Shown piece by piece: positions 1 to 64,000 of a stretch of 64,000 bases of DNA. A program made the position numbers and the translations under genes. The notes below the pieces were generated by a model. The model was not told the origin of the DNA and searched no databases. It saw only the letters and a program-made list of their open reading frames with translations. The first letter of the stretch is position 1, and the number at the start of each line of letters is the position of its first letter. Origin of the DNA: Christiangramia lutea (GTDB lineage: Bacteria; Bacteroidota; Bacteroidia; Flavobacteriales; Flavobacteriaceae); NCBI RefSeq assembly GCF_022489035.1, contig NZ_JAKVTV010000002.1, positions 248,001 to 312,000 of the forward strand, written 5' to 3'.

Positions 1-79
1 AAAAATCTGCTAACTTTCGATTTTCTAAGCAATTAACATTTATTCTAAAATCTTTGTTAATTACTTTAGTGCTGAACTA

Positions 80-110
80 TTTTAGTTTTTTAGCTATTAC
101 CTTATATTTA
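80..110 (+). promoter_or_regulatory. Candidate promoter of the parE operon
   Basis: TATATTTA at 103-110 fits the Bacteroidota -7 element TAnnTTTG with one mismatch. A T-run at 80-83 lies 19 bases upstream, where the -33 TTTG would be, but it is not a clean TTTG. The start codon at 133 would then have a leader of about 18 bases. Nothing else is recognisable in bases 1-132. Confidence 0.35.
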
Positions 111-132
111 GGGCATAACTCCATTACTACCT

Positions 133-1995
133 ATGAGCGAGAATACTAAATATACCGAAGATAATATTCGGTCATTAGACTGGAAAGAACATATTCGTAT
201 GCGTCCCGGGATGTACATCGGGAAGTTAGGAGATGGTTCCAGTCAGGATGACGGGATTTATATTCTGCTGAAAGAAGTTATAGATAACAGTATCGACGAA
301 TTCGTGATGGGAGCAGGGAAGACCATTGAGATCTCTGTTCAAAACCAGCGCGTGATCGTTCGTGATTATGGTAGAGGAATTCCACTTGGTAAAGTGGTGG
401 ATGTTGTATCCAAAATGAATACTGGTGGTAAGTATGATACCCGCGCCTTTAAAAAATCTGTGGGACTTAATGGTGTTGGTACCAAAGCGGTAAATGCGCT
501 TTCTTCCTATTTCCGAGTGGAATCTTCCCGTGATTCGAAAAGTCATGCTGCCGAATTTGAGCAGGGGGAATTAAAAGATGAAGAACACCTCGAGGAAACA
601 TCAAGAAGGAGAGGAACAAAAATCACCTTTATACCAGATGAACTTATTTTCAAAAATTATAAGTTCAGAAATGAGTATATCGAAAAGATGCTTAAAAACT
701 ATGTATACCTGAACCCAGGTTTAACCATAGTTTTTAATGGCGAAAAGTTCTATTCAGAAAATGGACTAAAAGATCTTCTGGGAGATAGCATTCATGAAGA
801 TGATATGCTTTATCCTATTTTGCACCTTAAAGGGGAGGATATTGAAGTTGCCATTACTCACAGTAGGTCTCAATATAGTGAAGAATACCATTCATTTGTG
901 AATGGTCAGAATACTTCTCAGGGAGGTACACACCTGGCGGCTTTTAGAGAAGCCATTGTGAAAACCGTGCGTGAGTTCTACGGAAAAAATTATGAAGCCA
1001 GCGATATCAGGAAATCTATAGTCGCGGCGATCAGCATAAAAGTAATGGAACCCGTTTTCGAAAGTCAGACGAAAACAAAGCTTGGTTCTACAGATATGGG
1101 TGGAAAACTGCCAACGGTACGAACCTATATCAATGATTTTGTTAAAAGGAATCTCGATAATTACCTACACAAAAATCCCGAAACTGCTGAAAATCTTCAG
1201 AAGAAGATCCTTCAGGCTGAAAGAGAACGTAAAGATCTTTCCGGAATCAGGAAACTGGCTAAAGACAGGGCAAAAAAAGCCAGTCTGCATAATAAGAAAT
1301 TACGTGATTGCCGGGTACATCTTGGTGATAGCAAACACGAGCGTTGTCTTGAAACTACGCTTTTCATTACCGAGGGAGATTCGGCGAGTGGTTCAATAAC
1401 CAAAAGTAGGGATGTAGTTACACAGGCAGTTTTCAGTTTAAAAGGGAAACCTTTAAACTCTTACGGACTTTCGAAAAAGATCGTTTACGAAAACGAAGAA
1501 TTCAACCTGCTACAGGCCGCCTTGAATATCGAGGAAGGTCTGGAAGACTTGAGGTATCATAATATTGTGATCGCTACAGATGCCGATGTTGATGGTATGC
1601 ACATTCGCTTATTATTGATCACATTCTTCCTGCAGTTCTTCCCTGAACTTATCAAGGAAAACCATCTATATATTTTACAAACTCCACTTTTCAGGGTGCG
1701 TAATAAAAAGGAGACCATTTATTGTTACAGCGAGATGGAACGTAAAGCAGCCATAGAAAAGCTGAAAGGTAAAGTCGAGATTACCCGATTTAAGGGTCTT
1801 GGTGAAATTTCTCCAGATGAGTTTGTTCATTTTATAGGTGAAGATATACGTCTGGATCCTGTAATGCTTGATAAAGATAAATCTATTGAGGAAATGCTTA
1901 GTTTTTATATGGGTAAAAACACTCCAGATCGTCAGGAATTTATCATAGATAACCTGAAAGTTGAACTTGACCTAGTTGAAGAACTTGGAATATGA
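133..1995 (+). CDS. parE: DNA topoisomerase IV subunit B (ParE)
   Basis: ATPase subunit of topoisomerase IV, which with ParC decatenates daughter chromosomes and relaxes supercoils. The GHKL ATPase fold is visible at the N-terminus: [11 protein letters not shown] near residues 48-58, RDYGRGIP near 77-84 and [14 protein letters not shown] near 111-124. The TOPRIM domain has TEGDSASG at 413-420 and DADVDG at 483-488, holding the metal-binding acidic residues, and the conserved RFKGLGE block follows near 553. At 620 residues it has the compact ParE length of Bacteroidota, without the large insert of proteobacterial GyrB. It is the first gene of an operon whose third gene is parC, which favours ParE over GyrB. 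Its stop codon overlaps the next start by four bases. Confidence 0.95.
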
Positions 1996-2486
1996 GATTT
2001 ACCAATAGAAATGAGGTTAAAATAATACCGTCTATTTATATTGTCTTGATTGCGGTTTTTGTTACCAATGTTTTTGTGAACATTGAGATCATGGCATCCT
2101 CCGAGACCGAACAGGAAATTACCTTTAGTCATTTTGTGCCTAATATTCTCACCTTGCTTCTTGGAATTTATGTTCATAAAATAGGGCAGGTATTCGAATT
2201 CGACAGCGATGGTGAAACTTTGAATTTTAAAAATAACGGAGTCTTTTTTTCTAAATTCATGGAATATAGAGTTAAAAAAGCTGAATTCCCGAAACGTAAA
2301 TTGGGCAAATTTGATTTTGTAGATTTTGGAATTTATTCAGCTTTGACCATTTATATTCGGTCAAGAAGAAAGAAAGGCTATAGAAAGTATACTTTCAATA
2401 CAACATTTTTAACCCGAAAAAAGAAAAGGGGAATGGTTGATTCCTTAAACAAGGTATTAGAAACCCTTCCCAAACCTACTGCCTAA
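1992..2486 (+). CDS. Small two-helix membrane protein between parE and parC
   Basis: I do not recognise a named family. The 164-residue protein has a likely membrane helix at residues 11-34, a second at about 48-65, and then a basic soluble part (rich in [13 protein letters not shown] and TRKKKRG) that should face the cytoplasm. It starts four bases inside the parE stop, and its TAA shares one base with the parC ATG, so all three genes should be translationally coupled. The position inside a topoisomerase operon and the basic tail suggest a membrane or nucleic-acid contact role, but that is inference only. Confidence 0.8.
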
Positions 2487-5131
2487 TGGAAGAAAACCAA
2501 GAAGGAGCTCAGGACGAGCAGTTTGAGAATAAGGAAGAACTTATAAAGGTAACCGGCATGTATAAAGACTGGTTCCTGGATTATGCTTCATACGTGATCC
2601 TGGAACGAGCTGTGCCTGCTATCGAAGATGGTTTTAAACCTGTACAGCGTCGTATCATGCATTCCATGAAAGATCTTGATGACGGACGGTACAACAAGGT
2701 TGCCAATATAGTGGGGCATACCATGCAGTATCATCCTCATGGTGATGCTAGTATCGGTGACGCCATGGTACAGATAGGGCAGAAGGATATTCTTATAGAC
2801 ACACAGGGTAACTGGGGTAATATTCTAACCGGCGATCGTGCCGCTGCACCTCGTTATATTGAGGCCAGGCTCTCAAAATTTGCCCTGGAAGTTCTTTTTA
2901 GTCCGAAACTTACCGAATGGCAACTTTCTTATGATGGTAGAAAACAGGAACCGGTAAATTTACCTGTAAAGTTCCCGATGCTTCTGGCTCAGGGTGCTGA
3001 AGGTATTGCTGTTGGATTAAGTACCAGGTTTCTTCCGCATAATTTCAACGAACTTATAGATGCTTCCATAAAGCATTTACAGGGAAAAAGTTTTAAGCTT
3101 TATCCCGATTTCCCAACGGGTGGTATTGCAGATATTTCCAATTATAATGACGGAAAACGCGGCGGAAGAGTAAGAATAAGGGCGAAGATCAACCAGCTTG
3201 ACAAGAATACGCTGGTTATAAATGAAATTCCTTATGGAACGAATACCTCCAGCTTAATAGATTCTATATTAAAAGCGAATGATAAAGGTAAGATCAAGAT
3301 CAAAAAGATCGAGGATAATACAGCTGCAGAAGTTGAGATCTTAATTCATCTCCCTAATAATATTTCTCCAGATAAAACCATTGATGCTTTATATGCTTTC
3401 ACTCAATGTGAAAATTCATTAGCGCCATTAGGTTGTGTGATCATCGATCATAAACCGGTTTTCCTAGGAGTTTCAGATGTTTTAAGAAGATCTACAGATC
3501 ATACTTTGCATCTTCTTAAGAGAGAACTGGAGATCAAACTCGATGAACTTGAAGAGCAATGGCATTTTTCTTCCCTCGAAAGAATTTTCATCGAAAATCG
3601 TATTTATCGTGATATCGAAGAGGAGGAAACCTGGGAAGGAGTGATCCAGGCGATCGATAAAGGTTTAAAACCACATACAAAACATCTAAAAAGAGATGTA
3701 ACCGAGGAGGATATCGTTCGATTAACTGAAATTCGGATCAAAAGAATTTCAAAATTTGATATCGATAAAGCTCAGCAGAAGATCGAAGCTCTTGAGGATG
3801 AGATCGCACAGGTAAAACATAACCTGGACAATATTGTTGATTTTGCCGTAGACTATTTTAGAAAACTGAAAAAAGATTACGGCCAAGGAAGAGAACGTAA
3901 GACTGAATTAAGATTATTTGAAGAAATTGAAGCTACCAAGGTAGTAATTAGGAATACCAAGCTTTACGTGAACAGGGCTGAAGGATTCGTTGGAACCTCA
4001 CTTAAGAAGGATGAATACGTGACGGATTGTTCAGATATTGACGATGTAATCTGTTTTACGGCAGATGGCAAGATGATGGTGACCAAGGTTGATACCAAAA
4101 CCTTTATCGGGAAGGATATCATTCACGTGGCGATCTTCAAAAAGAAGGATAAACGTACAATTTATAATATGGTATACCGGGACGGTAAGGCCGGGAATAC
4201 TTATGTGAAACGATTTGCGGTAACTTCAGTTACCCGGGATAGAGAATACGATCTAAGCCAGGGAAAGAAAGATTCGAAAGTGCTTTATTTCTCTGCCAAT
4301 CCTAATGGTGAAGCCGAAGTGGTTACCGTTTTATTACGCCAGGTAGGAAGCATTAGAAAAGTAAAATTCGACCTGGATTTTGCCGATGTATTGATAAAAG
4401 GGCGAAATGTAAAAGGAAATATAGTTACCAAGTACTCTGTTAAGCGTATCGAATTAAAAGAAGAAGGAGTTTCGACTTTGAAGCCGCGCAGGATCTGGTT
4501 CGACGAAACCGTAAAAAGGCTTAACGTGGACGAAAGAGGTGAACTTCTGGGCGAGTTCAAGGGTGAAGACAGGTTACTCATCATTACTCAGGATGGTGTG
4601 GTGAAAACCATTAAACCTGAATTAACTACAAGATTTGACGACGAGATCATTGTTCTGGAGAAATGGTCTAAAGATAAACCGGTTTCTGCAATTTACTGGG
4701 AGCCTGAAAAGGAACGCTATTATGTGAAGCGATTCCTGATAGAACAACCAGATAAGGAAGAGAAATTTATCAGCGATCATGAAGATTCATTCCTGGAACT
4801 GGTTTCTACTGATTATTATCCGATGGCAGAAATAGTTTACACCAAGCCAAAAGGTAAGGAGCGACGTGAAAATGAAGAGGTAAATCTCGCCGAATTTATT
4901 GCCGTGAAAGGAATCAGGGCTTTAGGGAATCAGCTTACTTCAGAGAAGGTTAACCAGATAAATCTTCTTGATCCTATGCCTTATGAGGCGCAGGAGAAGG
5001 AATCTTCAGAGGAAGATTCAGATTCTGAAAAACAGGATGAAATTACCGGAGAGGATATCAAATCTGGAGATATAAAACAGCCTGAAAAGAAAAAGAATTC
5101 AGATGAACAACCATCTTTATTTGACGAATAA
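2486..5131 (+). CDS. parC: DNA topoisomerase IV subunit A (ParC)
   Basis: DNA cleavage and rejoining subunit of topoisomerase IV, partner of ParE. The breakage-reunion domain covers about residues 25-490, with the catalytic tyrosine at 124 in the APRYIEARL block. A beta-pinwheel C-terminal domain follows to about residue 835. The GyrA box (Q-x-R-G-G-x-G) seen in the gene at 26267 is absent here, as expected for ParC. The last roughly 45 residues are highly acidic and end in EQPSLFDE, which resembles a sliding-clamp-binding motif. The gene overlaps its neighbours by one base on each side (TAATG junctions), so it is part of a tight operon with parE and mscL. Confidence 0.95.
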   Translation: MEENQEGAQDEQFENKEELIKVTGMYKDWFLDYASYVILERAVPAIEDGFKPVQRRIMHSMKDLDDGRYNKVANIVGHTMQYHPHGDASIGDAMVQIGQKDILIDTQGNWGNILTGDRAAAPRYIEARLSKFALEVLFSPKLTEWQLSYDGRKQEPVNLPVKFPMLLAQGAEGIAVGLSTRFLPHNFNELIDASIKHLQGKSFKLYPDFPTGGIADISNYNDGKRGGRVRIRAKINQLDKNTLVINEIPYGTNTSSLIDSILKANDKGKIKIKKIEDNTAAEVEILIHLPNNISPDKTIDALYAFTQCENSLAPLGCVIIDHKPVFLGVSDVLRRSTDHTLHLLKRELEIKLDELEEQWHFSSLERIFIENRIYRDIEEEETWEGVIQAIDKGLKPHTKHLKRDVTEEDIVRLTEIRIKRISKFDIDKAQQKIEALEDEIAQVKHNLDNIVDFAVDYFRKLKKDYGQGRERKTELRLFEEIEATKVVIRNTKLYVNRAEGFVGTSLKKDEYVTDCSDIDDVICFTADGKMMVTKVDTKTFIGKDIIHVAIFKKKDKRTIYNMVYRDGKAGNTYVKRFAVTSVTRDREYDLSQGKKDSKVLYFSANPNGEAEVVTVLLRQVGSIRKVKFDLDFADVLIKGRNVKGNIVTKYSVKRIELKEEGVSTLKPRRIWFDETVKRLNVDERGELLGEFKGEDRLLIITQDGVVKTIKPELTTRFDDEIIVLEKWSKDKPVSAIYWEPEKERYYVKRFLIEQPDKEEKFISDHEDSFLELVSTDYYPMAEIVYTKPKGKERRENEEVNLAEFIAVKGIRALGNQLTSEKVNQINLLDPMPYEAQEKESSEEDSDSEKQDEITGEDIKSGDIKQPEKKKNSDEQPSLFDE

Positions 5132-5577
5132 TGGGTCTAATTAAGGAGTTTAAGGAGTTTGCCGTAAAAGGCAATATGATAGATATGGCGGTGGGGATCA
5201 TCATCGGTACCGCCTTCAACAAGGTTATTGATGTCCTGGTGAAACAGATACTAATGCCTCCCTTAAGCATGCTCACCAATGGAGTGAATTATGCCAGTAG
5301 AAAGATAATCCTGCAGGAAAGTTCTGGAACCAAAGGAGAGCCAGGTTTTGTTGAGGAAGTTTCCATTGGATACGGGTTATTGATCGAAACTTTAATAGAT
5401 TTCCTTGTAATAGGATTTGTAGTATTCCTGGTGGTTAAATTTATGAACCGTTTTCGAAACAAGGCCCAGGATCCTAAGAATGAAAAAGTGGTCACCCCGA
5501 AGGATATTGAATTGCTGTCTAGCCTGAACGATAAAATGGAGGAGCAGAACAAGTTACTTAGAGAAAGGCAGAACTAA
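5131..5577 (+). CDS. mscL: Large-conductance mechanosensitive channel MscL
   Basis: Homopentameric inner-membrane channel that opens under high membrane tension during hypo-osmotic shock. The 148-residue protein has the family N-terminus (KEFKEFAVKGNMIDMAVGIIIG), the pore-lining first helix at about 16-44, a periplasmic loop, the second helix at about 85-105 and a charged amphipathic C-terminal helix. Its ATG overlaps the parC stop by one base, so it is probably co-transcribed with the topoisomerase IV genes. Its 3' end overlaps the convergent lipoprotein gene by four bases. Confidence 0.95.
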   Translation: MGLIKEFKEFAVKGNMIDMAVGIIIGTAFNKVIDVLVKQILMPPLSMLTNGVNYASRKIILQESSGTKGEPGFVEEVSIGYGLLIETLIDFLVIGFVVFLVVKFMNRFRNKAQDPKNEKVVTPKDIELLSSLNDKMEEQNKLLRERQN

Positions 5578-5951
5578 TTTTCGACCACTCTCTTTACTTT
5601 TCCTTTAGCTTTTTTGGGATCGCCTACTAATCCATATTCAAACGTGTAACCTTTGGAAGTTGTAGAGAGAATTTTTATATGAATGGGTTTTTCTTCGGCC
5701 ATTCCCTCAGGATTCGTATTCTTGAGAATATATTCACAATCATTTATCCAGCGAACTGTAGAAGTATCGGTCTCACCCATGAATTTTTCTACTTCAAGGC
5801 TGTCGTTACGAATAAATCTGCTCGTTACCAGCTCTCCGTTGATAAAGCTTTCAAATTCATAAGTACCGGTTCTATGGTCTTTACAATTTCTTTCAGGGTT
5901 AAAACAGGCAGATAGCAGAATAAGGCTTACTAAAGCGGTCAATTTTTTCAT
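5574..5951 (-). CDS. Small lipoprotein of unknown function
   Basis: A 125-residue protein with a lipoprotein signal: positively charged MKK, a hydrophobic stretch and the lipobox LSAC with the lipidated cysteine at position 16. The mature part begins NPERNC and looks like a small beta-rich domain. I recognise no catalytic motif. As I recall, similar flavobacterial proteins are sometimes labelled 'DNA topoisomerase IV' in databases, apparently because of the neighbouring parC; nothing in the sequence supports that name. The gene converges on mscL with a four-base overlap of stop codons. Confidence 0.75.
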   Translation of the reverse strand: MKKLTALVSLILLSACFNPERNCKDHRTGTYEFESFINGELVTSRFIRNDSLEVEKFMGETDTSTVRWINDCEYILKNTNPEGMAEEKPIHIKILSTTSKGYTFEYGLVGDPKKAKGKVKRVVEN

Positions 5952-5982
5952 ACCGCAAAATAATCCATTTTAAATCTAATAA

Positions 5983-6402
5983 TCAATTTTCAAAGGCATC
6001 AAAACTACCGTCTTTATAAAAGATCACGATACGTTGAATTTCCTTTCCGGATTTTCCCGATGGCATGGATGCAAAAGACTCTGGAGAAGCTGTTTGAATA
6101 TTTTGTGCTGAAGAAGAAGGGACTTCAGTTTTAACTTCTAATTCTTTCTTTTCAATTTGAGGGTCAGCTCCTGGAGTAGAGGGAAATTTTCCTTTTCCAT
6201 TTAAGAGCCAGTATAATTCTACCTCAGGAAAATTCTTTACCACCTTCATTACAAAATCCAGGCTAGGTTTATTTCTACCAGATAGGATATGAGAAATCGA
6301 GGAGCGGCCAACTTCGATTTTATCAGCAAAAGAAGCAGCAGAAAGATCATAAAAATCTAGGATCTTATTGAGCCTGTAAGCAAACTTTTCGGTGTTTACC
6401 AT
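5983..6402 (-). CDS. XRE-family helix-turn-helix regulator
   Basis: DNA-binding regulator of 139 residues. A Cro/CI-type helix-turn-helix occupies about residues 4-60 (ASFADKIEVGRSSISHILSG contains the helix pair). A Ser/Pro/Glu-rich linker at about 72-115 joins it to a short conserved tail (KEIQRIVIFYKDGSFDAFEN). There is no ligand or peptidase domain. The upstream region has two TTACA-NN-TGTAA dyads, one on its own -7 element, so autorepression is likely. A third dyad overlaps the promoter of the divergent M14 peptidase gene, a plausible second target. The target assignment is inferred. Confidence 0.85.
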   Translation of the reverse strand: MVNTEKFAYRLNKILDFYDLSAASFADKIEVGRSSISHILSGRNKPSLDFVMKVVKNFPEVELYWLLNGKGKFPSTPGADPQIEKKELEVKTEVPSSSAQNIQTASPESFASMPSGKSGKEIQRIVIFYKDGSFDAFEN

Positions 6403-6430
6403 TGTAACATGTTTTCGTTGTAAAGTCCTG

Positions 6431-6442
6431 TTACAAATGTAA
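6431..6442. promoter_or_regulatory. Candidate XRE operator 1
   Basis: The sequence TTACAAATGTAA has perfect 5-bp half sites (TTACA/TGTAA) around a 2-bp centre. It covers the -7 element of the XRE gene, a position suited to repression. The same dyad recurs at 6466 and 6645. Confidence 0.5.
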
Positions 6443-6463
6443 ATAATATTTACAAAACAACAA
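6434..6463 (-). promoter_or_regulatory. Promoter of the XRE regulator gene
   Basis: On the minus strand the -7 element TACATTTG lies at 6441-6434 and a -33 TTG at 6463-6461, with exactly 19 bases between, matching the Bacteroidota consensus. Transcription should begin near 6430, about 28 bases before the ATG at 6402. Confidence 0.55.
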
Positions 6464-6465
6464 TA

Positions 6466-6477
6466 TTACATCTGTAA
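6466..6477. promoter_or_regulatory. Candidate XRE operator 2
   Basis: TTACATCTGTAA, the same TTACA-NN-TGTAA dyad, sits just upstream of the -33 TTG of the XRE gene, 35 bases from operator 1. A further half-like TTTACAAAAC lies between the two. Confidence 0.45.
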
Positions 6478-6644
6478 ACAGACTGATTTAAAGTAAATTT
6501 ATACTTCATATAGATATGTGTAAATAACTAAAAAAGAGTCTATTAGATTGTAAAATAAATTATATTGGATTTTTTCCAATCCCTTCGTTCTTCAGGTGTG
6601 GACTGGTGTTTACATTTGTTTACAATAACAAATAATTTTATCAT

Positions 6645-6656
6645 TTACATTTGTAA
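6645..6656. promoter_or_regulatory. Candidate XRE operator 3
   Basis: TTACATTTGTAA, a perfect copy of the dyad, overlaps the likely -33 region of the M14 peptidase gene. An imperfect relative (TTACATTTGTTTAC) lies 35 bases upstream at 6610, the same 35-base spacing as operators 1 and 2. Confidence 0.45.
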
Positions 6657-6677
6657 ATTATACATTGTTTAGTTTTG
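6650..6677 (+). promoter_or_regulatory. Candidate promoter of the M14 peptidase gene
   Basis: TAGTTTTG at 6670-6677 matches the -7 consensus TAnnTTTG. A TTTG at 6650-6653 is 16 bases upstream, shorter than the usual 19. The ATG at 6683 is only five bases after the -7 element, so the transcript may have almost no leader. Confidence 0.45.
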
Positions 6678-6682
6678 TAAAC

Positions 6683-7846
6683 ATGAAAAATAAAAGGCTT
6701 GAAAATCTATTTGTCGAGGACTACTATCTAAGTGTGAAAATTGAGGAAATTTCCGGGAGGTACATTACTAATAAAGATCTGGAATTGGTCCAGCAAAAAT
6801 TGGGGGATAAATTCAGAATTGATAAAATTGGAAATTCAGTAAAAGGTGAATCTATAAGTTTAATAAGATTAGGTTCGGGAAAAATCAAGATCCTGGCCTG
6901 GTCTCAAATGCACGGAAATGAAGGAACAACTACTAAAGCTGTATTCGATCTTTTAAACGCTTATGATCTTGCCGATGACAATACTCAGCTTTCTGAGATT
7001 TTTCAAAAATGCACTTTGTATATTATTCCTGTATTAAGCCCAGATGGAGCCAGGGCATATACCAGGGTGAACGCCAATCAGGTAGACCTGAATAGAGATA
7101 TGCAGGATCTTAGTCAGCCGGAAAGTAAGTTGCTAATGGAACAATACAAAAAGATACAACCGGATTTCTGTTTAAATCTGCATGATCAGCGTACTATCTT
7201 TAGTGCTGGTGAAAAACCTGAACCTGCCACCCTGTCTTTCCTGACACCTTCAATGGATAAAGCGCGGACTATAGATGTGTATAGAAAAAAGAGTATGGCT
7301 GTAATTGCTGGTATAGCACAGGATTTGTCCGCAGAGCTTCCCGGTAGGATTGGTAGGTACGGCGATGCATTTAATATCAATTGTGCCGGAGATACATTTC
7401 AGAACTTATCAACGCCCACAATTCTTTTTGAGGCCGGACACCATCCAGGGGATTATGAAAGGGAAGTTACCCGAAAATTTATATTTAAAGCACTTATTTC
7501 CTGTATTTATCAAATTTCCAACGATCCTGATGCAGGTCTTTATCAGGAGTATTTTAAAATACCTGAAAACAGAAAGCTATTTAATGATGTAGTGATAAGA
7601 AATGCCAAAATAAAGGGTGAAGATTCTGAAGTCGCTATTCAGTTTAAAGAAATTTTAAAGAAAGGGCGGGTAGATTTTATTCCGGAAATAGTTGAAATGA
7701 ATAAAAAAATATCAAATTTTGCTCATCGTGAAATTGATGCCGAAGGAAAAGAAATCCAATTGGCGAATAGTTCTGAATTTGGCGAAAACGTTATAGTTGA
7801 TAAAATAATCATAAATAATACAGAATTGCGGGTTAAATACGAGTAA
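6683..7846 (+). CDS. M14-family zinc carboxypeptidase-like protein
   Basis: Predicted zinc metallopeptidase of the carboxypeptidase A/succinylglutamate desuccinylase fold, 387 residues. The zinc motif is H77-G-N-E80 (HGNEG), the third ligand is likely H167 in NLHDQ, and the catalytic glutamate is likely E250 in LFEAGHHPG. There is no signal peptide, so a cytoplasmic peptidase or amidase is expected. A TTG at 6665 would extend the frame by six codons, but it lies upstream of the -7 promoter element, so the ATG at 6683 is preferred. The gene is divergent from the XRE regulator and followed by an Lrp-type regulator. Confidence 0.8.
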   Translation: MKNKRLENLFVEDYYLSVKIEEISGRYITNKDLELVQQKLGDKFRIDKIGNSVKGESISLIRLGSGKIKILAWSQMHGNEGTTTKAVFDLLNAYDLADDNTQLSEIFQKCTLYIIPVLSPDGARAYTRVNANQVDLNRDMQDLSQPESKLLMEQYKKIQPDFCLNLHDQRTIFSAGEKPEPATLSFLTPSMDKARTIDVYRKKSMAVIAGIAQDLSAELPGRIGRYGDAFNINCAGDTFQNLSTPTILFEAGHHPGDYEREVTRKFIFKALISCIYQISNDPDAGLYQEYFKIPENRKLFNDVVIRNAKIKGEDSEVAIQFKEILKKGRVDFIPEIVEMNKKISNFAHREIDAEGKEIQLANSSEFGENVIVDKIIINNTELRVKYE

Positions 7847-7918
7847 ATCTCGAATTAATTGTCAATAATTCAATGATTTTGTATTAATTTTGAGGTTCAT
7901 TAAAAAAAGACCTTGAAA

Positions 7919-8398
7919 ATGGCCAAGTTTAAATTAGACGAAACAGATCATCAGATTCTCGATATGCTAATCGAGAATACCAGAACTCCATTTACCGATA
8001 TTGCGAAGAAACTTTTGATTTCTGCTGGAACTGTTCATGTGAGAGTAAAGAAAATGGAAGAGGCAGGAATTATTATTGGTTCTTCCTTAACCTTAGATTA
8101 TAAAAAACTGGGCTACGCCTTTATTGCTTACGTGGGTGTATTTCTTAAAAATACTTCACAAACTAAATTTGTGCTGGAGAGAATAAACGAGATACCTTTT
8201 GTTACTGTGGCACACGTTACAACTGGCAAATTTAACGTATTCTGTAAAATACGCGCTAAAAATACCCAGCACGCTAAGGAGATCATTTTCCAACTTGACG
8301 ATATTGAAGGAGTTTACAGAACCGAAACTATGATATCATTAGAAGAAAGTATCAACGATAAAAAACGTTTGATGCATTCTATTTTCCAGGAAATGTAA
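7919..8398 (+). CDS. Lrp/AsnC-family transcriptional regulator
   Basis: Feast/famine regulator of 159 residues. An N-terminal winged helix-turn-helix (DETDHQILDMLIENTR through SAGTVHVRVKKMEEAGII) is followed by the RAM effector domain, with the typical VTTGKFNVFCKIRAKN segment near the middle. A TTG six bases earlier is open but the ATG at 7919 gives the family N-terminus MAKFKLDETD. A -7 element TAATTTTG at 7885-7892 lies just upstream, indicating its own promoter. Family members bind amino acids and control amino-acid metabolism; the target is not evident here. Confidence 0.9.
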   Translation: MAKFKLDETDHQILDMLIENTRTPFTDIAKKLLISAGTVHVRVKKMEEAGIIIGSSLTLDYKKLGYAFIAYVGVFLKNTSQTKFVLERINEIPFVTVAHVTTGKFNVFCKIRAKNTQHAKEIIFQLDDIEGVYRTETMISLEESINDKKRLMHSIFQEM

Positions 8399-8421
8399 TA
8401 ATCCTAAACTTATATTAAAGA

Positions 8422-8454
8422 CCCTTTAGGCTATTACGTTTAAAGGGTTTTTTT
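8422..8454 (+). terminator. Rho-independent terminator after the Lrp-type gene
   Basis: The 7-bp stem CCCTTTA (8422-8428) pairs with TAAAGGG (8441-8447) around a 12-base loop and is followed by seven T residues. Confidence 0.8.
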
Positions 8455-8491
8455 ATAATTTTAAAGCAATAGACCATCCAAAAATTTAAAT

Positions 8492-11065
8492 ATGCACAGA
8501 GAACCGAGATTAGATAGATTTAATGACAACGTGCTGGCTAAATACCAGGTTTATAACAGTATTTTCTTAACCCTACCTTATGATGAAATAAAGCAAACCG
8601 GAGTGCTGCTTCCTCTTTTTCAGGATATATGCGAAGCCGGGTTCAAGGAAAATAAAAACCCTACAGAAATCGTAGAACGGTTTTTTGATAAGTATGGGGA
8701 AAATCCTTCTGAACAGGATAAGATCGATCTTCTTTTTCGATTTATTCAATATATAGAAAGACAGGTTGTATTATTTGATGCCATTGAAGATGCATCTTTT
8801 TCCATTGTTAATAACATGGATGGACGTGGTACCCTTAGAAGTGTAAAGGAGGAGGCAGAGGCAAAACAAAAGGTTGATGAACTTAAGGTTTATCTGAAAA
8901 GATTTAAAGTAAGGCCAACCCTTACCGCGCACCCAACCCAATTCTATCCGGGTACGGTCCTTGGAATTATCACAGACCTTGATAATGCAATAAGGGAGAA
9001 CGATCTTGTTAGGATCAAGCAATTACTGGCACAGTTAGGGAAAACACCATTCTTTAAAAAAGAAAAACCAACTCCTTATGACGAGGCAGTGAACCTTATA
9101 TGGTATTTTGAAAATGTATTTTACCAAAGTGCCAGTAGGATTCACAATTATATTCAGAATAATATTTTTGATGGGGAAGATGTTGGTAATCAGGTTATAA
9201 ATCTTGGATTCTGGCCAGGTGGGGATCGTGATGGTAATCCATTTGTTACTACAGATATCACTTTGAGGGTTGCCAAAAGATTGAGAAGAACTGTTCTCCT
9301 CAATTATTACAGGGATATTAGGGAGTTGAAAAGGAGACTCACCTTCAGGGGTGTTCACGAAATGATGGCTGAAATCGAAAAAGGCCTTTATGACTCTGCA
9401 ATTTCCAGATCTGGTGATATTAAACTACCACTTGAAGATCTTAAGCATAAACTGCATTCAATCAAAAAGATATTAGAAGAGAGGCATCAGTCATTATTTA
9501 TTGAAGAGATTAATGACATGATAAACAAAGTGAACCTCTTTGGTTACCATTTTGCGACTCTGGATATCCGTCAGGATTCGAGCAAACACCAGGAGGTAGT
9601 AGATGAAATCATAAAATTAAAGCCTGATCTATTACCTTCAGATTTTAACGATTTAGAAGATGAGAAGCAAATAAAGATCCTTAGTGAGGTTCAGGGAAAA
9701 ATAGATCCCAACGAGTTTGAAGAAGGGATGGCGAAATCTACTATCTCATCAATCTATGCGATGCAGGAGATTCAGGAGAAAAGTGGAGAGCCCGGAGCCA
9801 ACAGGTATATCATTAGTAATTGCGGCAGTGTACAGGGTGTGCTTCAACCATTTTCTTTCCTTAGAATGACTGGCTGGGAAAAACCTAGCGTAGACGTAAT
9901 TCCACTTTTTGAAACCGTACCTGATCTTCAGGATGCTCACAACGTGATGGAAAAACTTTACAACAATCCGGTTTATAAGGAGCATCTGGAGCGCAGAGGG
10001 AATAAGCAAACCATAATGCTTGGTTTTAGTGATGGAACTAAAGATGGTGGTTACCTTATGGCAAACTGGAGTATATTTAAAGCTAAAGAAGCTCTAACTA
10101 AGATATCCAGAGAATATGGAATTAAAGTAGTCTTCTTCGATGGTAGAGGAGGGCCACCTGCCAGAGGTGGAGGTAAAACTCACCAGTTTTATGCTTCTTT
10201 GGGACCTTCTATCGAAAATGAAGAGATTCAATTAACTGTACAGGGGCAAACCATTAGTTCTAATTTTGGTACCAAGGATTCGTGTACTTATAACTTAGAA
10301 CAACTTTTAAGTTCTGGTGTTTCCAACGAGATCTTTAGTAACGGTAAAAATGAATTAAAAGAGGAGGATAGGAAAACCATGACAGAGCTTGCCGAGATCA
10401 GCTATGAAACCTATACCAATTTCAAGAAGCATCCTAGATTCATCCCTTACCTGGAGAAGATGAGTACCTTAAAATATTACGCTAAGACTAATATAGGTAG
10501 CCGTCCATCCAAGAGAAATAAATCTGCCGAATTAAACCTGTCTGACCTTAGGGCGATACCATTTGTAGGAAGCTGGAGCCAGTTGAAACAAAATGTTCCA
10601 GGATTTTTCGGAGTGGGCACGGCTATGGAAAAACTCGAAAAAGAAGGGAAATTCGATAAGGTGAAGGAATTATACGACAATTCGGAGTTTTTCAGGACCC
10701 TTCTTGAAAACAGCATGATGAGTCTTACAAAGTCATTCTTTCCTTTAACTGCTTATATGAAAGATGATGAGGAGTTTGGAGAATTCTGGGAATTGATCCA
10801 TGAGGAATTCGAAAGGTCCAAGAAAATGCTTCTGAAAGTTACTGGTTACGAGAAACTGATGCAAAACCAGCCTGCTGGTAAAGCTTCTATAGAGGCCAGG
10901 GAGCGTATAGTTCTTCCATTGCTTACCATTCAGCAACATGCTCTTCGCGAAATTCAGCATTTGAGTAAGGATGAGGCAAACAATGAAGAAAAACTGGAGA
11001 TTTATGAAAAGATCGTTACCAGATCTTTATATGGAAATATTAATGCCAGTAGAAATTCTGCTTAA
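8492..11065 (+). CDS. ppc: Phosphoenolpyruvate carboxylase
   Basis: Carboxylates phosphoenolpyruvate to oxaloacetate, the main anaplerotic entry to the TCA cycle in many heterotrophs. The 857-residue protein carries the catalytic histidine H147 in TAHPTQFYPG (most family members have HPTE here), the substrate-binding WPGGDRDGNPFV block near 240, the glycine/arginine loop FDGRGGPPARGGG near 550 and GSRPSKR near 670. The length is slightly below the roughly 880 residues of enterobacterial enzymes, and the C-terminus ends NASRNSA. The gene directly abuts the DinB-like gene with no spacer, so the two are likely co-transcribed. Confidence 0.95.
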   Translation: MHREPRLDRFNDNVLAKYQVYNSIFLTLPYDEIKQTGVLLPLFQDICEAGFKENKNPTEIVERFFDKYGENPSEQDKIDLLFRFIQYIERQVVLFDAIEDASFSIVNNMDGRGTLRSVKEEAEAKQKVDELKVYLKRFKVRPTLTAHPTQFYPGTVLGIITDLDNAIRENDLVRIKQLLAQLGKTPFFKKEKPTPYDEAVNLIWYFENVFYQSASRIHNYIQNNIFDGEDVGNQVINLGFWPGGDRDGNPFVTTDITLRVAKRLRRTVLLNYYRDIRELKRRLTFRGVHEMMAEIEKGLYDSAISRSGDIKLPLEDLKHKLHSIKKILEERHQSLFIEEINDMINKVNLFGYHFATLDIRQDSSKHQEVVDEIIKLKPDLLPSDFNDLEDEKQIKILSEVQGKIDPNEFEEGMAKSTISSIYAMQEIQEKSGEPGANRYIISNCGSVQGVLQPFSFLRMTGWEKPSVDVIPLFETVPDLQDAHNVMEKLYNNPVYKEHLERRGNKQTIMLGFSDGTKDGGYLMANWSIFKAKEALTKISREYGIKVVFFDGRGGPPARGGGKTHQFYASLGPSIENEEIQLTVQGQTISSNFGTKDSCTYNLEQLLSSGVSNEIFSNGKNELKEEDRKTMTELAEISYETYTNFKKHPRFIPYLEKMSTLKYYAKTNIGSRPSKRNKSAELNLSDLRAIPFVGSWSQLKQNVPGFFGVGTAMEKLEKEGKFDKVKELYDNSEFFRTLLENSMMSLTKSFFPLTAYMKDDEEFGEFWELIHEEFERSKKMLLKVTGYEKLMQNQPAGKASIEARERIVLPLLTIQQHALREIQHLSKDEANNEEKLEIYEKIVTRSLYGNINASRNSA

Positions 11066-11584
11066 ATGAAAAAATCTCAATTAACAAATGGTGAATTCGG
11101 TGAATTTTACGCGGGTTATATAAACAGGTTGGATGATGAAACCGAATTGGTTCAAGGTTTGAATAAAAATACGGCTGAAATGCTTGAGTTTTTCAGATCT
11201 ATTCCAGCAAATAAATGGAGTCATCGGTATCAGCCTGAAAAATGGAGTCTTTTGGAAATGGTTCAACATATTATCGATTCTGAAAGGATTTTTCAATATC
11301 GCGCACTGTGTTTCGCCAGAAATGACCAGAATTCCTTACCGGGTTTCGATCATGATCTATTTGTTCTGAATTCAGGGGCAGAAAACCGTACCGGCGAAGA
11401 ACTGATCGATGAATTTGAAGCAGTAAGGAAATCAAGCAATATTCTTTTTCAAAGCTTTTCAGAAAAGATGTTGAAAATAATTGGAAATATGAATGACGTG
11501 AATACATCTCCCAGGGCTATTGGTTTCATCATTCAGGGTCATGCATTACATCATCGCGAAATTATTCAAAACAGGTATCTTTAA
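11066..11584 (+). CDS. DinB-like metal-binding four-helix protein
   Basis: A 172-residue protein of the DinB/YfiT-like superfamily, a four-helix bundle binding a metal through three histidines. Candidate ligands are H68 (MVQHIID), H159 and H163 (GHALHHREII), the spacing expected for the family. Members are often thiol-dependent transferases or stress-related hydrolases; the substrate is unknown here. It starts immediately after the ppc stop and overlaps the start of the following YihY-type gene by one base. Confidence 0.8.
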   Translation: MKKSQLTNGEFGEFYAGYINRLDDETELVQGLNKNTAEMLEFFRSIPANKWSHRYQPEKWSLLEMVQHIIDSERIFQYRALCFARNDQNSLPGFDHDLFVLNSGAENRTGEELIDEFEAVRKSSNILFQSFSEKMLKIIGNMNDVNTSPRAIGFIIQGHALHHREIIQNRYL

Positions 11585-12579
11585 TGTGGAAGGCTTTTAG
11601 AGTATTTCTGAAGCTTCTAAAAAAATCCTATTTAAGCTGGGAGAAGAATGGTGCCTATGCCCGTAGCGCTACAATAGCTTATTATGCCCTGTTCTCTCTG
11701 CCATCGTTATTGATTATTATTGTAAGTATAGCAGGTTACTTTTATGGCAGGAAGGCTGTACAGGGGCGTATCACCGGAGAAATAGGTGATTTTATTGGGA
11801 GGGATACAGCCAACGCGGTTGAGGCTATGATCGAGAATGCTGCTTTGAACCAGGATTCTACTTTAACCATTATTTTTGGTTTTTCCATGCTGATATTTGG
11901 TGCTACCGGGGTATTCTTTCAGTTGAAGATCGCCATGAATAATATCTGGAATGTGGCAGCGAAAAGAACCAACTTTTTAAGGCTGGTGCTGGATCGTGTC
12001 ATCTCGTTAGGAATGATATTCGTTCTTGGCCTGTTATTGCTCATCGCCATGGTTGTCTCTACATTATTAAAGATGGTTGCGGGACAAGTTGAGAGCATCT
12101 TTCCTAATGTAACCGAATTCATGATAGAAATCGCCAACTATAGTCTTTCTTTTTTATTTATAACGACCTTGTTTGCTGCGATCTTTAAGTTACTGCCTGA
12201 TATTAAGATCCGGCTTAGAACCACCTATGTAGGAGCGGCATTAACAACCGTCCTGTTTTTGATAGGAGAGACTCTCATTAGCTTTTATTTCGGGCAAAGT
12301 TCTCCGGGTTCGGTTTACGGCGGCGCCTCATCTGTTGTCTTAATATTACTTTGGGTTTATTTTACCTGTTTGATTCTGTTCTTCGGCGCCGAATTCACTG
12401 TACAATATGCTTTACTTCGCAGGGAAAAAGTTGTTCCGAATAGATTTGGTGAGCCAGCGATTTATCAGGAAATGGCAAAACTGGAGGAGCGAAAAATGGA
12501 GTTAAAGGACGAAAAACGTATCCTCGATAAATTAAAATCACACCTGGATATTGATGAGCAGGAAAATTCGAAGACCTAA
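11584..12579 (+). CDS. YihY/BrkB-family inner-membrane protein
   Basis: A 331-residue membrane protein with about six transmembrane helices and the family C-terminal helix pair (SSVVLILLWVYF, LILFFGAEF). An N-terminal segment with YARSATIAYYALFSLPS matches the YihY/BrkB (older label RNase BN-like) pattern. The soluble C-terminus is charged (KMELKDEKRILDKLK). The family's transport or envelope function is not settled. It overlaps the DinB-like gene by one base and is the last gene of the ppc cluster. Confidence 0.85.
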   Translation: MWKAFRVFLKLLKKSYLSWEKNGAYARSATIAYYALFSLPSLLIIIVSIAGYFYGRKAVQGRITGEIGDFIGRDTANAVEAMIENAALNQDSTLTIIFGFSMLIFGATGVFFQLKIAMNNIWNVAAKRTNFLRLVLDRVISLGMIFVLGLLLLIAMVVSTLLKMVAGQVESIFPNVTEFMIEIANYSLSFLFITTLFAAIFKLLPDIKIRLRTTYVGAALTTVLFLIGETLISFYFGQSSPGSVYGGASSVVLILLWVYFTCLILFFGAEFTVQYALLRREKVVPNRFGEPAIYQEMAKLEERKMELKDEKRILDKLKSHLDIDEQENSKT

Positions 12580-12682
12580 AATTTTCATCCTTAATAAAGG
12601 TTTAACTCTTGAACCCTTAGTTTTAGTAGCCTCTTAATACATTTTCATCTAGTTCATGATTATTTTTGGGTGAACTAAAAAA

Positions 12683-13243
12683 ATGAAAATTATTATGGAA
12701 AAGAGAATTGCAATTTTAGCCACAAATGGATTTGAAGAAATCGAACTAACCTCTCCAAAAGAGGCAATGGAGAAAGAAGGATTCAAAGTAGATATCGTGA
12801 GTCTTGAAAAGGGAAAGATCAAATCCTGGGATACAGATAACTGGGGAAAAGATTTTGATGTAGATTTTACTCTTGATGAAGTTTCAGCAAAGGATTATAA
12901 TGCGCTTGTTCTTCCGGGAGGAGTAATTAATCCAGATAAGCTAAGAAGGGAAGAGTCTGCTTTAATATTCGTAAGAGACTTTTTTAAGCAAAGTAAGCCC
13001 GTTGCAGCTATTTGCCATGCGCCCTGGACACTGATTAGTGCAGATGTTGTTGAAGGCAGGACCATGACCTCTTTCAGTTCTATTAGGAAGGATGTTGAAA
13101 ATGCAGGTGCACTATGGGTTGATGAAGAAGTAGTGGTAGATGAAGCTTTTGTAACCAGTAGAAATCCTGATGATCTTCCTGCTTTCAATGCAAAGGTAAT
13201 TGAAGAAATTAAGGAAGGTAAGCATGATCTTCAGCATGCATAG
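12683..13243 (+). CDS. DJ-1/PfpI-family protein (class I glutamine amidotransferase-like)
   Basis: Cytoplasmic 186-residue protein of the DJ-1/PfpI superfamily. The nucleophile elbow AAICHAPW carries the cysteine at 111, and the conserved glutamate lies in the N-terminal FEEIEL segment. Family members act as general stress proteins, glyoxalase III-like or deglycase-like enzymes, or peptidases. A second in-frame ATG four codons later is possible because neither has a clear ribosome site. It stands alone between the YihY gene and a terminator at 13271. Confidence 0.85.
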   Translation: MKIIMEKRIAILATNGFEEIELTSPKEAMEKEGFKVDIVSLEKGKIKSWDTDNWGKDFDVDFTLDEVSAKDYNALVLPGGVINPDKLRREESALIFVRDFFKQSKPVAAICHAPWTLISADVVEGRTMTSFSSIRKDVENAGALWVDEEVVVDEAFVTSRNPDDLPAFNAKVIEEIKEGKHDLQHA

Positions 13244-13270
13244 GAAAATTTAAAAAATTGCTAAAAATTA

Positions 13271-13296
13271 AAGGAGCACCTTCGCGCTCCTTTTTT
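13271..13296. terminator. Terminator between convergent genes
   Basis: AAGGAGC (13271-13277) pairs with GCTCCTT (13286-13292) around an 8-base loop, followed by T residues to 13296. It ends the DJ-1-type gene and may also serve the convergent gene at 13316. Confidence 0.75.
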
Positions 13297-13315
13297 AATT
13301 ATATATGATGTCATT

Positions 13316-13618
13316 TTATTTATCGTCATCATCATCTGACTCCTCATTCTTTTCGGGAATGTCCACAATAGGATCGTTGTATTCAGAATCATCATAGTCA
13401 TCCTCATCAAACTTAGCCATAGTATGTTCAAGACGGGTACTCACTTTTACCAGGTAAACAGTATCTTCTGTTCGTACCTCTACCGCATCTACAGTTTCGT
13501 TCTTGGCATTCTTGAAAGAGATAACGTGGTCATCATCATATCCATCAGGATACTTGTCTACCAACAGGCTTAAAATTTCAGGAGTGAGCTTTTTGTAATC
13601 TACGATTATCCTTTTCAT
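13316..13618 (-). CDS. Small acidic protein of unknown function
   Basis: A 100-residue soluble protein with a folded N-terminal part (MKRIIVDYKKLTPEI to about residue 65) and a strongly acidic tail that ends ESDDDDDK. I do not recognise a characterised family; the sequence has no cysteine or obvious catalytic motif. It lies upstream of a terminator and downstream of aroB on the same strand, with 89 bases between. The acidic tail suggests a protein or nucleic-acid mimic interaction, which is inference only. Confidence 0.7.
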   Translation of the reverse strand: MKRIIVDYKKLTPEILSLLVDKYPDGYDDDHVISFKNAKNETVDAVEVRTEDTVYLVKVSTRLEHTMAKFDEDDYDDSEYNDPIVDIPEKNEESDDDDDK

Positions 13619-13707
13619 AGTATAATTGGTTTATGCAAGTATAAATAAAAAAGTAAATTATCAAAAAACATAATTATTAATTATTTTTTCTTTCAAGATA
13701 TTAATAA

Positions 13708-14778
13708 TCAGTTGTTTGAATAGAAGTCAAATGCTTTGTCCAAAAGCTGGTCTGGTACAATGATGTCTATTACTGGCTTGGCGATATCCTTAAGAAGAAC
13801 AAAATTAACGTTGCCCTTCTCATTCTTTTTATCAAATTTTAAAAGGTTCTTTATTTCTGATATCTCATCGGAATTGAATTCTTCTTTTCCATAAAGATCT
13901 GTGATCACTTTGGATACTTGTTCCAGCTTTCTTTGAGGAAAGCCTTCAAGTTCAGTAGATAAAAAAGTTTCAAGGATCATTCCCGCAGCGATCGCTTCCC
14001 CATGAAGTAATTTGCTCCGGTTGGGACTGGTTAAACAGAAAGATTCTATGGCATGACCAAGGGTGTGACCATAATTAAGGGTTTTTCGTAGGTTTTTTTC
14101 ATAAGGATCTTCCTTCACTACTTTTGCTTTGATATCTACAGATTCCCTGATGATCTCATCTAGATCTGAAAGATCAAGATTTGCCAGATCGGTCACCTTA
14201 TTCCAGTACTCTTCATTCGCAATAAGCCCATGTTTTAAAATTTCTGCAAGTCCGCTTCTCATTTCCTTAGAAGAAAGCGTTTGGAGAAATGCTGAATCTA
14301 TCAGGACCATTTCAGGCTGAATAATAACACCGATCTGATTTTTTAGATTCCCCAGATCTACGCCTGTTTTACCTCCAACCGAAGCATCTACCATGGCCAA
14401 AAGGGTAGTGGGAACATTAATGAATGGTATGCCTCTTTTAAAAGTGGAAGCAACAAAACCACCCAAGTCGGTTACAACGCCACCGCCAAGGTTAATCATC
14501 AGGCTTTTCCGGTCTGCGCCCAGTTCAGATAGTACGTTCCATACTCCTTCACAGGTTTGAAGGTTCTTAAATTCTTCACCTGCTTCAATTTCGATCACCT
14601 CTGTAACGATATCTTTTTCCAGATTTTGTAGAAATTTAGAAAGACAGCATGAATGTGTATTACTATCCACCAAGATGAAAATTTTAGAAGGCTCCTCTTT
14701 TCTCAAAAATTCATTGAGTTTTAAGTAGGCATTTTCAGCATAAAGAACAGGGTTTAGGGAGACGGGAAAATCATTCAT
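13708..14778 (-). CDS. aroB: 3-dehydroquinate synthase (AroB)
   Basis: Second enzyme of the shikimate pathway, converting DAHP to 3-dehydroquinate with NAD and a divalent metal. The 356-residue sequence has the NAD-binding GGGVVTDLGGF block at 98-108, the DASVGGKTGVD loop at 130-141, and metal ligands E179, H242 and H259 with the same 63- and 17-residue spacing as the E. coli enzyme. It is divergent from proline dehydrogenase across 88 bases. No other aro gene is adjacent. Confidence 0.97.
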   Translation of the reverse strand: MNDFPVSLNPVLYAENAYLKLNEFLRKEEPSKIFILVDSNTHSCCLSKFLQNLEKDIVTEVIEIEAGEEFKNLQTCEGVWNVLSELGADRKSLMINLGGGVVTDLGGFVASTFKRGIPFINVPTTLLAMVDASVGGKTGVDLGNLKNQIGVIIQPEMVLIDSAFLQTLSSKEMRSGLAEILKHGLIANEEYWNKVTDLANLDLSDLDEIIRESVDIKAKVVKEDPYEKNLRKTLNYGHTLGHAIESFCLTSPNRSKLLHGEAIAAGMILETFLSTELEGFPQRKLEQVSKVITDLYGKEEFNSDEISEIKNLLKFDKKNEKGNVNFVLLKDIAKPVIDIIVPDQLLDKAFDFYSNN

Positions 14779-14866
14779 TTTATTAGCATTTATGCGGGGG
14801 AAATTAAATAGAATTTATGAATTAAATCATATTCAATAATTATATTTGCTCGGTTAATAATTAGAG

Positions 14867-16069
14867 ATGATAAGAAAGAAAATATTCAACAATACAAAAT
14901 CGGCTTTTAAATTAAAGTCTAATACTGAACTTGACAGAGCAATATTCCTCTTTAGTATGATGAACCGTCCAACCCTGGTAAAAGCAGGTACGGCTCTTAC
15001 TAAATTATCACTTAAGCTTCATCTACCTGTTGAAACTCTAATTAAAAAGACCATTTTCGAGCAGTTTTGTGGGGGTGTGACCGAAGAGGATTGCAAACCG
15101 GTTACCAATGAGATGTATGATGAAAATCTACACAGTATTTTGGATTATTCTGTGGAAGGCAAGAAAACTGAGGAGGAGTTCGATGCGGCAATGAGAAAGA
15201 AACTAAGCCTTATTGAATATGCCAAAGGAAGAGAAGAAGTTCCGTTTGCCATGTTTAAGCCAACCGGGATTGGTAGGTTTGAGATTTGGGAAAAAGTAAG
15301 TGAAAAAATCAACCTTTCTGAAGATGAGAAAGAAGAGTGGGAGAGGGTTAAAAAACGTGTTGATACTCTATGCAGCAAGGCACATGAATTAAACGTGAGA
15401 TTGTATGCAGATGGAGAAGAAACCTGGATGCAGACTGCCGCTGATGACCTTATGGAAGAAATGATGCGGAAGTATAACACCGGAGAAAAGGTAATTATTT
15501 ACAATACCCTTCAATGTTATCGCTGGGATCGTCTAGATTATTTAAAAGAACTGCACGAAAAAGCGAAGAAAGAAGGATTCAAAATTGGCGCCAAGATCGT
15601 AAGGGGTGCCTATATGGAAAAGGAAAACGCCAGGGCTAAAAAACTGGGATATCCCTCTCCAATTTGCGAAAGTAAAGAGGCAACAGACGTTAATTTCAAT
15701 AGTACCCTTTCTTATTGTCTTAATCACCTGGAAGAGATTTCAGTGTTCATTGGTACCCATAATGAAGTGAGTAGTTACCTGGGATTACAGATCATGGAAG
15801 ATAAAGGTTTGTCTATAGATGATGAGCGAATCTGGTTTAGTCAGCTATACGGGATGAGTGACCATATTAGCTATAATCTCGCCAGGAAAGGATATAATGC
15901 GGTGAAACTGGTTCCTTTCGGCCCGGTGAGAGATGTGGTACCTTACCTTTTAAGAAGAGCACAGGAAAATACTTCAGTGAAGGGTCAAACAGGAAGGGAA
16001 CTATCCTTATTACGCGAGGAGAGAAAAAGGCGTAAAGGTGATGAATCTACAAAACACCATCGAGAATAA
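14867..16069 (+). CDS. Proline dehydrogenase
   Basis: FAD enzyme that oxidises proline to pyrroline-5-carboxylate, feeding electrons to quinones. The 400-residue protein is the stand-alone PRODH barrel, without the P5C dehydrogenase half of PutA. Recognisable blocks are RLYADGEETWMQ, NTLQCYRWDRLDYL, KIVRGAYMEKE, GTHNEVS and the C-terminal RRAQENTSVKGQ. A TATATTTG -7 element at 14841-14848 places the start of transcription about 15 bases before the ATG. A small acyltransferase gene follows seven bases after its stop, so the two may be co-transcribed. Confidence 0.92.
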   Translation: MIRKKIFNNTKSAFKLKSNTELDRAIFLFSMMNRPTLVKAGTALTKLSLKLHLPVETLIKKTIFEQFCGGVTEEDCKPVTNEMYDENLHSILDYSVEGKKTEEEFDAAMRKKLSLIEYAKGREEVPFAMFKPTGIGRFEIWEKVSEKINLSEDEKEEWERVKKRVDTLCSKAHELNVRLYADGEETWMQTAADDLMEEMMRKYNTGEKVIIYNTLQCYRWDRLDYLKELHEKAKKEGFKIGAKIVRGAYMEKENARAKKLGYPSPICESKEATDVNFNSTLSYCLNHLEEISVFIGTHNEVSSYLGLQIMEDKGLSIDDERIWFSQLYGMSDHISYNLARKGYNAVKLVPFGPVRDVVPYLLRRAQENTSVKGQTGRELSLLREERKRRKGDESTKHHRE

Positions 16070-16076
16070 CTAAGCA

Positions 16077-16616
16077 ATGCGGTGGTTTGCAAAATTTGTT
16101 TTTTTTAATGTATTGGGCTGGAAGCTCGAGAACAATTTTGATCCTGCCGTAAAGAAATGTGTGGTAATTGTTGCTCCACATACTGCTTCTTTCGATTTCC
16201 TTATTGGAATTCTCGTACGTAAGATCATGGACGTTCAGATCAATTTTGTGGGGAAACAGGAGCTGTTTAAACCTCCATTTGGCTGGTATTTCAAAATGGT
16301 AGGTGGTGCACCAATAGATAGGAGTGGTAAAAAGAAAAAGGTTGATGCAATAGCCAAAATATTCAGGGAGAGAGAAGTGTTCAGACTAGCGATGTCACCC
16401 GAGGGAACCCGACAGAAAACTGAAAAATGGAGAACGGGATTCTATTATATCGCTCTAAAGGCTGAAGTGCCAATTATTAGGGTCTCATTCGACTATGGCG
16501 TTAAAAAAGTAAAAATCTCCGAGCCTTTCTGGCCTTCCGGAGATTTTGATAAAGATTATAAGGAGATATTCAGTTATTATAATGGAGTTCAGGGAAAGAT
16601 CCCTGAGAACTTTTAA
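16077..16616 (+). CDS. PlsC-like lysophospholipid acyltransferase family protein
   Basis: A 179-residue acyltransferase-fold protein. It has the catalytic HX4D motif at H35-D40 (APHTASFD) and the substrate-binding EGTR at 109-112 in MSPEGTR. It is shorter than typical PlsC (about 240 residues) and lacks a strong membrane helix, like other small acyltransferases found in Bacteroidota. The likely role is acyl transfer to a lysophospholipid or related lipid. Its stop at 16616 directly abuts the stop of the convergent yebC gene. Confidence 0.8.
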   Translation: MRWFAKFVFFNVLGWKLENNFDPAVKKCVVIVAPHTASFDFLIGILVRKIMDVQINFVGKQELFKPPFGWYFKMVGGAPIDRSGKKKKVDAIAKIFREREVFRLAMSPEGTRQKTEKWRTGFYYIALKAEVPIIRVSFDYGVKKVKISEPFWPSGDFDKDYKEIFSYYNGVQGKIPENF

Positions 16617-17345
16617 TTAGTCTTTGGTTTCTTCAGAAGATTCCATAGTGTGATATACATTTTGTACATCATCATCTTCCTCCAGTTTTTCCAATAATTT
16701 TTCTACTTCTTCGGTTTGTTCTGCATTAAGACTTTTAGTCACTTGTGGGATCCTTTCAAATCCCGAAGAAAGTATTTCGATTTCACGATTTTCAAGTTCT
16801 TTCTGAATGGCTCCAAAATATTCGAAAGGTGCATAAATATGAATTCCATCTTCATCTTCAAATACTTCTTCAGCTCCAAAATCTATCAGTTCTAATTCTA
16901 GTTCCTCTGGGTCTATACCTTCAGAATTGATCCTGAAATTACAGGTATGATCGAACATGAATTCAACAGATCCGGAAGTTCCCAGGTTTCCGTCGCACTT
17001 ATTAAAATGGGACCTAATGTTTGCTACGGTACGGTTATTATTGTCTGTTGCTGTTTCTACTAAAATGGCTATTCCATGCGGCGCATAGCCTTCAAAAAGC
17101 ACTACCTTATAATCTCCCTGTGATTTATCGGAAGCACGTTTTATTGCTCTTTCGATATTATCTTTAGGCATATTAACGCTTTTCGCGTTTTGAATAACAG
17201 CCCGCAGTTTAGCATTTGTATCTGGGTCTGGTCCACCTTCCTTCACAGCCATCACTATATCTTTACCAATTCTGGTAAATGCCTTGGCCATTGCAGACCA
17301 GCGTTTCATTTTTCGTGCTTTTCGGAATTCAAATGCTCTTCCCAT
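16617..17345 (-). CDS. YebC/PmpR-family protein
   Basis: A 242-residue member of the YebC family, annotated as transcription regulators and, in more recent work, as translation factors that help ribosomes at proline stretches. The family N-terminus GRAFEFRKARKMKRWSAMAK is intact, and the three-domain length is as expected, with an acidic C-terminal tail. The conserved N-terminus fixes the start at 17345. The -7 element at 17353-17360 ends only eight bases upstream, so the mRNA should have a leader of a few bases or none. Confidence 0.93.
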   Translation of the reverse strand: MGRAFEFRKARKMKRWSAMAKAFTRIGKDIVMAVKEGGPDPDTNAKLRAVIQNAKSVNMPKDNIERAIKRASDKSQGDYKVVLFEGYAPHGIAILVETATDNNNRTVANIRSHFNKCDGNLGTSGSVEFMFDHTCNFRINSEGIDPEELELELIDFGAEEVFEDEDGIHIYAPFEYFGAIQKELENREIEILSSGFERIPQVTKSLNAEQTEEVEKLLEKLEEDDDVQNVYHTMESSEETKD

Positions 17346-17352
17346 GGTAGAT

Positions 17353-17383
17353 CAAAATTAGACTCGGGCAAAAATATAAAAAA
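17353..17383 (-). promoter_or_regulatory. Promoter of the yebC-type gene
   Basis: On the minus strand TAATTTTG (17360-17353) is a perfect -7 element, with a TTTT at 17383-17380 exactly 19 bases upstream. The -33 region lies inside the T-run of the phhB-type terminator. The predicted start is at about 17347-17349, next to the ATG. Confidence 0.55.
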
Positions 17384-17415
17384 AGCTCCTAAAACACATT
17401 GTAAAATTAGGAGCT
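17377..17415 (-). terminator. Terminator of the pterin dehydratase gene
   Basis: Read on the minus strand, AGCTCCTAA pairs with TTAGGAGCT (arms at 17407-17415 and 17384-17392) and is followed by seven T residues. It lies just past the stop of the gene at 17440. Confidence 0.8.
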
Positions 17416-17439
17416 GATTTTAAGGAGTTATACAGGCTT

Positions 17440-17727
17440 TTAATTTGCCTCGATTATTTCTTCTATGGTTCGGGCTAACTTGAAATCTTTCTCAGTGACA
17501 CCATCTGCATCATGAGTAGATAAAGAAATCTCCAGCTGATTATAAACATTTCCCCAATTAGGGTGATGCTGCTGGGCTTCCGCCTCAAAAGCTATTCTGG
17601 TCATTACCGTAAAGGCTTCCTTAAAATTCTCAAATTGAAAGGAAGTATGAATGGCTTGTTTCGAGTAAGTCCATCCGTCAAGATCTTTTAATTTAATTTG
17701 AATCTCGTCATCAGATAATTTTTTCAT
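17440..17727 (-). CDS. phhB: Pterin-4a-carbinolamine dehydratase
   Basis: Small 95-residue enzyme that dehydrates 4a-hydroxytetrahydropterin, regenerating the cofactor of aromatic amino-acid hydroxylases. The active-site signature QHHPNW at 53-58 and THDADG at 71-76 is intact, with the usual DCoH length. The flavobacterial partner would be a phenylalanine or tryptophan hydroxylase, which is not in this window. Confidence 0.92.
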   Translation of the reverse strand: MKKLSDDEIQIKLKDLDGWTYSKQAIHTSFQFENFKEAFTVMTRIAFEAEAQQHHPNWGNVYNQLEISLSTHDADGVTEKDFKLARTIEEIIEAN

Positions 17728-17750
17728 TGTCTTTATCTTTTGGTTATACT

Positions 17751-17781
17751 TAAAGGTAGAAATTAAGCACTGAAATAAAAG
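17751..17781 (-). promoter_or_regulatory. Promoter of the pterin dehydratase gene
   Basis: On the minus strand TACCTTTA (17758-17751) fits TAnnTTTG with one mismatch, and CTTT lies 19 bases upstream at 17781-17778. The start codon is 24 bases further downstream. Confidence 0.4.
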
Positions 17782-17816
17782 AAGATCCCTATTCTTTATT
17801 ATAAGATTAACAGCAG

Positions 17817-18632
17817 TCAGGCCTTGGTGGAAGCTTGAATTACCTGGCTAATCGAGATCTGAAGATTCTTTGGTAATTTATTGTCCTTAGGCAGGACCGC
17901 CAGGAACCTGTCATAATTTGAATCATACACATTCTTAAAAAGTGGATTTTCGTAACCCATTTCTGTACATAGATCTTGAATAAAATCCCTTTGATGGATA
18001 AGATCTGTACTTCCCAGATGGAATACGCCCTGCCGGTTTCTGTTAATGATATAATGCACCTGCTGAGTAACCTTTAAAATTTCGGTAGCATTAATAACCA
18101 CATTAGGGAATACCTCCAGGGATTCTCCGAGATCAAGAATTGTTTGAATTTCCTTGATCCTGGGAGAGGATTTTCCGAATACCATGGGTAAACGAAGGAT
18201 ATTGTATTGATGGTTAGGTAATCTTAATAACGCGTTTTCGATCTTAATTTTAAACCTCCCATAAACGCTAAGACTTAGAGTTTTGTCATATTCATAAGAG
18301 GGGAAGTTAGTGAAAGCATCGAAAACATTGGCAGAACTTATAAAGATAAGTTTTGCATTATGCTTAATTATATGGTTAATTATTGAAAAATGAGTGGCGA
18401 TCTGTGCGTCAAAATTTCCTCGAAGTGAGGAAATGATCACATCTGGTTTTAGATTTTCAAGCAGAATCTCGATATTTTCAGTCTCCATATCGAAGTGATG
18501 AAACTGATGATTGGCTTCGAAAAACTCATTTTCAGTAAAATAGGTTCCATGAGTATCAAAATAGGAGCATAGCTCTTTATATAAGGCATTGCCTATAAAT
18601 CCGCTAGCTCCTAAGATGAGTATTCGTTTCAA
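17817..18632 (-). CDS. Extended SDR / RmlD-like nucleotide-sugar reductase-epimerase family protein
   Basis: A 271-residue NAD(P)-binding protein with GASGFIG at residues 8-14, an HFDMETENIEILLENLKPDVI segment as in RmlD-type reductases, and a YGRFK that supplies the catalytic Tyr-x3-Lys. It lacks a complete nucleotide-sugar gene set nearby, so the substrate is unknown. The start lies five bases after the gcvT stop, indicating one operon with gcvT. Confidence 0.75.
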   Translation of the reverse strand: MKRILILGASGFIGNALYKELCSYFDTHGTYFTENEFFEANHQFHHFDMETENIEILLENLKPDVIISSLRGNFDAQIATHFSIINHIIKHNAKLIFISSANVFDAFTNFPSYEYDKTLSLSVYGRFKIKIENALLRLPNHQYNILRLPMVFGKSSPRIKEIQTILDLGESLEVFPNVVINATEILKVTQQVHYIINRNRQGVFHLGSTDLIHQRDFIQDLCTEMGYENPLFKNVYDSNYDRFLAVLPKDNKLPKNLQISISQVIQASTKA

Positions 18633-18637
18633 ATAAA

Positions 18638-19720
18638 TTAGCCTTTATAGAAGGGCAGCTTTACCTGAGTAGCAGGAACTACTTTTTTTCTTATCTGAAT
18701 TGAAATTTTATTTCCTACTCCTGCTATCTCGGTTGGTACATATCCCAGCCCAATTCCTTTTTCAAGTGATGGAGACATGGTTCCCGAAGTTACTACTCCA
18801 ATTTTCTTACCATTTTCGTCTACAATATCATAACCCTGGCGAGGAATTCCTCTTTCATCCAGTTCAAAAGCTATAAGTTTACGTGCTGGTCCGTTTTCCT
18901 TTTGTTTTTTTAGCTCTTCGCTATTGATGAATTCCTTTGTGAACTTGGTGATCCAGCCAAGGCCAGCTTCAATAGGTGAAGTAGTGTCATCTATATCGTT
19001 TCCATATAGACAATAACCCATTTCCAGTCTTAAGGTATCCCTTGCTGCAAGGCCTATTGGCTTAATTCCAAAATCCTTACCAGCATTCATAACCGCATCC
19101 CAGATTTGCTCGGCATCTTCATTTCTGAAATAGATCTCGAATCCACCGCTTCCTGTATAACCGGTAGCTGAAACGATCACCTTGTCTACATTGGCAAAAG
19201 TTCCCATTTCAAAAGTATAGAATTTCATATTTACCAGATCAATATCTGTTAGGGACTGCATTGCTTCAGCAGCTTTTGGCCCCTGAATGGCGAGTAAAGA
19301 CATTTCATCACTCATGTCTCTCATAGTAGCATCCATCGTGTTATGATGTGCTATCCAGTTCCAGTCCTTTTCGATATTGGAGGCGTTTACCACCAGTAAA
19401 TATTTTTCAGAATCTATCCTGTAAATTATAAGGTCGTCAACGATACCACCATCATCATTTGGCATACATGAATATTGTGCCTTTCCATCTACGAGTTTTG
19501 ACGCATCGTTCGAGCTTATCTTCTGGATCAAATCAAGAGCATTTTCTCCTGAAATTAGAAATTCACCCATATGGGAAACGTCGAATACACCAAGATCTTT
19601 TCTCACCGTTTCATGTTCAATGTTTACTCCTTCATAAGATACAGGCATGTTGAACCCGGCAAAAGGGACCATTTTTGCATTCAATTCTTTATGCTTTTCA
19701 GATAGGGCTATTTCTTTCAT
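18638..19720 (-). CDS. gcvT: Aminomethyltransferase, glycine cleavage T protein
   Basis: T protein of the glycine cleavage system: it transfers the aminomethyl carbon from lipoyl-H protein to tetrahydrofolate. The 360-residue sequence has the family blocks [41 protein letters not shown] and [23 protein letters not shown] at 19741 would add seven codons, but it lies in the -7 element, so the ATG at 19720 is chosen. gcvH and gcvP are not adjacent, as is common in Bacteroidota. Confidence 0.95.
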
Positions 19721-19738
19721 TATTTTCAAAAATTTGCG

Positions 19739-19768
19739 CAAATTTATTCAATTCGGGAAGAATACAAT
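19739..19768 (-). promoter_or_regulatory. Promoter of gcvT
   Basis: On the minus strand TAAATTTG (19746-19739) is a perfect -7 element, and ATTG at 19768-19765 lies 18 bases upstream. The predicted transcription start near 19734 is downstream of the alternative TTG codon, which supports the ATG at 19720. Confidence 0.55.
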
Positions 19769-19769
19769 A

Positions 19770-19800
19770 TTTATTTGGGCTTTTTATGGATTTATATTTA
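19770..19800 (+). promoter_or_regulatory. Candidate promoter of the NAD(P)HX repair gene
   Basis: TATATTTA at 19793-19800 fits the -7 consensus with one mismatch, and TTTA lies 19 bases upstream at 19770-19773. It is back to back with the gcvT promoter. Confidence 0.4.
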
Positions 19801-19848
19801 AACTGAATTCTTAAGTTTATAGGTGAACAGCAGAAGATTTAAAAGTTT

Positions 19849-21357
19849 ATGAAAATACTAAGCGCGGAGCAACTCTCTCAAGCTGATAAAGAGACTATAA
19901 AAAAGCAGGAAATTTCTTCAGAAGGATTGATGGAAAGGGCGGCTACCCTTGTTTTTAATGAAATACATAAAAGGCTTGAAGGTGCTCCAATTCCAATTAA
20001 GATATTCTGCGGAATAGGGAATAATGGGGGAGATGGATTGGTGATCGCCCGGCATCTTGTTCAGCATGGATATCATGTAAATGTCTATATCGTAAATTAT
20101 AGCGATAAAAGGTCAGACGATTTTCTTTCCAATTATGAGAAATTGAAAGAAGTTACTGATGACTGGCCGGAAATGATCAAAAATGAAGCAAATTTCCCGG
20201 AAATACGAACTGGAGATTTTGTAATTGACGCGATTTTTGGAATAGGATTGAACAGGCCAATAGAGGGCTGGGTTGCTAAACTTGTAGAACACATTAATAA
20301 TTCGCAAGCATTTACTCTTGCAATTGACATGCCTAGTGGCTTGTTTTCTGATAAGGCTCCAGGCGAAAATGCTTCTATCATTGAAGCTGATTTCACACTG
20401 AGCTTCCAGACTCCAAAGCTGGTGTTTTTTCTTCCCGCTACTATGGATTATGTAGGAAATCTTCAAATTCTGGATATAGGACTTGATAAACAATTTTTGG
20501 CTAAAGTTGATTCAAACTACAGGTTGATCAATAAAGAAGAGGCTATTCAATTGTATAAACCTCGAAAAACAAATACCCATAAAGGAGATTATGGTCACGC
20601 CCTTATAATTGGGGGGAGTTATGGTAAAATCGGGAGCGTGCTTCTTACGGCTACTTCGGCCTTAAGAACCGGAAGCGGTTTGTGTAGTCTTTATATTCCA
20701 AAATGTGGCTATGATATCGTTCAAACCGCCTTGCCTGAAGCCATGGTTTTGACAGATAAGGAGAACCATTTGCTGAATGCTTATCCCAACACATTTGATG
20801 CTGATGTAGTATGTTTTGGAATGGGAGTGGGAACTTCAAACAAAGCTAAAGCAGCCCTGGAAGACCTATTGAATTCAGTGAATAGTCCTGTGGTAATCGA
20901 TGCAGACGGGTTGAACTTACTGGCACAAAATAAATCCCTTATAGACCTACTTCCTGAAAATTCTGTTCTTACTCCACATCCTGGAGAACTTCAGAGATTG
21001 ATTGGGAGCTGGAAAGATGATTTTGAAAAACTTGAACTGGTTAGATCTTTCAGTAAAAAATATAAAATTATAGTGGTGGTAAAAGGAGCTCATTCTTTTA
21101 TAATTCAGGGAGATAATGTTTATATCAATAATTCCGGTAATCCGGGAATGGCGACAGCGGGTAGTGGTGATGTGCTATCTGGAGTGATCACCTCTCTTAT
21201 CGGTCAGGGTTATGACCCTGTTATTGCATCGATTCTCGGAGTTTTCTTACATGGTAGATCTGGAGATATAGCAGCGAAAGAAATGGGATTTGAAGGAGTG
21301 CTGGCTGGTGAAATAGCAAGCAATATGGGGAAGGCGATAAAAGAACTGTATACCTAA
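19849..21357 (+). CDS. nnr: Bifunctional NAD(P)H-hydrate epimerase / ADP-dependent dehydratase
   Basis: Repairs hydrated NAD(P)H formed by heat or side reactions. The N-terminal YjeF_N epimerase domain (residues 1 to about 215) has the NNGGDG motif at 58-63. The C-terminal ribokinase-like dehydratase domain (from about 225) has HKGDYGHALIIGGS, TPHPGEL and NPGMATAGSGDVLSGV. The 502-residue fusion is the usual bacterial arrangement. It is divergent from gcvT. Confidence 0.95.
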   Translation: MKILSAEQLSQADKETIKKQEISSEGLMERAATLVFNEIHKRLEGAPIPIKIFCGIGNNGGDGLVIARHLVQHGYHVNVYIVNYSDKRSDDFLSNYEKLKEVTDDWPEMIKNEANFPEIRTGDFVIDAIFGIGLNRPIEGWVAKLVEHINNSQAFTLAIDMPSGLFSDKAPGENASIIEADFTLSFQTPKLVFFLPATMDYVGNLQILDIGLDKQFLAKVDSNYRLINKEEAIQLYKPRKTNTHKGDYGHALIIGGSYGKIGSVLLTATSALRTGSGLCSLYIPKCGYDIVQTALPEAMVLTDKENHLLNAYPNTFDADVVCFGMGVGTSNKAKAALEDLLNSVNSPVVIDADGLNLLAQNKSLIDLLPENSVLTPHPGELQRLIGSWKDDFEKLELVRSFSKKYKIIVVVKGAHSFIIQGDNVYINNSGNPGMATAGSGDVLSGVITSLIGQGYDPVIASILGVFLHGRSGDIAAKEMGFEGVLAGEIASNMGKAIKELYT

Positions 21358-21476
21358 GTTTTAGATGATTCAGAAAAAAATTAAGAATTGTTGAAATTCT
21401 TTCTATTTAAACTTCTATTTATTTGGAATCTTTTATCTGAAATAAGATTTTTGCAATCCACAAAATAACTGGTAAA

Positions 21477-22982
21477 ATGCAAAATCATCATTATATAAGT
21501 TCCGCAGTTTTAGATCTTGTAGATATACATGATATTATTAAAAACAAGAAAAAGCTGGCTTTAAGTGATGAGTCTAGATTAAATATTCAGAAATCCAGAG
21601 AATATCTGGACCTGAAAATAAAAGACAGTGACACACCGGTTTATGGAATAAACACTGGATTCGGTGCGCTTTGTAATGTAAAGATCACTTCAGAAAAGCT
21701 AACCGAACTTCAGGAAAATTTGGTTCGATCTCATGCATGTGGTACTGGAGATAGGGTTTCCAAGCCTATCATTAAATTGATGTTATTACTTAAGATACAG
21801 TCTTTAAGCTACGGAAATTCAGGAGTTGCCATTGGAACTGTAGAACGCCTTATAGAACTTTTTAATAATGATTTTTTACCGGTAATTTACGAGCAGGGTT
21901 CTCTGGGAGCTTCTGGTGATCTTGCTCCATTAGCCCATCTTGCTTTGCCTTTAATTGGCGATGGTGAAATCTATTTTGAAGATCAGGTTATTTCCGGTAA
22001 GGAATTGCTTGAGAAAATGGACTGGAATCCGGTAAAGCTTCAAAGTAAAGAAGGTCTTGCATTATTGAACGGAACCCAGTTTATGAGTGCTCACGGGGTT
22101 TATGCCTTACTCAAGGCTTATAAGCTTTCGTACATGGCTGATCTGATTGGTTCAATTTCCATAGATGCTTTCGATTGTAATCTTTCACCTTATGATGAAC
22201 TGGTTCATCTGGTAAGGCCGCATAGGGGACAGGTGAAAACAGCAGAGAGAATAAGAAATTTTCTTGCCGGTAGTGAAATTGCCGAATCTGAAAAAGATAA
22301 TGTGCAGGATCCTTATTCTTTCAGGTGTATTCCACAGGTGCACGGAGCATCCAAGGATACGTTATCCTTTGTAAGAAAAACCTTGAAAACCGAAATTAAT
22401 TCGGTAACAGATAATCCAAATATTTTCATTGAAGCAGATAAGATCATTTCTGGTGGTAACTTTCATGGACAACCATTAGCACTAGGTCTGGATTATCTTG
22501 CGATCGCTCTGTCTGAATTGGCAAATATTTCAGAAAGAAGAATATACCAGCTTGTTTCTGGATTGAGAGGGCTTCCTAATTTCCTTGTGGAAAATCCTGG
22601 ATTGAATAGCGGATTTATGATCCCGCAATATACGGCAGCAAGTATTGTTAGTCAGAATAAGCAATTATCAAGTCCAGCTTCGATCGATTCGATCGTGTCA
22701 TCTAATGGCCAGGAAGATCATGTGAGTATGGGGGCTAATAGTGCTACAAAACTTTTGAAGGTAGTAGAGAACCTTAATTCAGTATTGGCTATAGAATTAT
22801 TTAATGCTTCCCAGGCTATTCATTTTAGAGAGCCGGCAAAAACTTCAGATCAATTAACTGAAGTTATTGATAATTTCAGGGAAACTGTTCCTGTTCTTAC
22901 AGAAGACAGGACGATGGCACCTTACATTCAAAAGGCTAAAAAGTTTGTTGAAGATTTCGAAATTGAAGATTTTCTTGACTAG
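21477..22982 (+). CDS. hutH: Histidine ammonia-lyase
   Basis: Deaminates histidine to urocanate using the self-made MIO cofactor. The MIO tripeptide A145-S146-G147 lies in GSLGASGDLAPL. SHACGTGD in the N-terminal part is the histidine-lyase type rather than the phenylalanine or tyrosine type. NNFHGQPLALG-like (GGNFHGQPLALG) and the QEDHVSMG motif are also present. At 501 residues it has normal length. The other hut genes (hutU, hutI, hutG) are not adjacent, so it is an orphan here. Its 3' end overlaps the convergent STAS-like gene by four bases. Confidence 0.9.
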   Translation: MQNHHYISSAVLDLVDIHDIIKNKKKLALSDESRLNIQKSREYLDLKIKDSDTPVYGINTGFGALCNVKITSEKLTELQENLVRSHACGTGDRVSKPIIKLMLLLKIQSLSYGNSGVAIGTVERLIELFNNDFLPVIYEQGSLGASGDLAPLAHLALPLIGDGEIYFEDQVISGKELLEKMDWNPVKLQSKEGLALLNGTQFMSAHGVYALLKAYKLSYMADLIGSISIDAFDCNLSPYDELVHLVRPHRGQVKTAERIRNFLAGSEIAESEKDNVQDPYSFRCIPQVHGASKDTLSFVRKTLKTEINSVTDNPNIFIEADKIISGGNFHGQPLALGLDYLAIALSELANISERRIYQLVSGLRGLPNFLVENPGLNSGFMIPQYTAASIVSQNKQLSSPASIDSIVSSNGQEDHVSMGANSATKLLKVVENLNSVLAIELFNASQAIHFREPAKTSDQLTEVIDNFRETVPVLTEDRTMAPYIQKAKKFVEDFEIEDFLD

Positions 22983-23353
22983 ATCCTTGTTTTGATCCAT
23001 TCTACCGCTTCTTCCAGAGTTTGAAATACCTTAAAGCAATTACTGTTTCTGTAAAACTTTTTTTCAACCTCTTCAGCGTTACGGCGTGTAATTTCGTTTT
23101 CGCTGACCACGGCAATTGCTTTAAGGTTGAATTTATTTGCAGACTCAAAGTATACCATAGGATCTACAGCGTAGGAGTTGACCCTATGTGAAATATATCC
23201 GTAATTTTCGTCTTTGAATATTTGAGAGCCCAGCTCAAGAAGCTTTTGATTCGATTCAACGTCAAAAAGAATCCCTTCGTTAAGCTTAGCGATTAAAATA
23301 TTTTCGTGTATATAGACTGATCCAAAGTCTAATTCAATCTCCTTAGGTAGCAT
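22979..23353 (-). CDS. Small STAS/SpoIIAA-like cytosolic protein
   Basis: A 124-residue soluble protein of unknown function. The alternating strand-helix pattern (IHENILIAKL, FKDENYGYISHR, FNLKAIAVVS, and a C-terminal helix VFQTLEEAVEWIK) suggests a SpoIIAA-like/STAS fold, as seen in many small Bacteroidota proteins. The fold call is inference from pattern only. It overlaps the convergent hutH by four bases and lies downstream of clpC's terminator region. Confidence 0.65.
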   Translation of the reverse strand: MLPKEIELDFGSVYIHENILIAKLNEGILFDVESNQKLLELGSQIFKDENYGYISHRVNSYAVDPMVYFESANKFNLKAIAVVSENEITRRNAEEVEKKFYRNSNCFKVFQTLEEAVEWIKTRI

Positions 23354-23410
23354 TTTGTGTAGGGTCTAAAAACACCCGTAAATTAAATTAATAATCAGGG
23401 AAAATATATA

Positions 23411-23438
23411 ATAAAAAGCCACCTTTTTTAAAGTGGCT
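23411..23438 (-). terminator. Terminator of clpC
   Basis: On the minus strand AGCCAC (23438-23433) pairs with GTGGCT (23422-23417), the loop is A/T only, and five T residues follow. It lies 26 bases after the clpC stop. Confidence 0.75.
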
Positions 23439-23463
23439 CTTTATCTTGTTTATATTGAATTTA

Positions 23464-26019
23464 CTAAGATTCGGTTTCTTTAATTGATTTTTCAATTGAT
23501 ATAGTCAACTCCTTCTTATTTTCATCCAGGTCCATTTTGATCACGTCTCCTTCTTTTAATTTCGAATTAATGATCTCTTCGGCCAGGGCATCTTCAATAT
23601 ATTTCTGAATTGCACGATTCAAAGGTCTTGCACCATATTGTTTATCGAAACCTTTTTCAGCGATAAAATCTTTGGCTTTGTCGCTTAGGCTTAAGTCATA
23701 TCCAAGACCATGAATTCTCTCAAATAATTTTTCTAATTCGATATTGATGATCTTGTGAATATGCTCTCTCTCCAAAGTATTGAAAATTACCACATCATCA
23801 ATACGGTTCAGAAATTCCGGAGCAAAGGCCTTCTTTAGAGCATTCTCAATAACACTTCTGGCATTGTCATCTACCTGAGATTTCTGGGCCGAAGTTCCAA
23901 AACCAACACCCTGTCCAAAATCTTTAAGTTTTCTCGCTCCAATATTAGAGGTCATTATGATGATTGTATTTCTAAAATCTATTTTTCTACCTAAACTATC
24001 TGTCAGGTATCCATCATCCAGAACCTGTAACAACATATTGAATACATCGGGGTGGGCTTTTTCAACCTCATCGAGTAGTATTACTGCATATGGCTTTCTT
24101 CTAACCTTTTCAGTCAGCTGGCCACCTTCTTCATAACCTACATATCCCGGAGGTGCTCCAATTAAACGAGATACCGCAAATTTTTCCATGTATTCACTCA
24201 TGTCTATTCGAATAAGTGCGTCATCATTGTCGAATAGTTCACGAGCAAGTACTTTGGCTAACTGGGTTTTTCCAACTCCGGTTTGGCCTAAGAAAATAAA
24301 TGAGCCAATAGGTTTATTAGGGTCTTTTAGACCGGCCCGGTTACGTTGAATTGCCTTAACAACCTTACCTACAGCTTCATCCTGACCAATTACTTTTCCT
24401 TTGATTTTCTTCGGAAGCTCTACCAATTTATTGCTTTCGGTTTGAGCTATTCTATTTACTGGAATTCCTGTCATCATGGAAACCACATCGGCAACATTAT
24501 CATCTGAAACCGTTTCCTTGTGTTTCTTAGATTCCTCTTCCCATTTCTCCTGAGCGATGCTTAATTCTTTTTCAAGATTTTTTTCATCATCCCTTAATTT
24601 GGCTGCTTCTTCGTATTTCTGCTTTTTAACAACAGAATTTTTGCTTTCTCTTACTTCCTCAAGCTTCCTTTCCAGTTCTAGGATCTGTTTTGGAACATCG
24701 ATATTTGTAATATGAACCCGGGATCCAGCTTCATCTAAAGCATCGATTGCCTTATCTGGAAGGAATCTGTCTGTCATATATCTATTCGTTAACGTAACGC
24801 AAGCATGAATAGCTTCATCTGTATATCGAACATTATGATGTTCTTCGTATTTATTCTTGATATTATTCAGAATCTCGATAGTTTCCTCCACCGTAGTTGG
24901 TTCTACGATCACTTTTTGAAATCTCCTTTCAAGAGCTCCGTCCTTTTCAATATACTGCCTGTACTCATCCAGGGTAGTGGCACCAATGCATTGAATTTCG
25001 CCCCTGGCCAGAGCAGGTTTAAACATATTGCTGGCGTCTAAACTTCCTGTTGCTCCTCCGGCACCAACGATGGTATGAATCTCATCGATGAAAAGAATAA
25101 TATCGTCATTCTTTTCGAGTTCATTCATCACCGCCTTCATGCGTTCCTCGAACTGACCGCGATATTTCGTGCCTGCCACTAAGCTGGCAAGATCCAGGGT
25201 AACCACTCTTTTATCAAAGAGGATTCTAGAAACTTTACGCTTCACAATACGCAAAGCAAGACCTTCTGCGATGGCAGATTTTCCTACACCTGGCTCCCCA
25301 ATTAATAGGGGGTTGTTTTTCTTTCTTCTGCTTAGAATTTGAGAAACCCTTTCAATTTCTTTTTCCCGCCCCACTACAGGGTCAAGTTTGTCTGCTTCGG
25401 CTAACGCAGTAAGGTCTCTACCGAAATTATCTAAAACTGGTGTTTTAGATTTTTTCGAAGTCTTTCCTGTGCTACCGCTTCCGCTGAAAGGATTCTCTCT
25501 GGTGGCTTCATCTCCACCGTCATCATCTGAAAACGATTCTGCCGACGGGCTGTCAGAGAAATCATCTTCATCGCTGGCGATCATATATTTAAACTGATCT
25601 TTTACTCCGTCGTAATCAATTTTCAATTTATTAAGTAGTTTAGTTGTAGGGTCGTTTTCGTTTCTTAATATACATAGCAACAAATGCGCAGTATTGATAT
25701 TGGAACTCTGGAAAAGCTTTGCTTCCAGAAATGTTGTTTTCAATGCGCGTTCAGCCTGCCTGGTTAAGTGCAGGTTTCTTTTCTCGTTACTAATAGTGAC
25801 TGTATTAGGATTGGCAGGACTTAGAATTTCAACCTTACGTCTCAAATGACTAAGGTCAACGTCTAAAGCGGTTAATATATCTATGGCCTTGCCATCGCCA
25901 TCTCTCAGCAAACCAAGCATAAGATGCTCTGTCCCTATAAAATCGTGACCAAGTCTTAATGCCTCCTCTTTACTGTAAGCAATAACGTCTTTTACTCTTG
26001 GTGAAAAATTATCATCCAT
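23464..26019 (-). CDS. clpC: ATP-dependent Clp protease ATP-binding subunit ClpC
   Basis: Two-ring AAA+ unfoldase that feeds substrates to ClpP and takes part in protein quality control. The 851-residue protein has a Clp_N repeat domain (residues 1 to about 145), Walker A GEPGVGKSA in the first ATPase, a UVR-type coiled middle domain (QKYEEAAKLRDDEKNLEKEL region), Walker A GQTGVGKTQ and Walker B VILLDEVEKA in the second ATPase, and a VGF tripeptide in the ClpP-contact loop. A TTG six codons upstream is open, but the ATG at 26019 has AAAGGAAG eight bases before it. Confidence 0.96.
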   Translation of the reverse strand: MDDNFSPRVKDVIAYSKEEALRLGHDFIGTEHLMLGLLRDGDGKAIDILTALDVDLSHLRRKVEILSPANPNTVTISNEKRNLHLTRQAERALKTTFLEAKLFQSSNINTAHLLLCILRNENDPTTKLLNKLKIDYDGVKDQFKYMIASDEDDFSDSPSAESFSDDDGGDEATRENPFSGSGSTGKTSKKSKTPVLDNFGRDLTALAEADKLDPVVGREKEIERVSQILSRRKKNNPLLIGEPGVGKSAIAEGLALRIVKRKVSRILFDKRVVTLDLASLVAGTKYRGQFEERMKAVMNELEKNDDIILFIDEIHTIVGAGGATGSLDASNMFKPALARGEIQCIGATTLDEYRQYIEKDGALERRFQKVIVEPTTVEETIEILNNIKNKYEEHHNVRYTDEAIHACVTLTNRYMTDRFLPDKAIDALDEAGSRVHITNIDVPKQILELERKLEEVRESKNSVVKKQKYEEAAKLRDDEKNLEKELSIAQEKWEEESKKHKETVSDDNVADVVSMMTGIPVNRIAQTESNKLVELPKKIKGKVIGQDEAVGKVVKAIQRNRAGLKDPNKPIGSFIFLGQTGVGKTQLAKVLARELFDNDDALIRIDMSEYMEKFAVSRLIGAPPGYVGYEEGGQLTEKVRRKPYAVILLDEVEKAHPDVFNMLLQVLDDGYLTDSLGRKIDFRNTIIIMTSNIGARKLKDFGQGVGFGTSAQKSQVDDNARSVIENALKKAFAPEFLNRIDDVVIFNTLEREHIHKIINIELEKLFERIHGLGYDLSLSDKAKDFIAEKGFDKQYGARPLNRAIQKYIEDALAEEIINSKLKEGDVIKMDLDENKKELTISIEKSIKETES

Positions 26020-26099
26020 TTTATCTTCCTTTCTCAAATTTTATTTTCACTCGAATTAGGTCAAAAACTGTACCTAATAAGGAGTTAGTAGCTAAGTGA

Positions 26100-26130
26100 C
26101 AAAATTACTTTCAATTTTCAAAGTGTAAAA
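26100..26130 (-). promoter_or_regulatory. Candidate promoter of clpC
   Basis: On the minus strand TAATTTTG (26107-26100) is a perfect -7 element with TTTT at 26130-26127, 19 bases upstream. The leader would be about 75 bases. The rest of the 247-base clpC/gyrA divergent region shows no repeat of note. Confidence 0.45.
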
Positions 26131-26266
26131 TAGTGAACTTATTAACCAAAACACAATAAAAATTTGTTAATAAAAAGAAGGTGAACTAAGGCCTGAGTAC
26201 CTATAAAAAACGATAAAATATGTAAATTGCCCCTTAGATTTTTTGAGATAAATTAAATTTTTAAGT

Positions 26267-28798
26267 ATGGCTGAAGGAGAAAAGCTAATTCCTATCAACA
26301 TTGAAGATGAAATGAAATCAGCCTACATCGATTATTCGATGTCGGTCATTGTGTCACGTGCACTACCAGATGTACGGGACGGGTTAAAACCAGTACACAG
26401 AAGGGTTTTGTACGGAATGTACGAACTGGGAGTTCTCTCCAATAGGGCATATAAAAAATCTGCCAGGATTGTAGGGGAAGTACTTGGTAAGTATCACCCA
26501 CATGGCGATTCTTCTGTTTATGATACCATGGTGAGAATGGCTCAGCACTGGAGTATGCGTTATATGCTTGTAGATGGACAGGGTAACTTTGGTTCAGTTG
26601 ATGGAGATAGTCCCGCGGCAATGCGTTATACAGAGGCAAGAATGCGTAAGATTAGTGAGGATATGCTTGCTGATATAGATAAAGAGACCGTTGATACCCA
26701 GCTTAACTTTGATGACTCTTTAAGTGAGCCAGTAGTGATGCCAACCAGGGTGCCAAATCTTCTGGTTAATGGAGCAAGTGGTATCGCCGTAGGTATGGCT
26801 ACCAATATGCCACCGCACAACCTTTCTGAAGTAATCGATGGAACCGTGGCTTATATCGATAACAACGATATTGAGATTGACGAATTGATCGAACACATCA
26901 AAGCGCCAGATTTTCCTACCGGCGGAATTATTTATGGCTATGATGGGGTTAGAGAGGCATTTAAAACAGGTCGTGGACGTGTAGTAATGCGCGCAAAATC
27001 TCATATGGAAGAGGTGAACGGAAGGGAATACCTTGTGATCACTGAAATTCCTTATCAGGTGAACAAGGCTGATATGATCAAGAAAACAGCCGACCTGGTT
27101 AATGAAAAGAAAATAGAAGGGATAAGTCTTATTAGGGATGAGTCTGACCGTAACGGGATGCGAATCGTCTACCAGCTTAAAAGAGATGCAATTCCTAATA
27201 TCGTTCTTAATACATTATTTAAGCACACTGCTTTGCAGTCTTCCTTCAGTGTAAATAATATTGCCCTGGTGAATGGAAGACCTGAGATGTTGAATCTTAA
27301 GGATATTATCCATCATTTCGTAGAGCACAGGCATGATGTGGTAGTTCGTAGAACTGAATTTGAACTTAGAAAGGCCAAGGATCGTGCTCATATCCTGGAA
27401 GGTTTAATTATTGCTTCTGATAATATAGACGAAGTAATTGCACTTATAAGGGCATCTTCGAATGCTGATGAAGCCAGAAACAAGTTGATGGAGCGCTTTG
27501 AACTTTCTGAGGTTCAGGCTAAGGCCATCGTGGAAATGAGGTTAAGGCAACTTACCGGTCTGGAGCAGGATAAGTTAAGAGCTGAATATGACGACATTCT
27601 TAAATTGATTGAAGATCTTGAGGATATTCTGGCCCGTAAGGAGCGAAGAATGCAGGTGATCAAGGATGAACTGATAGAGGTTAAGGAGAAGTACGGTGAT
27701 GAAAGACGTTCTCAAATAGAATATGCCGGAGGAGATCTAAGTATTGAAGATATGATCCCAGATGAGAGAGTAGTAATTACCATTTCTCACGCAGGATACA
27801 TTAAAAGAACTTCACTTACCGAGTATAAAACACAGAATAGAGGAGGAGTTGGTCAGAAAGGAACAAATACAAGAAATGAAGATTTCCTGGAATATTTGTT
27901 TGTTGGGACTAACCACCAGTATATGTTATTCTTCACTCAAAATGGTAAGTGTTACTGGATGAGGGTATATGAAATTCCTGAGGGAAGTAAGGCTTCGAAA
28001 GGAAGAGCTATTCAAAATCTTATCAATATTGAGCCGGAGGATAAAGTGAATGCGTTTATCTGTACTCAGGATCTTAAAGATGAAGAGTATGTAAACAATC
28101 ATTTCGTGATCATGGCTACTAAGAAAGGTCAGGTTAAAAAGACCAGACTGGAAAGATATTCTCGCCCTCGTACCAACGGAATTAACGCGATCACTATCAA
28201 AGAGGGTGATGAACTTCTTGAAGCGAAACTTACTACAGGAAATAGCCAGGTGATGCTTGGTCTAAAAAGTGGTAAGGCAATTCGATTTGAGGAGAGCAAA
28301 ACCAGGCCAATGGGAAGAAACGCATCTGGAGTTAGAGGTATAACCCTAGCCGATGATAACGATGAAGTTGTAGGGATGATCTCTGTAAACGATTTTGAAT
28401 CTGATATCCTTGTAGTTTCTGAAAATGGATATGGTAAACGTTCAAGTTTAGAAGACTACCGTATTACTAACAGAGGAGGAAAGGGAGTTAAAACCATTTC
28501 GGTTACCGAGAAGACAGGACAACTTGTCGCTATTAAGAATGTTTCCGATGTAGATGATCTAATGATCATTAATAAATCGGGTATCGTTATACGTATGGCT
28601 GTAGAAGATCTACGCGTAATGGGCCGTGCAACCCAGGGTGTTAGGTTAATTAACTTAAAAGGGAACGATGCTATCGCTGCAGTGGCAAAAGTACTTCATG
28701 ATGAGGATGATGTAGACAACATGGAAGATGCCGAAAAGCCCGTAGGCAGCGAAGAATCGGCAAATGGCACAACTATTGTAGATGATAGTGAAGAATAA
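26267..28798 (+). CDS. gyrA: DNA gyrase subunit A
   Basis: Cleavage-rejoining subunit of DNA gyrase. The catalytic tyrosine is Y121 in AMRYTEARM. The N-terminal [21 protein letters not shown] block is intact, and the GyrA box appears as QNRGGVG in the start of the C-terminal beta-pinwheel, which identifies gyrase rather than topoisomerase IV. The 843-residue protein ends in an acidic tail. The downstream TPR gene starts 21 bases after the stop, so both are probably on one transcript. Confidence 0.97.
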
Positions 28799-28818
28799 TT
28801 AAATAAACCAAAATAACA

Positions 28819-30057
28819 ATGAGAACTAATATTTTGACAGCAGCAGCAGTTTCATTTCTAACCATGACTGCAGTTGCGCAAAAAGATCAAGTAAAAAATG
28901 CTGAAGATGCCCTAGAAGACGGGAATTATGCTGAAGCGAAAGCTCAACTTCAGGTAGCCGAGGCTAATCTTAGCGAACTTAATGATAGATGGCAGGAGAA
29001 TTTCTACCTGTATAAGGGTAAAGCGTACATGGGGAATGGAACCGATGCTTCTTCTGAAGATATGAAAACAGCGGCTGAAGCTCTTAAAAAAGCTTCAGAG
29101 ATGGGAAGCGAAGAGGCTACCGAGGCTCTCGCAAACCTGAAGAACAATCTAATTCAAAGTGCGATTGCAGATCAGAATAAGCAAGAGTATGCTTCTGCAG
29201 CCGATAAGCTTTATACCAGCTACGAATTAAGTAAAACAGATACTATTTACCTTTATTATGCAGCTAATAACCTAGTTCAGGCTGAAGATTATGATAAGGC
29301 TGTAGAATATCTAGAGACTTTAAATGAACTTGATTACGATGGTTCAGGAAAAGCTTATACTGCGGTAAATGTTGAAAGTGGAGAGCGTGAAAACCTTGGA
29401 TCTCAGCAACAAATGGATCTAATGATCAAAACTGAACAATATAAAGAACCTAAGGTAGAAGATATTCCTTCTAAAAAAGGTGATATTGCCCAGTTGATCG
29501 CTAGAATCTACATTAGCCAGAAGCAGTATGATAAAGCAATCGCTGCAATGGATAAAGCTAAATCTACAAACCCAGATGACATGAGTCTTCTACAAGCAGA
29601 AGCTAACATGTACTACCAGATGGGAGAAAAAGATAAAGCTAGAGAAATCCTTGAGGAAGTTGCAGAAAAAGATCCTTCAGATCCATCAACTTTCAACAAT
29701 ATTGGATTGATGTATGCAGAGATCAACGATAACGAAAAAGCTGTTGAATTTTATGAAAAGGCTCTTGCTAAAGATCCTGAATTCAACCAGGCCAGAGTTA
29801 ACATGATCGCAGCCAAATTAGCCGCTGAGAAAAAGATTATTGATGAAATGAATGGTCTTGGAATGAGTAAAGCTGATAATGAGCGTTACGAAGAATTGGA
29901 TGCTGAAAGAAAAGAACTTTACAAGACTGTACTTCCAGATCTTGAAAAAGCAATGGAGGTAGATCCAGAGAATAAAGACATCATTCAAACAGCAATGAAC
30001 CTTTATTCTAATCTCGGAAACCAGGAAAGAGTAGAGGAGCTTAAAGCTAAGATGTAA
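28819..30057 (+). CDS. Exported tetratricopeptide-repeat protein
   Basis: A 412-residue protein with an N-terminal signal peptide (hydrophobic residues 4-19, likely cleavage after VAQ near residue 21). Multiple TPR-like helix pairs follow, such as YDKAIAAMDKAKSTNPDDMSLLQAEANMYYQMG and EKAVEFYEKALAKDPEF. It is likely a periplasmic scaffold for protein interactions; no enzymatic motif is seen. It follows gyrA closely and is ended by a strong terminator at 30081. Confidence 0.8.
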   Translation: MRTNILTAAAVSFLTMTAVAQKDQVKNAEDALEDGNYAEAKAQLQVAEANLSELNDRWQENFYLYKGKAYMGNGTDASSEDMKTAAEALKKASEMGSEEATEALANLKNNLIQSAIADQNKQEYASAADKLYTSYELSKTDTIYLYYAANNLVQAEDYDKAVEYLETLNELDYDGSGKAYTAVNVESGERENLGSQQQMDLMIKTEQYKEPKVEDIPSKKGDIAQLIARIYISQKQYDKAIAAMDKAKSTNPDDMSLLQAEANMYYQMGEKDKAREILEEVAEKDPSDPSTFNNIGLMYAEINDNEKAVEFYEKALAKDPEFNQARVNMIAAKLAAEKKIIDEMNGLGMSKADNERYEELDAERKELYKTVLPDLEKAMEVDPENKDIIQTAMNLYSNLGNQERVEELKAKM

Positions 30058-30080
30058 GAAGTAATAACTTCAACAAAAAA

Positions 30081-30112
30081 AAACCCGCTGAAAATTCAGC
30101 GGGTTTTTTTTT
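30081..30112. terminator. Strong bidirectional terminator
   Basis: AAACCCGCTGAA (30081-30092) pairs perfectly with TTCAGCGGGTTT (30095-30106), with T-runs on both strands. It separates the TPR gene from the convergent NlpC/P60 gene. Confidence 0.9.
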
Positions 30113-30128
30113 GCATTTAGTAAAAAGA

Positions 30129-30881
30129 CTATATTATCTTTTTGATCACTCTTAGTTTATGAGTGTGTTTTCTTAATTCTGAATTGAAAATTCCTGAATG
30201 ATCTATACGATCTATTCTCACTTTTCCGTCTACATGTATAATATAGTTGTCTTTCATCATTAAACCCACGTGGTTAATCACTCCTTCATTATCATCAAAA
30301 AAGGCAAGGTCACCAGGCTCACTTTCTTCAATAAAACTTAATGCCTCACCCTGTTTTGCCTGGTCTGAAGCATTCCGTTTTATCTTAAATCCATTTAATT
30401 TATAAACTATTTGGGTAAGACCACTGCAATCTATACCAAATGGACTTTTTCCTCCCCAGATATGAGGAGAATTAAGGAAAAGGATCGCTGTATCTATAAG
30501 ATTCTCTTTTTTTGAAACAGAAGTCTTTACTTTCTCACCTTCGTAAGAGTGTGCTAACCTATTAGTGAAATTAAGAACAGAACCTAAAGCAACCGGCATT
30601 AAGAGGCCACTTTCATCAGTAACATATTCAATAAGATCAGAAGAAAGCTGAAGATCTTCCTGTTCAAGGGAAAGATACTCAGCTTCCTCTATATGTTTAT
30701 ACTGCTTTTTGTCTATCCAGGCTTCGAATCCGTCAAAAGAGTTTCTTATCCTGCTCCAATGTGCTCTTTCTTCAAGAATTTTGAAATGCTCTCCATATAA
30801 TAACTGGGAAGTCATTTCGCTTTCATGTGATGCAGAAGCCCTAAGCGGTACAATACTTAAATGGCAAATACCGTATTGCAT
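30129..30881 (-). CDS. NlpC/P60-family cysteine peptidase with SH3-like domain
   Basis: Predicted gamma-D-glutamyl-diamino-acid endopeptidase acting on peptidoglycan fragments. The 250-residue protein has an N-terminal SH3-type region (LRASASHESEMTSQLLYGE and following, about 10-65) and a C-terminal NlpC/P60 domain with catalytic C152 (GIDCSGL), H204 (INHVGLM) and H216 (YIIHVDG). No signal peptide is visible, so it may act in the cytoplasm on recycled muropeptides, as YkfC-like enzymes do. It is 15 bases downstream of the thiolase gene, same strand. Confidence 0.88.
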   Translation of the reverse strand: MQYGICHLSIVPLRASASHESEMTSQLLYGEHFKILEERAHWSRIRNSFDGFEAWIDKKQYKHIEEAEYLSLEQEDLQLSSDLIEYVTDESGLLMPVALGSVLNFTNRLAHSYEGEKVKTSVSKKENLIDTAILFLNSPHIWGGKSPFGIDCSGLTQIVYKLNGFKIKRNASDQAKQGEALSFIEESEPGDLAFFDDNEGVINHVGLMMKDNYIIHVDGKVRIDRIDHSGIFNSELRKHTHKLRVIKKII

Positions 30882-30896
30882 TAATTTTATTCAATT

Positions 30897-32078
30897 TTAG
30901 GAATTACGTTCAATTACCATAGCTGAAGCACCGCCGCCACCGTTACAAATGGCAGCTGCCCCAATCTTCGCGTTGTTTTGTTCTAATACATTTAAAAGAG
31001 TTATTAGAATTCTAACACCGCTACATCCTAGTGGGTGACCTAAAGATACAGCTCCACCATTCACGTTGGTATTTTTATCACTTAATCCTAAAATTTTCAT
31101 ATTCGCCAGACCTACAACTGAAAAGGCTTCATTAAATTCGAAGAAATCAACCTTCTCTAACGATATTCCTGCTTTATCGATAGCTTTCGGTAAAGCTTTG
31201 GAAGGTGCAGTGGTAAACCATTTAGGCTCTGTAGCAGCATCTGCAAAACTTTTGATGGTCGCTAACGGTTTTAATCCTAGTTCTTCTGCCTTTTCACGGC
31301 TCATAAGAACTACGGCACCGGCCCCGTCATTTATCGTTGAAGCATTTGCAGCCGTTACGGTTCCATCTTTTGAGAAGGCAGCTCTTAACTGTGGGATCTT
31401 CTCTAGTTTTATATTCTTAAATTCCTCGTCTTCCTTAACGACTAATGGATCTCCTTTTCTTTGTGGAACTTCAACAGGAACTACTTCATTATCAAATTTT
31501 CCTTCTTTCCATGCCTTAGCCGATCTTTCATAAGACTGGATGGCAAAGTTATCCTGTTCTTCTCGAGAAAAATTGTGCTCTGTTGCACATAGGTCTGCAC
31601 AAACTCCCATTGCATTATGATCATAGGCATCTACAAGGCCATCTTTCTGCATTCCATCTTCCAGAGTCGCGGGACCAAATTTCTTACCATTTCTCATATG
31701 CACATAATGTGGAATAAGACTCATGTTTTCCATCCCACCTGCAACTACGATGGAAGTATCTCCGAGCATAATTGATTGTGCGCCCTGCATTACGGTTTTC
31801 ATACCGCTGGCACATACCTTATTTACTGTTGTACATGGAACTGTATCAGGAATTCCAGCACCAAGAGCAGCCTGTCTTGCCGGAGCCTGACCAACTCCTG
31901 CCTGAACAACATTACCCATAAGAACTTCTTCTACCATCTCAGGTTTTAGATTGATCTTTTCCAATGCTCCTTTAATGGCGATTGAACCTAATTTTGTGGC
32001 TGGAATGGTTGATAAGCTACCTAAGAAACTACCAATCGGAGTCCTTGCAGCGCTTACTATAACTACTTCTTTATTCAT
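30897..32078 (-). CDS. Acetyl-CoA C-acyltransferase (thiolase)
   Basis: Condenses or cleaves acyl-CoA with acetyl-CoA. The 393-residue sequence has the acyl-carrying C89 in VNKVCASGMK, the EFNEAFSV block, the catalytic histidine in GGAVSLGHPLGCSG and the second cysteine in AAICNGGGGASA. Biosynthetic or degradative direction cannot be told from sequence; no beta-oxidation operon is adjacent. It is divergent from the 7TM-HD gene. Confidence 0.93.
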   Translation of the reverse strand: MNKEVVIVSAARTPIGSFLGSLSTIPATKLGSIAIKGALEKINLKPEMVEEVLMGNVVQAGVGQAPARQAALGAGIPDTVPCTTVNKVCASGMKTVMQGAQSIMLGDTSIVVAGGMENMSLIPHYVHMRNGKKFGPATLEDGMQKDGLVDAYDHNAMGVCADLCATEHNFSREEQDNFAIQSYERSAKAWKEGKFDNEVVPVEVPQRKGDPLVVKEDEEFKNIKLEKIPQLRAAFSKDGTVTAANASTINDGAGAVVLMSREKAEELGLKPLATIKSFADAATEPKWFTTAPSKALPKAIDKAGISLEKVDFFEFNEAFSVVGLANMKILGLSDKNTNVNGGAVSLGHPLGCSGVRILITLLNVLEQNNAKIGAAAICNGGGGASAMVIERNS

Positions 32079-32191
32079 GTTTAAATTTTAATTAATTCAA
32101 GTGTTGCGAAGTTAGTGATTTTATAAGGAATTAAATAACCTAAGCTCAGTCAGGCCTATTTTTACTACATTTGAGCATTACCTGAATATAT

Positions 32192-34237
32192 ATGAGCGAT
32201 TTCATTAATAAGCTATACAAAAATCAGGCGCTTTTTTATAAAGTTTTCCTGTTTGTGCTTACCTCAGTTTTAATCGTTTACCTTCTTCCGAAAGGCGGTA
32301 AATTTAAATATGATATCCCCAAAGGAAAGCCATGGCAATATGAAAATCTATATGCTCCTTTCGATTTTGCCATTCTTAAGACCGATGAAGAGATAGCCGC
32401 CGAACGCCAGGATATAACGAGGTCTCATATTCCTTATTATAATTTCAATACACAAACTCCTGAAAAAGTAAGGGAAGATGCCCTGGAAGAAGTGCAAAAC
32501 GTTTTTCCCGACACTACGCTTAATGTTTATCAAACCATAATAGATGAATTTGTAGCTGAAACAGTAGACAGGATCTATGAGTTTGGATTGCTTCAGGAAA
32601 GTGAAAGACTGGGGCCAGACCAGTTGGTATATCTTCTTAAAGGTAACGAAGCATCAGAAATAGCCTATAGAAGGATATTAAAGCAGGGAGAAATAAGAGG
32701 TTATTTAGCAGATGAAATTTCTAATGAAGGCTTTTCTTCATTTAGAACAGAGCTTCTGGAAGTTTTCTTTAATTCTGTAGAACCTAACGTTACCTTTAAT
32801 AATGATCTTACGCAAAAAGAACTTCAGAGTAAACTGAACAATATTTCCTATACCCGGGGAATTATCGAGCAGGGGAGCAGGATAATTGCTAAAGGCGAAG
32901 TTGTTGAAGGTAACAAGTACAACATTCTTAGATCGTTAAAGGCCGAATATGAATCACAGGTTTGGAGTAAGTCCAATTATAACTGGATCTTACTTGGGTA
33001 TAGCGTTCTGGTTGCTCTCGCTTTACTTATGCTTCTGCTGTTTATGCGAAAGTATAGAATCGCCATTTTTGAGAACAACGTAAAGGTCACCTTTATTTTC
33101 TTCAATATCATCTTTATGGTGATGTTAACTACACTAGTGGTAAACTTCAATATAGATTACGTATATGTAGTTCCGCTATGTATTTTGCCTTTAACCCTAA
33201 AGGCTTTCTTTGATGCAAGACTTGGATTATTCACTCATGTTATTACAGTATTACTACTGGGTTTTATAGTGCCTAACAGTTATGAATACATGTTCCTGCA
33301 GATAATTGCTGGTATTGTGACCATACTTACGGTTAGTGAGCTTTATAAAAGAGCCAATTTGTTCATTTCGGTAGGACAGATCACTTTGGTTTATATAATC
33401 GCATATTTTGCTTTTACCGTTATTCAGGAGGGGGATATCGATGACATGAAACCAGAGGTCTTCCTCACCTTTTTCTTAGGTGGATTAGCAACTCTTTTCG
33501 TTCAGCCTTTGATCTATGTTTATGAAAAGATCTTTGGGATGGTGAGTGACATGTCTTTACTTGAGCTTTCTGATACCAATTCCAGGTTGCTAAAGGAGCT
33601 GGCAGAGAAAGCTCCCGGAACTTTTCACCATAGCCTTAATGTCGCAAACCTGGCAGAAGCTGCTGCTAACGAAATAAACGCCAACGCCATGCTGGCCAGG
33701 GTAGGAGCTTTATATCATGATATTGGTAAAATGGAGAACCCTACTTATTTTACTGAAAATCAAACTACCTCGGTGAATTCTCATGATGAACTATCTCCAA
33801 AGGAAAGTGCCCAGATCATTATTGAGCATGTAATTAAAGGAATTGAAGTTGCTAAAAAAAATAATCTTCCAGACAGAGTGATAGATTTCATTAGAACTCA
33901 TCACGGTACCAGTACGGTTTATTATTTCTATAAAAAAGAGAAGGAGGCTAATGAGAATGCATCACCTGAGGATTTTAGATATCCCGGGCCTATACCATTT
34001 AGTAAAGAAACCGCGATCCTAATGATGTGTGATAGTGTGGAAGCGGCAAGTAAAAGTCTCAAGGAGCCTACTTCAGTCCTTATAGATAATTTTGTAGAGA
34101 AGATCATCAATAAGCAAATGGAAGAAGGACAATTTCTGAATTCCAATATAACTTTCAAGGAAATACAGATGGTGAAAAAAATTCTTAAGCGAAAACTTAA
34201 GAATATTTATCACCTGCGTATAGAGTATCCGGAGTAG
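32192..34237 (+). CDS. 7TM-HD family membrane phosphodiesterase (PgpH-like)
   Basis: Integral membrane protein of 681 residues with a first helix near 15-32, a large extracytoplasmic domain (about 35-265), a seven-helix membrane bundle (about 270-460) and a cytoplasmic HD domain. HHSLNVANL, YHDIGKM and RTHHGTS hold the HD metal ligands. In Firmicutes this architecture (PgpH) hydrolyses cyclic di-AMP; the same role in Bacteroidota is likely but inferred. A -7 element TACATTTG at 32166-32173 precedes the ATG by 19 bases. Confidence 0.9.
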   Translation: MSDFINKLYKNQALFYKVFLFVLTSVLIVYLLPKGGKFKYDIPKGKPWQYENLYAPFDFAILKTDEEIAAERQDITRSHIPYYNFNTQTPEKVREDALEEVQNVFPDTTLNVYQTIIDEFVAETVDRIYEFGLLQESERLGPDQLVYLLKGNEASEIAYRRILKQGEIRGYLADEISNEGFSSFRTELLEVFFNSVEPNVTFNNDLTQKELQSKLNNISYTRGIIEQGSRIIAKGEVVEGNKYNILRSLKAEYESQVWSKSNYNWILLGYSVLVALALLMLLLFMRKYRIAIFENNVKVTFIFFNIIFMVMLTTLVVNFNIDYVYVVPLCILPLTLKAFFDARLGLFTHVITVLLLGFIVPNSYEYMFLQIIAGIVTILTVSELYKRANLFISVGQITLVYIIAYFAFTVIQEGDIDDMKPEVFLTFFLGGLATLFVQPLIYVYEKIFGMVSDMSLLELSDTNSRLLKELAEKAPGTFHHSLNVANLAEAAANEINANAMLARVGALYHDIGKMENPTYFTENQTTSVNSHDELSPKESAQIIIEHVIKGIEVAKKNNLPDRVIDFIRTHHGTSTVYYFYKKEKEANENASPEDFRYPGPIPFSKETAILMMCDSVEAASKSLKEPTSVLIDNFVEKIINKQMEEGQFLNSNITFKEIQMVKKILKRKLKNIYHLRIEYPE

Positions 34238-34240
34238 TCC

Positions 34241-34693
34241 TTAGTGAACGTTAAGAATTTCGTGTTCTTTTTCATTGAAGCTAAAGCTTTCACCTTCGGT
34301 TTTACCTTTCATTTCCTGATAAATTGGTGCATCTGTAGAAATAGCATAAACACTTACCCCTTCATCCAGAATTATTTTTCCTAAGGCTGCTGAAATAAAA
34401 TAATAGTTTTCAGATGTCTCCACTATACTGCCAAAATCAATATTTTTAGTGTAATGGTTTGGATCTATCCTGCTAAGTTTCTCCTTCATTTTTCTGGAAT
34501 TATCCAGGTATTCCGCGTATTTTTCAAAGTCGCTCAATAACTGTCCTTTAGTGTCGTCTTCATCATAATCTGTATGCGCATCATTATTTTCCATGGATTC
34601 TTTTATCTGATCCATTTCTTTTTGATATTTATCTATCTGCTTATTAACCGTATCCAGACATTTATAATATAACTCTTCTTTTCTTGCTGACAT
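34241..34693 (-). CDS. GreA/GreB-like transcription factor
   Basis: A 150-residue protein resembling Gre factors. The N-terminal part is a long coiled coil with an acidic tip (DYDEDDTKG near residues 43-51), where Gre factors place the acidic residues that reach the RNA polymerase active site. The C-terminal part (from about 85, GSIVETSENYYFISAALGKI and YQEMKGKTEGESFSF) is like the Gre FKBP-type domain. Whether it stimulates transcript cleavage or binds polymerase as an alternative factor is not known. It converges on the 7TM-HD gene with a three-base gap. Confidence 0.75.
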   Translation of the reverse strand: MSARKEELYYKCLDTVNKQIDKYQKEMDQIKESMENNDAHTDYDEDDTKGQLLSDFEKYAEYLDNSRKMKEKLSRIDPNHYTKNIDFGSIVETSENYYFISAALGKIILDEGVSVYAISTDAPIYQEMKGKTEGESFSFNEKEHEILNVH

Positions 34694-34795
34694 GATTTTT
34701 GATTTTTTTCAATTGAAATTAAAATTAGTTAAGCTTTGAATGCTTACCGAATCTTTAGGAAATATTTAATATCGAAATCTTAAAACAGGATATAT

Positions 34796-34805
34796 ACTTA
34801 TAAGT
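34796..34805. promoter_or_regulatory. Palindrome upstream of the SatD-like gene
   Basis: ACTTATAAGT is a perfect 10-bp palindrome. Variants of the half site ATAAGTT recur at 34813 and within the larger palindrome at 34842. Confidence 0.4.
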
Positions 34806-34841
34806 TATATAAATAAGTTTCTATGCTTATAAATATATAAT

Positions 34842-34859
34842 ATAAGTTTTAAAACTTAT
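34842..34859. promoter_or_regulatory. 18-bp perfect palindrome, candidate operator
   Basis: ATAAGTTTTAAAACTTAT is a perfect palindrome that ends five bases before the -7 element of the SatD-like gene, so a bound protein would cover the promoter. The SatD-like protein itself has a C-terminal helix-turn-helix and is the obvious candidate binder. Confidence 0.5.
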
Positions 34860-34864
34860 TTTTG

Positions 34865-34872
34865 TATATTTG
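34865..34872 (+). promoter_or_regulatory. -7 promoter element of the SatD-like gene
   Basis: TATATTTG is a perfect TAnnTTTG. The ATG at 34876 is three bases downstream, implying a leaderless or nearly leaderless transcript. Confidence 0.5.
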
Positions 34873-34875
34873 AAT

Positions 34876-35547
34876 ATGATTGCAGTATTATCAGCAGATC
34901 TTTTGTCTTCTTCCAACTATCCTAAGGATTTAATGGAAGAGGTGATTTCTACCTTAAATCGGGAGTTTGAACAGGTTAAAAAAGTATCTGATCGCGATAC
35001 AGGTTTCAAAATATTTCGTGGTGATAGCTTCCAGGGAATTGTTTATGATCCAGCCGAGGCCTTGAAAACAGCACTTAAATTAAAAACATCCATAAATAGA
35101 CTGCACCTTAAGGAACGAGAAAGCAATAAGGCTTTTAAACGCGAGGCAGATCTAAGGTTAGCTATAGGAATTGGAGGTTATGATTTTATCAGGAATTCTA
35201 TCATGGAGTCTAATGGTGAAGCTTTTCAATTTTCAGGAAGGACTTTAGATGAAATGAAAAAGGAAAACAGGAAATTAAAGCTAAAAACCTCTAATGCTGA
35301 AATAAACGAAGAGTTCGACACTTCTTTTTTCCTCTTTGATACCTTGGCAGATAAATGGAGTACCGCTTCGGCAGAAGTCATCTATTATCTTTTATACGGT
35401 TATAAGGAGATGGAAATTGCAAACGAACTGGATATAAGTCAATCTGCCGTGAATCAAAGGAAAAAAGCTGCCGGGTGGGATGCAATCGAAGTTTTACTTT
35501 CACGTTATCAAAAGGTCATATCAGAACATTTTTCGAATGGAAAATAA
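34876..35547 (+). CDS. SatD-like protein with C-terminal helix-turn-helix
   Basis: A 223-residue protein that resembles the SatD family. The N-terminal part (MIAVLSADLLSSSNYP, FKIFRGDSFQGIV, DLRLAIGIGG) has a nucleotidyl-cyclase-like or RNase-H-like strand pattern. The C-terminal region (GYKEMEIANELDISQSAVNQ) is a clear helix-turn-helix, so it probably binds DNA. A TTG six bases earlier lies within the -7 element, so the ATG at 34876 is taken. It overlaps the DUF3307 gene by 11 bases; the pair is a recurrent unit in bacteria, as I recall. The function of the pair is not known. Confidence 0.7.
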   Translation: MIAVLSADLLSSSNYPKDLMEEVISTLNREFEQVKKVSDRDTGFKIFRGDSFQGIVYDPAEALKTALKLKTSINRLHLKERESNKAFKREADLRLAIGIGGYDFIRNSIMESNGEAFQFSGRTLDEMKKENRKLKLKTSNAEINEEFDTSFFLFDTLADKWSTASAEVIYYLLYGYKEMEIANELDISQSAVNQRKKAAGWDAIEVLLSRYQKVISEHFSNGK

Positions 35548-36268
35548 CATACTTATCTTTCTTCAGTTAATATTGGCTCATGTGATTACAGATTTTGTAA
35601 TTCAGCCTACGCCGTGGGTAAGGCACAAAAGAAAGAAAAAAGCCAGATCTGGTTATCTTTATTTGCATGCGCTAATTGCAGGTTTGTTATCCCTCATTTT
35701 TTTAATGAAAATTGAATACTGGTATATAGGATTATTCATAAGTGTAACCCATTTTTTTACTGATCTCTGGAAATTACAATTTAGTCGTGACACCCTAAAG
35801 ATCTTTATTTCAGACCAGTTATTGCATTTATTTGCGATCGTGCTGGCCTGGCTATGGATGACCTCTAATTTTGAAAGTATTATCCCGTATCTTTCAAATC
35901 TTTTAAGGTCTGAAACCGTGATGGCCATTGTAATTGGTTACCTGTTGGTTATTTTCCCAACTGGATTCCTTATTGGAAAAGCCACCATGAGATGGCAAAC
36001 CGAAGTGGAAAATGATCTACGGAAAAACAGCCTGGATGCTGCCGGAAGATATATTGGTATATTTGAAAGAGTTCTGGTGCTTACTTTTATTTTAACCGCG
36101 AACTTTTCAGCAATTGGTTTCCTCATCGCAGCAAAATCAATTTTGCGATTCAGTGATAAATCTGAGACTGGAGCCAGAAAGCAAACAGAGTACGTACTTA
36201 TTGGAACACTAATGAGCTTTACCCTAACTATCCTGGTAGGATTTTTAGTACGCCATATCGCGTTCTAG
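35537..36268 (+). CDS. DUF3307 membrane protein
   Basis: A 243-residue membrane protein with about six transmembrane helices. The N-terminal QLILAHVITDFVIQP and the H-x4-D-like HFFTDLWK block with several conserved histidines in the membrane are typical of DUF3307. A longer frame from 35480 is open inside the SatD-like gene, but the ATG at 35537 gives the family N-terminus. It overlaps the SatD-like stop and is probably co-translated. Its 3' end overlaps the convergent gene by 24 bases. Confidence 0.8.
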   Translation: MENNILIFLQLILAHVITDFVIQPTPWVRHKRKKKARSGYLYLHALIAGLLSLIFLMKIEYWYIGLFISVTHFFTDLWKLQFSRDTLKIFISDQLLHLFAIVLAWLWMTSNFESIIPYLSNLLRSETVMAIVIGYLLVIFPTGFLIGKATMRWQTEVENDLRKNSLDAAGRYIGIFERVLVLTFILTANFSAIGFLIAAKSILRFSDKSETGARKQTEYVLIGTLMSFTLTILVGFLVRHIAF

Positions 36269-36652
36269 TAGCTGAATATTACTCTGAAGCCTCTCGCGAA
36301 CAATATTCATCATTCTCTTATTTAAAGCTGATGAATTCTGGATGTATCTCTCATACTCATCCAGGGTAAACTGGCCAATGATTATTCCTTTTAAACTGTT
36401 CCTGAACTTGATATCCCGCTGTATCGCATTGGCAATATAGTCGAATCTCTTCTCCAGTTTCAGTTCGTAGAATTTATTCTTGTGTTTAGTAATATAATTC
36501 CTAAAAACAGCCAGTAAAAGGTCATTTTGAAGCTTGGCGATAGGACGGAGAGTTTCATTTTGAAAGCGCTCATCTTCGCTCATGTTTTCAGTAATTCTTG
36601 CGGAAGGAATCTCAGGCCTGAGTTCCATTAGGTTAATATCTCTCGGATTCAT
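36245..36652 (-). CDS. Conserved-type small soluble protein, unknown function
   Basis: A 135-residue, mostly helical, charged protein without membrane segment or cysteine. I recognise no functional motif. The N-terminal part (MNPRDINLMELRPEIPSA) looks extended and the rest forms amphipathic helices (FRNYITKHKNKFYELKLEKR). Its last codons overlap the end of the DUF3307 gene on the other strand by 24 bases. It stands alone. Confidence 0.65.
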   Translation of the reverse strand: MNPRDINLMELRPEIPSARITENMSEDERFQNETLRPIAKLQNDLLLAVFRNYITKHKNKFYELKLEKRFDYIANAIQRDIKFRNSLKGIIIGQFTLDEYERYIQNSSALNKRMMNIVRERLQSNIQLLERDMAY

Positions 36653-36821
36653 GGCAAGTAAGGTTTCTTAAATATAATTAATTACTAAGCTGCATTTACC
36701 ATGCCTGGATTTGACTTTTAAACCGGTTATAAACAACCTTCGAGTTAAATCTGTCTTAATCGGCCCTTTTGCTTCTTTTCATCTTATTATATTGAAAAGA
36801 AAAGCTAAAGATTATTTTTAA

Positions 36822-38174
36822 ATGATAGAATCCAGAAATCCATATAACGGTGAACTCATAGAAAAATTCAAAGAGTTCACCAATCCTGAAATAGAAAAGG
36901 CTCTTGAAAAGGCCGATAATCGCTTTAAGACATGGAGAAAATCCGGTTTTCAGGATAGAGCAGAGCTTATGAATAAGGCTGCCAAAGAATTGGAAAAAAA
37001 TAAAGATGAATATGCACGGGATATCAGTCTGGAAATGGGAAAGCCCATAAAACAGGCTATAGCAGAAATTGAAAAATGTGCCTGGGTGTGCGAATATTAC
37101 GCTGAAAATGCTGAAAAACATTTATCTAATCGAGCTATAAAGACCGATGCTTCTAAAAGTTATGTCTCGTATGAACCTATAGGAGTTGTTCTGGCGGTAA
37201 TGCCGTGGAATTACCCATTCTGGCAGGTTTTTAGATTTGCGGCACCTGCGCTGATGGCTGGTAATATTGGAATTCTGAAACATGCCAGTAACGTGATGCG
37301 ATCTGCAAATAACATTCAAAAGGTTTTTCAACGCGCTGGATTCCCAGACTCCTGTTTCCAGAACCTGGTAGTAAGTAGTAGTAAAATTGAAAATATAGTC
37401 AGGGATAAAAGAGTGAAAGCAGTTACATTAACTGGAAGTAAACCTGCTGGTGCCGCTGTAGCTTCCACCGCAGGTGATGAGATCAAAAAATCTGTACTTG
37501 AGTTGGGTGGAAGTAACGCACTTGTGGTTTTCAAAGATGCTAATCTTTCCGAAACAGTTAAAACCTGTGTGCAGGCCAGATTCCAGAACACCGGGCAAAG
37601 TTGTATTGCCGGTAAAAGGCTCTTATTGCATGAAAGTATAGCTGATGAATTCCTGGAAGAATTTCTTGTCCAGGTTAGGGAGTTAAAAAGCGGAGATCCT
37701 ATGGATGAGAATACCTTTATCGGGACATTGGCCAGGGAAGATCTTGCCGAGGAACTCGAAACGCAAATAAAAGATTCGGTAAAAGCTGGAGCTAAGATCG
37801 TTCTTGGAGGAAAAAGAGACCGTGCCTACATGGAACCAACTGTACTTACTGATGTTACTTCAGAAATGAGTATGTTTAAAGAAGAAACTTTTGGCCCGGC
37901 CATTGGTGTAACCAAATTCAAGAAAGACCAGGAGGCAATAGACCTGGTAAACCTTTCAGATTTTGGTTTGGGGGTTTCCATATTTACAGAAAATATGGAT
38001 TTTGCCGAAAAAATAGTTCCAGAATTCGAAGATGGAGCGGTTTTTATAAATGAATTGGTTAAAAGTGATCCCAGGTTACCCTTCGGAGGAACTAAGATTT
38101 CTGGATATGGAAGGGAACTTTCAGAAGATGGAATCAGGGAATTCGTAAATAAGAAAACAGTCTATTTTAAATAG
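36822..38174 (+). CDS. NAD(P)-dependent aldehyde dehydrogenase (succinate-semialdehyde dehydrogenase type)
   Basis: Oxidises an aldehyde to the acid. In the 450-residue protein the catalytic cysteine is C261 in NTGQSCIAGKR and the general base is E227 in LELGGSN. The N-terminus SRNPYNGELIEKF and short length match the GabD1/Sad-like subgroup that acts on succinate semialdehyde, but the substrate is inferred. A Nudix gene follows 25 bases downstream and may be co-transcribed. Confidence 0.88.
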   Translation: MIESRNPYNGELIEKFKEFTNPEIEKALEKADNRFKTWRKSGFQDRAELMNKAAKELEKNKDEYARDISLEMGKPIKQAIAEIEKCAWVCEYYAENAEKHLSNRAIKTDASKSYVSYEPIGVVLAVMPWNYPFWQVFRFAAPALMAGNIGILKHASNVMRSANNIQKVFQRAGFPDSCFQNLVVSSSKIENIVRDKRVKAVTLTGSKPAGAAVASTAGDEIKKSVLELGGSNALVVFKDANLSETVKTCVQARFQNTGQSCIAGKRLLLHESIADEFLEEFLVQVRELKSGDPMDENTFIGTLAREDLAEELETQIKDSVKAGAKIVLGGKRDRAYMEPTVLTDVTSEMSMFKEETFGPAIGVTKFKKDQEAIDLVNLSDFGLGVSIFTENMDFAEKIVPEFEDGAVFINELVKSDPRLPFGGTKISGYGRELSEDGIREFVNKKTVYFK

Positions 38175-38199
38175 AGTGATTGATTTAAAAAAATAGAAT

Positions 38200-38619
38200 A
38201 TGACACAAAAAAAGATCGCAGTAACCGTGGACAGTGTGGTTTTCTGTAAAGTAAATAATAAGTTCAAAGTATTGTTGATCCAGCGAAAGAAGGATCCTTT
38301 TAAAGACGAATGGGCTTTACCAGGAGGTTTTGTGGAGGAAGGAGAAGACCTGGAATCTGCCGCCAAACGTGAATTGCTCGAGGAAACAGGAGTCAAGGTA
38401 GACTCTATGGAGCAGGTTCAGGCATTTGGAAAACCAGGAAGAGATCCAAGAGGTCATACCATTTCCATTGCTTTTTTAAGCCGTATCTATTGCGAGGAAG
38501 ATCTAAAACCATCAGATGATGCTAAGGATGCCAAATGGTTTGGGATCGAAAAGTTACATGATATGAAACTTGCTTTTGATCATGATGAAATAATAAACGT
38601 CGCTCAGCAATTTCTATAA
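38200..38619 (+). CDS. Nudix hydrolase
   Basis: A 139-residue Nudix enzyme cleaving a nucleoside diphosphate linked to some moiety. The Nudix box G-X5-E-X7-REL-x-EE-x-GV is complete at residues 43-65. It resembles ADP-ribose pyrophosphatase-type members (ALPGGFVEEGEDL). There is no attached regulator domain, unlike NrtR. It lies just after the aldehyde dehydrogenase gene. Confidence 0.88.
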   Translation: MTQKKIAVTVDSVVFCKVNNKFKVLLIQRKKDPFKDEWALPGGFVEEGEDLESAAKRELLEETGVKVDSMEQVQAFGKPGRDPRGHTISIAFLSRIYCEEDLKPSDDAKDAKWFGIEKLHDMKLAFDHDEIINVAQQFL

Positions 38620-38701
38620 TCTCAATTTTAGATATTTCAATATGCAAGATCCTGAAATAATCAGGTATTAATATGGAATTCAATAATTCTATAGTGACGT
38701 C

Positions 38702-38732
38702 TTCGTCGGCCAGTCAATTCTGCTTAAATTTG
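38702..38732 (+). promoter_or_regulatory. Promoter of the thioesterase gene
   Basis: TAAATTTG at 38725-38732 is a perfect -7 element, with TTCG 19 bases upstream at 38702-38705. The ATG follows 11 bases later. Confidence 0.5.
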
Positions 38733-38743
38733 AAATAAAAAAC

Positions 38744-39130
38744 ATGAGATTTCACACAAGAAAATGGATAAAACCTGAAGATCTTAATCCTAACGGGACT
38801 TTATTTGGTGGCCGATTACTGGAGTGGATAGATGAAGAATGTGCACTCTACAGCATCGTTCAGCTTGAAAACCCGAAAACCGTGACCAAGTATATGAGTG
38901 AGATAGATTTTAAAAGTTCTGCTCATCAAGGCGATATTGTTGAAATTGGAATCGAAGTCCAAAAATTTGGTACCGCTTCGCTTACCTTAAAATGTGAAGT
39001 AAGAAATAAAATGACGAGGGAATCTATTATCACTATTGATAAGATCGTGATGGTAGCTCTCGATGAAAATGGTAAACCAAAGCCTCACGGAAAAACCGAA
39101 GTTGAGTTTGTTAAAGATCGGTTGAAGTAA
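38744..39130 (+). CDS. Hotdog-fold acyl-CoA thioesterase
   Basis: A 128-residue YciA/BACH-like thioesterase that hydrolyses acyl-CoA. The motif NPNGTLFGGRLLEWIDEECAL at residues 13-33 holds the family N-x-x-G-x-L-F-G-G and the catalytic aspartate region, and KSSAHQGDIVEIG is typical of the hotdog strand. Its stop is three bases from that of the convergent MscS gene. Confidence 0.88.
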   Translation: MRFHTRKWIKPEDLNPNGTLFGGRLLEWIDEECALYSIVQLENPKTVTKYMSEIDFKSSAHQGDIVEIGIEVQKFGTASLTLKCEVRNKMTRESIITIDKIVMVALDENGKPKPHGKTEVEFVKDRLK

Positions 39131-39133
39131 GCA

Positions 39134-40048
39134 TCAGGATTCCTTCTTATCAGAATTCTTGTTGAATTTAACCGGAAATTCCTTTTCCAGACCATATAAT
39201 TTGATCTCTTTAATATCTGCAGGAAGGTAATAACCTTTTTCTATTAGGGCCTCTTTTACAGATCTTACTACATTTCCTTTGGTTATAGACGCCTGCATTC
39301 TGAAGTCCTTTGTATCTACCCAAAAGTATACCATTAGATTCACCGTACTTGCAGCTAGTTCTTCCTCGATTACAAAATTCTTATGTATCTCATCTTCAAT
39401 AACCGATGGCTCGCTTCTTAAAGCGTCCATAACAGTCTGTTTTGCACCGTCGATATTGTCTTCATAGGCGATTCCTACCATAAAACTCCATCTGAAGAAA
39501 CCATCCTCGGTATAATTGGTGACAGGTTTGGTGAGTACATCACTATTAGGAATATAAACATCTTTGCCGTCAAAGGTTTTAAGCTTGGTATACCTAAATT
39601 CCAGTGCTTTTACCTTACCGAAGTTTTCTCCGATCTCCACGGTATCATTTACGTCGAAAGGCCGATTGAAAGCCAGGATGATACCTGCAATAAAATTTTC
39701 TCCAATATCTTTAAAGGCAAAACCTAATACAACTGCGCTGGCACCAGCTGCCGTTAGAATTCCTGTTGCAACTCCACCCAAACCTGCTGCTTTTAAACCC
39801 AGCATTATAGCTGTAATAGTAATTAGAAATCTTATAGCCTTTCCAAGAAACCTACTCATCAATGGATCTGAAGTTCTTGCTGAGATTCTTCTAGTAAAGA
39901 ACTTTCCCATCCAGATCCCAATTAAAACTCCCAGGATGATGACTAGAAGACCTAGACCTATGCCCGGTAACTGATCGATAAAATTGTCGTAGAATTGTTG
40001 GAAGGAGGTTGAAATCGTATCAATTTCAACAGGCTTTGAATTCTGCAT
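39134..40048 (-). CDS. MscS-family mechanosensitive channel (small)
   Basis: A 304-residue small-conductance mechanosensitive channel with three N-terminal transmembrane helices. The pore-lining third helix includes the Gly/Ala-rich AAGASAVVLGFAFKDIGENF segment, followed by the beta domain (FDVNDTVEIGENFGKVKALEFRYTKLK) and a cytoplasmic C-terminal domain. It is close to E. coli MscS in length. It is on the same strand as the EEP-fold and larger MscS genes upstream. Confidence 0.92.
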   Translation of the reverse strand: MQNSKPVEIDTISTSFQQFYDNFIDQLPGIGLGLLVIILGVLIGIWMGKFFTRRISARTSDPLMSRFLGKAIRFLITITAIMLGLKAAGLGGVATGILTAAGASAVVLGFAFKDIGENFIAGIILAFNRPFDVNDTVEIGENFGKVKALEFRYTKLKTFDGKDVYIPNSDVLTKPVTNYTEDGFFRWSFMVGIAYEDNIDGAKQTVMDALRSEPSVIEDEIHKNFVIEEELAASTVNLMVYFWVDTKDFRMQASITKGNVVRSVKEALIEKGYYLPADIKEIKLYGLEKEFPVKFNKNSDKKES

Positions 40049-40111
40049 CGGTCTGTTTTTTCTAAAAATAAAGATTAGAAAATACAGATTATCCCAATGA
40101 AATGTTAGTTT

Positions 40112-41215
40112 TTACTGGTTACTGGAACCGTTCTGTCCTTTCTCCTGGTTTTCTTTTTCCTCTTCCTTGATTTGTTCACGTGCGGCTTTGATCTCTTCAT
40201 CACTAGCTCCTTCAGGTTTTTGCTCATCTGCAATTTCGGGTTGAAGATAGAGATCTGCATAGAAAGGGAAGTGGTCAGAGTTTATATCGCTGCCTATATC
40301 TATATTTTTAACCCTGAATTCTTCGGATACAAATATGTGATCAAGAGACCATCTCATAATAAAACTCTTCGCGTTGAAGGTGTTGTAAAAACTACGCCCT
40401 TTGCGAACATCCAGTAACCCACCAACACTTTGAAACATGCTGGTGGTGTTTGACCAGGCTACATCATTAAAATCGCCTATTACCACCACCGGGATATCAG
40501 AATCCATTGCTTCCAGGGCAGTTTTCATCATTTCCGCATCCCTGTCTGAAGAGGATGGATTATGTTGCGGCATAGGAGGCGTAGGATGAATGGCATGTAG
40601 TTGAATTCTATCTCCAGACCTTAACTCAATTTCAGAATGTATGGAAGGAATACTGTCATCTACTACATATTTCACCTGTGGATCGATCAATCTTAATTTA
40701 GAATAAAGGATCATCCCGTAAGTATTATCAAGCGGAACCTCGACTTTATATGGATAATCGCTACCAATCCCATTTTTAATCGCAGAATTCCATTTTGCGT
40801 CAGTTTCGGTAAAAACAGCTACATCAGGATTGAGTTTTTTCATTTCCTCAATAAGCAGGCCTGTTTCCTTATTTTTCTGAAGAACATTGGAGGTTAGTAA
40901 TTTGAACCCAGTTGTTTTCTTTACTCCTTCGGTAGGTTCTCCCACATCGTTTGGAGCAAATGGAGTATAAGGGTAAACCTTGGCAAATTGAAATATAAAA
41001 CAAGCCAGAAGAATTCCAACAAATAGATAATCCCGCCATGACTTTATCTCGAACCTGAAAAAGTAAGCTGCAATAGCCGTGAGTGTAAGCAGGGTTAACT
41101 GAATATGCGGATAATCAAAAACCCTTATCCACCAGTAATCGGCTGCGATAAGTGGTACTAGAGTAATAATGATTGCAAGGATACCGAAGCCTTGAAGGAA
41201 GGGTTTTAATTTCAT
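40112..41215 (-). CDS. Endonuclease/exonuclease/phosphatase-fold membrane-anchored protein
   Basis: A 367-residue protein with about three N-terminal membrane helices (residues 5-95) and an EEP-fold domain. Catalytic features include TSNVLQKN, FTETDAKW (metal-binding Glu), VVIGDFNDVAWS and the terminal SDHFPFYADL (Asp-His). The C-terminal tail is very charged (KAAREQIKEEEKENQEK). The substrate could be nucleic acid or a phospho-lipid; no way to tell. It lies between two MscS genes in the same orientation. Confidence 0.83.
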   Translation of the reverse strand: MKLKPFLQGFGILAIIITLVPLIAADYWWIRVFDYPHIQLTLLTLTAIAAYFFRFEIKSWRDYLFVGILLACFIFQFAKVYPYTPFAPNDVGEPTEGVKKTTGFKLLTSNVLQKNKETGLLIEEMKKLNPDVAVFTETDAKWNSAIKNGIGSDYPYKVEVPLDNTYGMILYSKLRLIDPQVKYVVDDSIPSIHSEIELRSGDRIQLHAIHPTPPMPQHNPSSSDRDAEMMKTALEAMDSDIPVVVIGDFNDVAWSNTTSMFQSVGGLLDVRKGRSFYNTFNAKSFIMRWSLDHIFVSEEFRVKNIDIGSDINSDHFPFYADLYLQPEIADEQKPEGASDEEIKAAREQIKEEEKENQEKGQNGSSNQ

Positions 41216-41227
41216 AATTCGAATTGG

Positions 41228-42514
41228 TTAGGATTCAGACTTCTGTTCTAATAGACTACGAATATCATCTCCAGATGGTGCCTCAAATAGTTTAAGGTCG
41301 AAGTATGGGATTGCTGCAATTAGATGATCAAAAATATCTGCTGAAATATACTCATAATTTTCCCAGCGCTTGTCCTTACTGAAACAAAGTATTTCCAGTG
41401 GAATTCCGTTGGGAGTAGGAGCCAGATGTCTAACGATAAGGTACATTTCCTTATGAACTGCAGAGTGTTCCCTCAAATAAGAATCGGCATACTTTCTAAA
41501 AACCCCTAAATTTGTCTGGTTTCTACCGTTTATAAGCAGGCTTTTATCAATTTCATTACTTTCATTGAATTTGTCAATTTCCGCCTGACGGTTTTCCAGG
41601 TATGGAGCAATCAGTTTAATTTTCTTCAGTCTTTCTATATCTTCAGAATTAAGAAACTTTACTGAATTCTGTTTGATCATGACCGACCTTTTGATCCTTC
41701 GACCTGGGGATTCCTGCATCCCTCGCCAGTTCTGGAATGAATCTGAAATAAGGCTGTAGGTTGGGATAGTGGTGTAGGTGTTATCCCAGTTTTGAACCCT
41801 TACCGTGGCAAGGTTAATTTCAGTAACCGTTCCGTCTGCACCGTAAGTTTCGAAGGTTATCCAGTCTCCAATTCTAACGATATCATTTACAGAAACCTGT
41901 ATTGATGCCACCAAACCAAGAATGGTGTCCTTGAAAATAAGCAAGATCACTGCCGACGCGGCACCTAAAGAGATAGCAAAACCAATTACCGATTTATCGG
42001 TGAGTTCAGAAAAAATGAACATCAGGCCAATGATCCATATAAAGATCATAATAATCTGGCTGAAACTTTCTAATGGTTTGTCGTTAAATTCTTCCCGGGT
42101 TTTAAGATAATTTCGGGTAGATCTTAGCATACTTCGGCATATCCAAACTATCAGGATGATAATGTATATATCTACCAGTTTGTAGAAAATGGCCAGCACC
42201 TCGGGAAAATCGGCAAATATTAAAGGAAAGACTTTATAGATCACCCCCAGAGGTAAAAACCTTCCTACATACCTTGGGAAATTACTCTTGATAAGAAAAT
42301 CATCAAAAGTCGTTTTGGTTTTATTAGTAAATAGTTTGAAGGTTTCAACAATAAAATGCTTGATAACATAATTGATACCCAGAACGATCAGTGTTAAGAT
42401 CACCAGGTTTATCAGCAGATTTAAGTATTGGGCAAAGACTTCGTTCATGCCATGAGACACAAAGAATTCTTCAAAAAAGCAGATAAGGTCTATGAGTCCT
42501 TCTTCTATATCCAT
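41228..42514 (-). CDS. MscS-family mechanosensitive channel (large, YbdG-like)
   Basis: A 428-residue member of the MscS family with about five transmembrane helices, the pore-type helix SLGAASAVILLIFKDTILGLV, and the beta domain (VNDIVRIGDWITFETYGADGTVTEINLATV). It is longer than canonical MscS and resembles YbdG-like channels (VQNWDNTYTTIPTYSLIS). It starts four bases downstream of the DUF3817 gene, and the EEP-fold gene follows after 12 bases, so these form one operon. Confidence 0.9.
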   Translation of the reverse strand: MDIEEGLIDLICFFEEFFVSHGMNEVFAQYLNLLINLVILTLIVLGINYVIKHFIVETFKLFTNKTKTTFDDFLIKSNFPRYVGRFLPLGVIYKVFPLIFADFPEVLAIFYKLVDIYIIILIVWICRSMLRSTRNYLKTREEFNDKPLESFSQIIMIFIWIIGLMFIFSELTDKSVIGFAISLGAASAVILLIFKDTILGLVASIQVSVNDIVRIGDWITFETYGADGTVTEINLATVRVQNWDNTYTTIPTYSLISDSFQNWRGMQESPGRRIKRSVMIKQNSVKFLNSEDIERLKKIKLIAPYLENRQAEIDKFNESNEIDKSLLINGRNQTNLGVFRKYADSYLREHSAVHKEMYLIVRHLAPTPNGIPLEILCFSKDKRWENYEYISADIFDHLIAAIPYFDLKLFEAPSGDDIRSLLEQKSES

Positions 42515-42517
42515 GTA

Positions 42518-42802
42518 CTAAAGATATTTCCTTTCTACATAAAACGGACCAAAAGGAAGTACAGAACATCCCAAGATAATCCCCAATTGAGTCAGACTCC
42601 ATTTCATAGGTTTAATAAGTAATAAGGCTCCCGCAATATAGGCAATGAAAAGAATTCCATGGGCCATTCCTACCTGCTGAACCATTTGAGGCATTTCGTA
42701 AATATATTTTAAAGGCATGGCGATAAATAGAAGTATAAGGAATGATAAACCTTCCAGGATGCTAATCCATTTAAACAGCTTCAGTTGTTTTTCCAGGGAC
42801 AT
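42518..42802 (-). CDS. DUF3817 small membrane protein
   Basis: A 94-residue protein with three likely membrane helices. The segments LKLFKWISILEGLSFLILLFIAMPLKY and QVGMAHGILFIAYI match the DUF3817 pattern with a conserved glutamate and histidine. The function is unknown. It is the first gene of the minus-strand operon with the two MscS genes and is divergent from galE. Confidence 0.85.
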   Translation of the reverse strand: MSLEKQLKLFKWISILEGLSFLILLFIAMPLKYIYEMPQMVQQVGMAHGILFIAYIAGALLLIKPMKWSLTQLGIILGCSVLPFGPFYVERKYL

Positions 42803-42945
42803 AATCTTATTTTAAAATTAGACAAATATAAATGATTAGTTAGACATGACATGGAGAACTTAAACCATCATTTATGAGGTTTTTAATATATTAATCAGCG
42901 CCCTCTGATTGCATTTTTATTATTTTGCATTTGTAAAAATTAAAT

Positions 42946-43989
42946 ATGAATTCTAAAAGAATACTTGTTACAGGCGGCCTTGGCTTTATAGGTTCGCATA
43001 CGGTAGTAGCCCTTCAAAATGAAGGATATGATGTGGTGATCATCGATAATCTTTCAAATTCATCTATAGATGTGCTTGGTGGTATAACACAGATCTCAGG
43101 TAAAACACCTGAATTTGAAAATATTGACTTAAGAGATAAGGCCGCAGTGAAGGATTTTTTTGAGGCCTATCAGGATATCGAAGATGTTATCCATTTTGCA
43201 GCCTCTAAAGCAGTTGGTGAAAGTGTAATTAATCCGTTGCTTTATTATGAAAACAATATTTCTACACTAGTGTATCTTCTGCAAGAACTGAATAAAAAGG
43301 AAAATGCGAAATTTATCTTCAGTTCTTCTTGTACAGTATACGGGCAGGCCGATGAGTTACCAATTACCGAGAACGCTCCTGTAAAAAAAGCCGAATCTCC
43401 TTATGGTAACACCAAACAGATCGGTGAAGAGATCATTCGGGACACCTGTAAAACCAATGTATCTTTTAAGGCAATTGCCTTAAGATATTTTAATCCTATA
43501 GGAGCACATTCTACGGCAGAGATAGGAGAATTGCCAATTGGAACACCACAGAACCTGATCCCGTATATAACGCAGACCGCAATAGGAAAAAGAAAAGAAT
43601 TATCGGTTTTTGGCGACGACTATCCAACCGAAGATGGTACAGCGATCAGAGATTATATACATGTAATGGATCTTGCTGAAGCTCATGTTAAAGCGCTGAC
43701 CAGGTTAATTCAGAACGAGGAGAAAGAAAATTACGAAGTATTTAATCTGGGAACAGGAAAAGGAAATTCTGTATTGGAGGTGATCAATTCATTTGAAAAG
43801 GTTTCGGGCCAAAAATTACCCTATAAAATTGTGGGTAGAAGAGAAGGGGATGTAATTGCCGCTTATGCAGATACTAAAAAGGCTAATGAAGAACTTGGCT
43901 GGAAAGCAGATCGTTCTCTGGATGATGCTTTAAAAAGTGCCTGGAAATGGCAAACGGTTGTTAAGAAAAGAGAGGACGAGGAAGAATAA
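42946..43989 (+). CDS. galE: UDP-glucose 4-epimerase
   Basis: Interconverts UDP-glucose and UDP-galactose for polysaccharide synthesis and galactose use. The 347-residue protein has the NAD-binding GGLGFIGSHT at 10-19, catalytic SSSCTVYG and YGNTK (Tyr-x3-Lys), ALRYFNPIGAH and GDDYPTEDGTAIRDYIHV, all standard for GalE. It is followed by a terminator and stands alone. Confidence 0.95.
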   Translation: MNSKRILVTGGLGFIGSHTVVALQNEGYDVVIIDNLSNSSIDVLGGITQISGKTPEFENIDLRDKAAVKDFFEAYQDIEDVIHFAASKAVGESVINPLLYYENNISTLVYLLQELNKKENAKFIFSSSCTVYGQADELPITENAPVKKAESPYGNTKQIGEEIIRDTCKTNVSFKAIALRYFNPIGAHSTAEIGELPIGTPQNLIPYITQTAIGKRKELSVFGDDYPTEDGTAIRDYIHVMDLAEAHVKALTRLIQNEEKENYEVFNLGTGKGNSVLEVINSFEKVSGQKLPYKIVGRREGDVIAAYADTKKANEELGWKADRSLDDALKSAWKWQTVVKKREDEEE

Positions 43990-44010
43990 AAACAGTGATA
44001 CTGAAGCAAA

Positions 44011-44036
44011 AAAACCGGGAATTCCCCGGTTTTTTT
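44011..44036. terminator. Terminator after galE
   Basis: AAAACCGGG (44011-44019) pairs with CCCGGTTTT (44025-44033) around AATTC, with T residues to 44036. A-runs on the other side let it serve the convergent Pmp3-like gene as well. Confidence 0.85.
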
Positions 44037-44056
44037 ATAGGTAATTCTAATATATA

Positions 44057-44215
44057 CTAGCGGGTTCCGTTTACCAGGAATGCATGTATCACTCCGGGAA
44101 TCCATCCCAAAGCGGTTAATAATAGACTTATTAAAAAAGTTACACCCAGGCCGTGTTTCATAAAAACAGCTAATGGGGGTAAAAGAATGTTTAAAATAAT
44201 TGTGAGTATAGACAT
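44057..44215 (-). CDS. Pmp3/YqaE-family small membrane protein
   Basis: A 52-residue protein read from ATG at 44215 to TAG at 44057, too short for most gene finders. It has two membrane helices: one at residues 2-18 ending in LLPPLAVFM, which is the family signature, and one at about 24-45 including TALGWIPGVIHAF. The pattern PP-L-A-V plus G-W-I-P-G-x-I-H-A identifies the Pmp3/YqaE (UPF0057) family, which is linked to membrane potential and salt stress in yeast and plants. Confidence 0.9.
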   Translation of the reverse strand: MSILTIILNILLPPLAVFMKHGLGVTFLISLLLTALGWIPGVIHAFLVNGTR

Positions 44216-44353
44216 GGTCTAAATTTTTGGTTATTGGTTTTCATTTAAATTACCCGGTTTTACCGGTATTATATCTAAAGGTGAAAGGTAAGCCATGTAC
44301 TAACTAAAGCCTTATACCTTATGAAAAGTTTAGAGATATTATAAGGAAAACCG

Positions 44354-44971
44354 TTAAACCATTTCGAAGATCACTAAAGCGTACAGGTAAAATCTCACGA
44401 ATCTGAGTAAGCCGAATATCAGATAGCTGGAGAATGGAAACCTGATTATTCCTGCGGCAATACTGGTCATTGCAAAGGGAATTGGAAGTAAAGCTCCAAC
44501 AATAATTAGAAAACCACCCCATTTCCTGGTGTTCTTGATGTGTTTGGCCATTTTGAGTTCCATGGCCTCATGCACGGAAGGAATTTTTGTAATGGCTACT
44601 CCAATATAATAGGAAACGATTCCGCCTAAATATGAAGCTGTTGCTAACAGACTAAGATAAAGGAATGGACTGGAAGACTTACCCGCCCAGGCTATAAATA
44701 GTTCCGGGGGAACCAAACCCAATATAGATTCAGATAAAAAGAATATGGAAAGAACCTCGAAAGGGGCATAGGTTTCAGTAATAGTAACCAGCATATCTTC
44801 AATATCCAGAAGGTAGTGGTCTATAGCCCACAAAGCACCTACAAATAATACAATAGGTAGAACGGCTTTTTTTAAACTATTCCATACAAATGAATAGAAA
44901 CCGGTATAATTGTAGTATTGGTGCAATAAGCGTATTCGCGACTTCTTCTTAGATTTCGCCTTTTCTTTCAT
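44354..44971 (-). CDS. VTT/DedA-like (YqaA-type) inner-membrane protein
   Basis: A 205-residue membrane protein with about five hydrophobic segments. The segment SILGLVPPELFIAWAGKSS and the C-terminal GALLPIPFAMTSIAAGIIRFPF resemble the VTT (SNARE-associated Golgi/DedA) family, whose members act as lipid scramblases or flippases. The N-terminus is very basic (KAKSKKKSRIR). The specific lipid is unknown. Confidence 0.8.
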   Translation of the reverse strand: MKEKAKSKKKSRIRLLHQYYNYTGFYSFVWNSLKKAVLPIVLFVGALWAIDHYLLDIEDMLVTITETYAPFEVLSIFFLSESILGLVPPELFIAWAGKSSSPFLYLSLLATASYLGGIVSYYIGVAITKIPSVHEAMELKMAKHIKNTRKWGGFLIIVGALLPIPFAMTSIAAGIIRFPFSSYLIFGLLRFVRFYLYALVIFEMV

Positions 44972-45053
44972 TAAATTCCTTTCTAATTATTTCAATTTCA
45001 GGAGTCCTTAAACTGAAGTAGGGGAGGAAAACAGATTTTTGAACTGGAAAAAA

Positions 45054-45455
45054 TTAATAATCTTCTCCAGCGTGCTCCTTAAGAGCTTTTACGTATTCAC
45101 GAAGTTCAAGTTCGTTAACCTTGTTGTCATGTTCAGCCATTAAAGAAAGCATATATTCCAGACTTTCCTGACCAGTTATTTCTTCACTTTCAGCAACATC
45201 AACCTCTTCAGCCTCCTCAGAATCTTCATCAAGCTCTACAGGTTCATCATCTGGAATAGCAATAAGGAAATCTTCGTGCTCATCTATATGCTCAAAAGTT
45301 AACCTGGTTACCTTGGCAAGCAATGGTATGTTTTCCTCAACCACGAACTTTCTTAACTCCTTTAGATCCTCCACTATGGTATTCGTGATAATTCCATTGC
45401 GCATTAGGTCACGCTGAATTTTATTGAGTAATTTCTGAGCTTTGATATTTTCCAA
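45054..45455 (-). CDS. Small acidic protein, unknown function
   Basis: A 133-residue helical soluble protein with a central acidic stretch (about residues 68-100, ELDEDSEEAEEVDVAESEE region). N- and C-terminal parts are amphipathic helices (KAQKLLNKIQRDLMRNG; NKVNELELREYVKALKEHA). I do not recognise a characterised family. It stands alone 82 bases downstream of nothing on its strand, with a 220-base gap to the divergent SDR gene. Confidence 0.7.
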   Translation of the reverse strand: MENIKAQKLLNKIQRDLMRNGIITNTIVEDLKELRKFVVEENIPLLAKVTRLTFEHIDEHEDFLIAIPDDEPVELDEDSEEAEEVDVAESEEITGQESLEYMLSLMAEHDNKVNELELREYVKALKEHAGEDY

Positions 45456-45675
45456 GGTGCTTCTGTTAAATTAAGTTAGTATTGACTCCGTAAAAAAATC
45501 CCAATCCAAACCGGAGGATTTTTTCCGAGCACAAAGTTAGTTTTTTTAGTTTTCTATAAAAGTCTTTTCTATTGTTTTATCAAGTATTTAACCTTTAAAA
45601 TTAACAGAATCTTAGAGCTTTTAATTTCAGGAGGATAGCCGTCTTTAGTAGCTTTAGGGTTCAAAAATATAAATT

Positions 45676-46386
45676 ATGAGCAACAAAAATAAAACGGCTT
45701 TGGTAACCGGTGGAAGTAAAGGAATTGGTTACGGGGTAGCTAAGACATTACTGAAAATGGGTTATAAGGTTGGTGTAACCAGCAGGTCTTTAAATTCAGC
45801 TGAAAAAGCTGCAGAGAAATTATCAGACTATGGTGAGATCATTGGCCTGGAAGCAGATGTAAGGGATTTTGAAAGTCAGAAAAAAGCGGTTGAAAAATTA
45901 CTCGATACCTGGGGACAATTAGATGTTCTAGTAGCAAACGCCGGGATAGGAAATTTTGGTTCGGTAGAAGATCTTACTGTAGAAGAGTGGAAAGATACTA
46001 TTAATACTAACCTTACGGGAGTTTTCTATAGTATAAAAGCCTGTGTTAATGCCCTGAAAAAATCTGAAGGCTATATTATTACCATTTCAAGCCTGGCAGG
46101 AACTAATTTCTTTGCTGGTGGTGCTGCCTATAATGCAAGTAAATTTGGGCTTACAGGGTTCACCCAGGCTGTAATGCTCGATCTAAGAGAGAAAGGAGTA
46201 AAAGTGAGTACTATTATGCCAGGTTCGGTCGCGACATATTTTAACGATAATGAACCTTCAGAAGAAGATGCGTGGAAAATACAGATTGAAGATATAGGTG
46301 AACTAGTAGGAGATCTGTTGAAAATGAATCCTAGAACCTTACCTAGTAAAATAGAGGTAAGACCGTCCAGGCCTCCGAAGAAATAA
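45676..46386 (+). CDS. Short-chain dehydrogenase/reductase (first of two)
   Basis: A 236-residue classical SDR with GGSKGIGYG at 12-20, NAG at 90-92 region (LVANAGIGNFG), catalytic Ser in ISSLAG and YNASK (Tyr-x3-Lys). It is similar to 3-oxoacyl-ACP reductases (FabG-like), but the substrate cannot be told. A -7-like TAGCTTTA at 45649-45656 precedes it. It has its own terminator at 46408. Confidence 0.88.
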   Translation: MSNKNKTALVTGGSKGIGYGVAKTLLKMGYKVGVTSRSLNSAEKAAEKLSDYGEIIGLEADVRDFESQKKAVEKLLDTWGQLDVLVANAGIGNFGSVEDLTVEEWKDTINTNLTGVFYSIKACVNALKKSEGYIITISSLAGTNFFAGGAAYNASKFGLTGFTQAVMLDLREKGVKVSTIMPGSVATYFNDNEPSEEDAWKIQIEDIGELVGDLLKMNPRTLPSKIEVRPSRPPKK

Positions 46387-46407
46387 AATACTTTCAAATT
46401 TTATCTT

Positions 46408-46437
46408 ATGGCTGAGCTTTTCGTTCAGCCATTTTTT
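46408..46437 (+). terminator. Terminator after the first SDR gene
   Basis: ATGGCTGA (46408-46415) pairs with TCAGCCAT (46425-46432) and is followed by T residues to 46437. Confidence 0.75.
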
Positions 46438-46564
46438 ATCTGTACAAATTTTAAAAAATTAACAGCTCTAGCGAGATTCGGTTAAAGTCATGACAAAGCC
46501 TGGTTCTATGGATATTTTCAGAGCTAAATGAATTATTTTAGAGGAAATCAAAAAAATAAATGTT

Positions 46565-47314
46565 ATGAATATTAAAGGGAAAACAATCATAATTACCGGC
46601 GCTTCCAGTGGAATTGGTGAAGCAACTGCACTCAAGCTGGCCAAAGAAGGAGCGAATGTGGTTCTAACTGCAAGAAGTGAGGATAAACTTATAAAACTTC
46701 AGCAAAAAATAGAAAAAGAAAATGCTGGTAAGGCTATGGTTGTTCCAGCAGATGTTACTAAAAAGGAAGATCTGAAGAATGTTGTAGAAAAGGCCAAGGA
46801 AGAATTCAAAAGTATTGATGGGTTAATTAATAATGCTGGAATCATGCCATTGTCATACGTAAAAAATCTGCATACAGATGAGTGGGATCAAATGGTGGAT
46901 GTAAACATTAAAGGGGTGTTAAATGGAGTTTCTGCGGTACTGCCAACCATGATGGATCAGAAAAGCGGAAATATCATTAATATATCTTCCAGTGCAGGTA
47001 GAAAGATCTATCCTGGTGGAGCGGTTTATTGTGCCACCAAATCTGCAGTGAGAATGTTCTCTGAAGGATTGAGGCAGGAATTAGCACCTAATTTCAATAT
47101 CAATATCACTTCTATAGAACCCGGTTTTGTAGATACTTCACTTACAGAAACCATTACAGATAAAGAGATCACAGAAGGTTTATTGTCGAACTTCCAGGAG
47201 ATGACCCCATTGGAAGCTGAGGATATTGCTGAAGCTATTTTTTATTCCCTTACCCAGCCAAAAAGGGCGAATATCAATGATGTTTATATTATGCCAACTG
47301 AACAGGCTCAGTAA
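46565..47314 (+). CDS. Short-chain dehydrogenase/reductase (second of two)
   Basis: A 249-residue classical SDR with GASSGIGEA at 12-20, INNAGIMP, catalytic ISSSAG and YCATK. It belongs to the YdfG-like broad-specificity oxidoreductases judging by VYCATKSAVRMFSEGLRQE. It is a paralogue of the preceding gene only at family level. Each has its own terminator, so they are not one operon. Confidence 0.88.
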   Translation: MNIKGKTIIITGASSGIGEATALKLAKEGANVVLTARSEDKLIKLQQKIEKENAGKAMVVPADVTKKEDLKNVVEKAKEEFKSIDGLINNAGIMPLSYVKNLHTDEWDQMVDVNIKGVLNGVSAVLPTMMDQKSGNIINISSSAGRKIYPGGAVYCATKSAVRMFSEGLRQELAPNFNINITSIEPGFVDTSLTETITDKEITEGLLSNFQEMTPLEAEDIAEAIFYSLTQPKRANINDVYIMPTEQAQ

Positions 47315-47337
47315 TTTATATCAAAATCAAATTTAAG

Positions 47338-47362
47338 AGGTCCGGATTTCCGGGCCTTTTTT
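47338..47362 (+). terminator. Terminator after the second SDR gene
   Basis: AGGTCCGG (47338-47345) pairs with CCGGGCCT (47350-47357), including one G-T pair, around ATTT, and a T-run follows to 47362. Confidence 0.75.
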
Positions 47363-47402
47363 ATTTCCTGCTGAAGTTTAATTCAGGAAAACTTCTCGTG
47401 GT

Positions 47403-49697
47403 TTGGAGTATAAATCTTATTTTCATAGGCTCAAACCCCATTATAAATTGACCAGCCGAATTGAAAGTTACAGGCATGACCTGGTGAAATTTCTGAGAAG
47501 CACAGATTTTTCCAAAGCTATAGTGCTCACCATTGCTATAATTATCCCAATTGGTTTGTTTTCTAAACTTGGAAACCTTGAAATTGGGGTAAGCCTTGCC
47601 ATGGGTTGCCTGTTTACCTCTCCCAGTGATGTTCCTGGAAGCTTTAAAAATAAAGTATATGGAATTCTTTTTGCGGCTTTGCTTGGTGCAGTTTCCTATT
47701 GTATAGCTGGCTATGCAGACCTCAGTATATGGGCCATAGTGCCTATGCTGGCAATTATGATCTTTTCTATTTCCTATCTTTCAGTATATGGTTTCAGGGC
47801 ATCTCTGGTGTCATTTTCAGGATTACTGGCGATAGTTATCAGTTTTGCGAATATATCTTCTGGTATGGAGATCTGGCAGAAATCTTTGCTAATAGGAGCC
47901 GGTGGAATATGGTATCTTATCATTAGTGTTGGATGGTACCTTATTAAACCTGAACGAGCTACTGAACAGCTTATAGCTGAGACCATGGAGCTTACTGCAG
48001 ATTACCTGAGACATAGAATACAGTTGCTTCAACCCGATGCCAAACAGGAAGATATTCAAAAGAAGCTTTTTCAGGGGCAGAATGAATTGAATGAACATCA
48101 CGAAAGTTTAAGGGAGATCCTTATTAGTTCCAGGGTATCATCTGGAAATTCAGGCTATGGTAGAAAACGCCTTCTCATCTTTGTAGACCTGGTAGACATG
48201 CTTGAACTGGCTATGGCTAATCCTATAGACGCGAGAAGTATGCAGAAGTATTTCAAAGAAGACCAGAAGGAATTAAAGGTATTCGCTGATTTTAGTTTAC
48301 AGATGGCCGCGCAGCTTGAAGCGATCGCGATCTCGCTTCATAAGAATGCTGAAATTCCAAAAAATGAAGTACCTGAAGCATTTGATAATTTGAAGGATAC
48401 ACTATTGTCCTTTAAGGCCAGAATAGATCTTTCCGAAAGAAGGGAGGAAATGATCCTTTTGAGGAACTTATTCGACTACCAGTCTAAGCAAGCGCAAAAG
48501 GTCAATAATATAGACAGGATTCTAAGGAACCTTGAAGGGAAGCGAAATTTATTTATAAAAGAAAAGGAAGTTAAGAAGTTTCTAACTCAGCAGGATTATA
48601 GCCTTAAAACCCTCATCAATAATTTCAATTTTGATTCGGCAATTTTTCGGCATTCCTTAAGGCTAACTATAGTAGTTCTGACAGGTTATTTTATCGGTGA
48701 ATATTTTTCTGTTCAGAATAGCTACTGGATTTTATTGACCATAGTTGTAATTATGAGGCCTAATTATGGTTTAACCAAACAAAGAACTATTAAAAGGATA
48801 GTCGGGACTCTTATAGGTGGAGCGATTGCCATTGGAATAGTATTCATTACCCAGAATACAGCCGTTTATACGGTTTTAGGTATTCTATCCTTAACCCTGG
48901 CTTTTTCACTTATTCAAAGAAATTATACTACCGCGGCGATATTTATAACATTAAGTATCATTTTCATTTATGCGCTTCTTCAGCCTGAAGTGCTGAATGT
49001 AATACAATTCAGGATCATTGATACTTTGATAGGAGCTGGCCTGGCGGCATTGGGAAATTTTATTTTATGGCCAAAATGGGAGAGCCAGGATCTTCATACA
49101 GTAATTGCAACTTCCATCAATGCGAATCTGGATTTCTTAAAGGAAATCGATAGATTCTACCATGAAAAAAAATCCCTTCCGGTTTCTTATAAACTGGCAC
49201 GAAAAAAAGCATTTCTTGATATGGGTGCATTAAGTGGAGCCTTTCAGCGAATGACCCAGGAGCCAAAGAGAAAACAAAAACAAATAGGGATTATATACGA
49301 AACGGTGGGTTTAAACCACACATTTCTATCGGCATTAGCTTCCCTTGGGACGTATATAAGAACACATCCAACAACATCTGCTTCAAGAGATTTTGAGGTT
49401 TACACTGAAACAATTTCTCAGAAGTTGAGGAATTGTGTGGATATCATGGAAAATATAGAGATCTACGAAAAAGGAAATGAGGAAATATTGGCGGCTGAAA
49501 GGTCTCTTCATGAGAAATTTGATAAACTTGCAAAGCAAAGGGATATTGAATTGCAAACAGGGAAGCAGGAGATAGACGAAGGCATGAGATTTAAATTACA
49601 GGAGGCGCACTTAGTATCTGGACAATTAGAATGGTTGCTGGACCTTTCAGAAAAATTACAGGAAAATATAGAAAAGCTGACTTCAACAGATGAGTAA
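47403..49697 (+). CDS. FUSC/YccS-family membrane protein
   Basis: A 764-residue protein with two blocks of about five to six membrane helices (about 45-185 and 405-545), each followed by a large cytoplasmic helical domain. This duplicated layout is that of FUSC/YccS-like (aromatic acid exporter-like) proteins. RPNYGLTKQRTIKRIVGTLIGG in the second block is the family signature. The only start that keeps the N-terminal segment is TTG at 47403, with an AGGAAAA about 13 bases before it, so the start is uncertain. The downstream DUF6155 gene overlaps it by eight bases. Confidence 0.85.
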   Translation: MEYKSYFHRLKPHYKLTSRIESYRHDLVKFLRSTDFSKAIVLTIAIIIPIGLFSKLGNLEIGVSLAMGCLFTSPSDVPGSFKNKVYGILFAALLGAVSYCIAGYADLSIWAIVPMLAIMIFSISYLSVYGFRASLVSFSGLLAIVISFANISSGMEIWQKSLLIGAGGIWYLIISVGWYLIKPERATEQLIAETMELTADYLRHRIQLLQPDAKQEDIQKKLFQGQNELNEHHESLREILISSRVSSGNSGYGRKRLLIFVDLVDMLELAMANPIDARSMQKYFKEDQKELKVFADFSLQMAAQLEAIAISLHKNAEIPKNEVPEAFDNLKDTLLSFKARIDLSERREEMILLRNLFDYQSKQAQKVNNIDRILRNLEGKRNLFIKEKEVKKFLTQQDYSLKTLINNFNFDSAIFRHSLRLTIVVLTGYFIGEYFSVQNSYWILLTIVVIMRPNYGLTKQRTIKRIVGTLIGGAIAIGIVFITQNTAVYTVLGILSLTLAFSLIQRNYTTAAIFITLSIIFIYALLQPEVLNVIQFRIIDTLIGAGLAALGNFILWPKWESQDLHTVIATSINANLDFLKEIDRFYHEKKSLPVSYKLARKKAFLDMGALSGAFQRMTQEPKRKQKQIGIIYETVGLNHTFLSALASLGTYIRTHPTTSASRDFEVYTETISQKLRNCVDIMENIEIYEKGNEEILAAERSLHEKFDKLAKQRDIELQTGKQEIDEGMRFKLQEAHLVSGQLEWLLDLSEKLQENIEKLTSTDE

Positions 49698-50202
49698 ACG
49701 CGCTTTTAAAAAATACATTAAATCACTTAAAAAGGAGGAGTTGGAAGATCAGATACTAGATCTTTATAACCGGTTTGATGAAGTTAAAACCTTTTACAAT
49801 TTCGTATTCAATCCCAATGAAGATAAACTGGTAAGGGAAGCGAAATTCAAAATTTCCAAGGAATACTTTCCTCCAAATAACCGAAAACCAAAAACCAGAA
49901 GGTCTGTAGCACAGAAACTAATCAAGCATTTTTTAAAACTTGAGATGGAGCCGCATGCTCTGGCAGATATCATGCTCTATAATATTGAAGTGGCCCAGAC
50001 CTATTCAAAGGACAGAGATAATATTTCAGAAGCCTTTCAAAAGAGCATCTTTAAGTCTTTCGAACAGGCCGTAAATTATGTGATTGATAAAGGAGTTTCT
50101 GATGAATTTATAAAACGCATCTATAAGATTGGAGAAGAAGCTGAAGAACAAAACTGGTATAATTCCTATCAATTTGAAACGATAAAAGATCGTTTCCTTT
50201 AA
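49690..50202 (+). CDS. DUF6155-type small soluble protein
   Basis: A 170-residue soluble, helical and charged protein with SLKKEELEDQILDLYNRFDEVKTFYNFVF at its N-terminus, a pattern I associate with DUF6155. No catalytic motif is visible. It overlaps the FUSC gene by eight bases (translational coupling) and precedes the T9SS cargo gene by eight bases, so all three are probably one operon. Confidence 0.7.
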   Translation: MSKRAFKKYIKSLKKEELEDQILDLYNRFDEVKTFYNFVFNPNEDKLVREAKFKISKEYFPPNNRKPKTRRSVAQKLIKHFLKLEMEPHALADIMLYNIEVAQTYSKDRDNISEAFQKSIFKSFEQAVNYVIDKGVSDEFIKRIYKIGEEAEEQNWYNSYQFETIKDRFL

Positions 50203-50210
50203 AAGCCAAA

Positions 50211-52085
50211 ATGAGATTTTTTTTAACCCTACTTTTTCTTTTTTTCTTTGGCACCGTGTATTCGCAACTAGGCTTTTGTACCGGTAGCAAAGGAGATCCT
50301 ATATTTCATGAAGATTTTGGTCAGGGTTCAGGAACTGGTAATGAACTTGCCGCAGGGATCACCAATTATACTTTTGTGCGACAGGATCCTCAGGATGGTG
50401 AGTACACCATTTCAGATGACATTGGGAATGAAATAAATTCCTGGCATTCTTTTCTACCACAAAATACCGTTTCAGGTGGAAGAGCCCTTATTGTTAACGC
50501 CGATTTTACCTCGGGAAGATTTTATAAAAAAGAGATCTCCGGACTTTGCGAGAACACAACCTATGAATTCTCAGCATTTTTAATGAACGTGTATGATCTG
50601 GCAAGTAATGTTTGTATAGGCCGGGAGATCCCAAATAATGTAAGATTTGAAATCTGGGATGAAACAGACACCGTGTTATTGAAATCTGGTGATACCGGTG
50701 ATATTTTTTCTTCCTCAACACCAGAGTGGGAACAATTTGCACTAACCTTTCAATCACAGGCCGGCCAGTCTGGTGTGATCCTTAAAATGTTCAATAATGG
50801 AGAAGGAGGCTGCGGAAATGATCTCGCCATAGATGATATTATTTTCAGATCATGTGGAGACCTGGTCGTAATTTCTAGTAGTGAAGAAGAAACAGGCTCC
50901 TTAAGCGTTTGTGAAGAGAACACACCGGTAAGTATTACGCTGGATGCAACTTCAGACAATTCTGTATACGATCAAATTTTTTACCAATGGCAGATAAGTC
51001 TGGATGGTCAGAATTGGGGAAATATCCCTGGGGCCAATTCAGATGTCTATACCACTTCATTAATTGATGAAACAACTTATTACCGGGTTAAGATCGCAGA
51101 AGACCCTGTAAATCTAAATAATAATTTTTGCAGCTCTTCTTCAGAAGCTTTCGAACTAAAAGTAATTTATACCCCTGAACCTCCTATAAGTAGCGGGGAT
51201 CTTGCAGTTTGCGCCAATGAAGCTGCTCCTGTTTTAAGGGTTTCAGTTAAAGAAGGAGAATTTGTTAACTGGTACGACCAGGAAACCGGGGGGAATTTGC
51301 TTGAAGAGAATACGAACACTTATTTTCCGGTGGAAGAAGGGATATTTTACGCGGAAGCAAGAAACTTTGGTTATGAATGTGAGGGTAGTAAAAGAACCCA
51401 GGTAAAGCTAACCATATATCCTTTACCTGACCTAAGCGATGAAGAACTAAAGATTTGTCCTGAATCCAATCTTGTCCTTGAGGCGGGGGCAGGTGGGTAT
51501 GATTATAGATGGTCAACCGGAGAAAGCACAGAAACGATTTCAATTAATTCACCGGGAAATTATTCGGTGGAAGTAATTTCTACTGAAGGATGTTTCACTA
51601 CTAAAGAAATTAACGTTATCCCTGTTGAAAATGCCTCGATTTTGGATATTATTTCAAGGGGGGATGATGTAGAGATAATCTCCGAAAATCAGGGAGATTT
51701 TCTGTATTCCCTTGATGGAGAAAATTTTCAGTCGTCTTCAATTTTTAGATCTGTTCCTGGCGGAATTTACACAGCCTATATATCAGACACCGAAAATTGC
51801 AAAACCGATACACTGGAATTTGCCCATATTGTTATCCCTAAAATGATTAGCCCAAATAATGACGGTTATAATGATTCTTTCCAATTGAAAGGAGTCGAAT
51901 TTTTTAGTGATTCTGAAATTAGAATTTTTGATCGCTACGGAAAGGTTATTAAAGTAGGGCAGGGCACCGGATTTAAGTGGGATGGTAGTTATAACGGAAT
52001 AGATCTTCCGGCCGACGATTACTGGTATCATATCCAGATAAACGGTTTTGAAGTACAAACCGGTCATTTTACCCTTCTTAGGTAA
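50211..52085 (+). CDS. Secreted protein with T9SS type B sorting domain
   Basis: A 624-residue exported protein. A Sec signal covers residues 1-19 (ending VYSQ). A beta-rich N-terminal domain to about 215 starts FCTGSKGDPIFHEDFGQG and has paired cysteines and a Gly-rich jelly-roll pattern. Ig-like segments follow (about 225-330 and onward). The C-terminal 80 residues begin PKMISPNNDGYNDSFQ and continue with IRIFDRYGKVI, WDGSYNG, LPADDYWYHI and GHFTLLR: the type B (gliding motility, CHU_C) sorting domain that directs secretion by the type IX system. It is probably a surface adhesin or matrix protein; the ligand is unknown. Confidence 0.9.
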   Translation: MRFFLTLLFLFFFGTVYSQLGFCTGSKGDPIFHEDFGQGSGTGNELAAGITNYTFVRQDPQDGEYTISDDIGNEINSWHSFLPQNTVSGGRALIVNADFTSGRFYKKEISGLCENTTYEFSAFLMNVYDLASNVCIGREIPNNVRFEIWDETDTVLLKSGDTGDIFSSSTPEWEQFALTFQSQAGQSGVILKMFNNGEGGCGNDLAIDDIIFRSCGDLVVISSSEEETGSLSVCEENTPVSITLDATSDNSVYDQIFYQWQISLDGQNWGNIPGANSDVYTTSLIDETTYYRVKIAEDPVNLNNNFCSSSSEAFELKVIYTPEPPISSGDLAVCANEAAPVLRVSVKEGEFVNWYDQETGGNLLEENTNTYFPVEEGIFYAEARNFGYECEGSKRTQVKLTIYPLPDLSDEELKICPESNLVLEAGAGGYDYRWSTGESTETISINSPGNYSVEVISTEGCFTTKEINVIPVENASILDIISRGDDVEIISENQGDFLYSLDGENFQSSSIFRSVPGGIYTAYISDTENCKTDTLEFAHIVIPKMISPNNDGYNDSFQLKGVEFFSDSEIRIFDRYGKVIKVGQGTGFKWDGSYNGIDLPADDYWYHIQINGFEVQTGHFTLLR

Positions 52086-52134
52086 GGCTTATCCGCCGAT
52101 TAAAAAAGTTTTGAAATCCTTATGAAAAACAGGG

Positions 52135-52165
52135 TTTATGGGTTCATCGTATTTAATTAAATTTG
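52135..52165 (+). promoter_or_regulatory. Promoter of cysE-cysM
   Basis: TAAATTTG at 52158-52165 is a perfect -7 element, with TTTA exactly 19 bases upstream at 52135-52138. The ATG at 52185 is 19 bases downstream. Confidence 0.55.
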
Positions 52166-52184
52166 AAAGTCAATATTCGCAGCT

Positions 52185-52976
52185 ATGGAAATGGAAAAGA
52201 TAATTGCCCAGATCGAGGATCAAAAGGAACTTCCTAACCTCAATTTGAGTATTAAGGATAAAACGGAATCTTTTACGCATAAGCTGTTTTATACTCTTTT
52301 CGACAAACAGACCCCCGTTAAAGACAATTTAATGGAACTGGGAATGGATTTCGAGGTTCTGGCAAAACTCGTTTGCTGGGAACCCGGTTCACCTTGTCAG
52401 GATATTTGGAGTGAATATGTACAAATGTTACCAGGAATTCTTCAGAAATTGAATCTGGATGCGCAGGCTATTGCTAAGAATGATCCAGCAGCCAATTCGG
52501 TTGAAGAAGTGTATCTTTCCTATCCCGGCTTTTTTGCGATTGCAACCTACAGGTTAAGCCATGAGCTTTATAAGTATGGTTTACCCCTAGTTCCAAGGCT
52601 AATGGCTGAATGTGCCCATAGTATAACCGGAACAGATATTAATCCCGGAGCGAAGATTGGGAATTCATTTTTTATAGACCATGCCACAGGTGTGGTAATT
52701 GGAGAAACAGCGGTTATAGAAGATAATGTGAAAATATACCAGGGTGTTACCCTGGGAGCACTTACGGTAAATCGAACTTTAAGAAACAAAAAGCGTCACC
52801 CTACCATTGAGAGTAATGTTACTATATATGCAAATGCAACTATTCTGGGAGGAGAAACAGTAATTGGAGAAAATAGTGTAATTGGCGGAAATGTTTGGTT
52901 AACTAAATCTGTTCCGAAGAATTCAATGGTTTCCCATACTCCTCAAATAAGTATTAAAAACGCAGCAGACAAATGA
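52185..52976 (+). CDS. cysE: Serine O-acetyltransferase
   Basis: Acetylates serine with acetyl-CoA, first step of cysteine synthesis. The 263-residue protein has the helical N-terminal domain and a left-handed beta-helix of hexapeptide repeats ([57 protein letters not shown]). The catalytic DH pair (FIDHATG) is present. A second ATG two codons in is equally possible. It overlaps cysM by four bases (ATGA), so cysteine synthesis is one translational unit. Confidence 0.94.
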
Positions 52977-53857
52977 ATGATTCAATATTAGATCTGGTAG
53001 GAAATACCCCTCTAGTAAAAGCAAAACGTGTATTCAATAAACCTGGTGTAGATCTTTATTTTAAACTTGAAGGTCAAAACCCAGGTGGAAGCGTTAAAGA
53101 CAGGGCGGCTTATAATATGATCAAAAGCGCACTGGAACGTGGAGATATAAATAATAGCACTAAACTTATAGAGGCAACCAGTGGTAACACCGGGATCGCA
53201 TTGGCCATGATCGCTGGGATCTTCGGGTTGGATATAGAACTGGTAATGCCAGAAAATTCTACCGTTGAGAGAGTTCAAACCATGAAGGCATATGGTGCCA
53301 AGGTTATTTTGACCAGTGCAGATGACGGAATTGAAGGTTCAAGAGATTTTGCGGAAGACAAAATGAAATCTGGAGATTATTTTATGCTGAACCAGTTTGG
53401 GAATAACGATAATTGGCAGGCGCATTATAAAACCACCGGGCCCGAGATCTGGAATGACACAGAACGTAAGGTTACTCATTTTGTGTCCTCTATGGGAACA
53501 ACCGGTACAATTATGGGAACAAGCACCTTTCTAAAAGAACAGAATCCAGATATTCAAATTGTAGGTGTGCAACCTACAGACGATTCACGAATTCCAGGAA
53601 TCAGAAAATGGCCTCAGGCATATTTACCAAAAATATTTAATCCTGAAAAAGTAGATAGAATTCTTGAAGTAGATGAGAAGGAAGCAATTGAAATGTCGCG
53701 AAGATTAGCGGAAGAGGAGGGAATTTTCGCTGGAATGAGTAGTGGTGGAGCTACAGCCGCAGCCGTAAGACTATGCGAGGAACTGGAAAGCGGTCTAGTG
53801 GTGAGTATTGTATGTGATAGGGGAGACAGGTATTTATCTTCAGATTTATTTCAATAG
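52973..53857 (+). CDS. cysM: Cysteine synthase B (O-acetylserine sulfhydrylase)
   Basis: PLP enzyme that makes cysteine from O-acetylserine and sulfide. The 294-residue protein binds PLP through K42 in [11 protein letters not shown]; the phosphate is held by [11 protein letters not shown], and [10 protein letters not shown] is the substrate loop. The short length and GGSVKDR match CysM rather than CysK. It overlaps the cysE stop by four bases. Confidence 0.94.
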
Positions 53858-54011
53858 AAAAAGGCTGGATGAAAATTTAGCATTAACTCTGTGTGATAAT
53901 TGTGATCTGAGAGATCAACCATTTGTTAACTACTATTACATTTTAACATACTGTCTAAAAAAGATAAAGACAGCGCTAAATTTCATACAGCCCCTATAGA
54001 ATACTTTTAGT

Positions 54012-54572
54012 CTAATACTTTTCAATAGATGCAACTCCAGAAATTGAACTTCTGGAAGGTATCACTTTGATTTTTTCTCGTTCGTTACCTCTTTCCAGAA
54101 ATACAATGTATTTTTCAGAATCTATATTAGATCCCTCGCCGTAAGCTATATACCTGTCTTTTGTAAGGGTCCATCCCGCATAACTGGCATAAACCTGGTT
54201 GCGAACATCAGCAGGTAATGGTACATCGTTGAATCTTTGAAATGTTTTTACAAGCTCGTTGTTCTTATTATAGATGGCTTTAAGGTGACCATTCGAACTA
54301 CTTACCGTTAAATAAATATCTCCATCATCGTTTCCAGATTCTTTTCTGAATCTGTTTAAATCGAAGTTTTCATGAATAAAGGCAATTGCATTAGACTGAA
54401 ATTGTCTTTGATAGTTTTCTCTTACTCTAACGATCCCATTAGAATAGTCTTCGAATACTATCTCTCCGGTAGGTTCAAAATTTAAGGTGGTTTCTTCAAG
54501 TTGGATCACTTCCTGTGAATAAGATGTTAGAACCCAACCTGCTACTAGAATTAAAGTGATGATCTTTTTCAT
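54012..54572 (-). CDS. Secreted protein of unknown function
   Basis: A 186-residue protein with a signal peptide (MKK, hydrophobic 4-17, cleavage after SYSQ near residue 20). The rest is polar and beta-rich, with no cysteine and no T9SS tail. I do not recognise the family. SSSNGHLKAIYNKNNELVKTFQRF resembles the beta-turn repeats of small PepSY-like or YpeB-like secreted proteins, but that is weak. It lies downstream of the Crp/Fnr gene on the same strand with a 98-base gap. Confidence 0.65.
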   Translation of the reverse strand: MKKIITLILVAGWVLTSYSQEVIQLEETTLNFEPTGEIVFEDYSNGIVRVRENYQRQFQSNAIAFIHENFDLNRFRKESGNDDGDIYLTVSSSNGHLKAIYNKNNELVKTFQRFNDVPLPADVRNQVYASYAGWTLTKDRYIAYGEGSNIDSEKYIVFLERGNEREKIKVIPSRSSISGVASIEKY

Positions 54573-54670
54573 TTTTAATGAATTAAATGATTGATAAAAA
54601 AAAATTTGGAATGATTGTAAAATTAAGATTTAACACCTTTAACGAAAATCACTTAAGTAGCACAAATGAA

Positions 54671-55387
54671 TTATTTATGATTTTTATTCTGATTGTCTAA
54701 TTCTTTCAGTAATAATGAAATATCTTTTATTTCCAGCTGGTTCCTGGCCAGGTCTATGGAACCATTTTGTTTTAATTGTTGCAGGTGCCGGTTTACCACG
54801 GCCCTTGTAGAGCCAATAAGATTTGCGATCTCTTTATTTGGTAGATCGTTGATATGTTCAAGTTTTTTCGATTCTTTGTTCACATTCTCCAGAAGTAATT
54901 TTAATAGCCTGGTTGTAATATTTGCAAAGATCAATTGAGAAACATTAGACTCTAATGCCCTCATCATAGAACCAGCATAAGAAAGGAAATGTTGATACTG
55001 TTTAGGATTTTTATTCAGCCAATCTTTTAATTTATCCATAGGAATAGCCAGAACTTTTATATCATCCAGGCATTCATAATAAACCTGATGTTTTGTCCCG
55101 TCTAGTAAGCAAAATAGATCAAACGCATCTGCCTCCTTCAGTAGAAAAAGAGTATGCTCCTTTTCACTGAATCTATCAACGTTATACATTTTGATACGGC
55201 CCGAAGTAATTATGTAGAAATGGAAAAGGAATTTCTGATGATTGATAATACAGGAATTCTTACTCCATTTTTCTTCATGAAAATTCTCCAAAAGATGTAA
55301 CCACTGTTCTTCATTCAAATCAGAAAAAAGCTGACTGTCTAAGAGAATCGACTTGTATTTAGTAAAAAGGGTTTTAGTAGAGCTCAA
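54671..55387 (-). CDS. Crp/Fnr-family transcription regulator
   Basis: A 238-residue regulator with an N-terminal cyclic-nucleotide-binding-type beta-barrel (about 20-145) and a C-terminal winged helix (NKEIANLIGSTRAVVNRHLQ). No iron-sulfur cysteines of the Fnr type are seen, and the phosphate-binding residues are not those of canonical Crp, so the ligand is unknown. The start is a TTG at 55387; no in-frame ATG lies in the first 75 codons, so the TTG is needed for a full barrel. A matching promoter lies 77 bases upstream. Confidence 0.87.
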   Translation of the reverse strand: MSSTKTLFTKYKSILLDSQLFSDLNEEQWLHLLENFHEEKWSKNSCIINHQKFLFHFYIITSGRIKMYNVDRFSEKEHTLFLLKEADAFDLFCLLDGTKHQVYYECLDDIKVLAIPMDKLKDWLNKNPKQYQHFLSYAGSMMRALESNVSQLIFANITTRLLKLLLENVNKESKKLEHINDLPNKEIANLIGSTRAVVNRHLQQLKQNGSIDLARNQLEIKDISLLLKELDNQNKNHK

Positions 55388-55468
55388 ACCACCGGAATTT
55401 AAATTTTAGAACTTTTCCGGGGGATAGTTGTACACAGTTATTCCTTCAGGATTTGAAAAAATAACAGG

Positions 55469-55498
55469 CAAAAATAATGGTGCTAAAAATACGACAAT
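55469..55498 (-). promoter_or_regulatory. Promoter of the Crp/Fnr-type gene
   Basis: On the minus strand TATTTTTG (55476-55469) is a perfect -7 element and ATTG at 55498-55495 lies 18 bases upstream. The leader would be about 75 bases. Confidence 0.5.
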
Positions 55499-55546
55499 TT
55501 TAAAAGAAAACTACCGAAAATAAGGTTTCTTATTCCTCAATAATTT

Positions 55547-55577
55547 TTTGACTAAAGCATGAAATGCCTTATTTTTG
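55547..55577 (+). promoter_or_regulatory. Promoter of the DEAH helicase gene
   Basis: TTTG at 55547-55550 and TATTTTTG at 55570-55577 are separated by exactly 19 bases, a perfect match to the Bacteroidota consensus. The ATG at 55559 lies between the two elements and cannot be the start, so the start is 55604. Confidence 0.7.
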
Positions 55578-55603
55578 CAAAATTGCTTACTTATAAAAAA
55601 TCT

Positions 55604-57118
55604 ATGGCGCTAGAAACATTTGGTATTGAAAAGAAGAAAGTAGACAAGAAATTATACGATTATCAGCAGAAGGACATTAATAAGATCTTTGGGGTAATAG
55701 ACGAGAACCCTGAGAACTATAATCTCCTTTATCAGCTGCCAACCGGTGGTGGTAAAACTGTGATTTTTTCTCAAATGACCAGGGAATATATTCAAAGGAC
55801 GAATAAAAAGGTCCTTATTCTCACTCATAGGATCGAACTCTGTAAACAAACCTCTAAAATGTTATCTGGGTTTGGTGTGCGTAATAAGATCATAAACAGC
55901 AAAGTAAAGGAATTGCCAGACCAGGATGATTACATGTGTTTCGTGGCGATGGTGGAAACGCTTAATAATCGTTTGAACGATGAAAAGCTGGAGATCCAGG
56001 ATATAGGTTTGGTGATCATTGATGAGGCACACTATAATTCTTTCAGAAAATTATTCAAGTTTTTTGAGAAATGTTTCATCCTTGGGGTTACCGCTACTCC
56101 GCTGAGTTCTAATATCAAGCTTCCCATGAAGGATAATTATAGAGAGCTTATTGTTGGAGACTCTATTAACTCCCTGATCGAAAAGGGCTTCCTGGCTAGA
56201 GCAAATATCTATAGTTATAACGTGGGGCTTACCAACCTTAAGGTTGGTATGAACGGGGATTACACAGTAAAATCTTCGGAAGAACTTTACTCTAACTATA
56301 GTATGCAGGAGAAACTTCTTACGGCATATTATGAAAGATCGAAAGGAAAGAAAACTTTGATCTTCAATAATGGTATCAATACTTCGGTTGAAGTTTATCA
56401 TACATTCAAAAATGCCGGTTTACCTATAAGGCATCTTGATAACACCACAAGCAAACAGGACCGGAAGGATATTCTTAAATGGTTCAAACATACACCAGAT
56501 GCAATTGTAACTTCGGTAAGTATTCTAACCACTGGATTTGATGAGCCTACGGTTGAGACCATCATTCTTAATCGTGCAACCAAATCGCTTACCCTGTATT
56601 TCCAGATGATAGGGCGTGGTTCCAGGGTACTGGAAGACAAAAGCGAATTCAACGTTATCGACCTTGGAAATAACATGGCAAGGTTTGGACACTGGAGTAC
56701 TCCTGTTGATTGGAAACAGATCTTTAGATCTCCAGATTTCTATTTCGAGAATCTGCTTAGTGATGAAGAGATCGAAAGGGAGTTTCAATATGAAATGCCA
56801 CCAGAGATCAGGGAACAATTTTCTAATTCCGAAAATGTTACTTTCGATGTAGAAGCAGCTTATGATGAAGTGATCAAAAAAGGACTTAAGTCGAAGACAG
56901 TGCTGGAATGGTCTATGGACCAGCATGTGAAAATGTGTGTGGAAAATAGTGAAGATGTATTTGATGCCCGAATACTTGCAAAGGAACTTAAGGATGATAT
57001 AGCTTCAAGAATAAAGCAATATTCCTACTGTATTAGTAAGAGTACTAAAAATTACAGAGACTGGCTTGAAGAAGATTATTCCCGTAGGTTAAGAATGCAG
57101 ATCAATAAGGAGTTTTAA
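55604..57118 (+). CDS. DEAH-box superfamily 2 helicase
   Basis: A 504-residue stand-alone SF2 helicase core. Motif I is PTGGGKT at 46-52, motif II is DEAH at 140-143, motif III is GVTATPL, and motif VI is QMIGRGSR in the second RecA-like domain. The layout is like type I restriction R subunit or RadD-type helicases, but no nuclease or methylase domain or partner is next to it. The start is set by the promoter at 55547. The last four bases overlap the convergent PBP1A stop. Confidence 0.88.
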   Translation: MALETFGIEKKKVDKKLYDYQQKDINKIFGVIDENPENYNLLYQLPTGGGKTVIFSQMTREYIQRTNKKVLILTHRIELCKQTSKMLSGFGVRNKIINSKVKELPDQDDYMCFVAMVETLNNRLNDEKLEIQDIGLVIIDEAHYNSFRKLFKFFEKCFILGVTATPLSSNIKLPMKDNYRELIVGDSINSLIEKGFLARANIYSYNVGLTNLKVGMNGDYTVKSSEELYSNYSMQEKLLTAYYERSKGKKTLIFNNGINTSVEVYHTFKNAGLPIRHLDNTTSKQDRKDILKWFKHTPDAIVTSVSILTTGFDEPTVETIILNRATKSLTLYFQMIGRGSRVLEDKSEFNVIDLGNNMARFGHWSTPVDWKQIFRSPDFYFENLLSDEEIEREFQYEMPPEIREQFSNSENVTFDVEAAYDEVIKKGLKSKTVLEWSMDQHVKMCVENSEDVFDARILAKELKDDIASRIKQYSYCISKSTKNYRDWLEEDYSRRLRMQINKEF

Positions 57119-59418
57119 TTATCCTTATCTTTTTTACCGAAAAGACGATTGAAAAAACCTTTTTTCTTTTTTTCCTTTTCGTCACCACGGTTTCTGTCAT
57201 TCTTATTTTTTCCTGAAAATAGCCTTTCAAAAAAATTATCCCTTTCCTGAGGAGGGCACTCCATAAGCTCTGCAAGTTCAGCCGAAAGAGGTTGAAATCT
57301 GGCGTTTGTGATCTTGTTGAATTCTGAATTCGCATTCATTTTTTGCATTAATCTTGCAAAAATTGGCAAGGCAGAATTAGCTCCCTGGCCAATAGCGGTA
57401 TTTCTGAAACCAATGCGGTGATCATCTGCCCCAACCCAGGAAACACAAACGAGATTAGGAGTAATACCTACGAACCATCCATCTTTATTGTCCTGTGTTG
57501 TGCCAGTCTTTCCAGCAATATCATTGTTCAGTCCATATCTATAGCGTAGCCGGGAAGCAGTACCTTCGTTCACTGTAGCCTGCATCATATTTAACATGAT
57601 CTTCCTTGTATCTTCGGAAAAAGCCCTTTTCTTAGAAACTACAGGTTTGAATTCAGCTAGTAGGTTTCCATTTCCATCCTCAATTTTAGTAATGTAATAG
57701 GGTTTAGAGTAGAGCCCATCATTAACGAAACTGGTATAGGCTGAAGTTAGCTCGCTTAAATTTAGAGAAGCTGTACCAAGTGCGATAGAGGGAACTTTAG
57801 GTAGATCAGATTCAATTCCCATTTCCCTGGCCTGGGTTATAACATTATCTATTCCGGTTTCCATCAGAACCTTTACCGCGATAGTATTCATAGAACGGCT
57901 TAGTGCCGTCTTTAGATTATAATTCATGTTAGGATCATCGCCTTCAGAAGAAGAATTGGATGGTGTCCATCCATCTTCATAGGTAACTTCTCTTACTGAG
58001 AAGTAGGAACATGGGTCAATTCCATTTTCCAGTGCTGCCGTATAGACAAAAGGTTTGAAGGTAGAGCCTACCTGTCTTTTACTTTGTGCAACATGGTCAT
58101 ACTTGAAAAACCTGAAATCTACACCTCCAACCCAGGCCTGTACACCTCCGTTTTCTGGATTCACCGCTAGTAATCCCGAATTCAGAAATTTTAAATAATG
58201 GGAAATACTATCGATGGTACTTACATTTTTCGTCTCCATCCCATCATAACTGAACAATTCTGTAGGATGTTTTTGTTCGAGCTTCTTTAGAATTTCGGCT
58301 TCGCTAAGGCCTTCCTTCTGAAGAGATTGATATCTTCCAGATCTTTTGATGGCGTCATCCAGTATTTGCTTATTTTTAATCCATGGAGCATAGTTGCCAT
58401 AGGATTTTTCATGCTGTTCCTGCAACTCTGCCATATGTTCCAGCATAGCTTCTTCGGCTAGACGCTGCATATCATAGTTAAGCGTAGTGTGTACAATGAG
58501 TCCGTCGCGGTAGATATTATATTTCTGCCCGTCTTTATTTCTAAGGGTGTCCAGCACTTTACTAACGTCCTTTCTTACCTGTTCTCTAAAATATGGGGCA
58601 ATTCCCTTATCATGACTATAACTTTTATAGTCCAGGATTAGAGGAAGTAATTTAGCCTCTTCGGCTTCTTCCATGCTTAGATAATCATACCTGGCCATTT
58701 GCATTAAAACAACATCTCTTCTTAGCCTGCTTCTTTCCGGGAAAATTCTTGGATTATAATAGTGGCTCGCTTTTAACATTCCAACTAAAACAGCAGCCTC
58801 CTCTAGGCTAAGGGCTGAAGTATGCTTATCGAAGAATTTCATGGAGGCACTTTCAATTCCGTAGGTATTGTCACTGAAAGGAACCGTGTTAAAGTAAAGC
58901 TCGATGATCTCATTTTTAGAGTAGATATCTTCCAGCCGTTTGGCGATAATCGCCTCCTGCATTTTATTGATCACGATTCCAAACATGCCAAAATCACGAC
59001 GTCCATAGATGTTTTTGGCGAGCTGTAGAGTTATAGTACTACCACCTCCGGCAGACTCATCCTGTAATAGAATAGATTTAAAAAAGACCCTCAAAAGGCT
59101 GCGGTTATCTATGCCATCATGTTCATAAAACCTAGCATCTTCAGTGGCTATTAAGGCTTCGATTAGATGTTGCGGAAATTGGTCAAAATCTATAGGTTGC
59201 CTGTCGAAAACATAAAATTTCCCAATGAGCTTTCCATTTGCCGCGAGTACCTGCGTAGCCTTATTTTGCTTTAACTCGGTAAGTTCTTTAGAACTCGGGA
59301 TCTTTCCCCACAGGCCAAAATAAATACTTCCAAAAAATAAGAAGAACAGGGCAATAAGACTAAGAAATATTATTAAAGCCCATTTAAGTTTGGGGTGCTT
59401 TTTTATTCTTTCTAACAT
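57115..59418 (-). CDS. Class A penicillin-binding protein 1A (transglycosylase/transpeptidase)
   Basis: Builds peptidoglycan: polymerises lipid II and crosslinks peptides. The 767-residue protein has a membrane helix at 13-36, a GT51 transglycosylase domain with catalytic E93 (ATEDARFYEHDG) and GGSTITLQLAKN at 125-136, and a transpeptidase domain with SxxK (STFKPFVY), SxN (SRSMN) and KTG (KTGTTQDNKDGWF). A TTG 10 codons upstream is open, but the ATG at 59418 gives the usual short cytoplasmic tail. The C-terminus is very basic (KNKNDRNRGDEKEKKKKG), as often in flavobacterial PBP1A. Confidence 0.94.
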   Translation of the reverse strand: MLERIKKHPKLKWALIIFLSLIALFFLFFGSIYFGLWGKIPSSKELTELKQNKATQVLAANGKLIGKFYVFDRQPIDFDQFPQHLIEALIATEDARFYEHDGIDNRSLLRVFFKSILLQDESAGGGSTITLQLAKNIYGRRDFGMFGIVINKMQEAIIAKRLEDIYSKNEIIELYFNTVPFSDNTYGIESASMKFFDKHTSALSLEEAAVLVGMLKASHYYNPRIFPERSRLRRDVVLMQMARYDYLSMEEAEEAKLLPLILDYKSYSHDKGIAPYFREQVRKDVSKVLDTLRNKDGQKYNIYRDGLIVHTTLNYDMQRLAEEAMLEHMAELQEQHEKSYGNYAPWIKNKQILDDAIKRSGRYQSLQKEGLSEAEILKKLEQKHPTELFSYDGMETKNVSTIDSISHYLKFLNSGLLAVNPENGGVQAWVGGVDFRFFKYDHVAQSKRQVGSTFKPFVYTAALENGIDPCSYFSVREVTYEDGWTPSNSSSEGDDPNMNYNLKTALSRSMNTIAVKVLMETGIDNVITQAREMGIESDLPKVPSIALGTASLNLSELTSAYTSFVNDGLYSKPYYITKIEDGNGNLLAEFKPVVSKKRAFSEDTRKIMLNMMQATVNEGTASRLRYRYGLNNDIAGKTGTTQDNKDGWFVGITPNLVCVSWVGADDHRIGFRNTAIGQGANSALPIFARLMQKMNANSEFNKITNARFQPLSAELAELMECPPQERDNFFERLFSGKNKNDRNRGDEKEKKKKGFFNRLFGKKDKDN

Positions 59419-59508
59419 TTGTTCATGATAAAGTTTGCAAATAAACAAATGTTTACCCCATGCTAACTGACTTTAAGCTTATTTTAATGCTTTTTTAACC
59501 AAAAATTA

Positions 59509-59536
59509 TAGCCGGTAAACTAGGGTTTACCGGCTA
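59509..59536 (-). terminator. Strong hairpin closing the small-ORF array
   Basis: TAGCCGGTAAAC (59509-59520) pairs perfectly with GTTTACCGGCTA (59525-59536) around a 4-base loop. On the minus strand it is followed by TATAATTTTTGG, so it should end transcription of the array before it reaches the PBP1A gene. Confidence 0.75.
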
Positions 59537-59637
59537 GGTTAAGAAACATTTCATATGGTAGTTAATTTTAGCAACCATAAGCTAAGTCCATAATAGGGGA
59601 GCAGTTTGCTGCCGTGATGAATTGATGATCGATGAAT

Positions 59638-59772
59638 TTAAGCATAAAAGCTTTTTTCATGCCATTTTAGGTAAACATCCGGACTTCGTAAGTTTAAAAA
59701 TGGTCTGCGATGAGTGACCCCGTTACCTTTCTGATTTTCGAAATCCTGGATGACGCTTTCTAAAGTTCTCAT
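59638..59772 (-). CDS. 44-residue small protein, array member D
   Basis: Reads from ATG 59772 to TAA 59638. The product begins MRTLESVIQD and ends KWHEKSFYA; it is not homologous to copies A-C beyond the M-x-T-L start. Its leader (ATCATCAAAATCATCAAT before the ATG) is the same as for copies A-C, at the same 138-base spacing from copy A. It is likely translated from the same transcript. There is no signal peptide, and the function is unknown. Confidence 0.55.
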   Translation of the reverse strand: MRTLESVIQDFENQKGNGVTHRRPFLNLRSPDVYLKWHEKSFYA

Positions 59773-59808
59773 GATTGATGATTTTGATGATTGATGAAAA
59801 ATTTAATT

Positions 59809-59910
59809 TTAAGCGAATCTTCTTCTATTGCTGATACTGTATGAGCTTGAATTAGCTTCAGTATTCATAAAAGATTTTCTGTTCTTGGTGTTTGATGATA
59901 AAGTTGTCAT
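59809..59910 (-). CDS. 33-residue small protein, array copy A
   Basis: Reads from ATG 59910 to TAA 59809. The product starts MTTLSSNTKNRKSFMNTEAN, has the patch YSISN at 24-28, and ends RRRFA. It is Ser/Asn-rich and cationic (six Lys/Arg, one Glu), without cysteine or hydrophobic segment. Residues 1-23 are identical in copies A, B and C, although three codons in this stretch differ synonymously between A and B. That pattern indicates the peptide is translated and selected. Confidence 0.65.
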   Translation of the reverse strand: MTTLSSNTKNRKSFMNTEANSSSYSISNRRRFA

Positions 59911-59946
59911 AATTGATGATTTTGATGATTGATAAAAAATTTAATT

Positions 59947-60048
59947 TTAAGCGAATCTTCTTCTACTGTTAATAATGTATGAGCTTGAATTAGCTTCAGT
60001 ATTCATAAATGATTTTCTGTTCTTGGTATTCGATGATAAAGTTGTCAT
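59947..60048 (-). CDS. 33-residue small protein, array copy B
   Basis: Reads from ATG 60048 to TAA 59947. It is the same as copy A in residues 1-23 and 29-33, but the patch at 24-28 is YIINS. Compared with copy C one codon of the first 23 differs (GCT/GCC, synonymous). The ORF length is exactly conserved while the spacers vary. Confidence 0.65.
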   Translation of the reverse strand: MTTLSSNTKNRKSFMNTEANSSSYIINSRRRFA

Positions 60049-60082
60049 AATTGATGATTTTGATGATTGATGAAATTTAATT

Positions 60083-60184
60083 TTAGACGAATCTTCTTCT
60101 GCTGTTAATATTGAATGAGCTTGAATTGGCTTCAGTATTCATAAATGATTTTCTGTTCTTGGTATTCGATGATAAAGTTGTCAT
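60083..60184 (-). CDS. 33-residue small protein, array copy C (first in transcript)
   Basis: Reads from ATG 60184 to TAA 60083, the copy nearest the promoter region. The patch at 24-28 is FNINS and the last residue is Val rather than Ala. Its stop codon and the leader of copy B are directly adjacent. No Shine-Dalgarno site is seen; an A/T-rich leader, as is common in this phylum, precedes each copy. Confidence 0.65.
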   Translation of the reverse strand: MTTLSSNTKNRKSFMNTEANSSSFNINSRRRFV

Positions 60185-60218
60185 AATTGATGATTTTGAT
60201 GATTGTTTCTATTTAAAA

Positions 60219-60243
60219 GACGACGAACAAGTAAATCCGTTAC
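60219..60243 (-). promoter_or_regulatory. ECF-like promoter candidate of the array
   Basis: On the minus strand GTAAC (60243-60239) and CGTC (60222-60219) are separated by 16 bases, resembling ECF sigma factor promoters (AAC at -35, CGTC at -10). No TAnnTTTG element is present in this stretch. A start near 60212 would leave a leader of about 28 bases before copy C. Confidence 0.35.
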
Positions 60244-60267
60244 AGTACTATGTAATAAAAGGTACTG
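60243..60267. promoter_or_regulatory. CAGTAC/GTACTG dyad upstream of the array
   Basis: CAGTAC (60243-60248) and GTACTG (60262-60267) form an inverted repeat with 13 bases between, next to the -35-like element. It could be a regulator site. Confidence 0.4.
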
Positions 60268-60355
60268 AATTAACATATTTTTAACTTTAAAGGTAATTAT
60301 CTGTGTGCCTGTAATTTGCTGGAAAGACCAGTAAATTCAAAGTATTGTTAATCTT

Positions 60356-60386
60356 TTTGTGTGACAGGGTCAATAATGTACATTTA
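60356..60386 (+). promoter_or_regulatory. Promoter of the SdiA-regulated-type gene
   Basis: TTTG at 60356-60359 and TACATTTA at 60379-60386 lie exactly 19 bases apart. The predicted start near 60391 is downstream of an open TTG/ATG at 60345, so the ATG at 60405 is used. Confidence 0.6.
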
Positions 60387-60404
60387 GTTTTCAAAATTCG
60401 ATTT

Positions 60405-61259
60405 ATGAATAAATGGGCTGCAATTATCATTATTGGGGTTCTTGTAGTTGCAGGAATTATATATGGTATTTATGAATCTACCGATTATGATTTTGAGGAT
60501 GCTGAAAAATCATACCGGATAGTCAACAAATGGGAGTTGCCCTTTGAACTTGAAGAGATTTCAGGAATTCACTGGATAGGGGACAACCAAATTGCCTGCA
60601 TACAGGATGAAGATGGAATTATTTTCATTTTTGATTTAAAGACTTCGAAGATCGTAGACCAGTTTGAATTTGGAGAATCAGGTGATTATGAAGCTTTGAC
60701 TTTTTTGAATGGAGAATACTGGGTTATAGAAAGCAATGGAAAATTAATAAATGTCAAGGATTGGAATAATGATTCGGGAGATACAGAACTAATACAGCTT
60801 GAATTTGAATATCGAAACAATATTGAAGGTTTAGCAGCCAGTCCCGAGGGAAATCTTTGGTTAGCGGTTAAAGATCGAAATCTGGATAATCGTGGTGATT
60901 TCAAAGGTATTTATGCGTTCGAACCTGAAACCCGTGATCTGGAAAGAGAGCCGGTTTTAAAGATCCAATATGATGATCCTGCTTTCGATGTTCTAAGAAT
61001 TAATAATCCCAGAAAACTAATACGTCCCTCTGGTCTTACCTTTCACCCAGTAACCAATGAAATTTATGTGCTGGATGCTGAATTTCAGAAATTTATTGTT
61101 ACAGATAGATCGGGTAAAATAAAGAGACTACATCTGCTGGATCCTGAGGAATTTTCGCAACCTGAAGGGATATGCTTTAGTCCGTCAGGAAGAATGTTCA
61201 TTTCGAATGAAGGCCTGGGCGGGAAGCCAAATATAATTGAGGTTGAAGAGTTGGAATGA
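60405..61259 (+). CDS. SdiA-regulated (YjiK-like) domain protein
   Basis: A 284-residue protein with an N-terminal membrane anchor (hydrophobic residues 4-22) and a beta-propeller-like exported domain. Segments such as EEISGIHWIGDNQIACIQDEDG, EALTFLNGEYWVIES, IEGLAASPEGNLWLAVKD and PEGICFSPSGRMFISNEG are the blades typical of the SdiA-regulated/esterase-like phytase family. The exact activity is unknown. Its stop directly abuts the stop of the convergent dipeptidase gene. Confidence 0.82.
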   Translation: MNKWAAIIIIGVLVVAGIIYGIYESTDYDFEDAEKSYRIVNKWELPFELEEISGIHWIGDNQIACIQDEDGIIFIFDLKTSKIVDQFEFGESGDYEALTFLNGEYWVIESNGKLINVKDWNNDSGDTELIQLEFEYRNNIEGLAASPEGNLWLAVKDRNLDNRGDFKGIYAFEPETRDLEREPVLKIQYDDPAFDVLRINNPRKLIRPSGLTFHPVTNEIYVLDAEFQKFIVTDRSGKIKRLHLLDPEEFSQPEGICFSPSGRMFISNEGLGGKPNIIEVEELE

Positions 61260-62546
61260 TCAGGACTTCTGAATACCATCTGCTATTTCCTGTACCTCGT
61301 CCATTACTCGTAAAAGATTCTCTCCCCAAAGCTTATATATTTCCTGCTCAGTATAACCTCTTTTAACCAGTTCGAAGGTGACGTTCAAAGTTTCAGATGC
61401 ATCCTGCCAGCCATCAATTCCACCGCCACCATCAAAATCGGAACTTATACCTACATGATCTATTCCTGTTTTCTTTACGAGATAATCAATATGATCTACG
61501 AAGTCTGTAACACCAACGGGTTCTATTTCTTTTTTTAGTTCTTCAATATCAGGTTTTGCTGCCATTTTTACCTTATCATAATTCTCATAATATAGATCTT
61601 CTTCTTGCTGGCTGAATTTATCAATGTCTTCCTTTTCAAGGATATTAAAGTTCATTTCCTTTGCTTTTTCCTTATAAACTCTATCGGTCAATGCTTCGAA
61701 TGCATTATGTTTTTCAGTATTAAGGTAGGCCGAAAAGGCAACTGTTTGAACCACACCACCATGTTTCTTAAATAATCCTAGCAATTCGTCATCAAGATTT
61801 CTACTATGGTTACATAACGCCCTGGCTGAAGAATGCGAGGCAATTAGGGGAGCCCTGGAATACTTGAACATTTCCTTGATCGCTTCTTTGCTAGGGTGAG
61901 ATACATCAATCATTATCCCGTATTTGTTCATTTCAACGATAGCTTCCTTCCCAAGTTCACTCAAGCCATTATGCAACCATTCATCATTTTCCTCACCGGT
62001 ATTGGAATCACAGAACTGGCTGTGACCATTATGAGAAAGTGACATATATCTGGCTCCACGATCATAGAATTCCTTGATTCTGCTTAGATCGGTTCCAATA
62101 GGGTATGCATTTTCCACACCTATCATCGCTACTTTCTTACCCTCAGAGACCAGTTTTCTAACTTCAGAAGAATTGGTCGCAAGGCCAATTTTATCTGGTG
62201 CGAGCTCACTGGTTAGCCTGTGAATGGCTTCAAATTTACTAATGGCGTTCTCGTATGCTTTTTTATATCCTTCAGCATTCAATTCGTCCTGACCAGTATA
62301 TACGATCAACCATGAAACATCAATCCCTCCTTTTTCCATTTTCGGAAGATTCACCTGGGTATCCAGGTTCATGGTGTAGTTCTTTTCCTCAGTGAAATTA
62401 TTAATATTAATATCGTTATGAGTATCTATAGTGATCGCTTCCTCATGAATTCTTCGGGCTTTTTCGATAAGTTCTTTATCTGAGGTTTGAGCAGAAAGAC
62501 CTAAAAGGCCGGTAAATAAAAATATAACGGCTAATTTCGAACGCAT
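61260..62546 (-). CDS. Membrane dipeptidase family (M19) protein, exported
   Basis: Zinc dipeptidase of the renal dipeptidase family, 428 residues. A signal peptide covers residues 1-20 (ending SAQ). Metal ligands are H43 and D45 (TIDTHNDI), E145 (GVENAYP), H217 (DVSHPS) and H238 (ASHSSAR). The conserved SSDFDGGGG lies near the C-terminus. It likely cleaves dipeptides in the periplasm. It is divergent from the RimK-type ligase gene across 113 bases. Confidence 0.92.
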   Translation of the reverse strand: MRSKLAVIFLFTGLLGLSAQTSDKELIEKARRIHEEAITIDTHNDININNFTEEKNYTMNLDTQVNLPKMEKGGIDVSWLIVYTGQDELNAEGYKKAYENAISKFEAIHRLTSELAPDKIGLATNSSEVRKLVSEGKKVAMIGVENAYPIGTDLSRIKEFYDRGARYMSLSHNGHSQFCDSNTGEENDEWLHNGLSELGKEAIVEMNKYGIMIDVSHPSKEAIKEMFKYSRAPLIASHSSARALCNHSRNLDDELLGLFKKHGGVVQTVAFSAYLNTEKHNAFEALTDRVYKEKAKEMNFNILEKEDIDKFSQQEEDLYYENYDKVKMAAKPDIEELKKEIEPVGVTDFVDHIDYLVKKTGIDHVGISSDFDGGGGIDGWQDASETLNVTFELVKRGYTEQEIYKLWGENLLRVMDEVQEIADGIQKS

Positions 62547-62632
62547 ATTCGGATAATTTTATATTAAGCTTTGAATTTAAGAATTAATATTAAGCTATAC
62601 TTAAAATCAGTCTTTCAGATTATTTTTTAGTC

Positions 62633-62640
62633 TACATTTG
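62633..62640 (+). promoter_or_regulatory. -7 promoter element of the RimK-type gene
   Basis: TACATTTG is a perfect TAnnTTTG, 19 bases before the ATG at 62660. No convincing -33 TTTG is at 19-base spacing. Confidence 0.4.
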
Positions 62641-62659
62641 ATGAAACATTTCAATTTGA

Positions 62660-64000
62660 ATGATTAAATATATAGTTGTAAATAATCCGGAAACCTGGAG
62701 CATTTCTTCTGAACACGTTCGGATCATTTCCTCAAAGGATTATCTTACCAATCCTGAATATTCCAAACTTGGTAAAGCGAGGATTTTCAACCTTTGCAAG
62801 GACTATTCCTATCAATCTAAGGGATATTATGTTTCACTTCTGGCAGAGGCCAGGGGGCATTTGGCAATTCCAACCGTAAAGAATATAGTAGACCTTGGAG
62901 AACCAAAACTTGTGAAAATAGTTTCAGAAGATTTTGATGATCTTCTGCAGAGATCCCTCAAGAATATTAAATCTCAGGAATTCACCCTTAGTATATATTT
63001 TGGTCAGAATGTAGCCGCAAAATACAGGGAATTGAGTGCAATGTTTTTCAGGTATTTTCAGATTCCTTTTTTAAGGATAAAGTTCAACTTTACTTCACGA
63101 TGGAATATTAAGAGCATAAAGGCAATATCTGAATCGGAAATTCCGGAAGACCATAAAGAGTCTATGCTGGTGTTTGCAGAACAGTATTTTTCCAAGAAAC
63201 GCTATGATACTCCCAGGACGAACAGTTTTGAGCATGACCTGGCCATCCTTGTCCAGCCAAACGATATAGCTCCACCAAGTAATCCTAGAGCCCTTAAGAA
63301 ATTTACCGATCTCGCCGAAAAAATGGGTTTTTATACCGAGATTATCTCTCCGAAAGAACTTTCCAGGCTTTCTGCTTTTGATGCCCTGTTCATTAGACAA
63401 AGTACCGAGGTGAACAACGAAGCTTATGCCTTCGCCAGGAAAGCTCAGCAGGAGGATATCGCTATTATTGATTATCCCGATGCAATATTAAAGTGTTGTA
63501 ATAAGGTTTTTATGGCGGAAGCACTTGAGAATGCAGATATCCCGACGCTTAAAACTATTATTGTTCATAAGGATAATAAAGACCTTGTACTTAAAAAAAC
63601 CGGACTCCCGGTTGTATTGAAATCACCAGATTCTACCTTTTCTTTCGGGGTAAAAAAGGCTGAAACAGAAGAAGAGTATTTTGAAGTTGTAAACTCTATG
63701 CTTAAAAAATCTGACCTGGTAATTGCCCAGGAGTTCTCGCCGTCAGAGTATGATTGGAGGATAGGTGTCCTTGATGGAAAACCTATTTATGCCTGCAGGT
63801 ATTATATGGCCAAAGGTCATTGGCAGATCTACAACTGGGAAGCAGAGAAAAAAGATGATCAGGATGGAAACGCAGATTGCCTTCCTATTGAAAAGGTTCC
63901 GGAAAAGATCCTTAAAAACGCCATTAAAGCTGCGAAGCTAATGGGAAAAGGGCTTTATGGAATCGATATAAAAGAAGTGAATTCTAAAGCCCTGGTAATA
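62660..64000 (+). CDS. RimK-family ATP-grasp ligase with RLAN N-terminal domain (partial, cut by window end)
   Basis: Predicted amino-acid or peptide ligase that forms an amide bond with ATP. The first 447 codons are present without a stop. Residues 1 to about 200 fit the RLAN N-terminal domain (YQSKGYYVSLLAEARGHLA). The ATP-grasp core starts near 205, with NKVFMAEAL, the ATP-binding VVLKSPDSTFSFGV at 318-331, E358 in IAQEF, DWRIGV at 365-370 and the metal site GIDIKE at 434-439. The 3' end lies outside the window. Related ligases add residues such as glutamate to a peptide or small molecule; the substrate is unknown. Confidence 0.88.
   Translation, partial: MIKYIVVNNPETWSISSEHVRIISSKDYLTNPEYSKLGKARIFNLCKDYSYQSKGYYVSLLAEARGHLAIPTVKNIVDLGEPKLVKIVSEDFDDLLQRSLKNIKSQEFTLSIYFGQNVAAKYRELSAMFFRYFQIPFLRIKFNFTSRWNIKSIKAISESEIPEDHKESMLVFAEQYFSKKRYDTPRTNSFEHDLAILVQPNDIAPPSNPRALKKFTDLAEKMGFYTEIISPKELSRLSAFDALFIRQSTEVNNEAYAFARKAQQEDIAIIDYPDAILKCCNKVFMAEALENADIPTLKTIIVHKDNKDLVLKKTGLPVVLKSPDSTFSFGVKKAETEEEYFEVVNSMLKKSDLVIAQEFSPSEYDWRIGVLDGKPIYACRYYMAKGHWQIYNWEAEKKDDQDGNADCLPIEKVPEKILKNAIKAAKLMGKGLYGIDIKEVNSKALVI

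Follow-up and report, generated by a model that had tools for sequence, protein, structure and literature searches.

Tandem arrays of small basic protein genes behind a predicted ECF-type promoter in Flavobacteriaceae

Introduction

Stress-regulated micro-protein operons are known as a kind. The closest described organization is that of the ccaF1-CcsR1-4 locus of Rhodobacter sphaeroides, for which the sections of the published account considered here describe one transcript with an RpoHI/RpoHII promoter, in which four homologous units stand in tandem before a Rho-independent terminator; CcaF1, a stress-linked protein of 71 aa, binds RNA (PMC10253847). In Flavobacteriaceae, ECF sigma factors have been linked with a CGT −10 box in Flavobacterium psychrophilum, where the genes behind such promoters (SM6) encode membrane proteins, T9SS parts and the putative sRNA Rfp11; the portions of that paper covered here give no −35 sequence for comparison and name no small-ORF array (PMC9723704).

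Here we describe an array in Christiangramia lutea that resembles the DUF1127/ccaF1 loci, as far as the covered sections describe them, in its small proteins (other DUF1127 proteins often have fewer than 50 aa), its predicted alternative-sigma promoter (ECF-like by sequence in the array), its tandem units and its terminator-like hairpin. It differs from ccaF1-CcsR1-4 in that the protein genes are repeated, whereas there, according to the same sections, sRNAs form the tandem units beside a single protein gene, and it occurs in Flavobacteriaceae, whereas DUF1127 belongs to Alphaproteobacteria. Membership in DUF1127 was rejected, since neither the three 33-mers and the 44-mer of the array nor the other small peptides scanned singly gave any Pfam match at E ≤ 1, and a set of 18 members gave weak matches to other models only.

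Results

A tandem array of small ORFs

The array lies on the minus strand of the window, by which we mean the whole stretch of 64,000 nucleotides analysed. The features of the locus are as follows.

60405–61259, plus strand: SdiA-regulated-like protein, the divergent neighbour (from the neighbour analysis)
60270–60285, minus strand: GTTAA-N6-GTTAA direct repeat (60285–60281 and 60274–60270, 11 bp apart), upstream of the promoter, a possible activator site
60239–60249, minus strand: AGTACTGTAAC, the predicted −35 region of an ECF-sigma-type promoter, with TGTAAC at 60244–60239
60218–60222, minus strand: CGTCT, the predicted −10 element, 16 nt past TGTAAC; transcription would start at about 60213–60209
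60083–60184, minus strand: 33-aa ORF 1, MTTLSSNTKNRKSFMNTEANSSSFNINSRRRFV (ORF list, genus relatives, codon comparison)
59947–60048, minus strand: 33-aa ORF 2, MTTLSSNTKNRKSFMNTEANSSSYIINSRRRFA (same support)
59809–59910, minus strand: 33-aa ORF 3, MTTLSSNTKNRKSFMNTEANSSSYSISNRRRFA (same support)
59638–59772, minus strand: terminal 44-aa ORF of 44 codons, MRTLESVIQDFENQKGNGVTHRRPFLNLRSPDVYLKWHEKSFYA, which ties the 33-aa type to a wider W-x3-RR[FY] family
59509–59536, minus strand: hairpin resembling a Rho-independent terminator (12 pairs, loop of 4, T-rich tail), between the array and the PBP gene
57115–59418, minus strand: PBP1A-type transglycosylase/transpeptidase, the downstream neighbour, a separate unit outside the array

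A preliminary description of this DNA had reported three 33-codon ORFs and a 44-codon ORF in tandem on the minus strand, and every sequence statement in it that was tested holds: we reproduced the coordinates and the spacing of the 33-codon ORFs (138 and 136 bp) and placed the 44-codon ORF at 59638–59772; TRF recovered the array with a period of 138, 3.2 copies and a score of 757. As had also been noted, the three 33-codon ORFs are equal in length, length variation is confined to the spacers (34–36 nt), residues 1–23 are identical, and replacements are limited to residues 24, 25, 27, 28 and 33. Synonymous differences among the three copies occur at codons 6, 7, 13 and 19, within the identical part, and at codon 26. 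The leader ATCAATCATCAAAATCATCAATY stands before ORFs 2–4, and ORF 1 is preceded by its 3′ part only. The array is confirmed as real, and its relatives across the genus (below) mark it as more than a chance repeat. Within the range first given (59568–60270), the 30-aa ORF at 59568–59660 is unsupported, and the array's terminator-like hairpin lies just outside that range. A 31-aa ORF at 60181–60276 was likewise rejected, as it overlaps the promoter and its likeness across species is that of conserved promoter DNA read in frame. Elsewhere in the window, a short AT-rich tandem repeat (29 bp, about two copies) occupies positions 34793–34859.

Coding constraint within the genus

Searches with the 33-aa peptide found relatives in 21 of the 24 Christiangramia/Gramella genomes at E ≤ 0.1, the best E values of single genomes lying between 7.8e-16 and 0.03, so that a few are weak (0.02–0.03 in two genomes). 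Relatives of the 44-aa peptide occurred in all 24; in one genome, which is 67% complete, the match contains a stop. Selection was estimated from those regex-found ORFs of the genus whose length is exactly 33 or 44 codons, which sets aside the 29–32-aa and the 43- or 46-aa members and all other genera and yields pairs that are not independent: pN/pS was 0.37 for the 33-codon set (28 sequences, mean pS 0.57) and 0.45 for the 44-codon set (24 sequences, mean pS 0.76). Residues M1, T3, T8, K9, R11, F14, M15, T17, E18 and A19 are invariant over the 28 genus 33-mers, and T17 and A19 are each written in four codons across the genus. The pN/pS values and this synonymous usage show protein-level selection: the tandem ORFs are under purifying selection in the genus. 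The earlier proposal of selection on the peptide, together with the codon-position bias that it implied, is therefore borne out.

The proposed form of that selection, in which a leader is conserved and the core diversifies as in peptide precursors, is not. Positions 29–32 hold only [RK]3-[FY] over the 28 genus 33-mers; since both the middle motif and the C-terminus are conserved, conservation brackets a variable linker and reaches nearly to the C-terminal end.

The promoter and its distribution in the family

The promoter upstream of the array reads AGTACTGTAAC-N16-CGTCT(A/T)TT. Of 25 genus loci, one per genome, 24 have TAGTACTGTAAC-N16-CGTCT(A/T)T before the array, L023 with a spacer one base longer; L155 has no match. 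The promoter also precedes strongly diverged peptides in Gillisia, Salegentibacter and three further loci outside the genus, as well as 43-aa peptides in two genomes of genus g43 (L173, L175), and its −10 part is slightly altered at some sites outside the genus. A TGTAAC-type −35 and a CGTC-type −10 at this spacing correspond to the ECF sigma promoter consensus. By its sequence, the promoter is of the ECF-sigma type and would be read by an ECF sigma factor.

The strict search pattern, AGTACTGTAAC-N17-GTCTNTT, contains no coding sequence. It matched 62 of 397 family genomes, belonging to 47 of 237 genera (once in 58 genomes and twice in 4), and the reversed pattern matched none of the 397. In a class-wide sample of 385 genomes, the pattern matched one, the window's own, with 12 others of the same family lacking a match; the reversed control also matched one genome. 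Of the 66 promoter places in the family, 65 were examined, the remaining one being in a genome (G280) whose array and promoter were known independently. At 57 of the 65 sites, family ORFs lay within 700 bases of the promoter, identified by a regex for W followed by R-R/N-F/Y; five more, the window included, were recognized by eye (L258, L262, L263, L266, L281), giving 62 of 65. The same regex found none on the opposite strands (0/63 and 0/63). At least two copies were counted by regex in 42 of the 65 loci. At the other three sites (L260, L278, L302), the gene behind the promoter encodes an acidic protein that has a hydrophobic stretch at its N-terminus and carries ELIEIEEE / YLPxNFNP repeats; the one copy scanned had no Pfam/NCBIfam match. 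The other 335 of the 397 family genomes lack the exact pattern, so either the system is patchy or the pattern is too strict. Profile searches by peptide sequence reached 15 of 299, 3 of 299 and 18 of 397 genomes, with several weak chance matches, and missed most of the arrays found through the promoter.

Further conserved bases lie upstream of the promoter. Over the 65 sites, the GTTAA-like repeat retains T−34, A−32 and T−23 in 96% each and A−21 in 100%, and TA at −15/−14 and CA at −3/−2 are nearly invariant, the CA standing before AGTAC. These bases (the GTTAA repeats and the CA) suggest that a second regulator likely acts at the array promoter. The 11-bp period of the repeat resembles that of OmpR-type activator sites, which makes such a site a possible reading of the repeat. 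Upstream of the dispersed copies L168 and L169 the control region is another one, TATAGTACTTTG(C/T)TTTGCATAGTACTATA plus TATATTTG; AGTAC-N12-AGTACT is common to it and to roughly half of the array promoters. For this suspected second operator (candidate pattern RGTAC-N10-ATAGTACT), GTAC is found at the corresponding place in 33 of the 65.

Peptide classes and translation signals

Most family ORFs carry W-x3-R-[RN]-[FY], in most members in the fuller C-terminal form [ST]-[KR]-x3-W-x3-R-[RN]-[FY], and occur as one to four ORFs of mostly 28–44 codons. The C-terminal end reads WYSRRRYA in the 44-mers of L039, L040 and L041; in Gillisia it is W-x2-[RS]RRYEF, and in Salegentibacter W-x2-KRR[YF]. The 33-mers of the window have no W and retain the F-M-N and RRRF parts; on this sequence evidence, the 33- and 44-aa ORFs are one superfamily in which the 33-mers have lost the W. 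This kinship, the promoter and the family-wide spread go beyond the first reading of the array.

Three classes can be distinguished, with the limit that the family regex demands W and R-[RNHFI]-[FYHKI], which accounts for some of the conservation that the class logos show. Class I peptides have 28–29 aa, of the form MRTLNNNQLT...[ST]KxxxWNxKRR[YF]R, in one to three copies; a 43–46-aa ORF follows in 24 of 32 class I loci (at L264 only from an internal ATG) and a 22–25-aa ORF in six. Class II peptides have 36–39 aa, of the form TES[RK]...[YF]FSxF..SKRxxWxxxR[NH][YF], and class III comprises the Christiangramia 29–35-mers and 43–46-mers. As a separate observation, an ORF of about 28–43 aa with a GFGW string accompanies the W-RR peptides in 12 of 20 class II loci (L277, L279, L280, L284, L291, L299, L300, L301, L303, L309, L311, L316). 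Over 53 distinct class I peptides, the N directly after W is invariant; so are W, R+4 and R+5, three positions that the regex was built to favour. The codons vary beneath these residues: the Arg at W+5 is written in six codons and N+1 in two over 58 class I copies, Ser-10 of class II is written in four codons over 45 copies, and neighbouring copies with identical peptides differ synonymously in 7 of 7 pairs.

Counts of charge, hydropathy, codons and start context refer to regex-positive ORFs. The cationic character noted for the window's peptides extends to the family, with a net charge of +4 to +8 in 110 of 112 peptides. Of the 112 starts, 103 have A at −3, 105 at −12, 104 at −13 and 60 at −6; adenines at −3, −6, −12 and −13 promote initiation in F. 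johnsoniae, according to the portions of the study considered here (PMC6847099). The first regex-positive ORF starts 61–71 bases from the first base of the promoter in 30 of 57 loci, which would correspond to a 5′ leader of about 20–30 nt; elsewhere, an unscored ORF often comes first.

The preliminary description had found no fit to known precursor classes and had suggested an undescribed small-peptide family, and the searches agree: no significant Pfam/NCBIfam match was obtained. A scan of 18 members against Pfam returned only DUF3950, DUF1496 and NKAIN, each for one member at E 0.035–0.25, and PHROGs gave weak matches only (E 0.074 and 0.32). Among the matches listed from the open-licence PMC literature, no paper describes the peptides or the promoter, and when four peptide strings and the 11-base promoter string were searched in open-licence PMC papers, the matches listed were of the DNA string only, in unrelated contexts. 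The protein family and the promoter-array unit are thus apparently undescribed in that literature.

Other genes behind the promoter

The 24 genus genomes were scanned with TACTGTAAC-N17-GTCTWTT, allowing at most one mismatch, which gave 50 matches in 22 genomes as against 13 for the reversed pattern. Arrays accounted for 22 of the 50; of the 28 others, 21 were read, together with one weaker site of the window's genome. Seven of these sites precede the gene of a 112-aa DUF4870-type membrane protein (L232–L237, L250; identity established for one copy by Pfam, E 5.8e-35), eight precede a 70–74-aa Cys-containing protein with an N-terminal hydrophobic stretch, which judged by eye is probably exported (L231, L238–L243, L248), and seven precede assorted genes, some probably by chance. 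The −35 and −10 elements at N16 thus stand before several unrelated genes: the arrays, the DUF4870 genes and the genes of the 70–74-aa protein. The GTTAA repeat is missing from the seven DUF4870 promoters, and a single TTAAA occurs in 7 of the 8 promoters of the 70–74-aa protein. In the window's genome, the ECF-type promoter of this group lies at G000:C27:121818-121850 (L231, L191), before a 74-aa, probably exported Cys-containing protein with no significant Pfam/NCBIfam match; seven other genus members have relatives of this protein with the promoter.

Genomic neighbourhood

Within the genus, the array is found among the genes of the PBP, the SdiA-like protein and an M19 dipeptidase. The SdiA-like gene adjoins it in 20 of 20 loci tested and the PBP1A gene in 19 of 20, the remaining one being a contig end. 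The PBP sequences closest to that of the window (L033–L045 and L048) bear Christiangramia/Gramella names, in keeping with a genome of this type. The sister genera Gillisia (L047) and Salegentibacter (L046) also have family ORFs near the PBP gene. Among 67 PBP loci (L046–L112), searched by regex in 1200 bases upstream (less in L102 and L112, where the sequence is short), family ORFs occurred only at L046, L047 and L048; regex matches at L097 and L101 were unrelated ORFs. Some genomes hold dispersed relatives of the peptides elsewhere (L128/L167, L168, L169 and five further places).

For the 65 promoter loci, long ORFs were clustered and the 25 largest clusters were named by eye. The recurrent neighbours were a helicase-like protein (15 loci), the M19 dipeptidase (11), an ExbD-like protein (11), the PBP (4) and the SdiA-like protein (4). 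Some of them vary in side and distance, which argues that the array is not bound to one operon. The proximity of the M19 dipeptidase may reflect either old synteny or a functional link. Among these 25 clusters, no sigma factor, kinase or typical peptide-maturation enzyme was recognized by eye.

Discussion

We consider it very probable that the arrays are operons belonging to an ECF-controlled regulon. The fuller reading, which we prefer with moderate confidence, is that of an ECF-controlled, family-wide operon of dosage-amplified basic micro-proteins, probably cytosolic stress effectors that bind RNA or protein. According to this reading, an alternative sigma factor of the ECF type would switch on a self-contained micro-protein operon in response to envelope or related stress. 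Transcription would begin just past TGTAAC-N16-CGTCT, and the transcript would span the three 33-codon genes and the 44-codon gene, each with its own initiation context, up to the hairpin terminator. The tandem copies may serve to raise dosage, the peptides would stay cytosolic given that they have no hydrophobic segment, and their basic, aromatic C-terminus may bind an anionic partner, with RNA as first choice and a regulatory protein, for example a sensor kinase, as second. Several observations weigh against this reading: no sigma factor was recognized by eye among the 25 largest neighbour clusters, three of the 65 sites lead to the acidic repeat protein, most family genomes lack the exact promoter pattern, the conserved upstream bases point to another regulator, and the 33-mers of the window have no W, the residue typical of the family.

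Arginine-rich RNA-binding peptides such as N of phage lambda have about 20–30 residues and combine arginine richness with Trp. The array peptides are like lambda N in length, arginine content and Trp, a likeness of composition; lambda N differs in being a phage anti-terminator. Two points favour RNA as the partner: the constant part combines Arg richness with an aromatic anchor, and the similarly organized ccaF1-CcsR1-4 locus makes an RNA-binding micro-protein. On these grounds of composition and analogy, RNA binding is conceivable, though we rate it below an even chance. AlphaFold2 predictions of one 33-mer and the 44-mer had low confidence (mean pLDDT 62 and 60), so that structure lends no support to it. 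More tentative still is the proposition that the peptides (28–44 aa, W-x3-RR[FY]) may be an undescribed Flavobacteriaceae class of ECF-induced, gene-multiplied, RNA-binding stress regulators, an independent counterpart of the alphaproteobacterial DUF1127/CcsR loci with the protein, instead of the sRNA, as the repeated unit.

A protein target is nearly as good a choice, given that similar-sized DUF1127 micro-proteins bind PhoR in Agrobacterium, according to the sections of that study considered here (PMC12501420). Made under stress, the peptides could then act as adaptors that tune a membrane sensor kinase or another envelope regulator by docking on it, and would not be RNA binders; that their promoter type is common to the DUF4870 membrane protein and the probably exported protein fits this idea. 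However, conservation covers just a short, strongly basic region, and the neighbour clusters named by eye include no kinase (a partner may be non-adjacent), so we regard this possibility as rather unlikely.

Small, cationic, W/R-rich and multicopy peptides also bring to mind small toxins, for example of type I toxin-antitoxin systems, or membrane-active cationic peptides kept in the cell. Type I toxins would be expected to have a hydrophobic membrane-spanning segment. By hydropathy, however, neither a signal peptide nor a hydrophobic segment was found in any of the 112 regex-positive peptides, the maximum 17-residue Kyte-Doolittle value being 0.33 and that of the window's ORFs below −0.4. A scan for sigma-70-type promoters, which does not cover flavobacterial ones, gave 6 sites in the window versus 6.0 in shuffles, so an antisense gene is still conceivable. 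We consider toxins improbable.

The transcript could instead be a regulatory RNA in which the ORFs are incidental or secondary: it would come from a compact unit between genes that is served by a promoter and a terminator of its own, and Rfp11 of F. psychrophilum, a putative sRNA with an ECF-type (SM6) promoter, has a predicted strong structure according to the portions of the source covered here (PMC9723704). Against this stand the third-position changes with residue conservation in several genera and the initiation signals carried by most ORFs. Folding of 16 arrays chosen from the 65 showed no excess of structure over shuffles (mean z +0.45); the window's array including the terminator had a z of −1.20, with 3 of 20 shuffles equally good, and no Rfam match reached the gathering threshold in the window. 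A match to a snoRNA family at 59493–59613 (24.8 bits against a cut-off of 136) was dismissed as chance. A regulatory RNA with incidental or secondary ORFs is thus decidedly improbable.

Finally, the reading as precursors of RiPPs, pheromones or bacteriocins, with a conserved leader and variable core, can hardly be right despite the tandem copies with a variable stretch and the M19 dipeptidase near the array in the genus and in 11 of 65 loci, which makes a peptidase link conceivable on context, because conservation of the C-terminal [RK]3[FY] comes close to that of the middle and the linker is what varies, no signal or hydrophobic segment is present, and the neighbours otherwise vary.

The genes are shorter than annotation limits, which is how a system that one strict pattern reveals in 47 of 237 sampled genera can go unseen, and the promoter is specific enough to tag arrays whatever their sequence. 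It opens a way into a probable ECF regulon of an ecologically important bacterial family, and the role of tandem micro-proteins in a stress regulon becomes testable in laboratory flavobacteria.
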